A stretch of 47,704 bases of DNA from Ignavibacteriae bacterium HGW-Ignavibacteriae-3 (lineage in GTDB: Bacteria > Bacteroidota > Ignavibacteria > Ignavibacteriales > Melioribacteraceae), in NCBI GenBank assembly GCA_002839795.1, contig PGYS01000005.1, positions 1 through 47,704 on the forward strand, in the 5' to 3' direction. Shown piece after piece: positions 1 through 47,704 of the stretch. The notes beneath the pieces were generated by a model. The model worked only from the letters and a program-made list of their open reading frames with translations. It did no database searches and was not told the DNA's origin. The position numbers were made by a program, and so were the translations under genes. Each line of letters opens with the position of its first letter. Position 1 is the first letter of the stretch.

Positions 1-1097
1 TGGGAGCGAATATTTCCATTCAGGGCGGAACGGAGTCCATCTCAATTTCGGGCGGCTGCCTGGCAAGCAAACTTAATGAAACATTTGCTCTGGCAAAAGA
101 AATGCTCTTTGAACCGCGGTGGGACACAAATGAATTCGGACTTGTTAAAAGCCAGACAATTCAGGGATTAAAGAGAACGGAGACCGCCCCGACATCAATC
201 GCGCAAAGCGTCTTCAGTAAATTGGTATACGGCCATGATAATATTCTGGCAAACGAGTCCGCGGGCACAATCAGTTCCGTTGAAAGCATTGACATTGATG
301 ATCTTAAAAATTATTACAGCAATTATTTCTCGCCATCGGTAGCAAAAGTTATGATTGTTGGCGATATAACAAAAGAAAAAGCCGTAGCGTTATTCAATGG
401 CCTGAAAGACTGGCCGGTTAAAGAAGTTAAAATTCCTGATTTAAAGGTTTCCAGTTCGGCAAAACCGGGAATTTATTTTGTGGATGTACCAAACGCAAAA
501 CAATCGCAGGTATTCGCAGGACATTTAGGACCAAGCTACTCATGTCCGGATTATTACAAAGCCGTTGTAATCAACCATCATCTGGGAGGCGATTTCAATG
601 GTATCTTGAATATGATCCTCCGGGAGAAGAAATCATTCACATACGGCGCTCGTTCAAATTTCAGCGGTGCCTCCTATGCCGGACAATTTCTTGCTTCATC
701 AGCGGTTCAGGCCAATTCCACTTTTGAATCAACTCAGATAATCCGTGACGAAATTAAAAAATACATTGATGGGATTTCAAGTGAAGATCTTGAACAAACT
801 AAAAGTACCCTGTTGAAAGGTAATGCAGGTAAATTTGAAACTTTGATGCAGCTTGCCGGGATGCTTCAGCCGGTTGTAATGTATAATCTTCCTTTCGATT
901 ATATAAAACAGCGTGAAGCCATAGTTCAGAAAATGACGCCGGAAGAACATACTAAACTGGCTCAGGAATTTATTCGTCTGGATATGCTGATATATCTCAT
1001 AGTCGGCGATAAAGAAACCCAGTTTGATAAGCTAAAAGAACTTGGTCTCGGAGATCCGGTCTTGCTGGACAAGGACGGAAAACCCGCAACGAAATAA
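1..1097 (+). CDS. M16 family zinc peptidase, C-terminal part (5' truncated by window edge)
   Basis: The reading frame is open from the first bases of the window (codons in phase with position 3) through the stop at 1095-1097, so the gene starts upstream and about 365 residues are visible. The visible part matches the second half of pitrilysin/insulinase-like peptidases: a domain with VMIVGDITKEKAVALF, then the typical C-terminal-domain signature LGGDFNGILNMILREKKSFTYGARSNFSG split by a Phe-Asn pair and an R-x-x-x-x-x-YG motif. The HxxEH zinc motif would lie upstream and cannot be checked; this half may be the non-catalytic domain. Such proteins in Bacteroidota are often periplasmic and come as tandem pairs. 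A strong hairpin follows the stop. Confidence 0.85.
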   Translation, partial: GANISIQGGTESISISGGCLASKLNETFALAKEMLFEPRWDTNEFGLVKSQTIQGLKRTETAPTSIAQSVFSKLVYGHDNILANESAGTISSVESIDIDDLKNYYSNYFSPSVAKVMIVGDITKEKAVALFNGLKDWPVKEVKIPDLKVSSSAKPGIYFVDVPNAKQSQVFAGHLGPSYSCPDYYKAVVINHHLGGDFNGILNMILREKKSFTYGARSNFSGASYAGQFLASSAVQANSTFESTQIIRDEIKKYIDGISSEDLEQTKSTLLKGNAGKFETLMQLAGMLQPVVMYNLPFDYIKQREAIVQKMTPEEHTKLAQEFIRLDMLIYLIVGDKETQFDKLKELGLGDPVLLDKDGKPATK

Positions 1098-1111
1098 AAG
1101 ATCATGATTAA

Positions 1112-1150
1112 GAGCAAGAGCATGAATTATGAGTGCTCTTGCTCAATATT
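1112..1150 (+). terminator. Rho-independent terminator after the M16 peptidase gene
   Basis: A perfect 11-bp stem (1112-1122 with 1134-1144, GAGCAAGAGCA/TGCTCTTGCTC) with an 11-nt loop starts 15 nt after the peptidase stop and is followed by AT-rich AATATTATTTT. The tail is not a pure T run, so termination strength is uncertain. Confidence 0.7.
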
Positions 1151-1230
1151 ATTTTCACATTTTACATTTTGAATCCTTCCCTGAAAATCTGCATCAAATC
1201 ACTACATAATTATTTAAGACGGAGAATAAA

Positions 1231-1566
1231 ATGCAGAACCTTATAGAAGGAACAGATTCAAATTTCGCGCAGGAAGTTTTACAATCGGAGACACCGGTAT
1301 TGGTTGATTTCTGGGCGCCGTGGTGCGGACCGTGCAGAATGGTTGCGCCTGTAGTTGAAGAAATCGCCGAAGAAATGGCGGGAAAATTAAAAGTAGTAAA
1401 AGTTAATACAGATGAGAATTTCGGTGTTTCAAATCAGTTCGGAATACGAAGCATTCCAACACTCGGAATTTTCAAAAATGGAAAACTTGTGGACGCGGTA
1501 ATAGGCGCGGTTCCAAAACAGCATCTTGTTAGTAAAATTACACCTCACTTAGTTAATCCGAATTGA
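1231..1566 (+). CDS. trxA: Thioredoxin
   Basis: A 111-residue cytosolic thioredoxin, the normal length for the family. The redox motif WCGPC sits at residues 31-35 (Cys32 and Cys35) after the beta strand PVLVDFWAP, and the cis-proline loop SIPT is present near residue 75. It reduces disulfides of ribonucleotide reductase, peroxiredoxins and other targets, being itself recharged by thioredoxin reductase, which is not in this window. The ATG has a GGAG ribosome site 6-7 nt upstream. It is a single-gene unit with a hairpin on both sides. Confidence 0.97.
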
Positions 1567-1575
1567 TTTTCTTTC

Positions 1576-1607
1576 AGAGACGTCTTTTACGGCGTCTCTT
1601 CTGTTTT
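1576..1607 (+). terminator. Terminator after trxA
   Basis: Stem AGAGACG (1576-1582) with CGTCTCT (1593-1599), loop of 10 nt, followed by T-rich TCTGTTTTC. It begins 10 nt after the trxA stop. The AGAGACG arm recurs in the palindrome at 36500-36525. Confidence 0.7.
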
Positions 1608-1715
1608 CTACTCTCATTACAAGATGACTAATAATATTCTTGTTGCTATTTTGATTTTATTTAAACAAGTTAAGATCAGGGGTGGGGGTAATTTTCAATA
1701 AAAAGGGGTATAAAG

Positions 1716-1961
1716 ATGAAAAGTCTATCAAAATCTTCTCTTGCCTTCTTTCGGATTTGGATTGCCTCATTATTGTTTTTCTCTGTTCTCGGTCTGCTCT
1801 CTTTTGGTAATCCGGCTATAGATAGAATGGCGGCGATAATGAATGCGCTTTTTTTGGCTTTGCTGTACTCTATAATCTTAACCGCATTCTTGTATACACT
1901 TTATCTGTTTATTAGTTTAGTCGCCGATCTGTTTAGAAAAAAGGAGTCCCTGAATAAATAA
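1716..1961 (+). CDS. Small two-helix membrane protein (unknown)
   Basis: An 81-residue hydrophobic protein with two predicted transmembrane segments (about residues 10-30 and 42-70) and a basic C-terminal tail (FRKKESLNK). I do not recognise a family. The ATG follows AAAGGGGTATAAAG, giving an acceptable ribosome site. The next gene, 19 nt downstream, encodes a protein of similar size and layout, and both end their second helix with a similar segment (TLYLFISLVADLFRKK versus ALYLFILLILDAVKNR), so the two look like a tandem paralogous pair in one transcript ending at the terminator at 2271-2301. Confidence 0.7.
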   Translation: MKSLSKSSLAFFRIWIASLLFFSVLGLLSFGNPAIDRMAAIMNALFLALLYSIILTAFLYTLYLFISLVADLFRKKESLNK

Positions 1962-1980
1962 ATATTAGCGGAAGGTAAAA

Positions 1981-2256
1981 ATGAAAAAACTTATCAAACC
2001 GGTAATTACATTTATTTCTATTTGGATTATACTGACGATTTCTCAGCTTTTGTTCAGAATGCCGCAGACGAAGGAAATTGCCCGGGATGGGGACAGAAAG
2101 ATAATACGTGAGTATATGGGTCAGACACACTCAATTTTTGACAACTTAATTGGGAAAATGAGTAGCGCACTAAATGCTACATTAATTCTGATCGCTCTTT
2201 ACCTGTTCATTCTGCTGATACTGGATGCGGTAAAAAACAGATCGACTGAAAACTGA
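1981..2256 (+). CDS. Small two-helix membrane protein, probable paralogue of the preceding gene
   Basis: A 91-residue protein with transmembrane segments at about residues 7-25 and 65-85, separated by a charged loop of roughly 40 residues that is longer than in the preceding gene. The second helix and the basic tail resemble the 1716-1961 product. The ATG is preceded by GGAAGGTAAAA. No function can be assigned; its place right after a likely paralogue and before a strong terminator argues it is expressed. Confidence 0.7.
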   Translation: MKKLIKPVITFISIWIILTISQLLFRMPQTKEIARDGDRKIIREYMGQTHSIFDNLIGKMSSALNATLILIALYLFILLILDAVKNRSTEN

Positions 2257-2270
2257 GCAGTTAAAAACAA

Positions 2271-2301
2271 AAACCCGGTCTCTTTTGGAGCCGGGTTTTT
2301 T
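2271..2301. terminator. Bidirectional terminator between the small membrane genes and serC
   Basis: Stem AAACCCGG (2271-2278) with CCGGGTTT (2291-2298), T run to 2301 on the plus strand and an A-rich run upstream (2262-2273) that becomes a T run on the minus strand. It lies between convergent genes ending at 2256 (+) and 2324 (-), so it probably serves both. Confidence 0.85.
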
Positions 2302-2323
2302 AATTATTATAACTCAATTTGAA

Positions 2324-3409
2324 TCAATTATTCTTTTTAAAGTCATTCATGAATTCAACAAGCGCTTCAACTCCCTGTTTGGGGAAAGCATTGTAAATTG
2401 ACGCGCGGATTCCGCCGACAGAACGGTGTCCTTTCAATCCGCTGAATCCCTTTGCCGATGATTCCTTGATGAATTTCTCCTCCAACTGCTCGTTCGGCAA
2501 CCTGTAAGTAACATTCATAAGTGACCGGTCTTCTTTAGCGGTAGTACCCTTGTAATATCCGCCGCTTCCGTCGATCGCGGCATAAAGAATATCTGCTTTT
2601 TCAACATTGCGTTTGTACATTACATCCAATCCGCCCATATTCAAAAGCCATTTGAAAACCAGTCCGGCAATGTAAATGCCGAATGTGGTTGGAGTGTTGT
2701 ACATAGTTTCGTTATCAGCATGAACCTTATAATTCATGTATGTATGAAGAGTATCGGATGATCTTTCGAGAAGATCATTTCTTACTATAACGACTGTAAC
2801 TCCGGCGGGACCAATATTTTTCTGCGCGCCTGCGTAAATTAAACCGTATTTATTCATATCCAGTTTTTTATGAAGAAAATCCGAAGAAGCATCGCAAACA
2901 AGAGGAACATTCCCGACTTCCGGCTCAGTTCTAAACTGAGTACCAAAAATTGTGTTGTTAGAAGTAAAATGTACATAGGAAGCATCGGGATCGAGTTTCA
3001 GTTCGGATTGTTTGGGAATGCGGTTATAGTTCTCGGCTTTGGTCGTTGCAGCAATATTAACAGTGCCGACACGTTTAGCTTCTTTAACGGATTTCTCCGC
3101 CCACGCGCCGGTAACGATGTAATCCGCTTTATTCTTAGGCGGCATTAAATTAAGCGGCACCATGGAAAACTGCAGTGTTGCCCCGCCCTGCAAAAACAAT
3201 ACCGAGAACTTATCATCAACTCCTAAAAGTTTTCTTAAATCCGCATCCGCCTCTTTAATAATCGCGTCGAAAATCTTTCCGCGGTGACTCATTTCCATAA
3301 CGCTCATACCGGAACCTTTATAGCTGTAAAGATCCTTCTGCGCTTCAAGAAGAACCTCTTCGGGAAGAATTGCCGGTCCGGCGCTCAAATTATAAATTCG
3401 TTTTTCCAT
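2324..3409 (-). CDS. serC: Phosphoserine aminotransferase
   Basis: Cytosolic PLP enzyme converting 3-phosphohydroxypyruvate and glutamate to phosphoserine in serine biosynthesis; SerC can also act in pyridoxal phosphate synthesis. The 361-residue product begins MEKRIYNLSAGPAILPEEV, the usual SerC N-terminus. The PLP lysine is in AGAQKNIGP at Lys197, and the substrate-binding SHRGK motif is at 41-45. I start it at the ATG at 3409, which has GGAG 8 nt upstream, rather than the GTG at 3418, which would overlap that ribosome site. It lies downstream of the DUF1015 gene in one minus-strand unit; serA is not adjacent. Confidence 0.96.
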   Translation of the reverse strand: MEKRIYNLSAGPAILPEEVLLEAQKDLYSYKGSGMSVMEMSHRGKIFDAIIKEADADLRKLLGVDDKFSVLFLQGGATLQFSMVPLNLMPPKNKADYIVTGAWAEKSVKEAKRVGTVNIAATTKAENYNRIPKQSELKLDPDASYVHFTSNNTIFGTQFRTEPEVGNVPLVCDASSDFLHKKLDMNKYGLIYAGAQKNIGPAGVTVVIVRNDLLERSSDTLHTYMNYKVHADNETMYNTPTTFGIYIAGLVFKWLLNMGGLDVMYKRNVEKADILYAAIDGSGGYYKGTTAKEDRSLMNVTYRLPNEQLEEKFIKESSAKGFSGLKGHRSVGGIRASIYNAFPKQGVEALVEFMNDFKKNN

Positions 3410-3472
3410 TTTAATCACTCCGTTTAATCTGTGTTTATCAGTGTTCTATTGCCCTTCTCTTTAAATTGCGTA

Positions 3473-4705
3473 TCAAATAATATGAACCAACAATCCGTCT
3501 CTTAATTTCGGTTCAAACCATGTTGATTTAGGCGGCATAGTTTCGCCCGCATCAGAAATATTAATCAAGTCGTCTACAGAAACAGGATATAAAGAGAATG
3601 CCGCCGCCGCCTTTTCGCTATCAACCATTTTCTGCAATTCAGCCGTTCCCCTTATCCCCCCGATAAAATCTAGGTTGGTATCCGTCCTCGGGTCTTGAAT
3701 TCCCAAAACCGGATGAAGAAGATAATTCTGCAGAATACTCACATCCAGTTTATCGCCTACTGTTTTTCCCGGTTTAACATTCTCATTCGGTTTAAGCATG
3801 TACCATTTTTTGCCGATGTACATACAAAAAGTTTTAACGGCAGGCGGGTTCGGATTATTGGTTTCTTCAACGGAAAAATTCCCGCCCACTTTATTTAAAA
3901 AATCTTCTTTGCTCATATTAAGAGTATGAACGGCGCGGTTATAGGATAGAATCTTCAATTGCTCTGCCGGGAAAAGCACTCCGAGGAAATAATTATATTC
4001 TTCATCGCCCGTGTGGTTCGGATTTTTATCCTTCATAACATTCCGCGCGCGTTGTGCGCTCGCGGCGCGGTGATGCCCGTCAGCGATATAAAGGTATTTC
4101 ACTTTTCCGATCTCATTCATAATTAATTCAGAATATTCCTCCGGAAGAATCCACACTTCATGCTTTATCCCGTCTGCAGACCTGAAATTATAAACCGGAT
4201 CGGTTTTTTTTATACTATCATTAACAATTTTATCAACTTCGGCAACTGATTTATAAGTAAGAAAAACAGGACCCGTCTGAGCCTCAGTTGTGATTATATG
4301 GTTTGTACGGTCATCCTCTTTTACTTTACGCGTCTTTTCATGTTTCTTGATTACATCTTTTTGATAATCATCTACCGAAAATGTAGCGGCAATCCCTATC
4401 TGCGAATGAGTCCCCATCGTAAGTTTGTATAAATAGAAATGCGGAACGGAATCCTGAATCATCGGAGCTTCTCTTCTCAGCCGCTCAAAATTTTCTTTGG
4501 CTTTCTGATATACATCCGGAGAATAAACGTCGATTTTTTCCTTCATCTCAATTTCGGACCGGGTAACACGTAAAAAATTAATCGGATTTCCCTTGGCCAG
4601 CTCAGCGGCTTCTTCTCTGTTAACAACATCATATGGAACGCTGGCAACAAGGTGAGCAACTTCTTCTTCGGGACGGACAGCTTTAAAAGGACGAATGACA
4701 GCCAT
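3473..4705 (-). CDS. DUF1015 family protein (serine-pathway linked)
   Basis: A 410-residue soluble protein with the DUF1015 hallmarks: N-terminus AVIRPFKAVRP, KKHEKT at 120-125 and IADGHHRAAS at 207-216. The DGHHR motif (209-213) resembles the phosphate-handling motif of the ParB/sulfiredoxin-fold kinases such as the free serine kinase SerK. This is my motif comparison, not an established assignment. DUF1015 genes commonly sit beside serA or serC, as here, with serC 63 nt downstream in the same direction. The ATG has GGAG 5 nt upstream. Function is unproven; a role in phosphoserine or D-amino-acid handling is inference. Confidence 0.9.
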   Translation of the reverse strand: MAVIRPFKAVRPEEEVAHLVASVPYDVVNREEAAELAKGNPINFLRVTRSEIEMKEKIDVYSPDVYQKAKENFERLRREAPMIQDSVPHFYLYKLTMGTHSQIGIAATFSVDDYQKDVIKKHEKTRKVKEDDRTNHIITTEAQTGPVFLTYKSVAEVDKIVNDSIKKTDPVYNFRSADGIKHEVWILPEEYSELIMNEIGKVKYLYIADGHHRAASAQRARNVMKDKNPNHTGDEEYNYFLGVLFPAEQLKILSYNRAVHTLNMSKEDFLNKVGGNFSVEETNNPNPPAVKTFCMYIGKKWYMLKPNENVKPGKTVGDKLDVSILQNYLLHPVLGIQDPRTDTNLDFIGGIRGTAELQKMVDSEKAAAAFSLYPVSVDDLINISDAGETMPPKSTWFEPKLRDGLLVHII

Positions 4706-4811
4706 AATTACTCCATAGTTTCAAAAGATTACATTGAAAATTAGCACTTATGGGAACGATTGTAAAATGTAATTGAAGATGAATTGCCGAAAATCGGATT
4801 ATAATTTGTAA

Positions 4812-4847
4812 AATCCCCCGGTGCCCGTATAAAAACACGGGCACTGG
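4812..4847 (-). terminator. Hairpin terminator after the TlpA-like gene
   Basis: An 11-bp stem with one G-U pair (4818-4828 with 4837-4847), loop TATAAAAAC-like of 8 nt, lies 18 nt beyond the stop of the minus-strand gene ending at 4866. On the minus strand it is followed by GGGGATTTTAC, so the T tract is short. Confidence 0.6.
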
Positions 4848-4865
4848 AAAGTTTAATAATTGCTT

Positions 4866-6749
4866 TTATTGAAGCAAAGTGATCATGGACGAGAGTTCAC
4901 TTATTAATTTATCGTCGCTTCCGTCAAAGCCCACGGCTTTGAAGCGGATATTTCCCTCTTTATCAATTATAAATTTGGTGGGAATTCCACTTACTTTGTA
5001 GCTTTCGATAACTTTGTTATCATTATCAAGAAGGACATGGAACGTATATTTATTCTGTGTTATAAAATCCTGCGCGTTTTTCTTTTTATCGTCAACATTG
5101 TTTTCCCATGTGTTTACAAATAAAAATTTCACATTAGGATCATCAGCGTATTTATTGACCGCTTTCTGCATTCCGGGAAACGAAGCTTTACACGGACCGC
5201 ACCACGTAGCCCAGAAATCTATAATTACTATTTTGCCTTTCATTTCTGCAAGAGACACACTATTACCGTTAAGATCTGCGAGCGTGAAAGCCGGCGCCGG
5301 CTGGCTGATCATTGTTTTTTTAATTTCATCCAGGGCCGATTGATTTGCTTCAGATTCAAGAGCCGCAAGATGTTTAGCAAAACCCGCGTCAGATCCTTTT
5401 GTTTTGATATATGCCTCTTTGAAGAGATCTTTCATTGCAGGTGTACTTTTTCCATCTTTAATAAATTTCTCAAGTTCAGATGCTGCCTCTGCAAACTTGC
5501 CGTTAGCAACTAACGCCTTTGAGTAGCGTTCATTAACATCGGCGGTATTTCCTCCGTCAAGATTATACGCCTTTTTCATATATTTTAACGCTTCTTCATT
5601 ATCGCCCAGTTTAAGAAGAATGGCGCCGTAGGTGTCTATAATAGCATAGCCGGAAGCGTTCAGCATTTTCTTGTATTCTTTTTCAGAATAGTAAGGCGGT
5701 CTTTTGGCTTCGGATGATGAAGCATCTTTTCCGCTCAATTCAACTCCCTTAGCTGCAATTTCTTTGGCGAGAGGGAGATTCACATTTTTTTCGTACATGG
5801 CCCGCGCCAAACTGTTAAACATAGAGCTGGTGGCTTTTTCGTTTTTCTTAATCGCATCGAACGCTGCTTCATACTTTCCTTCTTTAATCAATGCCTGGGA
5901 AGGATCCGGGAACAAGTATGCAATATATCTTGAATCGGGAAACTCAGCTTTGAATTTTTCAGATAGTTCGGCTTTTTTTGCCGCGTCTTTAGTTCCATAC
6001 GCTTCACCGAATTTTATCGACTCCGCCTGCGTTCCTGAAGGATATTTTTCCAGTATTAATGCCTGGGTTTTATCCATTTTATCTTTTTCTTTCATTGTCC
6101 TGTAAAGCTGCAATAAAAAAGCCAGATCTTCTTCGCTTTGGGTTAATGTCTGCTCAAAGCCTGCAGCTTCGGTTTTTAAAAATTCCGGAGCTTTCTCTTT
6201 ATCAACTTTTGTATATGCAGAATAGTACATAAAAAAGATATCTTTTTTAACGGATGGGTTTGCATGGACTTCCTGCTGGAATAGTTTGAATGCTGTTTCA
6301 GGATCGGGATCAATTCTGAAAGCCCCGAACCAGCTGATATATCCCGTAGCTAAACCTGAAGACGCGTATTTAACCAACTTGCCGTCATTTCCGTATAGCT
6401 GAATCGGGAAACACTTCGAACCGTTGTTATCATGCTCAGTCCCGTCCGTAAAACGAAGAACAACTCCCGCTAATGTATCGGCCGTATCAAAACTTCCAAT
6501 CCAGTTCGAACCTTCCTTATTCAGGTCATATTCATCTGTGTAGTAGATAGTTTTTCCGTAGGCGTGAACAAGGACGCTGATCTTTTCCGCTTTTTCAATT
6601 TTACTTCCGGCAGGGTTATAGGTGATCGTAATTTTTTCACCCGGTTTCGGTTTTTCGGGTGTGAAAGAAAAATTTTTCGATTGCGCGCTGACGCCGGATA
6701 AGAATACAAAGAGAAGAATTAACATAGCTGATGATGTGATTTTTTTCAT
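4866..6749 (-). CDS. Exported TPR protein with C-terminal TlpA/ResA-like thioredoxin domain
   Basis: A 627-residue exported protein. Residues 1-22 form a signal peptide (AGVSAQ-like cleavage site, no lipobox cysteine). The middle is helical with TPR-like repeats, clearest at about 370-405 (GDNEEALKYMKKAYNLDGG). A TlpA/ResA-type domain starts near 480 (PAPAFTLADLNG) with the redox motif WCGPC at 516-520 and the cis-proline loop GIPT near 589. Such fusions in Bacteroidota act in the periplasm as thiol-disulfide reductants; the substrate is unknown. It is a single-gene unit with a Bacteroidota-like promoter at 6780-6810 and a hairpin after it. Confidence 0.88.
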   Translation of the reverse strand: MKKITSSAMLILLFVFLSGVSAQSKNFSFTPEKPKPGEKITITYNPAGSKIEKAEKISVLVHAYGKTIYYTDEYDLNKEGSNWIGSFDTADTLAGVVLRFTDGTEHDNNGSKCFPIQLYGNDGKLVKYASSGLATGYISWFGAFRIDPDPETAFKLFQQEVHANPSVKKDIFFMYYSAYTKVDKEKAPEFLKTEAAGFEQTLTQSEEDLAFLLQLYRTMKEKDKMDKTQALILEKYPSGTQAESIKFGEAYGTKDAAKKAELSEKFKAEFPDSRYIAYLFPDPSQALIKEGKYEAAFDAIKKNEKATSSMFNSLARAMYEKNVNLPLAKEIAAKGVELSGKDASSSEAKRPPYYSEKEYKKMLNASGYAIIDTYGAILLKLGDNEEALKYMKKAYNLDGGNTADVNERYSKALVANGKFAEAASELEKFIKDGKSTPAMKDLFKEAYIKTKGSDAGFAKHLAALESEANQSALDEIKKTMISQPAPAFTLADLNGNSVSLAEMKGKIVIIDFWATWCGPCKASFPGMQKAVNKYADDPNVKFLFVNTWENNVDDKKKNAQDFITQNKYTFHVLLDNDNKVIESYKVSGIPTKFIIDKEGNIRFKAVGFDGSDDKLISELSSMITLLQ

Positions 6750-6779
6750 GGTGTTCCTGCTGATTATGATTTGTACCGA

Positions 6780-6810
6780 TAAAAATAATCAGTCCCGGAA
6801 GTAAAGACAA
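6780..6810 (-). promoter_or_regulatory. Candidate Bacteroidota-type promoter of the TlpA-like gene
   Basis: On the minus strand TTG (6808-6810) is followed after exactly 20 nt by TATTTTTA (6780-6787), which fits TAnnTTTG at 7 of 8 positions. The ATG is at 6749, giving a leader of about 25 nt. The geometry equals that of the met promoter at 30070-30100. Confidence 0.5.
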
Positions 6811-6820
6811 TAAAAACGGA

Positions 6821-7528
6821 TCAAAAATTCATGTTCAGGTCAAATAAAATTAGCTTTGAATCCTCCGAAGCGGAAATATTTAGAGATTCTTCATCTGTAA
6901 TTTTAACGGCATCTCCGGGACTAAGTATTTTACCGCCGGCGCTAATTGCGCCCTCAACAAGATGTAGATACAATCCTCTCTCCTTTTTTAGCGGGTGTTT
7001 AATTTCTTTTCCTTTTTCAAGATCGGAGAGATAAATTTCCGCATCCTGATTAATAAACAAAGTTCCTTCCTCTTCACTCCCGCTAACAATTTTCAACAGA
7101 CGGTTATTCTTTTCCTGATGTGAGAATTTTTTCTGATCGTAAGATGGTTCCAATCCCTGCTTAACAGGAATTAACCAGACCTGTAAAAGTTTAAGAATTT
7201 CGGTATCCGAAGCATTGAATTCCGAATGTCTAATGCCGCTTCCCGCTGTCATTCTCTGAACTTCGTTAACGGTGATAATTCCATTTCCGCCCGAACTGTC
7301 TTTGTGCGCAACTGCTCCTTCGAAAACTATTGTTACAATTTCCATATCACGGTGAGGGTGAGTCGGGAAACCGGCCCCGGGCTGAATAATATCATCATTC
7401 ATAACACGAAGCGGTCCAAAGTGGGTATTTCCGGGATCGTAATATTCACCGAAAGAGAAACTGTGGTAACTTTCCAGCCAGTCTATTTTTGTTTTACCCC
7501 TTTCGCTGCTTTTTCTTAATTCTATCAT
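6821..7528 (-). CDS. Pirin family protein (bicupin, YhhW type)
   Basis: A 235-residue bicupin of the pirin family; members of this size such as YhhW show quercetin 2,3-dioxygenase activity in vitro, though the physiological substrate is unclear. The metal ligands of pirin are all present: His57 and His59 (THPHRDMEI) and His101 and Glu103 (GIRHSEF). The second cupin half is degenerate, as usual. It follows the MarR gene by 65 nt on the same strand and is probably co-transcribed with and controlled by it, a common arrangement for stress-responsive pirins. Confidence 0.92.
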   Translation of the reverse strand: MIELRKSSERGKTKIDWLESYHSFSFGEYYDPGNTHFGPLRVMNDDIIQPGAGFPTHPHRDMEIVTIVFEGAVAHKDSSGGNGIITVNEVQRMTAGSGIRHSEFNASDTEILKLLQVWLIPVKQGLEPSYDQKKFSHQEKNNRLLKIVSGSEEEGTLFINQDAEIYLSDLEKGKEIKHPLKKERGLYLHLVEGAISAGGKILSPGDAVKITDEESLNISASEDSKLILFDLNMNF

Positions 7529-7593
7529 ATTCTTCTTTCTAAAGTTATTATAAATTTATTATTTACGAGCTAGTGATATATGTTTAAAAAATT

Positions 7594-8046
7594 TTATTTA
7601 TTCAATCCGGTGCCAAGTTTTTTTAGAAGATCGCCAAGGGTTTTCTGCTCTGAGGCATTCAAGACCGACATGTGCATTGATATTTTCTCGGCATGCTTTA
7701 TAAACACATCATCAAATAATTTTTTCCCTTCCGCTGTCAGCTGAATATGAATTGCCCTCCGGTCCTCTTTACTGGGAATGCGTTCAACTAATCCGAGCTT
7801 TTCAATATTATCGAGGACCAGGGTCATATTTCCCCCGGTAACCAGCATTTTTTCACAAATTTCACCGACTTTCAAAGGACCGAGGTGGCCGATAACTTCT
7901 ATTACGGCGAACTGCGGCTGAGTAAGCCCAAAAGCTTTGATGCTCTCAGTCGATTTTTTTTCAAAAGATGAATAAGCTCTTGCTAATTTTACCCAAGTGC
8001 TTAGCGCAAGATCCAGTTTTTTGCCATATCTTTTTGTTGAATTCAT
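7594..8046 (-). CDS. MarR family transcriptional regulator
   Basis: A 150-residue winged-helix regulator. The recognition region LKVGEICEKMLVTGGNMT and the wing VERIPSKEDRRAIHIQLT, with the conserved D-R-R, are typical of MarR proteins, which bind palindromic operators as dimers and release them on binding phenolic ligands or oxidation. A single cysteine (in GEICEK) lies in the DNA-binding domain. It is first in a unit with the pirin gene, and diverges from the DUF2203 gene across 141 nt. I could not find a convincing palindromic operator in that gap. Confidence 0.92.
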   Translation of the reverse strand: MNSTKRYGKKLDLALSTWVKLARAYSSFEKKSTESIKAFGLTQPQFAVIEVIGHLGPLKVGEICEKMLVTGGNMTLVLDNIEKLGLVERIPSKEDRRAIHIQLTAEGKKLFDDVFIKHAEKISMHMSVLNASEQKTLGDLLKKLGTGLNK

Positions 8047-8187
8047 TACTTATGTTACTATCTATAATATTACAGGATTAAAATATGTTTAATAAAATCG
8101 GTTGTCAAGTCCTTTAATGAGTGTTAAATTACAAACGGAACTAATTCCGGCTAAAATTGATTTATATTAGTACATGAAGAGAAAATT

Positions 8188-8568
8188 ATGTCCCAAACAG
8201 AAGTAAAATATTTCACGCCCCGCGAGGCAAATAATACGCTTCCGCTGGTTCGTCAGATTGTCAAAGATATCCTGAATAACGCATACCAGATAAAAACAAT
8301 CGCTGAATCACTCGGCGGGCATATTCAAGATAGCGAAGAGATCAAACAGCTTTCCCGGCAGATCGATTCTTTTATTAGAGAATTGAATGAGATCGGATGT
8401 TTTTTTAAGGACTGGAATTTTCAAATCGGACTGGTGGATTTTCCGGCGATAATAGATGGCGAAGAGGTTTCTTTATGCTGGAGAAGCGATGAAAATTCAG
8501 TTGATTTTTTCCACAGTCTGGAAGATGGTTATGCAGGAAGAAAACCAATTCCCCCCGATTATTTTTAA
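8188..8568 (+). CDS. DUF2203 family protein
   Basis: A 126-residue soluble protein with the DUF2203 pattern: YFTPREANNTLPLVRQI at the N-terminus, a coiled central helix pair, and CFFKDWNFQIGLVDFPA followed by LCWRSDE and W/FHSLEDGYAGR at the end. The family is widespread but has no known function. It is transcribed alone, converging on the OsmC gene with only 35 nt between the stops. Confidence 0.88.
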   Translation: MSQTEVKYFTPREANNTLPLVRQIVKDILNNAYQIKTIAESLGGHIQDSEEIKQLSRQIDSFIRELNEIGCFFKDWNFQIGLVDFPAIIDGEEVSLCWRSDENSVDFFHSLEDGYAGRKPIPPDYF

Positions 8569-8603
8569 TTTATCCCCTCCCGGCAGAACAAACACAAATT
8601 AAA

Positions 8604-9032
8604 TTATTTTGATTTTTCAATTCTGTAAGTATGGGTAATTTCGACAGAGTTCTTCAGCATAGCTGTAACGCTGCAATACGTGTTCAATGACAATTCAATT
8701 GCTCTTTCAACGGCTTCTTTCGGAACATCTTCACCGTAAAAAACATATTCGAGATCAATTTTCGTAAATACCTGCGGATGAGTTTCCCGGACTTCTGCCG
8801 TAATGTTCATTTCAAATCCGGCAGGATTAATTTTCTTTTTCTGAAGTATAACAGCCACATCGCTTCCTGTACATCCCGCAAGCGCAAGAAGAATCAATTC
8901 TTTAGGCCGCGTACCCGCGTCGCTGCCGCCGAAATTCTCCGGACCATCCATCGTTATCCAGTGATTGGAATCGGTTTTCCCGATGAAAGTTATTCCCTTG
9001 ATCTGTTTGACATAAGCTTTCTTTGCTGCCAT
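8604..9032 (-). CDS. OsmC family protein
   Basis: A 142-residue OsmC/Ohr-superfamily protein. Two conserved cysteines are visible, in LALAGCTGSDV (about residue 54) and in NTYCSVTAML (about residue 118), at the spacing used by the thiol peroxidases of this family, which reduce organic hydroperoxides. It resembles the YhfA-like OsmC branch more than Ohr, and whether it is a peroxidase is inferred. The gene is minus strand, with no terminator visible before the convergent DUF2203 gene. Confidence 0.92.
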   Translation of the reverse strand: MAAKKAYVKQIKGITFIGKTDSNHWITMDGPENFGGSDAGTRPKELILLALAGCTGSDVAVILQKKKINPAGFEMNITAEVRETHPQVFTKIDLEYVFYGEDVPKEAVERAIELSLNTYCSVTAMLKNSVEITHTYRIEKSK

Positions 9033-9171
9033 AATTTGTTATCCTGTTTAATAATTAACATAAAATTTTTGATTTCATTCATTAGTAATTAGATGTGTAT
9101 TCATGAGAAAGGATTCCTGATTTATAGTTCAGATTTTTTTACTAATTTAACTTCCGGCCGCAGACTGAACG

Positions 9172-10473
9172 CTAATATGGATAAAAGATGTAGAACAAGA
9201 CTGAAAAAGAAAAAAGTATCCACATACCGGCGCTTACGGTTTTTATTCTTCCCGCAACGAACATTGTTAGCGGGTAAACTACAAATCCCGCGGTCATTCC
9301 AATTCCCAGATTAAATGTGAAGCTCATCAAAGTCATTGTTATAAAAGTGGGAATCGTTTCAGCAAGATCGTCGAATATAATATGCGATAACGGAGATAAC
9401 ATTAAAAGTCCTACTATAATCAATGCGGAGCCGTATGCATAGGGAGGAATAACTGAAAAAACCGGCGCCAGAAAAAGTGCGCCCAGGAATAATATTGAAG
9501 TAACAACAGCTGTCAATCCTGATTTTCCGCCTGCTTCAACACCCGTGGCTGATTCAATATACGCTCCGCATGTGGTAGTGCCCAAAAGTGAACCGGCAAC
9601 TGTTGCCAAAGCATCGCACATCATCGGCTTTTCAATATCGGGGAGATTTCCATTTTCATCCAGCATTTTTGCTTTGTATCCGAGTCCCAGCAAAGTTCCC
9701 ATAGTATCAACAAAATCCATTACAAACACTACAAGAATTACGGAAAAGAATCCCCAGCTTAACGCTCCTAAGATATCAAGCTGAAATAAAACAGGACTGA
9801 TATCCGGGGGCATGCTTACCAATCGATCCGGAAGTTTTGTAACTCCGAATAGAAAACCGAGTATCGTTGTAGCAATAATTCCTATTAGAATTGATCCGTT
9901 AATTTTTTTAATCATCAAGACCCCGATCAATAAAAAGGAGAAAATGCCGAGCAGAACGGAAGTTTCACGAAAATCCCCGACATGTACCGGCGCTCCGGCA
10001 ACACCGACTGTCACTATTCCTGTCTCATTCAATCCGATGAATGTTAAAAACAAACCTATTCCCGCAGCAAATGCAATCTTCAAAGATTCCGGAATAGCAT
10101 TTGCGAGCCAGCTCCTTATTTTAAAAACTGTCAGCAGGGAGAATAAAACTCCACCTATAAATATTGCTCCCAGCGCCGTCTGCCAGCTGTAATGAAGAAC
10201 GTTTACAACTGTATAGGCAACAAATGCGTTTTCTCCCATATATGGAGCAATTGCGAAAGGACGTTTGGCATAAACGCCCATGATTAATGTTCCGAAGAAA
10301 GCACTTAAAATCGTAGCGACCATCGAGGCGCCAAATGGCATTCCCGCTGCTTCCAATATTTTCGGATTCACTATAATGATGTAAGCCATAGTAACAAATG
10401 TGGTTGCGCCGGCAATTATTTCCTGTTTTACCGAAGTACCGAGTTCATCCAATTGAAAATATTTTTTAATCAT
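9172..10473 (-). CDS. NCS2/AzgA-type purine (guanine/hypoxanthine) permease
   Basis: A 433-residue inner-membrane permease with about 12-14 hydrophobic segments. The N-terminus (YFQLDELGTSVKQEIIAG, TTFVTMAYIIIVNP) and the motif APYMGENAFVAYTV are hallmarks of the AzgA/PbuG branch of nucleobase:cation symporter 2, which imports hypoxanthine, guanine or adenine with protons. The later motif CDALATVAGSLLGTTTCGAYIESATGVEAGG is split by Gly-Ser and is also characteristic. The ATG has GGGAG 6 nt upstream. Exact purine preference cannot be read from the sequence. The DUF2905 gene lies 35 nt upstream on the same strand. Confidence 0.93.
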   Translation of the reverse strand: MIKKYFQLDELGTSVKQEIIAGATTFVTMAYIIIVNPKILEAAGMPFGASMVATILSAFFGTLIMGVYAKRPFAIAPYMGENAFVAYTVVNVLHYSWQTALGAIFIGGVLFSLLTVFKIRSWLANAIPESLKIAFAAGIGLFLTFIGLNETGIVTVGVAGAPVHVGDFRETSVLLGIFSFLLIGVLMIKKINGSILIGIIATTILGFLFGVTKLPDRLVSMPPDISPVLFQLDILGALSWGFFSVILVVFVMDFVDTMGTLLGLGYKAKMLDENGNLPDIEKPMMCDALATVAGSLLGTTTCGAYIESATGVEAGGKSGLTAVVTSILFLGALFLAPVFSVIPPYAYGSALIIVGLLMLSPLSHIIFDDLAETIPTFITMTLMSFTFNLGIGMTAGFVVYPLTMFVAGRIKTVSAGMWILFSFSVLFYIFYPY

Positions 10474-10508
10474 TTAATCTCCCTGTCGATTTAAGGTGGA
10501 CGGATGAA

Positions 10509-10730
10509 TTATTTCCGGAATAAATAGAGAATCAGAGACAAGACTAAGCTGATAATTATTGATGTGACTATAGGAAAGTGGAAAGTATAATTCTTCTTTT
10601 TAATTATAATATCTCCGGGCAGTCTTCCGAGAAACGGTATTTTGTCCCAGAAAAGAAGCGCAATTCCAAGAATGATCAGAACCGCTCCTCCAAGTATTAA
10701 AAATTTTGCAAGTGGTTGAAGTTCATTCAT
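10509..10730 (-). CDS. DUF2905 small membrane protein
   Basis: A 73-residue protein with two membrane helices (about 8-27 and 51-70) around the loop IPFLGRLPGDIIIKKKNY, which is the DUF2905 signature (LGRLPGDI). I use the ATG at 10730, which gives the family's usual 70-75 residues; the frame stays open to 10808 but the extra residues look non-conserved. Function unknown. It is upstream of the purine permease on the same strand. Confidence 0.85.
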   Translation of the reverse strand: MNELQPLAKFLILGGAVLIILGIALLFWDKIPFLGRLPGDIIIKKKNYTFHFPIVTSIIISLVLSLILYLFRK

Positions 10731-10854
10731 ATTAAAGCAGTTTTTTAACCGGAAATAAATATAATAGAATAGAATCGCAGATGCACCCGGCATCTTTTCA
10801 AAAATCATTGCAAAATATTTGTTAGATTGCCCGATACATTAACGGAAAAATTTT

Positions 10855-11781
10855 ATGAAAACTATTCTCCCGAGCAGATACGTGGATCTTATCGGATTTC
10901 CCATGGATCTTGGTGCCGGCAGGCGCGGAGTTGATATGGGACCTACGGCGCTGCGCATCGCTAATATCGAGAAACGGCTTACAAGCCTGGGGTATACTGT
11001 CGCGGATCTGGGGGATGTGTTCATCAAGAATCAGGAGCTGCAGATAATTAAAAATCCAAAGTTGAAATTCCTTAGCGAGATTCTGAGAACTTGTGAACTG
11101 CTTGCGCGGCGCGTGGAAAAATCACTTGATCAGAATCATTTTCCCCTTTGCATGGGCGGGGATCACTCAATGGCTATTGGAACTCTTGCGGGGATTTCCG
11201 CTTACTGTAAAAAAAACAAGCAGGAACTCGGTTTGATTTGGATTGATGCCCATACAGACCTTAATACGGAGAAAACAACACCTTCGGGAAATATACACGG
11301 AATGAGCGTTGCCGCATCGCTGGGGTTAGGAAATAAGCAGCTTACGGAACTTCATGGATTTTCTCCTAAAATAAAACCGGAAAATATTGCTTTTATCGGC
11401 ATAAGAAGTCTTGATCCGGAGGAGAGAGTACTGATTAAACGCTTGGGCTTAAAAGTTTATACCATGACGGATATTGACCGTAAGGGAATTAATTTTATAA
11501 TAAATAAAATTTTAAAAGATTTTAAGTCCCGCGTTCAGCATATACATGTAAGTTTTGATGTAGACTGTATTGATCCATTGGAAGCACCCGGCGTAGGAAC
11601 GCCAGTCAGCGGCGGATTAAGTTACCGCGAGGCACACCTTCTGATGGAAACAATTGCTGAATGCGGATGCATGTCATCACTCGAAGTGGCCGAAGTTAAT
11701 CCTATTCTTGATACAAGAAACAGGAGCGCTGAAATTACGGCTGAACTTGTGGCATCAAGTATGGGGTTGAGGATATTATAA
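10855..11781 (+). CDS. rocF: Arginase
   Basis: A 308-residue ureohydrolase converting arginine to ornithine and urea with a binuclear manganese centre. All metal ligands are present: His104 (GGDHSMAIG), Asp131, His133 and Asp135 (DAHTDLN), Asp235 and Asp237 (SFDVDCIDP). The NTEKTTPSGNIHG loop and the C-terminal SLEVAEVNP support arginase over agmatinase or formiminoglutamase. It would catabolise arginine or feed ornithine to polyamine or proline routes. It starts 47 nt from the divergent DUF2905 frame, and no urease or ornithine genes adjoin it. Confidence 0.95.
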   Translation: MKTILPSRYVDLIGFPMDLGAGRRGVDMGPTALRIANIEKRLTSLGYTVADLGDVFIKNQELQIIKNPKLKFLSEILRTCELLARRVEKSLDQNHFPLCMGGDHSMAIGTLAGISAYCKKNKQELGLIWIDAHTDLNTEKTTPSGNIHGMSVAASLGLGNKQLTELHGFSPKIKPENIAFIGIRSLDPEERVLIKRLGLKVYTMTDIDRKGINFIINKILKDFKSRVQHIHVSFDVDCIDPLEAPGVGTPVSGGLSYREAHLLMETIAECGCMSSLEVAEVNPILDTRNRSAEITAELVASSMGLRIL

Positions 11782-11884
11782 TTTCGGCGTTCATTTAAAC
11801 GTTCAGCCGGACGATAAATTTTATATTAAAACAATTTTACATTACTAACTCAGCAGCTGCTGATCCGGGATAAAGAAAGATATA

Positions 11885-12592
11885 ATGATGTTTGACGAAA
11901 ATAATCACCAGTATTCTTCAGAGGAAAATCTCTTTGAGAAAATGGAGAATGTCCAGAATACTCCTCCTGTCCGTAAGTTTCAAAGATCCAAAAGCAACGT
12001 TATCCTTACAGGAGTCTGTGCCGGAATCGCTGAATATTTCAATGCTGATGCAGCTAATGTCCGTGTTGTTGCACTCCTGACTCTTCTCTTTGGCGGATGG
12101 GGCGCAGCGGCGTATTTTATCGCCGCTGTATTATTGCCCGTTGAAAAAATTCCGAAAGAATTGAGCAGCGAAAAAAAGAAATCGCAAAAAAAAGAAAATT
12201 TCCGGACTGTCCTGGGGGGACTGTTGATCCTCACCGGGATTCATTTTGCGTTTGTTTACCTTGGATTCAGAAGCACTGAAAGATTATTTATATTTCCGAA
12301 CGAGTTTGTTTTTTCAATTATCGCTCTTGCACTGGGTATTTTAATTGCAACAAACTATTTCAACTTTTCATCAGAAGATGCATCATCATTTGAGATAAAT
12401 CTTTTCCGTTCCCGCAACGACCGCAGGCTGTTGGGAGTGTGCGGGGGATTAAGCCGATACCTGGACATCGACTCTTCCGCTCTTCGAATTATTTTTTTGA
12501 TAGCCGCTATGCTGACCTTCGGCTTATTCGCTTTAGTCTATTTAACGCTTGGGATATTTATCAACGCAGAACCGGAACAAAAATTTGAATAG
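11885..12592 (+). CDS. Membrane protein with two PspC domains
   Basis: A 235-residue protein with a soluble 35-residue N-terminus and two PspC domains. The first covers about 36-95 (RSKSNVILTGVCAGIAEYF) and the second about 170-230 (RNDRRLLGVCGGLSRYLD); each carries one or two helices, with two further hydrophobic segments between. PspC domains occur in envelope-stress proteins, where PspC anchors or releases PspA or acts as a toxin. The following gene overlaps its end and resembles LiaF-like proteins, so the pair may form an envelope-stress module. No pspA is seen here. Confidence 0.88.
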   Translation: MMFDENNHQYSSEENLFEKMENVQNTPPVRKFQRSKSNVILTGVCAGIAEYFNADAANVRVVALLTLLFGGWGAAAYFIAAVLLPVEKIPKELSSEKKKSQKKENFRTVLGGLLILTGIHFAFVYLGFRSTERLFIFPNEFVFSIIALALGILIATNYFNFSSEDASSFEINLFRSRNDRRLLGVCGGLSRYLDIDSSALRIIFLIAAMLTFGLFALVYLTLGIFINAEPEQKFE

Positions 12593-13088
12593 TAAAAAAA
12601 ATATTCTCGGTATATGTTTTCTGATTGTCGGGATATTGGCGATACTTAAATATTTCGGGATTCTTATTATCTCGATTGAACAATTGATGGGTACAGCTTT
12701 TATCTGTTATTCCTTGCCGACTGTTTACGTCTCCCTTGGAACGGGACAACGAAATGAACTGGTTCTGGCAACAGTTATTTTTTGCATAGGAGTTGTATAC
12801 ATAGTCAAATCATACTTCGAAATTCTTGACGCAAGAGGAATTGTTTTCACAACAATTTTATTCGGAAGCGGTGCAGTGTTATTTCTTCTGTTTATTGAGA
12901 ACATGAAAGAAAAAGTCTTTCTAATCTCGGCCGGAACAATGATTTTGCTGAGTTATTTCTCCGCAACAAATTTCAAGGAGTGGGGATTGTTTAAGTATGC
13001 CAATAAACTGGGAGATATTTTCGAAATTTTCTGGCCTGTAATTTTGCTGGCGTTCGGCCTCAGTGTCTTTGTTAACCGTAAAAAATAA
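12585..13088 (+). CDS. LiaF-like membrane protein (DUF5668-type), TTG start
   Basis: A 167-residue protein with five or six membrane helices and a short C-terminus (VNRKK). The run of short helices (GICFLIVGILAILKYFGIL and following) resembles the membrane part of LiaF/DUF5668 proteins of envelope-stress systems; the soluble LiaF domain is missing. No ATG begins the frame: either TTG at 12585 (overlapping the PspC stop by 8 nt) or TTG at 12549 is used, and I prefer the first because it gives a lysine-rich N-terminus right before helix 1. It ends 3 nt from the convergent anti-sigma gene. Confidence 0.7.
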   Translation: MNSKKNILGICFLIVGILAILKYFGILIISIEQLMGTAFICYSLPTVYVSLGTGQRNELVLATVIFCIGVVYIVKSYFEILDARGIVFTTILFGSGAVLFLLFIENMKEKVFLISAGTMILLSYFSATNFKEWGLFKYANKLGDIFEIFWPVILLAFGLSVFVNRKK

Positions 13089-13091
13089 CTG

Positions 13092-14249
13092 TTAATATCC
13101 CCGCGCCCGGACAGGAGTTTCCTGGAATGTTCCCGATAAATAATTTAATGCTGCGGGTGTTGTACCTCCCTCCTTATATTCGATAGTTACCCTGAATAAT
13201 TCTATCTGCTCTTTCAGGAGTTGTGGGAATGAAGTTAACTTAAAATACTCATCTCCTTTCGGCTGGTACACGCCTAATGAGTAGGTCTGTCCCTTGCTCA
13301 CAATCCAAACTTGATATGATTGATTTGAGGCAAGGGGCTTTACGTTTTTAAACTGAATTAATCCCTCTTTTTGGCTGAATGAAAGGAGTACACGTGCCGA
13401 AGATTTTTCGTTTACATCCGGATTCGTCAGATTGACTACACTTATATCCTTGTAGTTAAAAAATTCAATAAGAGAATTATAATTGGCAATAAAATCATTT
13501 GCGTTGCTCATATCAGCTTTAACTGAAGCAATATCCTGCTTAAGACTTTTTATTTCACCGTTCAGTGAATTGATAGAGCTATAAGTGAAATAGCCGAGTA
13601 TTGTAAATAAAATAATAGTCAGGAGGAGCGCAATCCATCCCGCAGCTCCAGAAGATATTTTTTCCGATTTTTTTTCGACTTCCTTTTCGGTAGTCGGGGG
13701 AATCGGTTGCGGAGTGGGAGCAGGAATGGCTTCCAGTCTTTGGGGTTCTTCTTTAATGGTTTTCTGCTTTACAGATTCCGTTTTTATATTTTCCGGTGCT
13801 TTAGGAACAGGCATCTTATCAGAACTAAAGGCAGAAATCTGTTCGGGTAAATCAGATTCAACAGGCGGATTCTCGGCAGACTCCTTCGGCGATACGAAAT
13901 TTAAAGTGTTCTGCTGGGGCGGAGCCTGGGGAACAATCCCGGCTTTAGTAAAAGGGCCCGATTTTATATTTGTGGCAACAGAGCTTCTTTTTCCTTCATG
14001 AATCTGTGTTATTATTTCCTCTTTCATCCCTATCAATTTTTTTGCGACCATATCTTTAATTGCGGGATCCGGCTTCTCAAGATCAAGTATAACAGGAAGC
14101 ATCGAAATAATATTTCGAAGTTCTCCGAGTTCGCCTTCGGGAAGATCTCCGCCGGCGGTAATATAATTTTTAAATTGTATATAATTTTCCCGGTCCATGC
14201 ATCCCGTAGCGAACGCAGAAATCATTTCATGTATCATTTTATCGGCCAT
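13092..14249 (-). CDS. RskA-like anti-sigma factor
   Basis: A 385-residue single-pass membrane protein. Residues 1-85 resemble the cytoplasmic sigma-binding domain of RskA (SAFATGCMDRENYIQFKNYI), 90-200 are a Pro/Glu/Lys-rich linker, 204-224 a transmembrane helix, 226-265 a coiled coil, and 270-385 the RskA C-terminal domain (NQSYQVWIVSKGQTYSLGVY). It should hold the ECF sigma factor encoded just upstream (4 nt away) at the membrane and release it after regulated proteolysis. No HxxxCxxC zinc motif is visible. The linker is longer than in mycobacterial RskA. Confidence 0.88.
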   Translation of the reverse strand: MADKMIHEMISAFATGCMDRENYIQFKNYITAGGDLPEGELGELRNIISMLPVILDLEKPDPAIKDMVAKKLIGMKEEIITQIHEGKRSSVATNIKSGPFTKAGIVPQAPPQQNTLNFVSPKESAENPPVESDLPEQISAFSSDKMPVPKAPENIKTESVKQKTIKEEPQRLEAIPAPTPQPIPPTTEKEVEKKSEKISSGAAGWIALLLTIILFTILGYFTYSSINSLNGEIKSLKQDIASVKADMSNANDFIANYNSLIEFFNYKDISVVNLTNPDVNEKSSARVLLSFSQKEGLIQFKNVKPLASNQSYQVWIVSKGQTYSLGVYQPKGDEYFKLTSFPQLLKEQIELFRVTIEYKEGGTTPAALNYLSGTFQETPVRARGY

Positions 14250-14253
14250 AAAA

Positions 14254-14832
14254 TTATTCCCTGATCAGATAATCTCTTAAACTGTGGAGTGCGGTCATAA
14301 CTTTTCCCCGGACTGTCTCAACAGGAACATTTAATTTATCTGCGATTTCATCAATTGTATAACCCTCGTAATATGCAAGGTGAAGGACGTATTTTTGGGT
14401 ATCCGTAAGTTTACCAAGGGATTTTTCAATTTTTGGTTTAATTGTGAACGCGGTATTATAATCCAGGCTGTCCATCTCTTCAGTAAAGCTGGGAAGCACA
14501 TAATAATCTTCATAATCATCGTTGTACAAATCTGTCGCAGAATTCGCTATGCGTTCACGCCTGAGAGTATCCACGGCTTTATTACGGGCCAGCGTTACAA
14601 GCCAGCTGAAAACATTTCCTGTTTTAAAATCAAATTTGGATATTTTCCGCCATATGATCACAAAAACTTCAACAAGTATCTGTTCTGCGATAACCTGATC
14701 CGGAGAGATTTTCTTTATAATGGTATATAAAAGAGAAGAATAGCGGTCATATAACTCTTCGAGCGCGCGCGATTCAAACCGTGATATCTCATGCATCAAC
14801 TCAATATCCGTAAGCTCTTTAAACTTTCCCAA
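14254..14832 (-). CDS. ECF sigma factor (SigK-like)
   Basis: A 192-residue group 4 sigma factor. Region 2 covers about 18-95 (ELYDRYSSLLYTIIKKI and FSWLVTLARNKAVDTLRR, the -10 recognition helix), and region 4 about 130-185 (YVLHLAYYEGYTIDEIADKL, NVPVETVRGKVMTALHSL). The start is TTG at 14832 with AAGAG 6 nt upstream; the next in-frame ATG would lose the region 2 start. It is co-transcribed with the RskA-like anti-sigma, so activity is likely governed by membrane release. Target promoters are unknown. Confidence 0.93.
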   Translation of the reverse strand: MGKFKELTDIELMHEISRFESRALEELYDRYSSLLYTIIKKISPDQVIAEQILVEVFVIIWRKISKFDFKTGNVFSWLVTLARNKAVDTLRRERIANSATDLYNDDYEDYYVLPSFTEEMDSLDYNTAFTIKPKIEKSLGKLTDTQKYVLHLAYYEGYTIDEIADKLNVPVETVRGKVMTALHSLRDYLIRE

Positions 14833-15040
14833 CCCGTACTCTTATTATGTGGAATAACCGAATCAAAAGTATAACTACTGAATCAAAATTGCAATTGAAT
14901 ATGAACATCTATTAACGGTTTGGAGGCATTAATTAAGCCGCAGTAAAAGATGCATATTATAGACCTGCTTTACGGAGTGATGCTGATAGCTTGCAGCTAT
15001 TTTATTATATTTCGCCCCAGGAAAACAAATAGAAAGAGTT

Positions 15041-17617
15041 ATGACATCAACCGAAATTCGAAATCAATTTTTAGATTTTTTTAAAAGCAAAGAACACAGA
15101 ATTGTCCCTAGCGCCCCTGTAGTTCCATACGATGACCCGACCCTCCTTTTTACGAATGCCGGGATGAATCAATTTAAAGATGTATTTCTCGGAACAGGTT
15201 CCCGTGAATACAACCGCGCGGCCGATACGCAAAAATGCATAAGGGTTTCCGGCAAACATAACGATCTCGAAGAAGTCGGACACGATACCTATCATCATAC
15301 TTTTTTTGAGATGCTCGGCAACTGGTCATTTGGAGACTATTATAAACAAGAAGCCATCAAGTGGGCATGGGAACTTTTAACGGAGGTATGGAAACTGCCT
15401 AAAGAAAGATTGTGGGCAACAGTTTATAAAACCGATGATGAGGCTTTAAATTTCTGGAAGAGCGAAACAGATATTAATCCGGATCATATTCTTAAATTTG
15501 GCGAGAAAGATAACTTCTGGGAGATGGGAGATACTGGTCCGTGCGGTCCCTGTTCCGAAATTCATATAAACCTGAACGATGATTTAAATGCGGCTCACCT
15601 GGTTAATGCCGGTTCGCCATTGTGTATTGAAATCTGGAATCTGGTTTTCATTCAATATAACCGTGACTCTTCGGGAACGCTTCACGAACTTCCCGCAAAA
15701 CACGTTGATACCGGAATGGGTTTCGAACGCGTATGCGCGGTTCTTCAGAAGAAAAACTCGAATTACGATTCGGATGTGTTTACACCGCTTATAAATGCTA
15801 TAGCTAAATTATCCGGTGTAAAGTATGATGAGAATTTACCTGCAGATGACAAGTCAACAGTTGGACAAAGCAATATTTCAATGCGCGTAATTGCCGATCA
15901 CATTAGGACTTTAACTTTTGCCATTGCAGACGGCGCTACCCCGGGAAATGAAGGACGGGGTTATGTTCTGCGCCGGCTGCTGCGGCGCGCCGCCCGTTAC
16001 GGAAGAAAAATAGATTTGAAGGAGCCGTTTTTATACAAACTCGTTCAGGTGGTAGTTGATAATTTCAGCCATGTCTTTCCGGAAATCTTATCAAACAAAT
16101 CCAATATTGAAAAGATTATTAAAGCCGAAGAGGAAAGTTTTAACTCGACGCTCGACCGGGGAATTGAATTATTCGACGCTCTCACTAATAAATTAAGAGT
16201 GAAGAATGAAAAAATTATTTCCGGCGATGATGTGTTCAAACTTTACGACACATACGGATTCCCGATTGATCTTACCGCGGTTATGGCAAGGGAACAGGGA
16301 TTTTCGATTGATGAGATCAGATTCAATGAACTGATGGAAGATCAGAAAGAGCGGGCACGTAAATCAACGAAGGATAAAATGGGTTCTGCAAACTTGATAC
16401 AGTTTTTAAGTAACAGCTCAAACCTGCCAGACTCCGAATTTGTTGGTTATGAAACTTTAGAAACAGAAGCAACTGTATTACGATTGTCAGATGGATTTGT
16501 GGTTCTAGATAAAACTCCATTTTACGCTGAATCAGGAGGTCAGGTCGGAGATAGTGGTGTGGTTGATTTTAATGGCGCACTGATACCTATCTCTGATACG
16601 ATTAAGATTGGAAATATTATAGCTCATAAATATGATGGCAATTTGAGCGATGCATTGGGTAAAAATGTAATTGCGAGAGTTAATAAAAATAGGCGATGGG
16701 ATATAATGCGCAATCATTCGGCTACACATTTTCTTCACCGCACTTTGAGAGATATTCTCGGTCCGCATGTACAGCAGGCAGGATCGCTCGTTAACCAGGA
16801 TTACCTGCGTTTCGATTTTACACATTTTGAAAAAGTCAGCCGGGCAGAACTTAAAACTATCGAATCTCTAATCAATGAAAAATTAAGAGAGAACATCCCG
16901 ATGATTCATCACCGGGACACACCATTTGAAGAAGCGAAAAAGATGGGCGCTTTGATGTTCTTCGGCGATAAATACGGAGACAGGGTAAATGTGGTTCAAT
17001 TCGGCGATTTCACGGCAGAGTTCTGCGGCGGCACACACGTTAAAAACAGTTCGCAGATCGGTCTATTAAAAATTGTCAGCGAGTCATCCATTGCCAGCGG
17101 TGTGCGGAGAATTGAAGCGGTAACAGGCGCGGGAGTGGAAAAGTTAATTGAGAATTTAGAATTGAGAATTGAGAATTCGGAATCGAAGATCAGCGAACTG
17201 TATGATGAAAAGAAAAAAATTGAAAAGGAAGTTGCATCACTGCAATTAAAAGAAAAACTCGGGGGTATCGATTCAATAATTTCAAATCCTCTCAGCGTAA
17301 ATGGAATTAATTTATTTAAAGGAAAAGTTGATGCGTCAAACATGGATGAATTAAAATCCATGGGTGACGAATTACGCGAAAAGATGAACAACGGAGTGGG
17401 AGTTCTAATCTCTGAGATTGACGGCAAAGTTGGTATTGTAGCAGTTGTAAGTGATAATTTAATAAAAGAGAAAAATATTCTTGCCGGAAATATTGTTAAG
17501 CAGGTTGCTCAGGTGGTAGGAGGAAGCGGCGGCGGTAAACCTCATCTTGCGACTGCCGGAGGAAAAGATGTTTCTAAAATTGGTGAAGCGTTGGAAAATG
17601 TTGATAAACTGTTTTAG
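15041..17617 (+). CDS. alaS: Alanyl-tRNA synthetase
   Basis: An 858-residue class II synthetase charging tRNA-Ala, close to the usual 870-880. The catalytic core opens with IRNQFLDFFKSKEHRIVPSAP and FTNAGMNQFKDVFLG; GNEGRGYVLRRLLRRAARYG marks the C-terminal part of the aminoacylation domain. The editing domain has zinc ligands in HSATHFLHR and CGGTHV, and the C-Ala end carries GGSGGGKPHLATAGG. Residues near 700-725 contain an unusually repetitive coiled stretch encoded by an AATTGAGAATT repeat at 17146-17178. The ATG has AAAGAG just upstream, and a terminator follows at 17654. Confidence 0.98.
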   Translation: MTSTEIRNQFLDFFKSKEHRIVPSAPVVPYDDPTLLFTNAGMNQFKDVFLGTGSREYNRAADTQKCIRVSGKHNDLEEVGHDTYHHTFFEMLGNWSFGDYYKQEAIKWAWELLTEVWKLPKERLWATVYKTDDEALNFWKSETDINPDHILKFGEKDNFWEMGDTGPCGPCSEIHINLNDDLNAAHLVNAGSPLCIEIWNLVFIQYNRDSSGTLHELPAKHVDTGMGFERVCAVLQKKNSNYDSDVFTPLINAIAKLSGVKYDENLPADDKSTVGQSNISMRVIADHIRTLTFAIADGATPGNEGRGYVLRRLLRRAARYGRKIDLKEPFLYKLVQVVVDNFSHVFPEILSNKSNIEKIIKAEEESFNSTLDRGIELFDALTNKLRVKNEKIISGDDVFKLYDTYGFPIDLTAVMAREQGFSIDEIRFNELMEDQKERARKSTKDKMGSANLIQFLSNSSNLPDSEFVGYETLETEATVLRLSDGFVVLDKTPFYAESGGQVGDSGVVDFNGALIPISDTIKIGNIIAHKYDGNLSDALGKNVIARVNKNRRWDIMRNHSATHFLHRTLRDILGPHVQQAGSLVNQDYLRFDFTHFEKVSRAELKTIESLINEKLRENIPMIHHRDTPFEEAKKMGALMFFGDKYGDRVNVVQFGDFTAEFCGGTHVKNSSQIGLLKIVSESSIASGVRRIEAVTGAGVEKLIENLELRIENSESKISELYDEKKKIEKEVASLQLKEKLGGIDSIISNPLSVNGINLFKGKVDASNMDELKSMGDELREKMNNGVGVLISEIDGKVGIVAVVSDNLIKEKNILAGNIVKQVAQVVGGSGGGKPHLATAGGKDVSKIGEALENVDKLF
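17146..17178 (+). repeat. In-frame GAGAATT/AGAATT tandem repeat in alaS
   Basis: Units GAGAATT, AGAATT, GAGAATT, GAGAATTC follow one another within 33 nt and encode a Leu/Glu/Ile/Asn-rich helix (ENLELRIENSE). The repeat stays in frame and lies in the linker between the editing domain and C-Ala, where length variation should be tolerated. Confidence 0.6.
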
Positions 17618-17653
17618 GTTTCAACTTTTTGCACAGCCTTTTTAAAAATCCGA

Positions 17654-17683
17654 GCCCGGCTGCTTTCAGACGCCGGGCTTTTT
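17654..17683. terminator. Terminator between alaS and the propeller gene
   Basis: Perfect 7-bp stem GCCCGGC (17654-17660) with GCCGGGC (17672-17678), loop of 11 nt, then TTTTT on the plus strand. The minus-strand gene ends at 17694, so it may also serve that transcript, although its minus-strand tail is poor in T. Confidence 0.8.
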
Positions 17684-17693
17684 ACGTAGAATT

Positions 17694-19034
17694 TTATTTT
17701 ATCAAAAGCATTTTTTTAACCGCAGTGTAATTCCCTGCCTGCAACTTGTAATAATAGATACCGGAAGAATATTTTGTCGCGTTAAATTCAATACTATAGA
17801 TACCCGCATATTGATTTTCATCTACGAGCTTTTCTAATTCCCTTCCAAGCATATCGTAAATTTTTATTACAACTTTGCTCTCAGATGATAAATCGTATTT
17901 AATTTTGGTGGAAGGATTAAATGGATTGGGATAATTTTGATGAAGGGCGAAAGAGTTCGGCAACCCCTCTGTATATGAAACTCTTGTAGGATTAAAATCT
18001 ACCTTTGTCAAACCCCACGAACTTCCGATCCAAAGATTTCCGTTTTTATCAACAACCAAATCATTTACGCAAGTACCCGGAAAAGTATTGCTGTTGTTAA
18101 AATAGTTTGTCCATGTGGTGCCGTCATATTTATAAAGCCCTAGGTTGTCGCTAACCTGCCCGCAGAATCCCGTTCCCACCCAAACATCATTATTTCTAAA
18201 AGCAATTGAACTAATATGACCGGTTTTCAAATTGCTGTTAGATGGTTTGTAATTGGTCCACGCGGAGCCATTAAATTTTGAGAGCCCGCCGCCAACCCAG
18301 TAACCGGTAACCGGATCTTTATCCTGGCACCCAAACCAGATATTTCCGGATGGATCTACAGCAATTGTCTTTACATAGTTGCCGCATAAACCGCCCGCTG
18401 TATTTTCTTTAGTATAGGCAGTCCACGTTGATCCATCAAATTTATAAGCGCCGATATTTGTTCCGCACCAGATATTTCCGGCATTATCTTTTGCAATCGA
18501 CTCAACACTTTTATAATTGTAATTATCTGTAAATGAGTATGGCGACCAATTTGCCGATCCGTTAAATTTAACCACTCCGGAGTTAGAAACGTTTGCATTA
18601 TTAATCCCGACCCAAATATTTCCAACGTTGTCGGTAGCTACACAATAAGTCCAGTCAGTTAAAATTCCGCTGTTTGCTTTCGCGAAATTGAGCCAGTTAG
18701 TGCCGTCAAATTTATAAAGCCCATGACCATTTGTACTGATCCAGATATTGCTGCTAGACACTATTAAGCCGGTCACTGTATTGTCTAGAAGGGGTGAGTT
18801 ATTTTTATTGTAATTCGTCCAATTATTAATGCCATCAAACTTAACCAGTCCGGAAAAATAAGTACCAATCCAGATGTTTCCGGTAGCATCTGTATCGAGA
18901 CGTTCCACATTATTGTCGGGTAACATAGCGTTGGTATTTTGATTATTGTACGTTGTCCACTTCGGTGTTTGTGCGTGGAGTGAAAAAGAAATGATAAAAA
19001 ACAAAATGCCGATCAAAAGATAAAGTTTTTTCAT
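17694..19034 (-). CDS. Secreted beta-propeller protein with T9SS C-terminal sorting domain
   Basis: A 446-residue exported protein: signal peptide (1-21, ISFSLHAQ), then about seven repeats of the two-component-regulator propeller kind (D-x-x-GNIWIGT, followed by KFDG-x-x-WTNY), then a type A sorting domain from residue 364 (NYPNPFNPSTKIKYDL to GIYYYKLQAGNYTAVKKML). The domain targets proteins through the type IX secretion system to the surface. It lacks kinase or HTH parts, so it is not a hybrid regulator; its ligand is unknown. I start it at ATG 19034, with AAGGAG 5 nt upstream; the frame continues to 19151 but without signal-peptide sense. Confidence 0.9.
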   Translation of the reverse strand: MKKLYLLIGILFFIISFSLHAQTPKWTTYNNQNTNAMLPDNNVERLDTDATGNIWIGTYFSGLVKFDGINNWTNYNKNNSPLLDNTVTGLIVSSSNIWISTNGHGLYKFDGTNWLNFAKANSGILTDWTYCVATDNVGNIWVGINNANVSNSGVVKFNGSANWSPYSFTDNYNYKSVESIAKDNAGNIWCGTNIGAYKFDGSTWTAYTKENTAGGLCGNYVKTIAVDPSGNIWFGCQDKDPVTGYWVGGGLSKFNGSAWTNYKPSNSNLKTGHISSIAFRNNDVWVGTGFCGQVSDNLGLYKYDGTTWTNYFNNSNTFPGTCVNDLVVDKNGNLWIGSSWGLTKVDFNPTRVSYTEGLPNSFALHQNYPNPFNPSTKIKYDLSSESKVVIKIYDMLGRELEKLVDENQYAGIYSIEFNATKYSSGIYYYKLQAGNYTAVKKMLLIK

Positions 19035-19109
19035 AGCGGCTCCTTTCTCTCTCTGGAGAATTGATATTTGCCCCTGAGCAGCGGAGTAAATGGTGACTGC
19101 CCGGAAAAT

Positions 19110-19149
19110 GTTATTTATATATTTAAGCCTATGAATAGGCATAAATAAC
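19110..19149. repeat. Nested inverted repeat upstream of the propeller gene
   Basis: Outer arms GTTATTTAT (19110-19118) and ATAAATAAC (19141-19149) pair perfectly over 9 bp; inner arms GCCTAT (19127-19132) and ATAGGC (19135-19140) pair over 6 bp with a 2-nt tip (so 4 or 5 bp in practice). It lies 75-115 nt upstream of the ATG at 19034. Confidence 0.6.
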
Positions 19150-19305
19150 AAACTAGCGATGAAAATACTTAAGCAACATAAAGAGAAAAATTTAAATTAC
19201 AAATAACTGATTACCACCGAACGTTTAAGAAAGCTGATGTCAAAATATTTAAAATTAGAACCTGACTGGCAACATTGCTGCAAATATCGGCGAGTTATAT
19301 AGTAG

Positions 19306-19329
19306 TGAGGCGTCCTCATGAACGCCTCA
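19306..19329. repeat. Hairpin after the efflux operon
   Basis: TGAGGCG (19306-19312) pairs with CGCCTCA (19323-19329), loop of 10 nt, starting 15 nt after the RND stop on the minus strand. No T run follows on that strand, so it may be an mRNA-end stabiliser or a short palindromic repeat instead of a terminator. Confidence 0.5.
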
Positions 19330-19344
19330 TTAGGAAAAGTTAAT

Positions 19345-22300
19345 TTATCTGACCGTCAGCATTTTTTTATCTTTTGAAAATCCATAGAAAATCGCGGGAA
19401 TAACTACAAGGGTTAATATTGCCGAGACGATTAAACCCCCGATAGAAACAACGCCCATCGGAGTTCTCATTTCCTTGCCGGCATCTCCAATTCCAAGAGC
19501 CATAGGAAGCATGCCAAGTATCAATGCCAGAGTAGACATGATGATAGGGCGAAGTTTTGTTGGACACGCCTCAATTAACGCATCTTTAATGCTCATATTT
19601 TTTTCACGCACCAATTGATTTGCGTAGTCAAGCATCAGCACTGCGTTGTTAACCACAATGCCTACAAGCATAACTATAGCCATAAGAGAAGTTATTCCAA
19701 AAGAAATATTGGTGTAATATAATGATGCAAAGACGCCTATCATTGCGAGCGGCAAAGTAATTAATATATAAACCGGCTGAATGAAACTCTCAAGCATTGC
19801 GGCAAGAAGCATATAGGTGAGCAGTACCGCGAGAACAAATGCAAAGAGCATATCCAGAACCATCTCGTTCATCATACGGGTATTTCCTCCCCATGAAAAT
19901 TTGTATCCTTCCGGGAATTCCATTTCATTCAATCGCCTGTCAATTTCCGAAGTTACATTTCCAAGCGGAACATTTGCCGCCGGAGACCCGGTGAATAATA
20001 TTGCAGTATACTTATTGGCATGAAGAATTTTACTGTATCCCTGCGTAAATTTAATTTCGGCAAGCTGTGATAACCTGTAAACAACACCTCTTTGAGAGAC
20101 GATTGGAATATTTCCGATTTTTTGAGGCGTGTTAACCGATTCATCATTCAGTGTAATCGTAATATCATATTCATTACCAAGTTCTCTGTACTTTGACGAT
20201 TCCATTCCCTCTATTGACGCGCGCAGAGTTAATGCAACTTCTTGGGCTGAAATTCCGGCATCCGCCATTATTTCCCGTTTTGGATATACGGTAATTTCCG
20301 GTTTTCCGGCACGTGAAGAATTATCAAAGTTTATCAATCCGGGTGTTGATTTAACTTTCTCAATAATTTTGCCTTTTAGTTCTTCAAGTTTAGCAAGATC
20401 CTGTCCCTGCAGATAAAATTGGATCGGGGCTCCCTCCATACCGCTTCCTGAACCATAGTCAACAATAATTCTCGCGTTTGGTATATCCGCCAGCTCCCGT
20501 ACGAGCAGATCGATCATCGATTTTAATTTTATCCCCCTGGCTTTTACATCCGTCAACTGAATATCCATCCTTGCCATATTCGTACCTGTATTAAGATCGC
20601 TTATGTAGCCAAGATTGGTAAGCAAATATTTTACTTCGGGATGCTTCTTTACACGGTCTTCAATGGATTTCAATACACCGCCTGTTTCAGTAAGATTATA
20701 TCCTTGGGGCAATTCAACTTCAATTTTAATTTTTCCATCGTCGAACTGGGGCAAAAACTCAAATCCAATCCTCGGCCCGAAAAACACAGTTGAAATAATG
20801 AAGATCAGAAATGCACCGCCTACCGCGGACCAGCTCGTTTTTTTATTCCGCAGAATGAACATGAGAAGTTGTTTGTATTTCATATCCCACGAATCATACA
20901 CGGCATTCAGTTTATCGGCAAACTTATTGGTCTTGTTGGTCTTAGGCAGTAAAATCGAAGCCAGCATCGGGGTTAATGTAAATGAAAATACAAGCGAGAA
21001 GATCGTGGCAAATGTTGCTGTCAGTGCCAGTTCAACCAAAAATTTTCCTACCATCGAAGACATATTGGCAATAGGGAGAAAAACAACAAGATTAGTCAAT
21101 GTTGACGCCAAAACCGCAACCATGACCTCTTTAGTTCCGTCTAGCGAAGCTTCTTTATTGCTTTTACCCATGGCTTTGTGTCGGAAAATATTTTCGATAA
21201 CAACAACAGAATTAGCCACCAACACACCAATCGAAACCGAGAGCCCCATTAGCGACATCATGTTCAGCGAAAGCCCGAATGCCTTAACAAGCACAAACGT
21301 TGAAATAATTGAAACCGGCATTGAAAGAGCAACAATAAATGTTGAACGAAGCTGAGTTAGGAAAAGGAATAATATTATAGAAGTAAAAATTACGCCGAGA
21401 ATAATATTATTCATTGCGTCATCAACACTTGCCCTGGTAAAATCGGAATCGTCGTTAACTATCTCAAGACTCATCCCTTCCGGCAGTGTATTTTGAATTT
21501 CCGGCAGAATTGTTCTGACCGCATCAGCTACTTTAACAACGTTGCCTGCCGGACTTTTTACTATACCAAGCTTAACAACATTATCATTCCTATAATTTTT
21601 CTTCGCATCAAAATAAATTGATCTCTGGCGTACATCCTTTCCGGAATCTTCCACTTTAGAAATTTGACCCAATTGTTTATTGCCGAAGGCGGTTGGGATT
21701 TGAAGCTTTTTCATTTCCTCTAAATCATTAAACTCGCCCTGCATTCTTACAGTAAATTCCTGATCCCTTATTTGGAAATATCCGCCAGGAATATTCATAT
21801 TGTGCGACTTGAGAATCATCATTAACTGAGGCAAGGATATTAGCTGTTCGTTTATTACGCGGTCATCAAGAATAACTCTTATCTCCCTCTGCTGGCCGCC
21901 TCTAATATCCACTTTCGCAACACCTTGAATTTGAGAGAATCGATCTTTCAACGTTTTATCTGCCACTTCATACAGCTCTCTAGGATCGTTCTTTCCGCTG
22001 AGGACCAGATTCATTATGGGGAATGCGCGGAAATCTATTTTTTGAACAACCGGTTGTTGCGCGTCGTCCGGCAAATCATTAATTATCTCTTCAACTTTGT
22101 CCTTAACCTCCTGATTGGCAATATTTACATTTTTACCAATCTTAAATTCAAGAATTGAAATTGAGACACCGTCCAATGAATAGGATTCAACCCGTTCAAG
22201 CTCGCTTACAGTTGAAACAACTTCTTCTATTCTTTTTGTAATTAAGGTTTCAATTTCTTTGGGTCCGGCGCCGGGATAAGTCGTAAATATTGTTATATAA

Positions 22301-22428
22301 GGAATTTCAACGTCCGGCATATTATTCAGGTTGAGTGTAAAATATGCAATACCGCCGAAGATGATGAACACAAGTATTGCCATTGTTGTCATGATCGGTC
22401 TATCGATGGAAATTTTAGCTATCTGCAT
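19345..22428 (-). CDS. RND (AcrB/HAE1-type) efflux permease, altered TM4/TM10 relay residues
   Basis: A 1027-residue inner-membrane permease with the complete AcrB architecture: TM1, a porter loop, TM2-TM7, a second porter loop and TM8-TM12. PAGNVVKVADAV and IPGGYFQI are HAE-type loop motifs. With the adaptor and TolC partners it forms a tripartite pump across both membranes. In TM4 the AcrB Asp407-Asp408 pair is replaced by Ala405-Asn406 (GVLVANSVVVIENI), and in TM10 the Lys940 position is Asn927 (GIVVNNAVLML). Thus the canonical proton relay is absent, although the helices are intact. The start codon overlaps the adaptor stop by one base (TAATG). Substrates are unknown. Confidence 0.95.
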   Translation of the reverse strand: MQIAKISIDRPIMTTMAILVFIIFGGIAYFTLNLNNMPDVEIPYITIFTTYPGAGPKEIETLITKRIEEVVSTVSELERVESYSLDGVSISILEFKIGKNVNIANQEVKDKVEEIINDLPDDAQQPVVQKIDFRAFPIMNLVLSGKNDPRELYEVADKTLKDRFSQIQGVAKVDIRGGQQREIRVILDDRVINEQLISLPQLMMILKSHNMNIPGGYFQIRDQEFTVRMQGEFNDLEEMKKLQIPTAFGNKQLGQISKVEDSGKDVRQRSIYFDAKKNYRNDNVVKLGIVKSPAGNVVKVADAVRTILPEIQNTLPEGMSLEIVNDDSDFTRASVDDAMNNIILGVIFTSIILFLFLTQLRSTFIVALSMPVSIISTFVLVKAFGLSLNMMSLMGLSVSIGVLVANSVVVIENIFRHKAMGKSNKEASLDGTKEVMVAVLASTLTNLVVFLPIANMSSMVGKFLVELALTATFATIFSLVFSFTLTPMLASILLPKTNKTNKFADKLNAVYDSWDMKYKQLLMFILRNKKTSWSAVGGAFLIFIISTVFFGPRIGFEFLPQFDDGKIKIEVELPQGYNLTETGGVLKSIEDRVKKHPEVKYLLTNLGYISDLNTGTNMARMDIQLTDVKARGIKLKSMIDLLVRELADIPNARIIVDYGSGSGMEGAPIQFYLQGQDLAKLEELKGKIIEKVKSTPGLINFDNSSRAGKPEITVYPKREIMADAGISAQEVALTLRASIEGMESSKYRELGNEYDITITLNDESVNTPQKIGNIPIVSQRGVVYRLSQLAEIKFTQGYSKILHANKYTAILFTGSPAANVPLGNVTSEIDRRLNEMEFPEGYKFSWGGNTRMMNEMVLDMLFAFVLAVLLTYMLLAAMLESFIQPVYILITLPLAMIGVFASLYYTNISFGITSLMAIVMLVGIVVNNAVLMLDYANQLVREKNMSIKDALIEACPTKLRPIIMSTLALILGMLPMALGIGDAGKEMRTPMGVVSIGGLIVSAILTLVVIPAIFYGFSKDKKMLTVR

Positions 22429-23486
22429 TATTTATCTCCCAGCTCGATCACTTTAACTTTGGATCCATCAGACAGCTGTGATGAACCTTTTACTATTAAT
22501 CTGTCGCCAATATTCAATCCGCTCTTGATTTCGTAATCAATTCCGCTTTCTCCACTGATAACGATATTTCTCCGAACCGCTTCACCATTGTTCTCCAAAA
22601 ATATAAACGATCCGTTCTCATCCTTCATCACTATATGTCTTGGGATTGACAAAGTTTGCGAGTTCTGGTAGGTACTGATATAAACTTCAACAGTGCTTCC
22701 GGGCTTTAATTCACCCTTGGGATTATTGAATTCAAGTTCCACGTAAAAAGATTGAGTATAAGGATCAACTCCAAGAGCAACGTCAATAACCCGGCCTGCA
22801 AATTTTGATCCATTCTGTTTAATATATGCGGTCATTCCTTTTCTGATCTGATTTATTTCCTCCAAAGATGCCCATACTTTTGTCCTCATTATATTTGTCT
22901 GAGCCACGGTAAACAACGGCGCCTCTGCGGCAACATTATCGCCCTCTTTGACTTTAACTTCCGTTATTACTCCGTCGAACTGCGCCTCCACCATAATAAG
23001 CTGTTTCTGAGTTTCATAATTTCTTTTATCTACGGCGAATTTTGCTTCAATACCATCCAGATTTGCCTGCGAGGTTTTTCCGACTTCAAATAATGCTTTT
23101 ACGCGCTCGTAATTTTTCTTTGAATCTTCATATGCGGTTAAGGCCTGCTCATATCCCACCGATGGGGCAGTTTTTGGAAACTCAATTATTACCTGATCTT
23201 TCTTCACAAACTGTCCGACAGATGCATTTACTTTTTCAATCTTACCTCCGATAAGCGCGCCGCGGGTTGTCTGTTTTATTCCATAAAGTTTTCCAAAAAA
23301 AGAAAGACCTCTGGTAAAACTTGTTTTGCTGATTGTCTCCACATTTACCGGTATTCCCTCCTCCGATTGAATTTGCGACATGCTTTTTGATTTAACGTCA
23401 TCGGATGTACATCCACTAATAAGAACACCGGCCATCATAAAGAGAGCTGAGTAAAAAACACCGATTAATGATCTTAAATGATTCAT
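22428..23486 (-). CDS. RND efflux periplasmic adaptor lipoprotein (MFP)
   Basis: A 352-residue membrane-fusion protein. The signal peptide ends in a lipobox, VLISGC, with Cys26 as the lipidated residue. Biotinyl-lipoyl halves flank an alpha-helical hairpin at about 108-150 (GYEQALTAYEDSKKNYERVK), and the beta-barrel and membrane-proximal domains follow. The helical hairpin is short, as in adaptors that meet a TolC-like partner. It bridges the permease encoded just downstream (1-nt overlap) and the outer-membrane channel encoded just upstream (25-nt gap). Confidence 0.94.
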   Translation of the reverse strand: MNHLRSLIGVFYSALFMMAGVLISGCTSDDVKSKSMSQIQSEEGIPVNVETISKTSFTRGLSFFGKLYGIKQTTRGALIGGKIEKVNASVGQFVKKDQVIIEFPKTAPSVGYEQALTAYEDSKKNYERVKALFEVGKTSQANLDGIEAKFAVDKRNYETQKQLIMVEAQFDGVITEVKVKEGDNVAAEAPLFTVAQTNIMRTKVWASLEEINQIRKGMTAYIKQNGSKFAGRVIDVALGVDPYTQSFYVELEFNNPKGELKPGSTVEVYISTYQNSQTLSIPRHIVMKDENGSFIFLENNGEAVRRNIVISGESGIDYEIKSGLNIGDRLIVKGSSQLSDGSKVKVIELGDK

Positions 23487-23511
23487 CTCTATTTATCTCC
23501 TTAATAAATTT

Positions 23512-24948
23512 TTACTTTTCCAGTTGGTGGTTCATGAAATCAAAATACTTTTCATCTATCCTGCCAAGAAGCTGATCCAAATCCGATTTTGCGGTTATAT
23601 AGCTGTAAACGGATTGCAGTCTGTTTGTTTTAGCTGTATTCAATTCAAGATCGGCGTTTTTTATCTCCAGCTGTGTTCCCTGTCCCGAATTATATCGTGT
23701 CCTGGCGATTTCATAAGCTTTGGATGCCAGACCAACCGTTCTTTCCAGTGCATTAATTTCTGATTTCACTTTCTTTAATTCATACAGCTTGCTTTTTATC
23801 TGTTGAGTCAGAAATTCTTTAGTCAAAATTATTTGTTCATCGGATTGCCTTACGCCCAGTTCGGCTTGTTCAACGCGTTTGGCTGTCCTCCCGCCGTTGA
23901 AAAGATTTATCCTGAGATTAAGTCCGACCAATGTTGAACTGTATGTATTAAACCTGAGGTTATCGGATGAACCTGCGTAGGAGTAATTGCCAAAAGCAGT
24001 AAGCATAGGCCAGTAATTCGAAGTTTCTAACGCGATGAAGGCCTCATCTACTTTCCGCTTACTTTGCAGAGTGCGAAGATCATAATTGTTTTCAGAAGCA
24101 TACGAAATCGCATCCCCTTCGGCTAAAATAGTTTCATCAGAAAAATTTAATGAACCCGCCAGCTCGATTTCCGTTGTCTGCGGTATACCCAGCAAAATTT
24201 TGAATGAATTTTGACTATCATGCAATACTTTCTTTAATTCCAATACTTTTGGCTTAATATTTTCAACCTGCACCTCCACCTGAAGTTTGTCGAAATCTGA
24301 AACCAGTCCAATCTTGTGCTGCGATTTTAAATCCTCAAAATTCTCTTCAGCATTGTTCAGACTCGATTCAACAATGCCGAGAAGTTCAGTGCTGAGAAGT
24401 ACTCCGTAAAATGCTTTTTTAACATCAGAAATTGTTTTTGATACAACCGATTTTAATTTTTCCCTTGAGAGATCCAGATAATACTGTGAGGCGCCTATTC
24501 CCCTGAAGACGGTAGAGTTAAACAGAGTTTGAGTAACAGTAATTCGAGATTCAAAACTATTATTCTGCACAAATGATTGAAGTTTTGTAGCTATCGGAAG
24601 ATACTTGTCGTCATTTTGAGGCAGCACTTTCTCGTCAAAAAGTATCTTATAAGTTGCATTTGTCAGCAATGCTTCAAAATCCGGGAAAGGTGTCAATGGT
24701 TTGGCAAGAAAGTGCGAGAAGTCAGTCGAGAAATCCACACTAGGATAAGCATAGCCATATGCTTCCGTTACCGCGGACTCTGCCTTAATAACATCCATAT
24801 TAGCGATGCGAACATTGTTATTGTTCTTCAATGCCTGGAATATTGCTTCGTTGATATCCATTTTTATTGATTGTGCGCTGCAGATGACAAAGACATTTTG
24901 AACAAAGAACATCAACACAAGTTTGATCGTGAGATTTGATTTTACCAT
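23512..24948 (-). CDS. TolC family outer-membrane efflux channel
   Basis: A 478-residue outer-membrane factor with an export signal (FVICSAQS, cleavage near residue 25) and the internal twofold repeat of TolC proteins; the repeats contain MDINEAIFQALKNNNNVRIA and YASENNYDLRTLQSKRK. The C-terminal helix pair has RYNSGQGTQLEIKNADLELN, a common OMF signature. It is the first gene of the efflux operon (channel, adaptor, permease). No TetR or two-component regulator adjoins it; the 488-nt region upstream may hold the control sites. Confidence 0.94.
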   Translation of the reverse strand: MVKSNLTIKLVLMFFVQNVFVICSAQSIKMDINEAIFQALKNNNNVRIANMDVIKAESAVTEAYGYAYPSVDFSTDFSHFLAKPLTPFPDFEALLTNATYKILFDEKVLPQNDDKYLPIATKLQSFVQNNSFESRITVTQTLFNSTVFRGIGASQYYLDLSREKLKSVVSKTISDVKKAFYGVLLSTELLGIVESSLNNAEENFEDLKSQHKIGLVSDFDKLQVEVQVENIKPKVLELKKVLHDSQNSFKILLGIPQTTEIELAGSLNFSDETILAEGDAISYASENNYDLRTLQSKRKVDEAFIALETSNYWPMLTAFGNYSYAGSSDNLRFNTYSSTLVGLNLRINLFNGGRTAKRVEQAELGVRQSDEQIILTKEFLTQQIKSKLYELKKVKSEINALERTVGLASKAYEIARTRYNSGQGTQLEIKNADLELNTAKTNRLQSVYSYITAKSDLDQLLGRIDEKYFDFMNHQLEK

Positions 24949-25436
24949 AGTTTGTTTATCTATTTGTTAGTGATTATTTATTTCCTACTTCTTAAAGCAT
25001 ACAACAGACAGTCCCGGCACGTTTCCCCATTTCACTTTCTCGATTCAAGAGATTAAGCCCGCGAAGAAACAGCATCATGTATCTCAGTAAATAAATATTA
25101 TAATGAAAAGGTGAAAATTCTTTTATGCCTTCCTGCAATATTTCGGTCTTTATTTCAGAAAGCTGTTACACAAAACTATTTAAATAATCTGATTTTTTTT
25201 ATCTGTATCGTTCAATTCAATCAGGACCTGCTAAATTTTCCGTACTTATGTATGAAAAATTAAGTAATAGCGTTTCCTTTTCAAACAAATGGAATGAGGA
25301 TTATTAAAATTTATAAATTTATTACGGTTGGACGTATTAAAACCTGAATTTACCCGGAGTTTATTAATCGATAATAAATAAGGTGCAAACTTCATAATTA
25401 AAGTGGCTTGAACGCGGCTTATAATTCATTTATTGC
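24949..25436. other. 488-nt AT-rich intergenic region upstream of the efflux operon
   Basis: No coding frame, tRNA or clean hairpin is supported in this stretch between tag (ends at 25437, minus) and the TolC gene (starts at 24948, minus). On the minus strand a TAGTTTTG box occurs (plus coordinates 25171-25178), matching TAnnTTTG, but no TTG lies 17-21 nt upstream of it, so I do not call a promoter. The region is the likely regulatory zone of the efflux operon. Confidence 0.5.
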
Positions 25437-26000
25437 CTAAAGTTTTGAATTATACAGGTAACAGCCGGTTGTATGATCGTTAACCATTCCGCAAGCCTGC
25501 ATGAACGCATAGCATATTGTAGATCCGACGAATTTGAATCCCCTTTTTTTGAGATCTTTGCTCATGATGTCTGATTCCACCGTTTTCGCTGGTAGTTCTT
25601 TGATAGATTTCCATTTATTTTTTATGGGCCTGCCTCCAACAAACTCCCAGATATATTTATCGAAGGAGCCGAATTCTTTTTGTACCTCTAGAAAGAGTTT
25701 GGCATTCAGAATTGTGGAAGAAATTTTCAATTTATTCCGGACTATTCCTTCATTTTGAAGAAGAAGTTCGATTTTCCGTGAATCATATTTCGCGATTTTA
25801 TTTACGTCAAAATTCGAAAAAGCTTTACGGTAATTTTCGCGCTTGCGTAATATGGTGATCCAGCTTAATCCGGCCTGGGCTCCCTCCGGAATCAGCATCT
25901 CAAATAATTTTTGATCGTCATGAACTGGTCTTCCCCACTCCTCATCGTGATATTTTTGATAAAGCGGGTCGTTGCCGGCCCATAAGCAGCGTGTTTTCAT
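25437..26000 (-). CDS. tag: DNA-3-methyladenine glycosylase I
   Basis: A 187-residue base-excision enzyme removing 3-methyladenine from alkylated DNA. It begins MKTRCLWAGNDPLYQKYHDEEWG; the zinc-snap ligands Cys5, His18, His176 and Cys180 (DHTTGCY) are all present and the catalytic glutamate is Glu39 (PEGAQAGLSW). The start at 26000 gives the family's usual N-terminus; the frame extends to 26033 without conserved residues. Another alkylation-repair gene, ada, is 19 kb away. It stands alone and diverges from the SRPBCC gene across 123 nt. Confidence 0.96.
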   Translation of the reverse strand: MKTRCLWAGNDPLYQKYHDEEWGRPVHDDQKLFEMLIPEGAQAGLSWITILRKRENYRKAFSNFDVNKIAKYDSRKIELLLQNEGIVRNKLKISSTILNAKLFLEVQKEFGSFDKYIWEFVGGRPIKNKWKSIKELPAKTVESDIMSKDLKKRGFKFVGSTICYAFMQACGMVNDHTTGCYLYNSKL

Positions 26001-26123
26001 TATAAAACCCTTTCTAAATTGTTTTAACCGCAAGTTATTTTAAAAAAGCACTGTTGTCTTGTGAACAAGTTTAATAAAATATATCTTATTATTTATTATA
26101 AATAAAGCGAAAGAAAAAATAGA

Positions 26124-26558
26124 ATGGGACAAAAATTAACGGCAACCACTTTAATTGACATCTCCGCCTCTGCAGCGGAAGTATGGAAAGCATTAACAAC
26201 ACCGGAACTTATTAAAAAATATTTTTTCGGCACCGAAGCTATTTCTGATTGGAAAGTCGGCAGTTCGCTCCACTTCAAGGGTAAGTGGGAAGAAAACGAA
26301 TACCTGGACAAGGGAACGATTTTAGAAATGATCCCCGAAAAACTATTTCGCTACAGTTACCTTAGCTCTATGTCCGGTCTGGAAGATAAAATTGAAAATT
26401 ATTCCAACATATGTTATTCCTTAACTGAAGATTCTGCCGGCATTAGACTTATTGTTACACAGGATAATATTGAGACCCGGGAAAAAGTTGAACATTCTAC
26501 AAAAGTGTGGGAATTTGTGCTAAACGAATTAAAAAAATTATTGGAATCGACTAACTAA
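26124..26558 (+). CDS. SRPBCC (AHSA1-like) domain protein
   Basis: A 144-residue START/Bet v1-fold protein of the AHSA1-like group: SASAAEVWKALTTPELIKKYFFG near the start and W-x-F-V-L-N-ELKKLLE in the last helix. These small proteins bind hydrophobic ligands or serve in stress functions, with no known reaction. Its stop overlaps the start of the YdeI-like gene by one base (TAATG), so the two are translated in a coupled way. Confidence 0.88.
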   Translation: MGQKLTATTLIDISASAAEVWKALTTPELIKKYFFGTEAISDWKVGSSLHFKGKWEENEYLDKGTILEMIPEKLFRYSYLSSMSGLEDKIENYSNICYSLTEDSAGIRLIVTQDNIETREKVEHSTKVWEFVLNELKKLLESTN

Positions 26559-27145
26559 TGAGCAGTAAACCTATTTTTTTTGCGACACAATCAGTTTTCA
26601 GAAAATGGCTTTTGAAAAATCATGATAAAGAAAAAGAATTGTTTCTCGGCTACTATAAGATTTCAAGCGGAAAACCATCAATTACGTGGTCTCAATCTGT
26701 TGATGAGGCGCTCTGTTTCGGTTGGATCGATGGAATCCGGAGATCAATCGATTCTGAAAGTTATGTAATTCGTTTTACGCCGCGAAGAGTTTCCAGTAGC
26801 TGGAGTGATGTTAATCTAAAAAAAGTTGATGAGCTTAGTAGGCTTGGCTTGATGACTCCGGCCGGATTACAAATATTCGAAAAACGAAAACTTGCCAATG
26901 TAAAAAAATATAGCGGCAAAAATATTAGCTACAAGCTTGATGAAATATTTATAAAAGTATTTAAAGCAAACAAAAAAGCCTGGGCATTCTTTTGTGCCCA
27001 GACACCATCTTATCAAAAAGTAACGTCAAAATGGGTTGTTACAGCCAAGAAAGAGGAAACGCGTCTGAAAAGATTAACAACTTTAATAAAAGATTCAGAA
27101 GCCGGAAGAAAGATAAAACCAATGCGTAATGATTCAAAAAAATAA
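26558..27145 (+). CDS. YdeI/OmpD-associated family protein
   Basis: A 195-residue protein of the family named for YdeI and OmpD association (sometimes called bacteriocin-protection). Recognisable motifs are FRKWLLKNHDKEKELFLGYYK, WSQSVDEALCFGWIDGIRR and RFTPRRVSSSWSDVNLKKV, with the basic C-terminus of family members (ETRLKRLTTLIKDSEAGRKI). The molecular function is not known. It is coupled to the SRPBCC gene upstream and ends 23 nt from the convergent aldehyde dehydrogenase. Confidence 0.88.
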   Translation: MSSKPIFFATQSVFRKWLLKNHDKEKELFLGYYKISSGKPSITWSQSVDEALCFGWIDGIRRSIDSESYVIRFTPRRVSSSWSDVNLKKVDELSRLGLMTPAGLQIFEKRKLANVKKYSGKNISYKLDEIFIKVFKANKKAWAFFCAQTPSYQKVTSKWVVTAKKEETRLKRLTTLIKDSEAGRKIKPMRNDSKK

Positions 27146-27168
27146 TCCACACGCAGTATTCAATTACC

Positions 27169-28533
27169 TTACTTAATCCATACAGTCTTAATGTTTACAA
27201 ATTCCTTTATGCCGTAATGCGATAATTCGCGACCATAGCCTGATTTTTTAATTCCTCCGAATGGCAGACGAGGATCAGATTTGACCATTCCATTAATAAA
27301 TACAGAACCGCTTTCAATTTTGCCCGCAAGTTTCTTTGCGGTTTCTTTATTAGAAGTCCACAGCGAGGCGCCGAGTCCGAACGGCGAATCGTTTGCAATA
27401 TGAATGGCATCTTCCGAATCATTTGCTTTTATCAATGAAGCAACAGGTCCGAATATTTCATCGTCATAAGCAGGCATTCCTTTCTTAAGATTAGAAAGAA
27501 TAGTCGGTTCGTAATAATATCCTTCTCTGTTAATTCTATTTCCGCCGCAAAGCACGGCAGCCCCTAACTCAACTGATTTCTTTACCTGTTCATCAAGTTC
27601 GTTCAGCAAATCTTCCCTGGCAATCGGGCCAAGTTCGGTTTCTCTGTTCATCGGATCTCCGACTTTAACTTTTTTCATAGCATCAACAAATTTTTTCTCA
27701 AATTCTCCAAAAATTTTTTCGACAACAATAAATCTTTTGGCAGCTATGCAGCTTTGTCCGTTGTTAATTAACCGTGCTGTAACCGCGGTTTTTACAGCCG
27801 AATCAATATCGGCATCCTGCAGAACAATAAACGGGTCGCTACCTCCAAGTTCCAGGACACTTTTTTTCAGATTAGTTCCGCATCTCTGGCCGATTTGCTT
27901 TCCTGCAGTTTCGCTTCCGGTTAAAGTTACAGCGCTGATTTCAGGATGATCGATAATTTCACTTACTACGGATGAACCCACAAGCAAAGTTTTAAATAAG
28001 TTTTCAGGAAATCCTGCGTTAGTAAAAATTTCTTCAATTGCCAGTGCGCTCATGGGAACGTTGGATGCGTGCTTCAACAGAGCCGCATTCCCCGCCATAA
28101 CGGCGGGAGCGGCAAAACGGAATACCTGCCAGAAAGGAAAATTCCATGGCATCACGGCAAGCACAATGCCTATTGGATCAAACCGCACATAACTTTCGGA
28201 AGCATCTGTAGCAATAAATTCTTCTCTTAATATTGTCTCGGCATTTTCAGCATAATAATCGCAAACCCAGGCGCATTTTTCCACTTCCGTAATTGCCTGT
28301 GAGACCGGTTTTCCCATTTCAAGAGTAAGAATTTCTCCGTAATACTCTTTTTTTTCACGAAGGATCATTGCGGCATTCCTCATCAACACTGAACGGTGAT
28401 GAAAATCCGTTTCCCGCCAAAGCAAAAATGCACTGTTAGTTTTTTCTATCGAACTATAAATCTCTTCCCGCGTGTTTTCTGAAAATGTTTTTACAACTTT
28501 TCCGGTTGCCGGGTTAATTGTCTGAATAGACAT
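27169..28533 (-). CDS. NAD(P)-dependent aldehyde dehydrogenase, succinate-semialdehyde type
   Basis: A 454-residue aldehyde dehydrogenase resembling the short succinate-semialdehyde dehydrogenases (Sad/YneI). The N-terminus is QTINPATGKVV; MPWNFPFWQ at 128-136 lies in the cofactor site; the general base is Glu228 (LELGGSDPF), and the nucleophile is Cys262 (NNGQSCIAAKRF). The end, SGYGRELSHYGIKEF, is typical. It oxidises an aldehyde to the acid; succinate semialdehyde is the best guess but not provable here. No GABA transaminase gene is nearby. Confidence 0.9.
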   Translation of the reverse strand: MSIQTINPATGKVVKTFSENTREEIYSSIEKTNSAFLLWRETDFHHRSVLMRNAAMILREKKEYYGEILTLEMGKPVSQAITEVEKCAWVCDYYAENAETILREEFIATDASESYVRFDPIGIVLAVMPWNFPFWQVFRFAAPAVMAGNAALLKHASNVPMSALAIEEIFTNAGFPENLFKTLLVGSSVVSEIIDHPEISAVTLTGSETAGKQIGQRCGTNLKKSVLELGGSDPFIVLQDADIDSAVKTAVTARLINNGQSCIAAKRFIVVEKIFGEFEKKFVDAMKKVKVGDPMNRETELGPIAREDLLNELDEQVKKSVELGAAVLCGGNRINREGYYYEPTILSNLKKGMPAYDDEIFGPVASLIKANDSEDAIHIANDSPFGLGASLWTSNKETAKKLAGKIESGSVFINGMVKSDPRLPFGGIKKSGYGRELSHYGIKEFVNIKTVWIK

Positions 28534-28700
28534 CTTAATTCTCCTATCATCGTGTTTTGTAATAACGGACGTAAATCAATTTTATCCTGATACCATTTAT
28601 TCTTCGACAAAGAAAAAAAATTTTATTATGTTCCAAGTGAAATTACTCAGAAATTATTTCACAATAAATAATTGTTCTTTACCGAAGGCATAGACATATT

Positions 28701-30041
28701 ATGGGAAAAGCCAATCCGAAAACTTTTGTTCTTGACACAAATGTAATTCTTCACGATCCAACCTGCATAAATCACTTCCAGGAAAATAACATTATCATTC
28801 CTCTTTCTGTAATAGAAGAGCTTGACCACTTCAAACGTGGAAATCAGGTAATTAATCTGAACGCCAGGGATTTTGCCCGGACCCTGGATTCAATTACGGG
28901 AAATGAAATTTTTAACGGTGGAATTTCTCTCGGGAAAGGAAAAGGGAAAGTCCGGATATTAATTACAAAAGGACTGTCGGAAGAAATTCAAAATGTATTT
29001 CGAGAGGATAATGTTGATCACAGAGTATTAAGCGCGGCATTCGAGGCCTCAAAGGAGAATAAGGGAAAGAGCAAAACTATCCTTGTAACTAAAGATGTTA
29101 ATCTCCGGATGAAAGCAAAAGCTCTGGGCATTCCCGCAGAAGATTACACGACTGACCGCGTAGTAAATGTCGAGGAGCTCTACAGCGGAAAATCAATCAT
29201 AGAGAATTTTGACGACGATACTCTGCAGAAATTATATCAGCCGCCATTTGAAGTTCTTTCCAAACAGATAATCAAGAAGAATAAAATCGAAGCAACACCA
29301 AATAAATATTTTATTTTGCGGAATTCCAGCCGGTCGGTACTTGCTTCTCTTAATAATGAGATGGATAAATTCAAGCGGATTGATAAGCAGATAGTGTACG
29401 GAATTAAGCCCCGCAACGCGGAACAAACCTTTGCAGTTGATGCGCTTTGTAATCCTGATATTCCTCTGGTTTCGATGACCGGAAAGGCCGGTACAGGGAA
29501 AACACTGCTTGCGCTTGCAAGCGCGCTTCAGGTCAAAAAGAACTACCGTCAGATATACATCGCGCGGCCGGTTGTTCCCTTGAGCAACAAGGATCTTGGT
29601 TTTCTTCCGGGAGATGTTGAAAGTAAACTCGCTCCCTATATGCAGCCATTGTGGGATAATCTAAAGGTAATTCAGGATCAATTTCCGGAATCGGATAAAA
29701 ACCATCAACTTATAAATTCGATGATCAAAGAGGAAAAACTTGTCATAGAACCGCTAAGTTATATACGCGGAAGAAGTCTGCAGAGAATTTATTTTATAGT
29801 TGATGAAGCTCAGAATCTCACTCCGCATGAAATAAAAACTATAATTACACGTGCCGGCGAGGGTGCCAAGATTGTATTAACCGGCGATATCTATCAGATC
29901 GATCATCCTTATCTTGACTCGCAATCGAACGGATTAACTTATCTGATAGACCATTTCATGGGACAAAAACTATACGCTCATGTCAATCTTGAGAAAGGAG
30001 AACGTTCCGAACTGGCTGAACTCGCAAGCAATCTTCTCTAA
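28701..30041 (+). CDS. PhoH family protein with N-terminal PIN domain (YlaK/PhoH2 type)
   Basis: A 446-residue fusion: a PIN ribonuclease domain (about 6-145) with the acidic residues of KTFVLDTNVILHD and VIEELDHF, and a PhoH ATPase (about 235-446) with the P-loop GKAGTGKT at 261-268 and the Walker B DEAQNLTPHE. Other family members (PhoH2) couple ATP-driven RNA unwinding with cleavage. It stands alone on the plus strand, and no terminator is evident before the met leader region, so some read-through into the leaders is possible. Confidence 0.93.
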   Translation: MGKANPKTFVLDTNVILHDPTCINHFQENNIIIPLSVIEELDHFKRGNQVINLNARDFARTLDSITGNEIFNGGISLGKGKGKVRILITKGLSEEIQNVFREDNVDHRVLSAAFEASKENKGKSKTILVTKDVNLRMKAKALGIPAEDYTTDRVVNVEELYSGKSIIENFDDDTLQKLYQPPFEVLSKQIIKKNKIEATPNKYFILRNSSRSVLASLNNEMDKFKRIDKQIVYGIKPRNAEQTFAVDALCNPDIPLVSMTGKAGTGKTLLALASALQVKKNYRQIYIARPVVPLSNKDLGFLPGDVESKLAPYMQPLWDNLKVIQDQFPESDKNHQLINSMIKEEKLVIEPLSYIRGRSLQRIYFIVDEAQNLTPHEIKTIITRAGEGAKIVLTGDIYQIDHPYLDSQSNGLTYLIDHFMGQKLYAHVNLEKGERSELAELASNLL

Positions 30042-30066
30042 ATTATTTGATAAAGCTGGAAATACA

Positions 30067-30079
30067 CACTTGACAAGTG
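30067..30079. promoter_or_regulatory. 13-bp palindrome overlapping the met promoter
   Basis: CACTTG (30067-30072) and CAAGTG (30074-30079) form a perfect inverted repeat around one central A, spanning the TTG of the promoter at 30070. Its place is that of a repressor site; the binding protein is unknown. A stem of only 4 bp would form in RNA, so an RNA role is less likely. Confidence 0.4.
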
Positions 30080-30100
30080 AATATTTTTAGATTAGCTTTG
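30070..30100 (+). promoter_or_regulatory. Bacteroidota-type promoter of the met leader/operon
   Basis: TTG (30070-30072), then exactly 20 nt, then TAGCTTTG (30093-30100), a full match to TAnnTTTG. Transcription would begin near 30107, about 28 nt before leader ORF 1. The TTG is part of TTGACA, but a standard -10 box at 17 nt spacing (TAGCTT) is poor. Confidence 0.65.
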
Positions 30101-30134
30101 CCCCAAGTTAAAATTGATAATTAAAAAACACGAA

Positions 30135-30221
30135 ATGAAACTCTTCACAACAAATAACATCCAGATGAAAGATATGCGCGCTATGATGATGTGCATGATG
30201 TTATTTACTCCGAAGGGCTGA
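30135..30221 (+). CDS. Methionine-rich leader peptide 1 (28 aa)
   Basis: A 28-codon ORF beginning ATG at 30135 and stopping with TGA at 30219-30221. Its product has 8 Met, with the run MRAMMMCMML; codons 17-19, 21 and 22 (30183-30200) are ATG. The ORF follows a strong promoter, has no good Shine-Dalgarno (A-rich AAAAAACACGAA), and its last codons form the first strand of an RNA switch (30211-30219). It should be a sensor of elongator Met-tRNA supply with no function as a peptide; methionine-biosynthesis genes follow. Its short length hides it from routine gene finding. Confidence 0.85.
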   Translation: MKLFTTNNIQMKDMRAMMMCMMLFTPKG

Positions 30222-30276
30222 ACTTCATAAAATAGACATTTGTCAAAAGCCCTTCGAAAAAACGAAGGGTTTTTTT
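30211..30276 (+). promoter_or_regulatory. Attenuator 1: antiterminator and intrinsic terminator
   Basis: Strand A CGAAGGGCT (30211-30219, inside the end and stop of leader 1) pairs perfectly over 9 bp with strand B AGCCCTTCG (30248-30256). B also pairs over 7 bp with strand C CGAAGGG (30263-30269) around an A6 loop, followed by T7 (30270-30276). A:B and B:C exclude one another. A ribosome halted at the Met run (30183-30200) would leave A free to form A:B and permit read-through; a ribosome reaching the stop codon covers A and lets B:C terminate. Confidence 0.85.
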
Positions 30277-30297
30277 GTTTTAAACCGAGTGAATATA

Positions 30298-30420
30298 ATG
30301 ACAGCAGATGTAAAAAATATTAATCTACGCGGCAATCAGCCGGCGAATATGCAATCCTTCTTTTCTATGATGATGGCTATGATGTATATGTCCGACCTCA
30401 TGCGTGACGGGATTACATAA
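30298..30420 (+). CDS. Methionine-rich leader peptide 2 (40 aa)
   Basis: A 40-codon ORF from ATG 30298 to TAA 30418-30420, with 9 Met and the run FSMMMAMMYM; Met codons 24-26, 28, 29 and 31 lie at 30367-30390, with another at 30400. The pattern MMM-x-MM repeats that of leader 1, and both lie just before a terminator with the same AGCCCTTC arm, so the two units look like a tandem duplication. A weak CGAG lies 8 nt before the ATG. It is the second methionine sensor before metY. Confidence 0.85.
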   Translation: MTADVKNINLRGNQPANMQSFFSMMMAMMYMSDLMRDGIT

Positions 30421-30473
30421 TCATATTTTTTTAGAAAGATTAAGGAGCCCTTCACAAAATGAAGGGCTTTTTT
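30404..30473 (+). promoter_or_regulatory. Attenuator 2: antiterminator and intrinsic terminator
   Basis: The terminator stem is AGCCCTTCA (30446-30454) with TGAAGGGCT (30460-30468), loop CAAAA, T run 30468-30473. Its left arm can instead pair with GTGACGGG (30404-30411) near the end of leader 2, using CCCTTCAC (30448-30455): 7 of 8 positions pair, with one C-U mismatch. The antiterminator is weaker than in attenuator 1, so this unit may act nearer to a default terminator. metY begins 34 nt after the T run with its own AAGGAG site. Confidence 0.75.
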
Positions 30474-30506
30474 ATTAATAGCCAATAAAACCAAAAGGAG
30501 ATTTAA

Positions 30507-33259
<2,753 letters not shown>

Positions 33260-33284
33260 AAAATTATGAGGAGATTGAATCATT

Positions 33285-34412
33285 ATGAACAATAATATAA
33301 TAACTGACAGCGCCGCTGTCCGGCAGATTAATTTTAATGAATTATTTTATCTGCAATCGGGTTCTGTTCTCCCGGAAGTAACGGTGGCCTATGAAACATA
33401 CGGCGAATTAAACAATGATGGTACAAACGCCATTTTGATTTGCCACGCACTTACCGGAGATGCACATGCTTCAAGTTATGATTATACAAGTGAGGAATTT
33501 GCCTCGGTTGCCAATTATACAAGGCAATCAGGCTGGTGGGACGGATTAATCGGTTTAGGGAAAGCATTTGATCCATCAGAAAATTTTATTGTCTGTTCTA
33601 ACATTCTCGGCGGATGTTACGGCACCACAGGCCCGGTCTCTATCAATCCCGAAACAGGTCGTAAATACGGCATCGATTTTCCAAATATTACCGTACGGGA
33701 CATGGTCAATCTTCAGCACAGACTTTTAGTATGGCTTGGAGTTAATAAATTGAAGGTTGTTTCCGGGGGATCACTCGGCGGCATGCAGGTTCTGGAATGG
33801 TCCTTAATGTTTCCCGAATTTGTAGAAAATATTATTCCTATAGCGGCCTCGGCGCAGCATTCCGCCTGGTGCATTGGCTTAAACGAAATAGCGCGCAAGG
33901 CAATTACGGATGATCCCGCATGGAATAACGGACACTATTCCGACCAGCCCGGAGATGGTTTATCTACGGCAAGAATGATTGCTATGATTTCATACCGGAG
34001 CGCCGAAAGTTTTAACAAAAAATTTGGAAGACGACTTTCTAATTCGGCAGATAAACTAAATTCGGTTTCAGGAAATCAGTTTCAGGTAGAGAGTTATCTC
34101 CGCTATCAGGGTGATAAACTTGTAAACCGTTTTGACGCTAACACTTATTTGTGCATCAGCCGAGCTATGGACTCTCATGATATTGCCAGCGGAAGAGGTA
34201 CGTTGAAAGAGTCTTTAAAAAATATCAAGGCAAAAGCGTTATGCATTGGAATTAATTCAGACATTCTTTACCCACCTTCGGAACAGATGCAGATAGCCTC
34301 ATTAATTCCGGGAGCGGAATATTATGAAATTAATTCGATGCACGGGCACGATGCATTTTTAATAGAATTTGATCAAATAAATAATGCCATTACAAAATTT
34401 TTAAAGGATTGA
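33285..34412 (+). CDS. metX: Homoserine O-acetyltransferase
   Basis: A 375-residue alpha/beta-hydrolase-fold enzyme making O-acetylhomoserine, the substrate of MetY. The nucleophile elbow is [10 protein letters not shown] with Ser163; [11 protein letters not shown] near 52-62 and the terminal GHDAFLIEF with the catalytic His near residue 355 are standard. The gene begins 25 nt after the aspartokinase stop. Acetyl versus succinyl specificity rests on family resemblance; MetY as the partner favours acetyl. Confidence 0.95.
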
Positions 34413-34496
34413 TAATTCTACATTATTCATTAACATAACTTTTCTTGATTCTTTTAATCGATGTACCTAAGTTTTCGAGAGCAATCTTATAAAATT

Positions 34497-34585
34497 CTCT
34501 GTGCTTCTCAGTAACTTCTCCGTGCAACTCTGTGAAAGGAATTGTTACACGGAGCAACACAGTGGATTAACGGAGTTTCACTGAG
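34497..34585. repeat. Composite inverted repeat of CTCYGTG/CACNGAG modules
   Basis: Between metX and gatE are CTCTGTG (34497), CTCCGTG (34518), CTCTGTG (34528) and, inverted, CACGGAG (34548) and CACTGAG (34579), plus ACGGAG (34570). The best hairpin pairs 34518-34528 with 34544-34554 (10 of 11). The final module supplies the GAGG ribosome site of gatE. It looks like a short palindromic repeat element that has landed here; it is not a clean terminator. Confidence 0.6.
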
Positions 34586-34591
34586 GAAACA

Positions 34592-36493
34592 ATGAAAGAC
34601 TTTCTCTTCAAGCCATTTGAAGAAATGACCGAGAAGGATTATGAAACCCTCGGTTTCAAATCCGGACTCGAAATTCATCAGCAGCTTTTCACATCAAAAA
34701 AACTTTTTTGCCGATGTCCTTCCGGAAAATACAGCGAACGCTACGATGCCGAAATTCTGCGCCATATGCGTCCTACTCTTTCCGAATTGGGAGAGTATGA
34801 CGGAACGGCTCTGATGGAGTTCAAAACAAAAAAAGATATTCTTTACAGAATTAATAGAGAAAGTGTCTGTACTTATGAGATGGATGACACACCTCCCTTT
34901 TTAATCAACGATGATGCTCTTGATATCGCCCTGCAGTGCGGAATTTTATTCGATTGTTCTATTGTGGATGAATTACATATTGCGAGGAAACAATATCTGG
35001 ACGGCAGCATTCCCACCGGATTTCAACGGACAGCAATTTTCGCTCTCGACGGAAAAATTCCTTACAAGAACAGAAAAATAGATATCGTTCAAATGTCAAT
35101 AGAGGAGGATTCCTGCCGCGAAGTTTCGGATGCCGGACACCTGCGCGTTTACAGAACAGACAGACTTGGCATGCCGCTGATAGAAACAGTTACCGGCCCT
35201 GATATGCGCACTCCCTTTGAGGTTGCGGAGGTGGCGGAGATCTGCGCTAATGTTGCAAGGAGCACCGGAAAGGTGCGCCGAGGAATTGGTTCTGCGAGAG
35301 AAGATGTTAATGTGAGCGTTGACGGAGGAACGCGAATTGAAATTAAGGGCGTACCTAAAATCGGACGGATACCTCATCTCACTTATAACGAAGCCATGCG
35401 TCAATGGAATCTTCTGCGCCTAAGGGAAGAACTTCACAAAAGAGGAATTACCAAAGAGACTTTCGGTGCAAGCGTAAGCGATATAACGCGATTAGTTAAA
35501 AAAGCCCATTACCAGCCGATCCGGACAGCAATCGACCAGGGCCTGGGTGTTAAGTGCATCGTACTTCGAGGCTACTTAGGTTTACTTCACTGGCAAACAC
35601 AAACTGATACTTATTTTTCGAAAGAAATTTCGGACCGTGTGCGCGTAATTGCCTGTCTTACAAATATTCCCAATATTATTCATTCGGACAGCAAAGGCGA
35701 TACATTAACTTCGGCAGACTGGCAGAATATTAAACGCACCGTCAATGCTGCGGATGATGATACTATGGTACTTGTATGGGGTAATGAAATTGATTCTGAT
35801 ATGGCGGCAAAGGAAATTATAATCCGCGCTAAAGAAGCTACAATCGGCATTCCGTCAGAAACACGTCAGGCGTTGCGCGACGGGACAAACGGTTTCGAAA
35901 GAATATTACCCGGCGCAGACAGAATGTATCCCGATACAGATCTGCCCCCGACAAGAATAACAGAACAAAGGATTGAAAAGATCAGAATTGATCTGCCGGA
36001 CAAATACTGGAAAAGAGAAGAATGGTACCGGCGACTTAAAATTCCCGAGGATACTATCCGCCCGCTTGCCATCTCAAAATTTGCAAACCTGTTTAGGCAT
36101 CTCGTCAACGAATGGAAGATCAATCCGACTCTCGCCGCTGTTGTTTTGATTCAGTTTCCCAAGAGACTGAGAAAAAATAATATTGACATTGATCTTATAA
36201 GCGAAGAAATGATGAATGAAATTTTCAGATCTTATAAAGATGGATTGTTGTCACGCGATGGAATATTTCTTGCGATGAAAAAATCCGTTGAGAAGGGAAA
36301 ATTTTATCCGGAACTGCTGCCCAGACCGATATCATCCGTTGAACTTGAAGAAGTGATTTCCGAAACAAATAATGAAGTAAGCAAAAAAGAACTATTTTAT
36401 AACGAAAAGAGAAAAGAAGTTTTGCTTGGAAACGTTATGAATAAGGTCCGGATGAGAATAGCTGGAAAAATTGTAGCACAAAAAATTTATTAA
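34592..36493 (+). CDS. gatE: Glu-tRNA(Gln) amidotransferase subunit E (archaeal-type GatE)
   Basis: A 633-residue GatE, the kinase/transamidase subunit that activates and amidates glutamate on tRNA-Gln. The N-terminus DYETLGFKSGLEIHQQLF and KKLFCRCPSG, the segment VSIDGG-like VNVSVDGGTRIEIKG, and GFERILPGADRMYPDTDLPP are GatE hallmarks. It is about 150 residues longer than bacterial GatB because it includes the AspRS-like insertion (about 300-415) unique to GatE, and it has the C-terminal helical/YqeY-type tail. GatD is encoded next. GatDE is regarded as archaeal; a bacterial copy suggests transfer. Confidence 0.95.
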   Translation: MKDFLFKPFEEMTEKDYETLGFKSGLEIHQQLFTSKKLFCRCPSGKYSERYDAEILRHMRPTLSELGEYDGTALMEFKTKKDILYRINRESVCTYEMDDTPPFLINDDALDIALQCGILFDCSIVDELHIARKQYLDGSIPTGFQRTAIFALDGKIPYKNRKIDIVQMSIEEDSCREVSDAGHLRVYRTDRLGMPLIETVTGPDMRTPFEVAEVAEICANVARSTGKVRRGIGSAREDVNVSVDGGTRIEIKGVPKIGRIPHLTYNEAMRQWNLLRLREELHKRGITKETFGASVSDITRLVKKAHYQPIRTAIDQGLGVKCIVLRGYLGLLHWQTQTDTYFSKEISDRVRVIACLTNIPNIIHSDSKGDTLTSADWQNIKRTVNAADDDTMVLVWGNEIDSDMAAKEIIIRAKEATIGIPSETRQALRDGTNGFERILPGADRMYPDTDLPPTRITEQRIEKIRIDLPDKYWKREEWYRRLKIPEDTIRPLAISKFANLFRHLVNEWKINPTLAAVVLIQFPKRLRKNNIDIDLISEEMMNEIFRSYKDGLLSRDGIFLAMKKSVEKGKFYPELLPRPISSVELEEVISETNNEVSKKELFYNEKRKEVLLGNVMNKVRMRIAGKIVAQKIY

Positions 36494-36499
36494 TAATTG

Positions 36500-36533
36500 C
36501 AGAGACGCATGGCCATGCGTTTCTGTTTTTTTT
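36500..36533. repeat. 26-bp palindrome with T8 tail between gatE and gatD
   Basis: CAGAGACGCATGG (36500-36512) pairs with CCATGCGTTTCTG (36513-36525), 13 bp with one G-U pair and no spacer, and T8 follows (36526-36533). It starts 7 nt after the gatE stop and ends 11 nt before the gatD start. It has the form of a terminator yet splits two subunits of one enzyme, and looks like a mobile REP-type palindrome. It also creates a spurious 16-codon extension of gatD. Confidence 0.75.
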
Positions 36534-36544
36534 ACGGAATAGTT

Positions 36545-37927
36545 ATGACAGACAATTACAAAGGCTACAGAGGGAAAGCGCTTTCAACTTTAAAAAACTT
36601 TAAAGCGCTTGTCTGGAGCGATGTTGAGATAACTACAACAAAAGGGATCTACAATGGTATTATACTCCCCCGTTCTGAAACGGCGGATCCCTTTCACATC
36701 GTAATTAAAATGCCGATTGGCTATAACATTGGCGTTGCCGCTGGTCTTGTCACCGATATTAAAATCAAAGGAAGAAAAGAAGCACACTATAAAATTCCCG
36801 AAAAAGATTTTCCATATGAACCGAACAAGCCGAAAGTTAAACTGCTTGGAACAGGTGGTACTATTGCAAGCCGGCTTGATTACAGAACCGGTGCGGTAAT
36901 TCCGGCCTTCTCTCCAGGAGAACTTTACGGTTCAGTTCCCGAACTTGCCAACTATTGCAATCTTGAAACGGAAAAACTTTACGGTGTTTTCAGCGAGAAT
37001 ATGGGGCCGGATCAATGGAGGGGAACAGCGGAAGCAATTGGAAGAGAAATTGAAAAAGGCGTGGACGGAATCGTAATCGGACACGGAACCGATACTATGC
37101 ATCATACCGCTGCGGTACTCTCATTCATGGTGCAGAATTCACCCATTCCGATAGTAATGGTGGGATCTCAGAGATCGAGTGACCGCCCATCATCCGATGC
37201 TGCACTTAATTTAATGCACAGCGTTAAGACCGCTTCAGAAAGCGATATCGCCGAAGTTATGGTCTGTATGTTCGGACCGACCTCGGACTATTACGGATTG
37301 CTCCACAGAGGAACACGCGTAAGAAAAATGCATTCGAGCTACAGGTCAACATTCAGAACTATCGGAGATATTCCAATTGCAAAAGTAAGCCGTGATGAAA
37401 TCACTCCGCTCCGTCAGGATTACAAACGGCGCCGCAAAGACAGAAACGTAAAGATTAATACAGCATTTGAAGAAAAAGTAAGTATAGTTTACTACTACCC
37501 CAATATGAAACCCGATATTATTGAATCGCTCATTGATACCGATTATAAGGGAATTGTAATTGCAGGAACAGGTCTGGGACATGTGAACAAACCATTATAC
37601 CCGGCGCTCAAACGCGCGCATGAAAAAGGCATTTCAATCTACATGACAGTTCAGACTCTATGGGGTTATGTGCAAATGTATGTTTACGATACCGGACGCG
37701 ATATGATGGAGCTCGGCGTAATTCCGGGGGAAAACATGCTGCCGGAAGTGGCATACATGAAATTGTGCTGGGCATTGGGACAGACGACTGATCAGCAAAA
37801 AGTAAAAGAGATAATGCTTACATCTATCGCCGGTGAAATCACAGAACGGGAACCGAGCAATGGTTACCTTATATATCAGGGGGGCCTGCCGGAAGTTGAA
37901 GAGTTTATTTCGAAATATGTTAAATAG
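36545..37927 (+). CDS. gatD: Glu-tRNA(Gln) amidotransferase subunit D (archaeal-type GatD, asparaginase-like)
   Basis: A 460-residue GatD, which frees ammonia from glutamine for GatE. An N-terminal SH3-like AnsA-associated domain (to about 85, KGIYNGIILPRSE) precedes a two-domain L-asparaginase fold. The catalytic residues of GatD align: Thr106 (GTGGTIAS), Thr182 and Asp183 (GHGTDTMHHTA) and Lys261 (RVRKMHSS). The long N-terminal domain and the HGTDTM/FGPTSDYYG context separate it from AnsA or AnsB. I start at ATG 36545; the upstream frame to 36497 is palindrome sequence. It follows gatE by 51 nt. Confidence 0.95.
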   Translation: MTDNYKGYRGKALSTLKNFKALVWSDVEITTTKGIYNGIILPRSETADPFHIVIKMPIGYNIGVAAGLVTDIKIKGRKEAHYKIPEKDFPYEPNKPKVKLLGTGGTIASRLDYRTGAVIPAFSPGELYGSVPELANYCNLETEKLYGVFSENMGPDQWRGTAEAIGREIEKGVDGIVIGHGTDTMHHTAAVLSFMVQNSPIPIVMVGSQRSSDRPSSDAALNLMHSVKTASESDIAEVMVCMFGPTSDYYGLLHRGTRVRKMHSSYRSTFRTIGDIPIAKVSRDEITPLRQDYKRRRKDRNVKINTAFEEKVSIVYYYPNMKPDIIESLIDTDYKGIVIAGTGLGHVNKPLYPALKRAHEKGISIYMTVQTLWGYVQMYVYDTGRDMMELGVIPGENMLPEVAYMKLCWALGQTTDQQKVKEIMLTSIAGEITEREPSNGYLIYQGGLPEVEEFISKYVK

Positions 37928-37928
37928 G

Positions 37929-37965
37929 GCCATTAACATTACCGTTTTGCGGCTTTCTTAATGGC
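37929..37965 (+). terminator. Hairpin after gatD
   Basis: GCCATTAA (37929-37936) pairs with TTAATGGC (37958-37965), with a possible inner CCG/CGG pair; it begins 2 nt past the gatD stop. There is no T run, so terminator function is uncertain. Confidence 0.45.
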
Positions 37966-38031
37966 TATGTATTAGGCCGGTAATAGTTTTCAGTCAGCAA
38001 AATCAATTAACAAAATATAAATCATTAGAAT

Positions 38032-38784
38032 ATGAAAGTTGGGTTTGTATCAGACATTCACGAAGACATTGCTAATTTAGAACAGGCGTTAAATGTAATT
38101 CTAAATGAAAATTGTGAAAAAATTATTTGTCTCGGCGATATTATCGGCTTCGCAATTCCCTTCTATAAGAATATAGCATCAAGAGATGCGGATGCCAGCG
38201 TGAAGACTGTGGCGAAGAACTGCTCCGAGGCTGTCGTCGGGAACCATGATTTATACTCAATCAAAAAAATCCCTTTAAATAATGCCGGCTTCGATTACGG
38301 CGAAGATTGGTATTCCCTCGATTATGAAACGCGTTCAAAACTTGCAAGAAACCGGATTTGGCTCTATGAAGACAGCGAAATTCCCTGTCTGCTTAGCGAA
38401 GAATCGGTTTCGTTTTTAGATTCACTTAAAGAGACTAAAGTCATCAGTCTCGATAACATCTCAATCTTTATCTCACATTTTTGTCATCCGGATTATACGG
38501 GCTCAAGCATTCACTTCCCTTCCGAAGGATTTCATCTTAAAAATCACTTTGCCGCAGCCGTTGCTGAAAATTGCAAATTAAGTTTTTCCGGGCATGGTCA
38601 TCCGGAAGGATGCTTAATCGGAAACAGCGATAAAATTATCAATCTTGGATTTGGGACACACGTGCTTAAGGATGAGCAGCAGTGGATTGTAGTGCCGAGT
38701 ATCGCGAGAACAAGCCGTAAAAACGGCGTACTAATTTTTGATTCGGCAGAAATGTCATTGAACATTATTCCTTTGAAAGGATGA
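38032..38784 (+). CDS. Calcineurin-like metallophosphoesterase
   Basis: A 250-residue phosphoesterase of the YfcE/MJ0936-like group. Metal-binding motifs are visible: FVSDIHED at residues 5-12, GDIIGF near 36, GNHDLYS near 75, and later HFCHPD and SGHGHPEG. These enzymes cleave phosphodiesters or phosphomonoesters using two metals; the physiological substrate is unknown. It is followed after 25 nt by the membrane sensor gene, which suggests co-transcription and perhaps a nucleotide-signal turnover role, an inference from position only. Confidence 0.88.
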   Translation: MKVGFVSDIHEDIANLEQALNVILNENCEKIICLGDIIGFAIPFYKNIASRDADASVKTVAKNCSEAVVGNHDLYSIKKIPLNNAGFDYGEDWYSLDYETRSKLARNRIWLYEDSEIPCLLSEESVSFLDSLKETKVISLDNISIFISHFCHPDYTGSSIHFPSEGFHLKNHFAAAVAENCKLSFSGHGHPEGCLIGNSDKIINLGFGTHVLKDEQQWIVVPSIARTSRKNGVLIFDSAEMSLNIIPLKG

Positions 38785-38809
38785 TTCATACCTCACCATG
38801 GAGAAGAAA

Positions 38810-41704
38810 ATGGAAAGCGCCCACAGGTCAAGCAAAAGGAATTTTTTTATCAGAATTCTGCTTCCCACGTTTCTGACAATTCTTTTATTCATTGTTGTTT
38901 TCTTTGCTCTCTTCATACCGCAGTTTGAAAATACAATTTTGGACAGAAAACGAGAGATGATCAGGGAGCTGACAAATTCCGCATGGAGCATCCTTGATAA
39001 ATGGCATCTTGCCGAAAAACGAGGTGAAGTTACAATTGAAAAAGCACAGGAAATGGCAATCTCTCAGGTACAGGGTCTGAGATACGGTGAGGAGTCGAAA
39101 GATTATTTTTGGATTACAGATTTTTCGCCTGCTATGATCATGCATCCTTACCGCTCCGATCTGAATAAAAAAGATCTGTCTGATTTAAAAGATTCGCACG
39201 GCAAAAAACTTTTTGTTGAAATGGCCGATACGGCGGTAAAAAGCGGCGATGGTTTTGTAAACTACATGTGGCAATGGAAGGATGACTCCACCAAAATAGT
39301 CCCCAAACTTTCTTACGTAAGATCTTTTTCTCCATGGAAATGGATTATAGGCACCGGCATTTATATTGAGGACGTTCGCAATGAGATTGCTCAGTTAGAA
39401 AAAAAAATCATTGCAGTCTCAATCGGAATTACACTTGCAATTTCGGTTTTCCTGTTTTTTATAGCGTATCAGAGTTTATCCACTGAGAAGCTGAGGCAGC
39501 ACGCGGAAATTGAACTGCATGAATCAAGAGAAAAATACAGGGCGTTGGTTGAAGCCTCCTCAGAAGGATTAATAATGATTCTGGACGGCGGGCAGATATT
39601 CTACAACAGAACGCTATACAATATGCTGGGTCATCAACAGGATTCTCCGGACATTGTTCTGTCAGACTTGTTTATAGAACAGCCTCACTTAAAATCTATA
39701 GATACCAAAAATTTACGAATAATTAATCACGATGCCGGCGGTCTGGATCAGGCCGAGACTAAAATTAAAAAAGCCGATGGTACATTATTAAATGTTCTCA
39801 TAAATGCCTCCCCGATCACTTTCCTAAACAGCAGAGGAATTGTCCTGAGTGTAAAAGATATAAGCGTTAACAAAATGATAGAAGCCGAACTTGACAAGAG
39901 TAAGGAAAAATATTTAGCACTGACAAATAAACTTTCTATAGGGATTTTCCGCACGGTCCTAAAAAAAGAATTCATGTTTATTGAAGCGAACAACGCCGCT
40001 TTAGATCTGCTTAAAATTAAAGATCAGGAGACTTTGCTTTCTTCATCACTGAATGATTGCTTTGAGGATGAGGCGGATTTTCAATCCTTTTATGATGATT
40101 TAGTTAAGAATATATCCATTCAGAACAGAGTAGTGTCAATAAACCAGGCCGGCTCTAAAGCCGTAGTTTCAATCTCTGCGATTCTAGTTAAAGACAGCAG
40201 TGAGGAAAAAGAACACATTGAGGGAATCATTGAAGATATGTCAGAGCAGAGCAAGAGCAGTAAGGTCAGGGACGAACTGATTTATGAATTGCAGACGGCT
40301 TTTTTATTTCTCGGCAAATCTATCGAGCCATTTGTAAAACCGATACCGAAATGCAAGCATAATTCAGCTGCTGCAGAGGCTATTAACATGCTTTCGCTTT
40401 ATAAGAGCGATTGTTTGCTGATTGTAGATCAGGAGGAAATCCCGATAGGATTTTTGTCAGAGTCCGATATTCGAATGAGCCTTCATACACACGCGGGAAA
40501 CTTAAATAAACCAGTTTATGAATTTATGAGTTCCCCTCTGATTTCCATCCGGGAAAACGGAACAATATTCGACGCAATATCAAAATTATATGATCATAGA
40601 ATACAGCACCTGGTTTATAAAGACTCAGACGGAAAAATTCAGGGGGTTATTGCCGCAAAAGATTTACAAAATTCTTTTCACGCATCATATCTGTTTTTTA
40701 TTCAAAAAATCCGTGGCGCATCTTTAATTTCCGAACTGTCTTTATATTATACTCAGTTAATTGTATTGGTTAAATCTCTAATTGACCGGCAGACCAATAT
40801 CGCGGATGTTACTAAAGTGATAACGGTAATTTCCGATTCGGTTTTTTCATCAGTGGTAAAACTTGCAGTGAATAAACTGGGCGAACCACCGGCAAAATTT
40901 TCATTTATTGTGCTTGGAAGTGCGGGACGGTCCGAACAGACCCTGGCCACCGACCAGGATAATGCAATAATATTCGAAGATGTGAGCCCTGAGAGAGAAG
41001 AATCAACAGTAAAATATTTTATAAGACTTGGCGAGATTGTTGCATTCGACCTGAATCAGATCGGTTATAATTTCTGCCGGGGCGATATAATGGCACGAAA
41101 CCCTAAATGGTGCAAACCGGTATCCGTCTGGAAAAACTACTTCACCGATTGGGTGACCAACGCAAGCCCGCAGGATCTGCTGGATATAAAGATATTTTTC
41201 GATTTCCGCAGTGTATATGGAGATGATTCCCTTGCCGCTCAGTTGCAAAACCACATTTCTCATATAACTTCCGGATACAACTCTTTCTTTGTATACCTCT
41301 CCGAAAGCATATCGCAGTTCCAGATGCCGGAGGGAGCGGTTAAGTTGAAATCTTCATTCGACATCAAAATGGTTCTTCTTCCGCTTGTCGATTGTATGCG
41401 CTTATACTGTCTGAAAAAAAATATTTCCGGGACAAACACAATTGAACGGCTCGATCATCTCTATTCAAAAGGCATCTTCTCCAAAACAGCATACAGAAAT
41501 ATTCTTCAGGCCTACAGTTTCTTAATGCAAAAGAGATTCGAACATCAGTCAACCTTATACTCGCTTAATCAGGCAATCGATAATCAAATTAACCCGCTTG
41601 AGCTTTCAGAGTTTGATTTAGTGTTATTCAAAAGATCCCTCTCCGTTATTGAGGATCTGCAAAACAAGATTCGGCTGGATTTTAAAGGTACACTGGCCGT
41701 ATAG
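38810..41704 (+). CDS. Membrane sensor: Cache-PAS-PAS-CBS-DUF294 nucleotidyltransferase-like protein
   Basis: A 964-residue signalling protein, with no kinase, GGDEF or phosphatase output. In order: TM1 (about 14-36); periplasmic single Cache domain (about 41-190, GEESKDYFWITD, HPYRSDLNKKDLSD, WKWIIGTGIYIEDV); TM2 (about 200-222); two PAS domains (about 240-360 and 365-480); a CBS pair (about 515-625, FLSESDIR and GVIAAKDL); a DUF294 nucleotidyltransferase-like domain (GSAGRSEQT at 703-711, DQDNAIIF from 715); and the DUF294 C-terminal helices. I start at ATG 38810, which has GGAG 6 nt upstream, in preference to 38798. It adjoins DUF485 and symporter genes, a known DUF294 context. Confidence 0.85.
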   Translation: MESAHRSSKRNFFIRILLPTFLTILLFIVVFFALFIPQFENTILDRKREMIRELTNSAWSILDKWHLAEKRGEVTIEKAQEMAISQVQGLRYGEESKDYFWITDFSPAMIMHPYRSDLNKKDLSDLKDSHGKKLFVEMADTAVKSGDGFVNYMWQWKDDSTKIVPKLSYVRSFSPWKWIIGTGIYIEDVRNEIAQLEKKIIAVSIGITLAISVFLFFIAYQSLSTEKLRQHAEIELHESREKYRALVEASSEGLIMILDGGQIFYNRTLYNMLGHQQDSPDIVLSDLFIEQPHLKSIDTKNLRIINHDAGGLDQAETKIKKADGTLLNVLINASPITFLNSRGIVLSVKDISVNKMIEAELDKSKEKYLALTNKLSIGIFRTVLKKEFMFIEANNAALDLLKIKDQETLLSSSLNDCFEDEADFQSFYDDLVKNISIQNRVVSINQAGSKAVVSISAILVKDSSEEKEHIEGIIEDMSEQSKSSKVRDELIYELQTAFLFLGKSIEPFVKPIPKCKHNSAAAEAINMLSLYKSDCLLIVDQEEIPIGFLSESDIRMSLHTHAGNLNKPVYEFMSSPLISIRENGTIFDAISKLYDHRIQHLVYKDSDGKIQGVIAAKDLQNSFHASYLFFIQKIRGASLISELSLYYTQLIVLVKSLIDRQTNIADVTKVITVISDSVFSSVVKLAVNKLGEPPAKFSFIVLGSAGRSEQTLATDQDNAIIFEDVSPEREESTVKYFIRLGEIVAFDLNQIGYNFCRGDIMARNPKWCKPVSVWKNYFTDWVTNASPQDLLDIKIFFDFRSVYGDDSLAAQLQNHISHITSGYNSFFVYLSESISQFQMPEGAVKLKSSFDIKMVLLPLVDCMRLYCLKKNISGTNTIERLDHLYSKGIFSKTAYRNILQAYSFLMQKRFEHQSTLYSLNQAIDNQINPLELSEFDLVLFKRSLSVIEDLQNKIRLDFKGTLAV

Positions 41705-41875
41705 GAGTTAATGGCTTCCTGCGGTGATTCGAAAGTTAAGAAAAGCCTGTTTAGAGAAGAATTTTCTTTGTTTTTGAACGATAAAGCCATAATTTTCGAC
41801 AACAAATAAAGACAACTTTGTCTTAATCTTCTGTGCATTTCAGAAATTTATTTTTAAAAAGCTAAAAGGAGAATT

Positions 41876-42190
41876 ATGAGAATTAACGAAGAAAGGGTAA
41901 AAGAGATTGTTAATTCCGCAAAATTTAAGGATCTGGTCGCCAAGCGGCTGAAATTTTCCTTAACCCTCACGTCAATTATGCTGATAGTTTATTTCGGGTT
42001 TATTTTGGTTATTGCCTTCTATAAAGAACTTCTCGCCGTAAAAATCGGGGAACATATTACGCTCGGATTACCGATAGGAATCGGGATTATTTTATTCGCA
42101 TGGATATTGACAGGAGTTTACACCCGTTGGGCGAATAAATCATATGATAAGAGCGTAAGAGAACTTCGCAATCAGGTTTTAGAAAAATAA
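41876..42190 (+). CDS. DUF485 membrane protein
   Basis: A 104-residue protein with two transmembrane helices (about 28-50 and 62-84) and the DUF485 end signature, GVYTRWANKSYDKSVRELR. DUF485 proteins almost always precede an ActP-type acetate symporter, as here (41 nt downstream), and are thought to be a small partner of it. AAGGAG lies 5 nt before the ATG. The 171-nt gap from the sensor gene may contain its own promoter, though I see no clear match. Confidence 0.92.
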   Translation: MRINEERVKEIVNSAKFKDLVAKRLKFSLTLTSIMLIVYFGFILVIAFYKELLAVKIGEHITLGLPIGIGIILFAWILTGVYTRWANKSYDKSVRELRNQVLEK

Positions 42191-42231
42191 CTTCGACCAA
42201 ATCTGGATTAATATTTTAAGGAGATTTTACT

Positions 42232-43779
42232 TTGGAAAATTTTCAATCAACTCTTGGGCAGGTAAATATTGCGTCGATAGTAATATTCTTCGCCTTTGTA
42301 GCAATAACATTATTTATAACATACTGGGCCGCAAAAAAGACAAAAACAACATCTGAATTCTATGCCGCCGACCGCAGCATTTCAGGATTTCAGAACGGTC
42401 TTGCTTTAGCGGGTGATTATATGAGCGCGGCTTCTTTTCTCGGAATAGCAGGAATGGTTGCTTTGAAGGGCTACGATGGACTTATCTACTCGATTGGATT
42501 TTTAGTGGGCTGGCCTCTTGTAATGTTTTTGATTGCTGAGCCTCTGCGGAATTTAGGCAAGTTTACTTTTGCCGATGTAGTTGCATTCCGCCTTAAACAA
42601 AAACCGGTTAGGATTGCTTCTTCATTCGGTTCTCTTATGACGATAATTTTTTATTTGATTGCTCAAATGGTTGGCGCCGGTTCATTAATTACAACCCTCT
42701 TCGGCTTACCATATGAAACCGCAATATTGATTGTGGGAGTAGTTATGATTTCATATGTACTCTTTGGAGGAATGCTTGCTACAACCTGGGTACAAATAAT
42801 TAAAGCGTGCCTGCTGCTTGGCGGCGCAACCCTGCTTGTTATAATGACCTTATCATACTTCGACATGAATCCGGTGAAGCTTATAGAAGCGGCCGCGGCA
42901 AAATACTCGGATAAAGTTTTATCTCCGGGAGGATTTGTAACAAATCCATGGGATGCAATTTCATTAGGCATTGCTCTTATTCTCGGAACAGCGGGACTGC
43001 CTCATATTCTAATGCGTTTCTTTACAGTTCCGGATGCCAAGCAAGCCAGAAAATCTGTATTCATTGCCACCGGATTAATCGGTTACTTCTATATTCTGAC
43101 ATTTGTAATTGGTTTTGGCGCAATGGTGCTGGTTGGTCAGGATGTAGTAACAGTCTTTGATAAAGGGGGCAACATGGCTGCCCTGCTCTTAGCAGAATCT
43201 GTAGGCGGACAGTTCTTTTTAGGATTTATTGCTGCCGTTGCTTTTGCTACAATTCTGGCTGTAGTGGCCGGTTTAACATTATCCGGCGCCTCAACTTTAT
43301 CGCATGATCTTTATGTAAGTGTTATTAAAAAAGGCAAAGCGGATGAAGCCGGAGAAGTTAAAGTAGCCAGAATCGCCACATTATTCATTGGCGTCCTCGC
43401 GATAATCCTTGGACTCATATTCAAAGGGCAGAATGTTGCTTTCATGGTGGGATTAGCCTTCGCTATCGCGGCAAGCGCAAATTTTCCATCACTGCTTTTG
43501 TCAATAGTCTGGAAAAAATTTACGACCAAAGGGGCCGTAACAAGTGTTATTACGGGAGCTGGATTAGCTATTATTCTTATTATTCTAAGTCCTACTGTCT
43601 GGGTAGATTTATTCCATTATGATAAAGCAATTTTTCCTTTAAAAAATCCGGCTTTGGTTTCTATGACCGCCTCATTTATAGTCGGCATTGTTGTTTCACT
43701 GGCTTCACCTGAAAAAGAGGCTCAGGATAAATTCGAGGACGAAAAACTTAGAACATATCTGGGAATTGGCGCAGAATAA
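42232..43779 (+). CDS. Sodium/solute symporter, ActP-like (acetate or related carboxylate), TTG start
   Basis: A 515-residue SSS-family symporter with about 13 helices. The segment SGFQNGLALAGDYMSAASFLG near residues 46-66 (Na+ and substrate site region) is nearly identical to ActP, and the preceding DUF485 supports acetate or a short-chain monocarboxylate as substrate. The start codon is TTG at 42232 with AAGGAG 8 nt upstream. The neighbouring outer-membrane porin and DUF294 sensor fit a dedicated uptake module. Substrate is inferred. Confidence 0.92.
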   Translation: MENFQSTLGQVNIASIVIFFAFVAITLFITYWAAKKTKTTSEFYAADRSISGFQNGLALAGDYMSAASFLGIAGMVALKGYDGLIYSIGFLVGWPLVMFLIAEPLRNLGKFTFADVVAFRLKQKPVRIASSFGSLMTIIFYLIAQMVGAGSLITTLFGLPYETAILIVGVVMISYVLFGGMLATTWVQIIKACLLLGGATLLVIMTLSYFDMNPVKLIEAAAAKYSDKVLSPGGFVTNPWDAISLGIALILGTAGLPHILMRFFTVPDAKQARKSVFIATGLIGYFYILTFVIGFGAMVLVGQDVVTVFDKGGNMAALLLAESVGGQFFLGFIAAVAFATILAVVAGLTLSGASTLSHDLYVSVIKKGKADEAGEVKVARIATLFIGVLAIILGLIFKGQNVAFMVGLAFAIAASANFPSLLLSIVWKKFTTKGAVTSVITGAGLAIILIILSPTVWVDLFHYDKAIFPLKNPALVSMTASFIVGIVVSLASPEKEAQDKFEDEKLRTYLGIGAE

Positions 43780-43817
43780 TTTTTTTTGACAAATTACTAT
43801 TTATATAGAGGCGATAA

Positions 43818-45044
43818 ATGAAAAGAGTATTTCTCATCTTCGGAATAATTTTTTTACTGAATATTTCCGCTGAGGCCCAGGGGGATAAATCAAGCTTTGG
43901 GATAAGTCTTACGGGGTTTGTGAAGACCGACATTATGTACGATACGCGGCAGACAGTGGCAATACGTGAAGGTCATTTTTTACTTTATCCATCACCCGAA
44001 TTATTGGATAAAAACAACAATGATATAAACGCCAAACCGAACTTTAATATTCTTTCTATTCAAACACGCTTAACCGGAAAGATTTCGGCGCCAGATGCCT
44101 TCGGCGCCAAAACCTCCGGTCAGCTCGAAGGTGAATTTTTCGGCACATCAGAAGGAGACGTTAACGGATTCAGACTTCGGCACGCATATGTAAAATTGGA
44201 TTGGGAAAACTCTTCATTGCTTGTCGGGCAGGCGTGGCATCCTATGTTCATTACCGAAATGTTCCCCGGAGTAGTTTCATTCAACACAGGCGTGCCTTTC
44301 CAGCCGTTTTCAAGAAATCCTCAAATAAAATTTACCCGGTCATTTGATAATGTTAAATTAATTCTGGCGGCTGTTGCTCAAAGGGATTTTCAAAGTAATG
44401 GGCCGAGCGGTTTCTCCTCCTCCTATTTACGAAATGCCGTTATCCCCAATCTTCATGCTCAACTTCAATACGCGAGCAGCGGTCACCTGGCCGGAGTCGG
44501 TGTAGATTACAAAAAACTAACCCCGAGATTAGTTACGGCAAAGAATGTATCAACGGATGAATCCATTTCGGGATTTTCAGCAATCGGATATCTGAAGTTA
44601 AATCTGGATCCGGTTACCTTGAAAGCGGAAGGAATTTACGGCCAGAATATTCCTGACCTGATGCAGATTGGGGGTTATGCGGTAAAATCAATAGACGCAA
44701 CAAACGGGCAGGAGACATACACTCCCCTCTCAAACTTTACTGCCTGGGGAGAAATCTCCACAGGCAAGGAAACAGAATACGCGATATTTTTTGGTTATTC
44801 CAAAGCTTTGGGCGCGCCGGATAATATTACTGGCGCTTATTATGGAAGAGCAACAGATATCGAAAGTATTTACAGAGTTTCTCCGCGCATTCAATTTAAT
44901 TCCGAAAAAACACGTATTTCAACCGAACTCGAATACACCTCCGCCGGTTATGGAACTCCAAACAATTTAAATAAAGGTAAGATCGAAAAAGTGAATACAG
45001 TTTCTAATTTACGACTTCTTCTTTCATTTATTTATTTCTTCTAG
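43818..45044 (+). CDS. Outer-membrane porin-like beta-barrel protein (DcaP-like)
   Basis: A 408-residue exported protein: signal peptide 1-20 (ISAEAQ), then alternating amphipathic strands throughout, including GFVKTDIMYDT near the start, LRHAYVKLDWENSSLLVGQ in the middle and a last strand ending in Phe (LLLSFIYFF), the usual signal for outer-membrane assembly. The order of early motifs resembles DcaP-type porins. It lies 38 nt downstream of the symporter and probably passes its substrate. Terminator at 45058. Confidence 0.78.
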   Translation: MKRVFLIFGIIFLLNISAEAQGDKSSFGISLTGFVKTDIMYDTRQTVAIREGHFLLYPSPELLDKNNNDINAKPNFNILSIQTRLTGKISAPDAFGAKTSGQLEGEFFGTSEGDVNGFRLRHAYVKLDWENSSLLVGQAWHPMFITEMFPGVVSFNTGVPFQPFSRNPQIKFTRSFDNVKLILAAVAQRDFQSNGPSGFSSSYLRNAVIPNLHAQLQYASSGHLAGVGVDYKKLTPRLVTAKNVSTDESISGFSAIGYLKLNLDPVTLKAEGIYGQNIPDLMQIGGYAVKSIDATNGQETYTPLSNFTAWGEISTGKETEYAIFFGYSKALGAPDNITGAYYGRATDIESIYRVSPRIQFNSEKTRISTELEYTSAGYGTPNNLNKGKIEKVNTVSNLRLLLSFIYFF

Positions 45045-45057
45045 AACTTAAGTTTAC

Positions 45058-45086
45058 GGCTGGTCATTTAAGCGGCCAGCCATTTT
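45058..45086 (+). terminator. Terminator after the porin gene
   Basis: GGCTGGTC (45058-45065) pairs with GGCCAGCC (45074-45081), including one G-U pair, around an 8-nt loop, then ATTTTC. It begins 13 nt after the porin stop. Confidence 0.7.
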
Positions 45087-45178
45087 CTCGCCAAAAAAAT
45101 ATCCGTGTCAAATTTTCGGTGGATGTAGCTATTGAATGTTTGTATTATAACACATCAAAATTTGAATTGGAAGTTTTC

Positions 45179-46249
45179 ATGAATCATTTAAATATCACGC
45201 AAACCCTTCCTCCCAAAACAGAGATGGAGCAGGCATATAAAAAAAGTGACGGTTCTTATGACGGAATATTTTATCTGGCCGTCCGAAGTACAGGAATCTT
45301 CTGCCGTCCTTCATGCTCTGCCAGAAAACCGCTGCCTAAAAATGTTGAATACTTTCCTTCTCCGAAAGAAGCTTTATTCGCAGGCTACCGTCCTTGTAAA
45401 AGATGCCGTCCTCTTGAAGTGCATGGGACTCCACCTGATTGGGTTTCTAAATTATTAAATATTATTGAAGCTGATCCGGCCGCCCGCTATAATGATCAGT
45501 TTCTCCGCTCAATTGAAATTGATCCTGCCCGGGCAAGAAGATATTTTTTAAAAAATTACGGAATGACATTTCAGGCGTATTGCCGCGGAAGAAGACTTGG
45601 AATTTCTTTCGAACAGATACGTAATGGAAAAGATCTTGATGATGTCGCTCTGGGACACGGATATGAATCCCACAGCGGTTTCCGTGATGCATTCGTAAAA
45701 ACTTTCGGCAAACCTCCCGGAAAAAGTAAAACATCGGACTGCATTTTAACCGCATGGATTGAGAGTCCAATGGGACCGTTAGTAACAGCTGCAACTGATA
45801 ATGGAATTTGCCTTCTGGAGTTCTCCGACAGAAGAATGCTGGATGCGCAGTTCACAGCATTAAGAAAATATTTTAAGTCTCCCATTGTTCCCGGAGAGAA
45901 CAAACACATTATTTTACTTCGTAAGGAATTAAAAAAATATTTTGAGGGCTCGCTCAATAAATTTACAGTGCCGCTCATCTATCCCGGAAGTGAGTTTCAG
46001 CAAAAAGTCTGGAATCAGCTTTTGAAAATTCCGCTTGGAAAAACATTGTCGTATGAAGAGATGGCTATCAAGATCGGCTCACCAAAAGCACAGCGCGCTG
46101 TCGGACACGCCAATGGTCTGAACCGGATAGCTATCATTATTCCGTGTCACAGGGTCGTGAATAAAAACGGTGAGCTTGGTGGATACGGCGGAGGTCTCTG
46201 GCGCAAACAAAGACTGCTTGAACTTGAGAGAAAAGAGTTGAATAGATAA
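45179..46249 (+). CDS. ada: Ada-type bifunctional alkylation-repair protein and regulator
   Basis: A 356-residue protein matching the length of E. coli Ada. The N-terminal methyl-phosphotriester domain has its four zinc cysteines: Cys42, Cys46 (GIFCRPSCSARKP), Cys73 and Cys76 (RPCKRC). An AraC-type helix-turn-helix covers about 85-180 (VALGHGYESHSGFRDAF), and the O6-methylguanine-DNA methyltransferase domain follows with acceptor Cys323 (IPCHRVV). It removes methyl damage and, once methylated at the N-terminal cysteine, activates repair genes. The ATG at 45179 (GGAAG upstream) is preferred to the GTG at 45119. No Ada box is recognised in its upstream region. Confidence 0.95.
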   Translation: MNHLNITQTLPPKTEMEQAYKKSDGSYDGIFYLAVRSTGIFCRPSCSARKPLPKNVEYFPSPKEALFAGYRPCKRCRPLEVHGTPPDWVSKLLNIIEADPAARYNDQFLRSIEIDPARARRYFLKNYGMTFQAYCRGRRLGISFEQIRNGKDLDDVALGHGYESHSGFRDAFVKTFGKPPGKSKTSDCILTAWIESPMGPLVTAATDNGICLLEFSDRRMLDAQFTALRKYFKSPIVPGENKHIILLRKELKKYFEGSLNKFTVPLIYPGSEFQQKVWNQLLKIPLGKTLSYEEMAIKIGSPKAQRAVGHANGLNRIAIIIPCHRVVNKNGELGGYGGGLWRKQRLLELERKELNR

Positions 46250-46445
46250 AAATTAAATGCCCTCTTTTGATAACTGACAACCATTTAAAATTAATGATTC
46301 CGATTCATTCAGGAAATACCCTTCTCTAACAACAATTCAGCACTTCTCCTTTTTTAACATTTTTTATATGGCAAAAGACTTTCCTCTTAATTATTATGCA
46401 CATTGCATGACGTAAATAATCCAACAAGAATACCCGGAGAAAAAA

Positions 46446-47704
46446 ATGAAGATGACCAATCTGTGGAAATTAATATCTCTTATTCTTCTCTTATCATCAA
46501 ATATCTTTCTTGCTCAGAAACTTGACATGGAATTATTCAAGGGATTCAAAGCACGAAGCGTCGGACCTTCAATAATGAGCGGAAGAGTTACCGCAATTGA
46601 CGTAGTGCAAAAAGATCCGGATATAATTTATGTCGGATCGGCGAGCGGAGGTTTGTGGAAATCAACAAGCGGCGGAGTCTCGTGGGAACCGATATTCGAT
46701 GATCAGCCCGTAGCCTCAATTGGCGCTTTGGCAATAGATCAAAATGTGCCGGATATTCTTTGGGCGGGCACAGGGGAAGGAAATCCGAGAAACAGCCAGA
46801 CAAGCGGTAACGGGGTTTATAAAAGTCTTGACGCCGGGAAGACCTGGAAATTTTTGGGCCTCGAAAAAACGCGTAATATTCACAGAATAATTGTTGATCC
46901 AGCAAATTCTAATATAGTCTATGTGGGCGCCCAGGGATCTGCATGGGGTGAAAGTTCTGAACGGGGAGTATTCAAAACAACGGACGGCGGAAAAACATGG
47001 CGCAATATTTTATTTGTAGATAATAAAACAGGTATCGCGGACTTAATAATGGATCCATCAAACCCTAATAAATTGATTGCCGCCATGTGGGAATTCAGAC
47101 GCTGGCCCTGGTCATTTAAATCCGGAGGCCCGGGATCAGGATTATTTATCTCTTACGACAGCGGTGAATCTTGGCAGCGTAAAACGGATAAAGATGGCTT
47201 ACCAAAAGGTGATCTTGGCAGAATCGGTCTGGCGATAGCGCGAAACAATCCTAATATAATCTATGCGCTTATTGAAGCAAAAAAGAACGGACTTTACCGC
47301 TCAGATGACGGCGGATTTAAATGGCAGTTGGTTACTGAAGATAATGTAAGTAACCGTCCGTTTTACTATCATGAAATTTATGTTGATCCTCAAAATGAAA
47401 ACAGAATTTATAATTTGTTCTCATCTGTAACAATGAGCGAAGATGGGGGAAAAACCTTCAACCCTTTAATTCAAAGGGATATTCATCCGGATCATCATGC
47501 ATGGTGGATTAATCCGAAAAATGGAAACCATTTGATAGACGGGAATGACGGCGGTCTTGCGATGTCTCTGGATAAAGGAAAAACCTGGCGCTTCATTGGT
47601 AATTTGCCGTTGGGACAATTTTATCACATTAGTGTGGATAATGAAATACCATATAATATCTATGGCGGATTGCAGGACAACGGTTCGTGGAGAGGTCCTG
47701 GCAA
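46446..47704 (+). CDS. Sortilin/VPS10-type beta-propeller exported protein, 3' truncated by window edge
   Basis: The frame is open from ATG 46446 (GGAG 7 nt upstream) to the window end, about 419 residues, with no stop. A signal peptide ends near LSSNIFLAQ, and repeated BNR/sortilin motifs follow: SASGGLWKSTSGGVSWEP, GVYKSLDAGKTWKFLG, GVFKTTDGGKTWRN, GLYRSDDGGFKWQL. Proteins with this pattern (S/T-x-D-x-G-x-x-W) form 8-10-bladed propellers and often reach over 900 residues in Bacteroidota, where they may carry a secretion signal at the unseen C-terminus. Some relatives are called glycosyl hydrolases without proof. The 196 nt upstream show no clear promoter. Confidence 0.88.
   Translation, partial: MKMTNLWKLISLILLLSSNIFLAQKLDMELFKGFKARSVGPSIMSGRVTAIDVVQKDPDIIYVGSASGGLWKSTSGGVSWEPIFDDQPVASIGALAIDQNVPDILWAGTGEGNPRNSQTSGNGVYKSLDAGKTWKFLGLEKTRNIHRIIVDPANSNIVYVGAQGSAWGESSERGVFKTTDGGKTWRNILFVDNKTGIADLIMDPSNPNKLIAAMWEFRRWPWSFKSGGPGSGLFISYDSGESWQRKTDKDGLPKGDLGRIGLAIARNNPNIIYALIEAKKNGLYRSDDGGFKWQLVTEDNVSNRPFYYHEIYVDPQNENRIYNLFSSVTMSEDGGKTFNPLIQRDIHPDHHAWWINPKNGNHLIDGNDGGLAMSLDKGKTWRFIGNLPLGQFYHISVDNEIPYNIYGGLQDNGSWRGPG

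Follow-up and report, generated by a model that had tools for sequence, protein, structure and literature searches.

Two putative methionine-codon attenuators in series upstream of the metY–aspartokinase–metX operon in Ignavibacteria

Methionine synthesis is a standard example of control by a SAM riboswitch, a T-box or MetJ/MetR. In the window analyzed here, i.e., the whole 47,704-nt stretch of contig PGYS01000005.1 of Ignavibacteriae bacterium HGW-Ignavibacteriae-3, a methionine operon (metY, aspartate kinase and metX) was found with no SAM aptamer in the window according to Rfam, and no T-box match in the window at the gathering threshold. What, then, does this operon sense? An earlier note on the same DNA had placed a single attenuator 5' of metY, aspartokinase and metX. 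The sequence features of this attenuator are present, but they are only half of the arrangement: a second leader had been missed, as had the promoter and the fact that a SAM riboswitch is replaced here. We propose, with a probability of about 0.9, that two ribosome-mediated transcription attenuators stand in series before the operon and sense charged Met-tRNA, a proposal made without expression, ribosome-profiling or mutant data.

Anatomy of the region upstream of metY

The following features were observed in the window.

30070..30100, + strand: promoter of the Bacteroidota type (TTGACA at 30070-30075; N20 after TTG; TAGCTTTG at 30093-30100)
30135..30221, + strand: leader ORF 1, MKLFTTNNIQMKDMRAMMMCMMLFTPKG followed by the stop, by direct reading; kept as the upstream leader in relatives
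30183..30200, + strand: Met/Cys sensing run ATG ATG ATG TGC ATG ATG, codons 17-22; in-frame Met/Cys cluster conserved
30211..30219, + strand: strand A1, 5' strand of antiterminator 1, contained in the final codons of ORF 1 and its stop
30245..30256, + strand: strand B1, AAAAGCCCTTCG, common to antiterminator 1 and terminator 1
30263..30276, + strand: strand C1, CGAAGGG (30263-30269), and T7 (30270-30276), terminator 1
30298..30420, + strand: leader ORF 2, MTADVKNINLRGNQPANMQSFFSMMMAMMYMSDLMRDGIT followed by the stop; kept as the proximal leader in relatives, absent from the earlier note
30367..30390, + strand: Met run of leader 2, MMMAMMYM
30404..30411, + strand: strand A2, GTGACGGG, of antiterminator 2, with one mismatch to B2
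30444..30454, + strand: strand B2, GGAGCCCTTCA; the A2-pairing segment CCCTTCAC is 30448-30455
30460..30473, + strand: strand C2 and T-run, terminator 2
30507..31853, + strand: metY, O-acetylhomoserine sulfhydrylase (TIGR01326, 681 bits, cut-off 495; GGAG Shine-Dalgarno at 30497-30500)
31850..33259, + strand: aspartate kinase, overlapping the end of metY (TIGR00657, 336 bits, cut-off 209)
33285..34412, + strand: metX, homoserine O-acetyltransferase (PRK00175, 452 bits, cut-off 331)

For the first leader, the ORF with its six-codon run, strands A, B and C, the 9-bp duplex and T7 agreed to the base with the earlier note, as did the 10-nt gap separating the end of the last Met codon (30200) from strand A (30211). 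The run reads MMMCMM, i.e., five Met and one Cys. Strand A1 CGAAGGGCT (30211-30219) matches AGCCCTTCG of strand B (30248-30256) perfectly over 9 bp, and the A1:B1 duplex (E = -17.9) is stronger than those obtained with shuffled A (z = -6.5, p = 0.003). In folding simulations, the window RNA extending up to B adopted the A:B fold at -16.1 kcal/mol, and the full RNA with strand A masked adopted the terminator fold. The minimum free energy structure of full-length leader 1 is also the terminator, hence antitermination depends on A:B forming first. Upstream of the first leader, the motif TTG-N18-22-TAnnTTyG was present at 26 of 42 related loci, whereas shuffles gave 0.4; from this it is inferred that transcription probably starts about 25-30 nt 5' of the leader ATG. 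Leader starts were assumed to be ATG, and the lack of a clear Shine-Dalgarno sequence before the leader ORFs counts against reading them as attenuators.

The second leader carries a run without Cys and has its own A, B and C strands (30404-30473), terminator 2 extending from 30444 to 30473. Because ORF 2 and its terminator directly follow terminator 1, the operon lies behind two attenuators in series. The exclusion between antiterminator and terminator is weaker here: with its one mismatch, A2:B2 of the window alone is not significant (z = -1.7, p = 0.076). The A2 counterpart in three relatives (L013, L016 and L018) is GTGAAGGG, which pairs perfectly, and the second leaders of relatives gave p <= 0.02 for A:B. 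The products of the operon serve methionine, through homocysteine and O-acetylhomoserine. Right after this metY-lysC-metX operon, two genes (34592-36493 and 36497-37927) match GatE and GatD, the archaeal-type Glu-tRNA(Gln) amidotransferase subunits, above curated cut-offs, which is unexpected in a bacterium.

Since ATGATGATG is a simple repeat, the runs might be an (ATG)n microsatellite that fell by chance into a short frame. We give practically no weight to this explanation, which is refuted by conservation across genera. Indeed, the runs are broken by Cys, Ala, Ile and Trp codons, vary among genomes, and are absent in shuffles and on the reverse strand, where no Met-run ORF was found in 136 upstream regions. 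This is illustrated by the 17 metY upstream regions with leaders only, in which 28 ORFs have four or more Met in eight codons and 18 have five or more, against 0.03 and 0.00, respectively, in dinucleotide shuffles. Genome-wide claims are based on pattern and protein searches. In the 3.36-Mb genome to which the window belongs, ATGATGNNNATGATG occurs nine times, and two of these occurrences, within 325 bp before metY, are the two leaders. Of the other copies, five fall within coding frames that are longer or overlap, one belongs to a short frame that overlaps one of 50 codons, and a further one is the antisense of the His leader before hisG.

Leader attenuation is at home in this genome, as it also contains MLLAVHHIHHHLFLKPEDGVL (HHIHHH) before hisG (L250) and MKYTINTYNMQTVRNWWWSIYNNSISVT (WWW) before trpE (L251), each followed by a terminator; both are classical attenuators. 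The leuA gene lies inside an operon. No Met leader was found before metH of the same genome, so that the regulon may be limited to a single operon.

Conservation and covariation in related loci

The short Met-rich ORFs that the earlier note had proposed to look for 5' of metY in relatives are present. At 14 metY loci of the same family (Melioribacteraceae/Ignavibacteria), leaders were conserved, usually in tandem, with the Met/Cys run, the stop, the antiterminator and the terminator spacing kept and the rest diverged; leaders without a SAM riboswitch were also observed at three further loci of the order. Matched public records identify the organisms as Melioribacter, Stygiobacter electus, other Ignavibacteria and Candidatus Kapaibacterium; S. 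electus, which is in culture, has only one leader. Conservation of the Met codons, on which the earlier note had made its reading depend, holds as well: they are the conserved part, with 288 of the 303 ATGs of 54 leaders in the ORF frame and 11 and 4 in the other two. A further 60 metY loci, belonging to many phyla, were almost all leaderless, and strong matches occurred only in two Kapaibacteria-type genomes, which were later found to have the same system.

A script was used to locate the terminator and the strongest A:B duplex of every leader, mononucleotide shuffles of A serving as the null; such tests overstate independence when the sequences are related. An intrinsic terminator lies between the ORF and the first gene for 54 of 56 leaders, including both leaders of the window, and A:B was better than with shuffled A (p < 0.05) in 51 of 54, with a mean z of -3.8. 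Strand A begins at a median of 7 nt after the last Met/Cys codon (range 0-14 nt), its end falls between about -9 and +7 nt relative to the stop codon, and strand B mostly starts 20-30 nt past the stop (about 23 nt in the window). This placement fits a ribosome that covers A when at the stop and leaves it free when stalled on the run. The peptides recurrently end in -KG, -REG or -RDG before the stop because the RNA strand GAAGGG(C) is encoded there.

The covariation of the A:B and B:C stems that the earlier note had asked for was also found. In an alignment on strand B, 543 of 812 A:B cells were paired, where shuffles gave 466 on average (sd 7, max 494), and the changes include double ones, such as G-C to T-A at position 3, and at least four pair types at positions 7, 9 and 10. 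As the sequences are related, this covariation of the three strands A, B and C is to be taken as support and not as a probability. In Kapaibacteria-like families, the same layout is built from unrelated stems, with A/B being GTGAGAATG/CATTCTCAC and GTGGAGTGGTGTT/AACGCCATTCCTTC. These observations bear on the idea that the terminators are ordinary ones lying beside small functional Met/Cys-rich peptides, with no attenuation at all. Runs such as MCMCCMC could bind copper, and the terminators are strong. However, this idea leaves aside that A covaries with B across lineages, that A always lies 0-14 nt past the run, by the stop, and that the elements always precede metY, either replacing a SAM riboswitch or in series with one. 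A metal-binding peptide without attenuation is hardly tenable, and was rejected on the A/B covariation and the fixed placement of A.

The composition of the runs indicates that methionine is not the only amino acid to consider. Cys and Met make up 25% and 46% of the residues of upstream-leader runs, and 13.5% and 60% of those of proximal-leader runs; leaders of the f2 family read MAMCLCCMMMC, and TGT/TGC changes leave the Cys columns intact. Given this Cys share and the kept columns, Cys-tRNA is inferred to be sensed too in many leaders, perhaps weakly in leader 1 of the window. The earlier note had named Met-tRNA as the sensed molecule, which the comparison supports, but Met alone is too narrow with Cys codons in many runs. 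Going further, one could argue from these proportions that leader 1 reads mainly cysteine or the general sulfur supply through its Cys codons, methionine being secondary. We regard this as improbable, because the runs of the window contain five Met for one Cys in leader 1 and no Cys in leader 2, and the operon supplies methionine synthesis with homocysteine and O-acetylhomoserine.

Pairing of a strand-1 protector, an optional feature, was not seen for the two leaders of the window (z = -0.5 and +1.4), and z was below -2 in 19 of 54 leaders; a general rule that such leaders have no protector hairpin was thus not upheld, a protector occurring in about a third of relatives. At two loci of the f3 family (L112 and L115), a single Met leader (MWMCMIMM and MSMWMCMM, respectively) lies about 160-310 nt before metY, and a strand-1 protector seems to be present in the RNA as well, giving a four-strand trp-like layout; in L112, this protector would be formed by CAGCCGACG 5' of the ORF and CGTCGGCTG 3' of it. 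Besides, terminator 1 and leader 2 are separated at locus L012 by an insert, located about 100-300 nt 5' of leader 2, which contains an inverted-repeat element of the CTCGACTTCGCTCGAAATGAC type and is absent in the close relative L049.

Leaders and SAM riboswitches on the metY tree

Rfam and the leader scan were then used to class the metY loci of the order whose upstream DNA was visible, 67 in all. Leaders only were found at 17 loci, a Met/Cys leader together with a SAM-I riboswitch at 24, SAM-I only at 23 and SAM-I/IV only at three; no locus among the 67 had neither a leader nor a SAM riboswitch, and none had two leaders and a riboswitch. At the 24 composite loci (L094-L107, L113 and others), a Cys/Met leader of the MAMCLCCMMMC type is directly followed by the SAM-I riboswitch, and each has its own terminator as a rule. 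The second leader of the window occupies the slot of the SAM-I riboswitch in these relatives. A hidden sub-threshold SAM riboswitch was rejected, as none appeared at the 17 leader-only loci even at E <= 5, nor did any T-box at the same threshold. Besides, no RF00162 match was found anywhere in the genome of the window or in 11 congeners.

On the metY tree, the 14 leader-only loci of the family form one group (99/97), nested in a larger group whose other members are leader-plus-riboswitch loci, and two f3 loci stand beside another leader-plus-riboswitch locus. The leader-only state requires four changes on this tree, of which the well-supported branches force three; horizontal transfer of metY could alter these counts. 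Class-wide, leaders without a SAM riboswitch were found in the loci examined of f16, f17, f25, f28 and f30, one sampled f16 locus having SAM-I/IV and no leader, and in most other families the riboswitch is present. In all lineages with such leaders, metY is the regulated operon. The distribution fits a composite ancestor in which the riboswitch was later exchanged for a second leader, and the lineage of the window appears to have swapped SAM sensing for the sensing of tRNA charge, the direction of the exchange being inferred from the tree.

More broadly, we consider it fairly likely that undescribed, widespread sulfur-amino-acid leader attenuators control metY in Ignavibacteria and Kapaibacteria, that the ancestor combined Cys/Met-tRNA charging and SAM in series (leader, then SAM-I), and that at least two or three lineages either lost the riboswitch or acquired a second Met leader in its place.

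Two side observations concern the fate of these genes and sensors. In G065, a genome with a leader-only metY, a SAM riboswitch is kept before a cystathionine gamma-synthase/lyase-like gene (G065:C19:116052-116167, L124). It is the only SAM-I riboswitch of this genome, in which two sulfur genes thus have two different sensors. In addition, six congeners had no metY match at E <= 1e-100, two of them being incomplete (66 and 72%), and none had a metX match; the near-complete genomes G026-G029 of the same genus matched neither metY (E <= 1e-100) nor metX (E <= 1e-60). This suggests that the methionine route via metY/metX was lost in part of the genus.

Proposed mechanism and relation to known systems

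In attenuation of the trp/his type, strand 2 becomes available to the antiterminator when the ribosome stalls at codons of the scarce amino acid. By analogy, with ample charged Met-tRNA the ribosome would reach the stop and cover A, and B:C would end transcription. When Met-tRNA is scarce, the ribosome would halt on the run and leave A free, A:B would form before C is made, and the polymerase would read through. In Cys-containing runs, scarcity of Cys-tRNA would likewise stall the ribosome, and since both attenuators have to be passed, the range of control might be multiplied. Translation of the leaders, stalling, the response to starvation and this multiplicative logic are all inferences. The sequence features expected of an attenuator are present, namely an ORF with the codons of the amino acid, a terminator, an exclusive antiterminator, the placement of the strands and compensatory changes. 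Every protein starts with the very amino acid that is sensed, so such an attenuator must differ from the trp/his type when initiation fails, which fits the absence of an obligatory protector. Methionine shortage would also hamper initiation, and an untranslated leader without protector would read through, i.e., with the right sign. This logic is only a suggestion, none being seen in the leaders of the window and a third of relatives having one.

Ribosome stalling could also be caused by the nascent peptide, SAM or methionine arresting the ribosome through the peptide sequence and not through uncharged tRNA. Arrest-type leader peptides likewise precede mutually exclusive hairpins, and the proximal element of relatives does sense SAM. 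However, arrest peptides require a specific sequence, and the leaders keep only Met/Cys density with free flanking residues; arrest induced by a ligand would turn metY on when the ligand is in excess, whereas a biosynthetic operon calls for the opposite sign; and the His and Trp leaders of the same genome share the same build. Nascent-chain arrest is therefore very unlikely and was rejected on density and sign, leaving sensing of charged tRNA as the preferred reading.

Like trpL, hisL, leuL, ilvL, thrL and pheL, the metY leaders have a short ORF enriched in codons for the regulated amino acid, and as in trpL/hisL-type attenuators the antiterminator overlaps the ORF end, the intrinsic terminator is mutually exclusive with it and a biosynthetic operon lies downstream. 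Unlike that type, they use Met (and Cys) codons, stand in tandem, have no obligatory strand-1 protector and sense an initiating amino acid. The Rfam His, Trp, Thr, Leu and Phe leader families gave no match above curated cut-offs, with sub-threshold matches only for the Phe, Thr and His models. A 2013 survey lists only His, Trp, Thr and Leu leaders (PMC3766115). The statement of the earlier note that no Met-codon attenuator has been characterized stands for the open-access literature searched, in which none was found; the exception is a prediction, the metL leader CMCRRMC before metNIQ in Streptomyces lividans (PMC8079986). The latter is likewise a Met/Cys leader peptide 5' of a methionine gene, but it precedes a transporter and not biosynthesis, no clear terminator was found, and it belongs to another phylum.

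Cys leaders have been predicted before cysS in Rhodobacterales (uORFC-8-2; PMC8632094) and described for cys operons in a survey of Actinobacteria, where Rho was suspected and no RNA element was reported for methionine operons (PMC1262725). As in metY leaders, their Cys codons lie beside a (proposed) terminator, but they have two tandem Cys codons, no Met run, and another gene and phylum. The SAM-I riboswitch (RF00162) of relatives shares the slot, the operon and the possession of its own terminator, but its aptamer senses SAM and leader-only loci are devoid of any. In Xanthomonas campestris, a SAM-I riboswitch also senses uncharged initiator tRNA (PMC7270179), similarly joining SAM and Met-tRNA charging in methionine control; it does so by direct tRNA binding, at the level of translation and without leader peptide, unlike the composite metY loci, where a separate leader attenuator precedes the riboswitch. 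Hence, the mechanism is a known one, the metY leaders working like ribosome-mediated attenuators whose testable defining features are met. What is new, in the absence of expression data, is methionine as the amino acid with full comparative support, the tandem build, the serial composite with a SAM riboswitch and the exchange of sensor type.

Taken as a whole, a well-supported leader attenuator reads the charging of Met (and Cys) tRNA, in tandem, instead of the standard methionine controls. It is very probable that the leaders inform the cell of methionine scarcity through the sites where the ribosome is inferred to stall. Besides, the tree places leader-only loci beside leader-plus-riboswitch and riboswitch-only relatives, which provides a natural series on the exchange of RNA sensors. 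This series allows one to ask what a cell gains from measuring tRNA charging as compared with SAM, and how an attenuator operates if the amino acid it senses also initiates translation.
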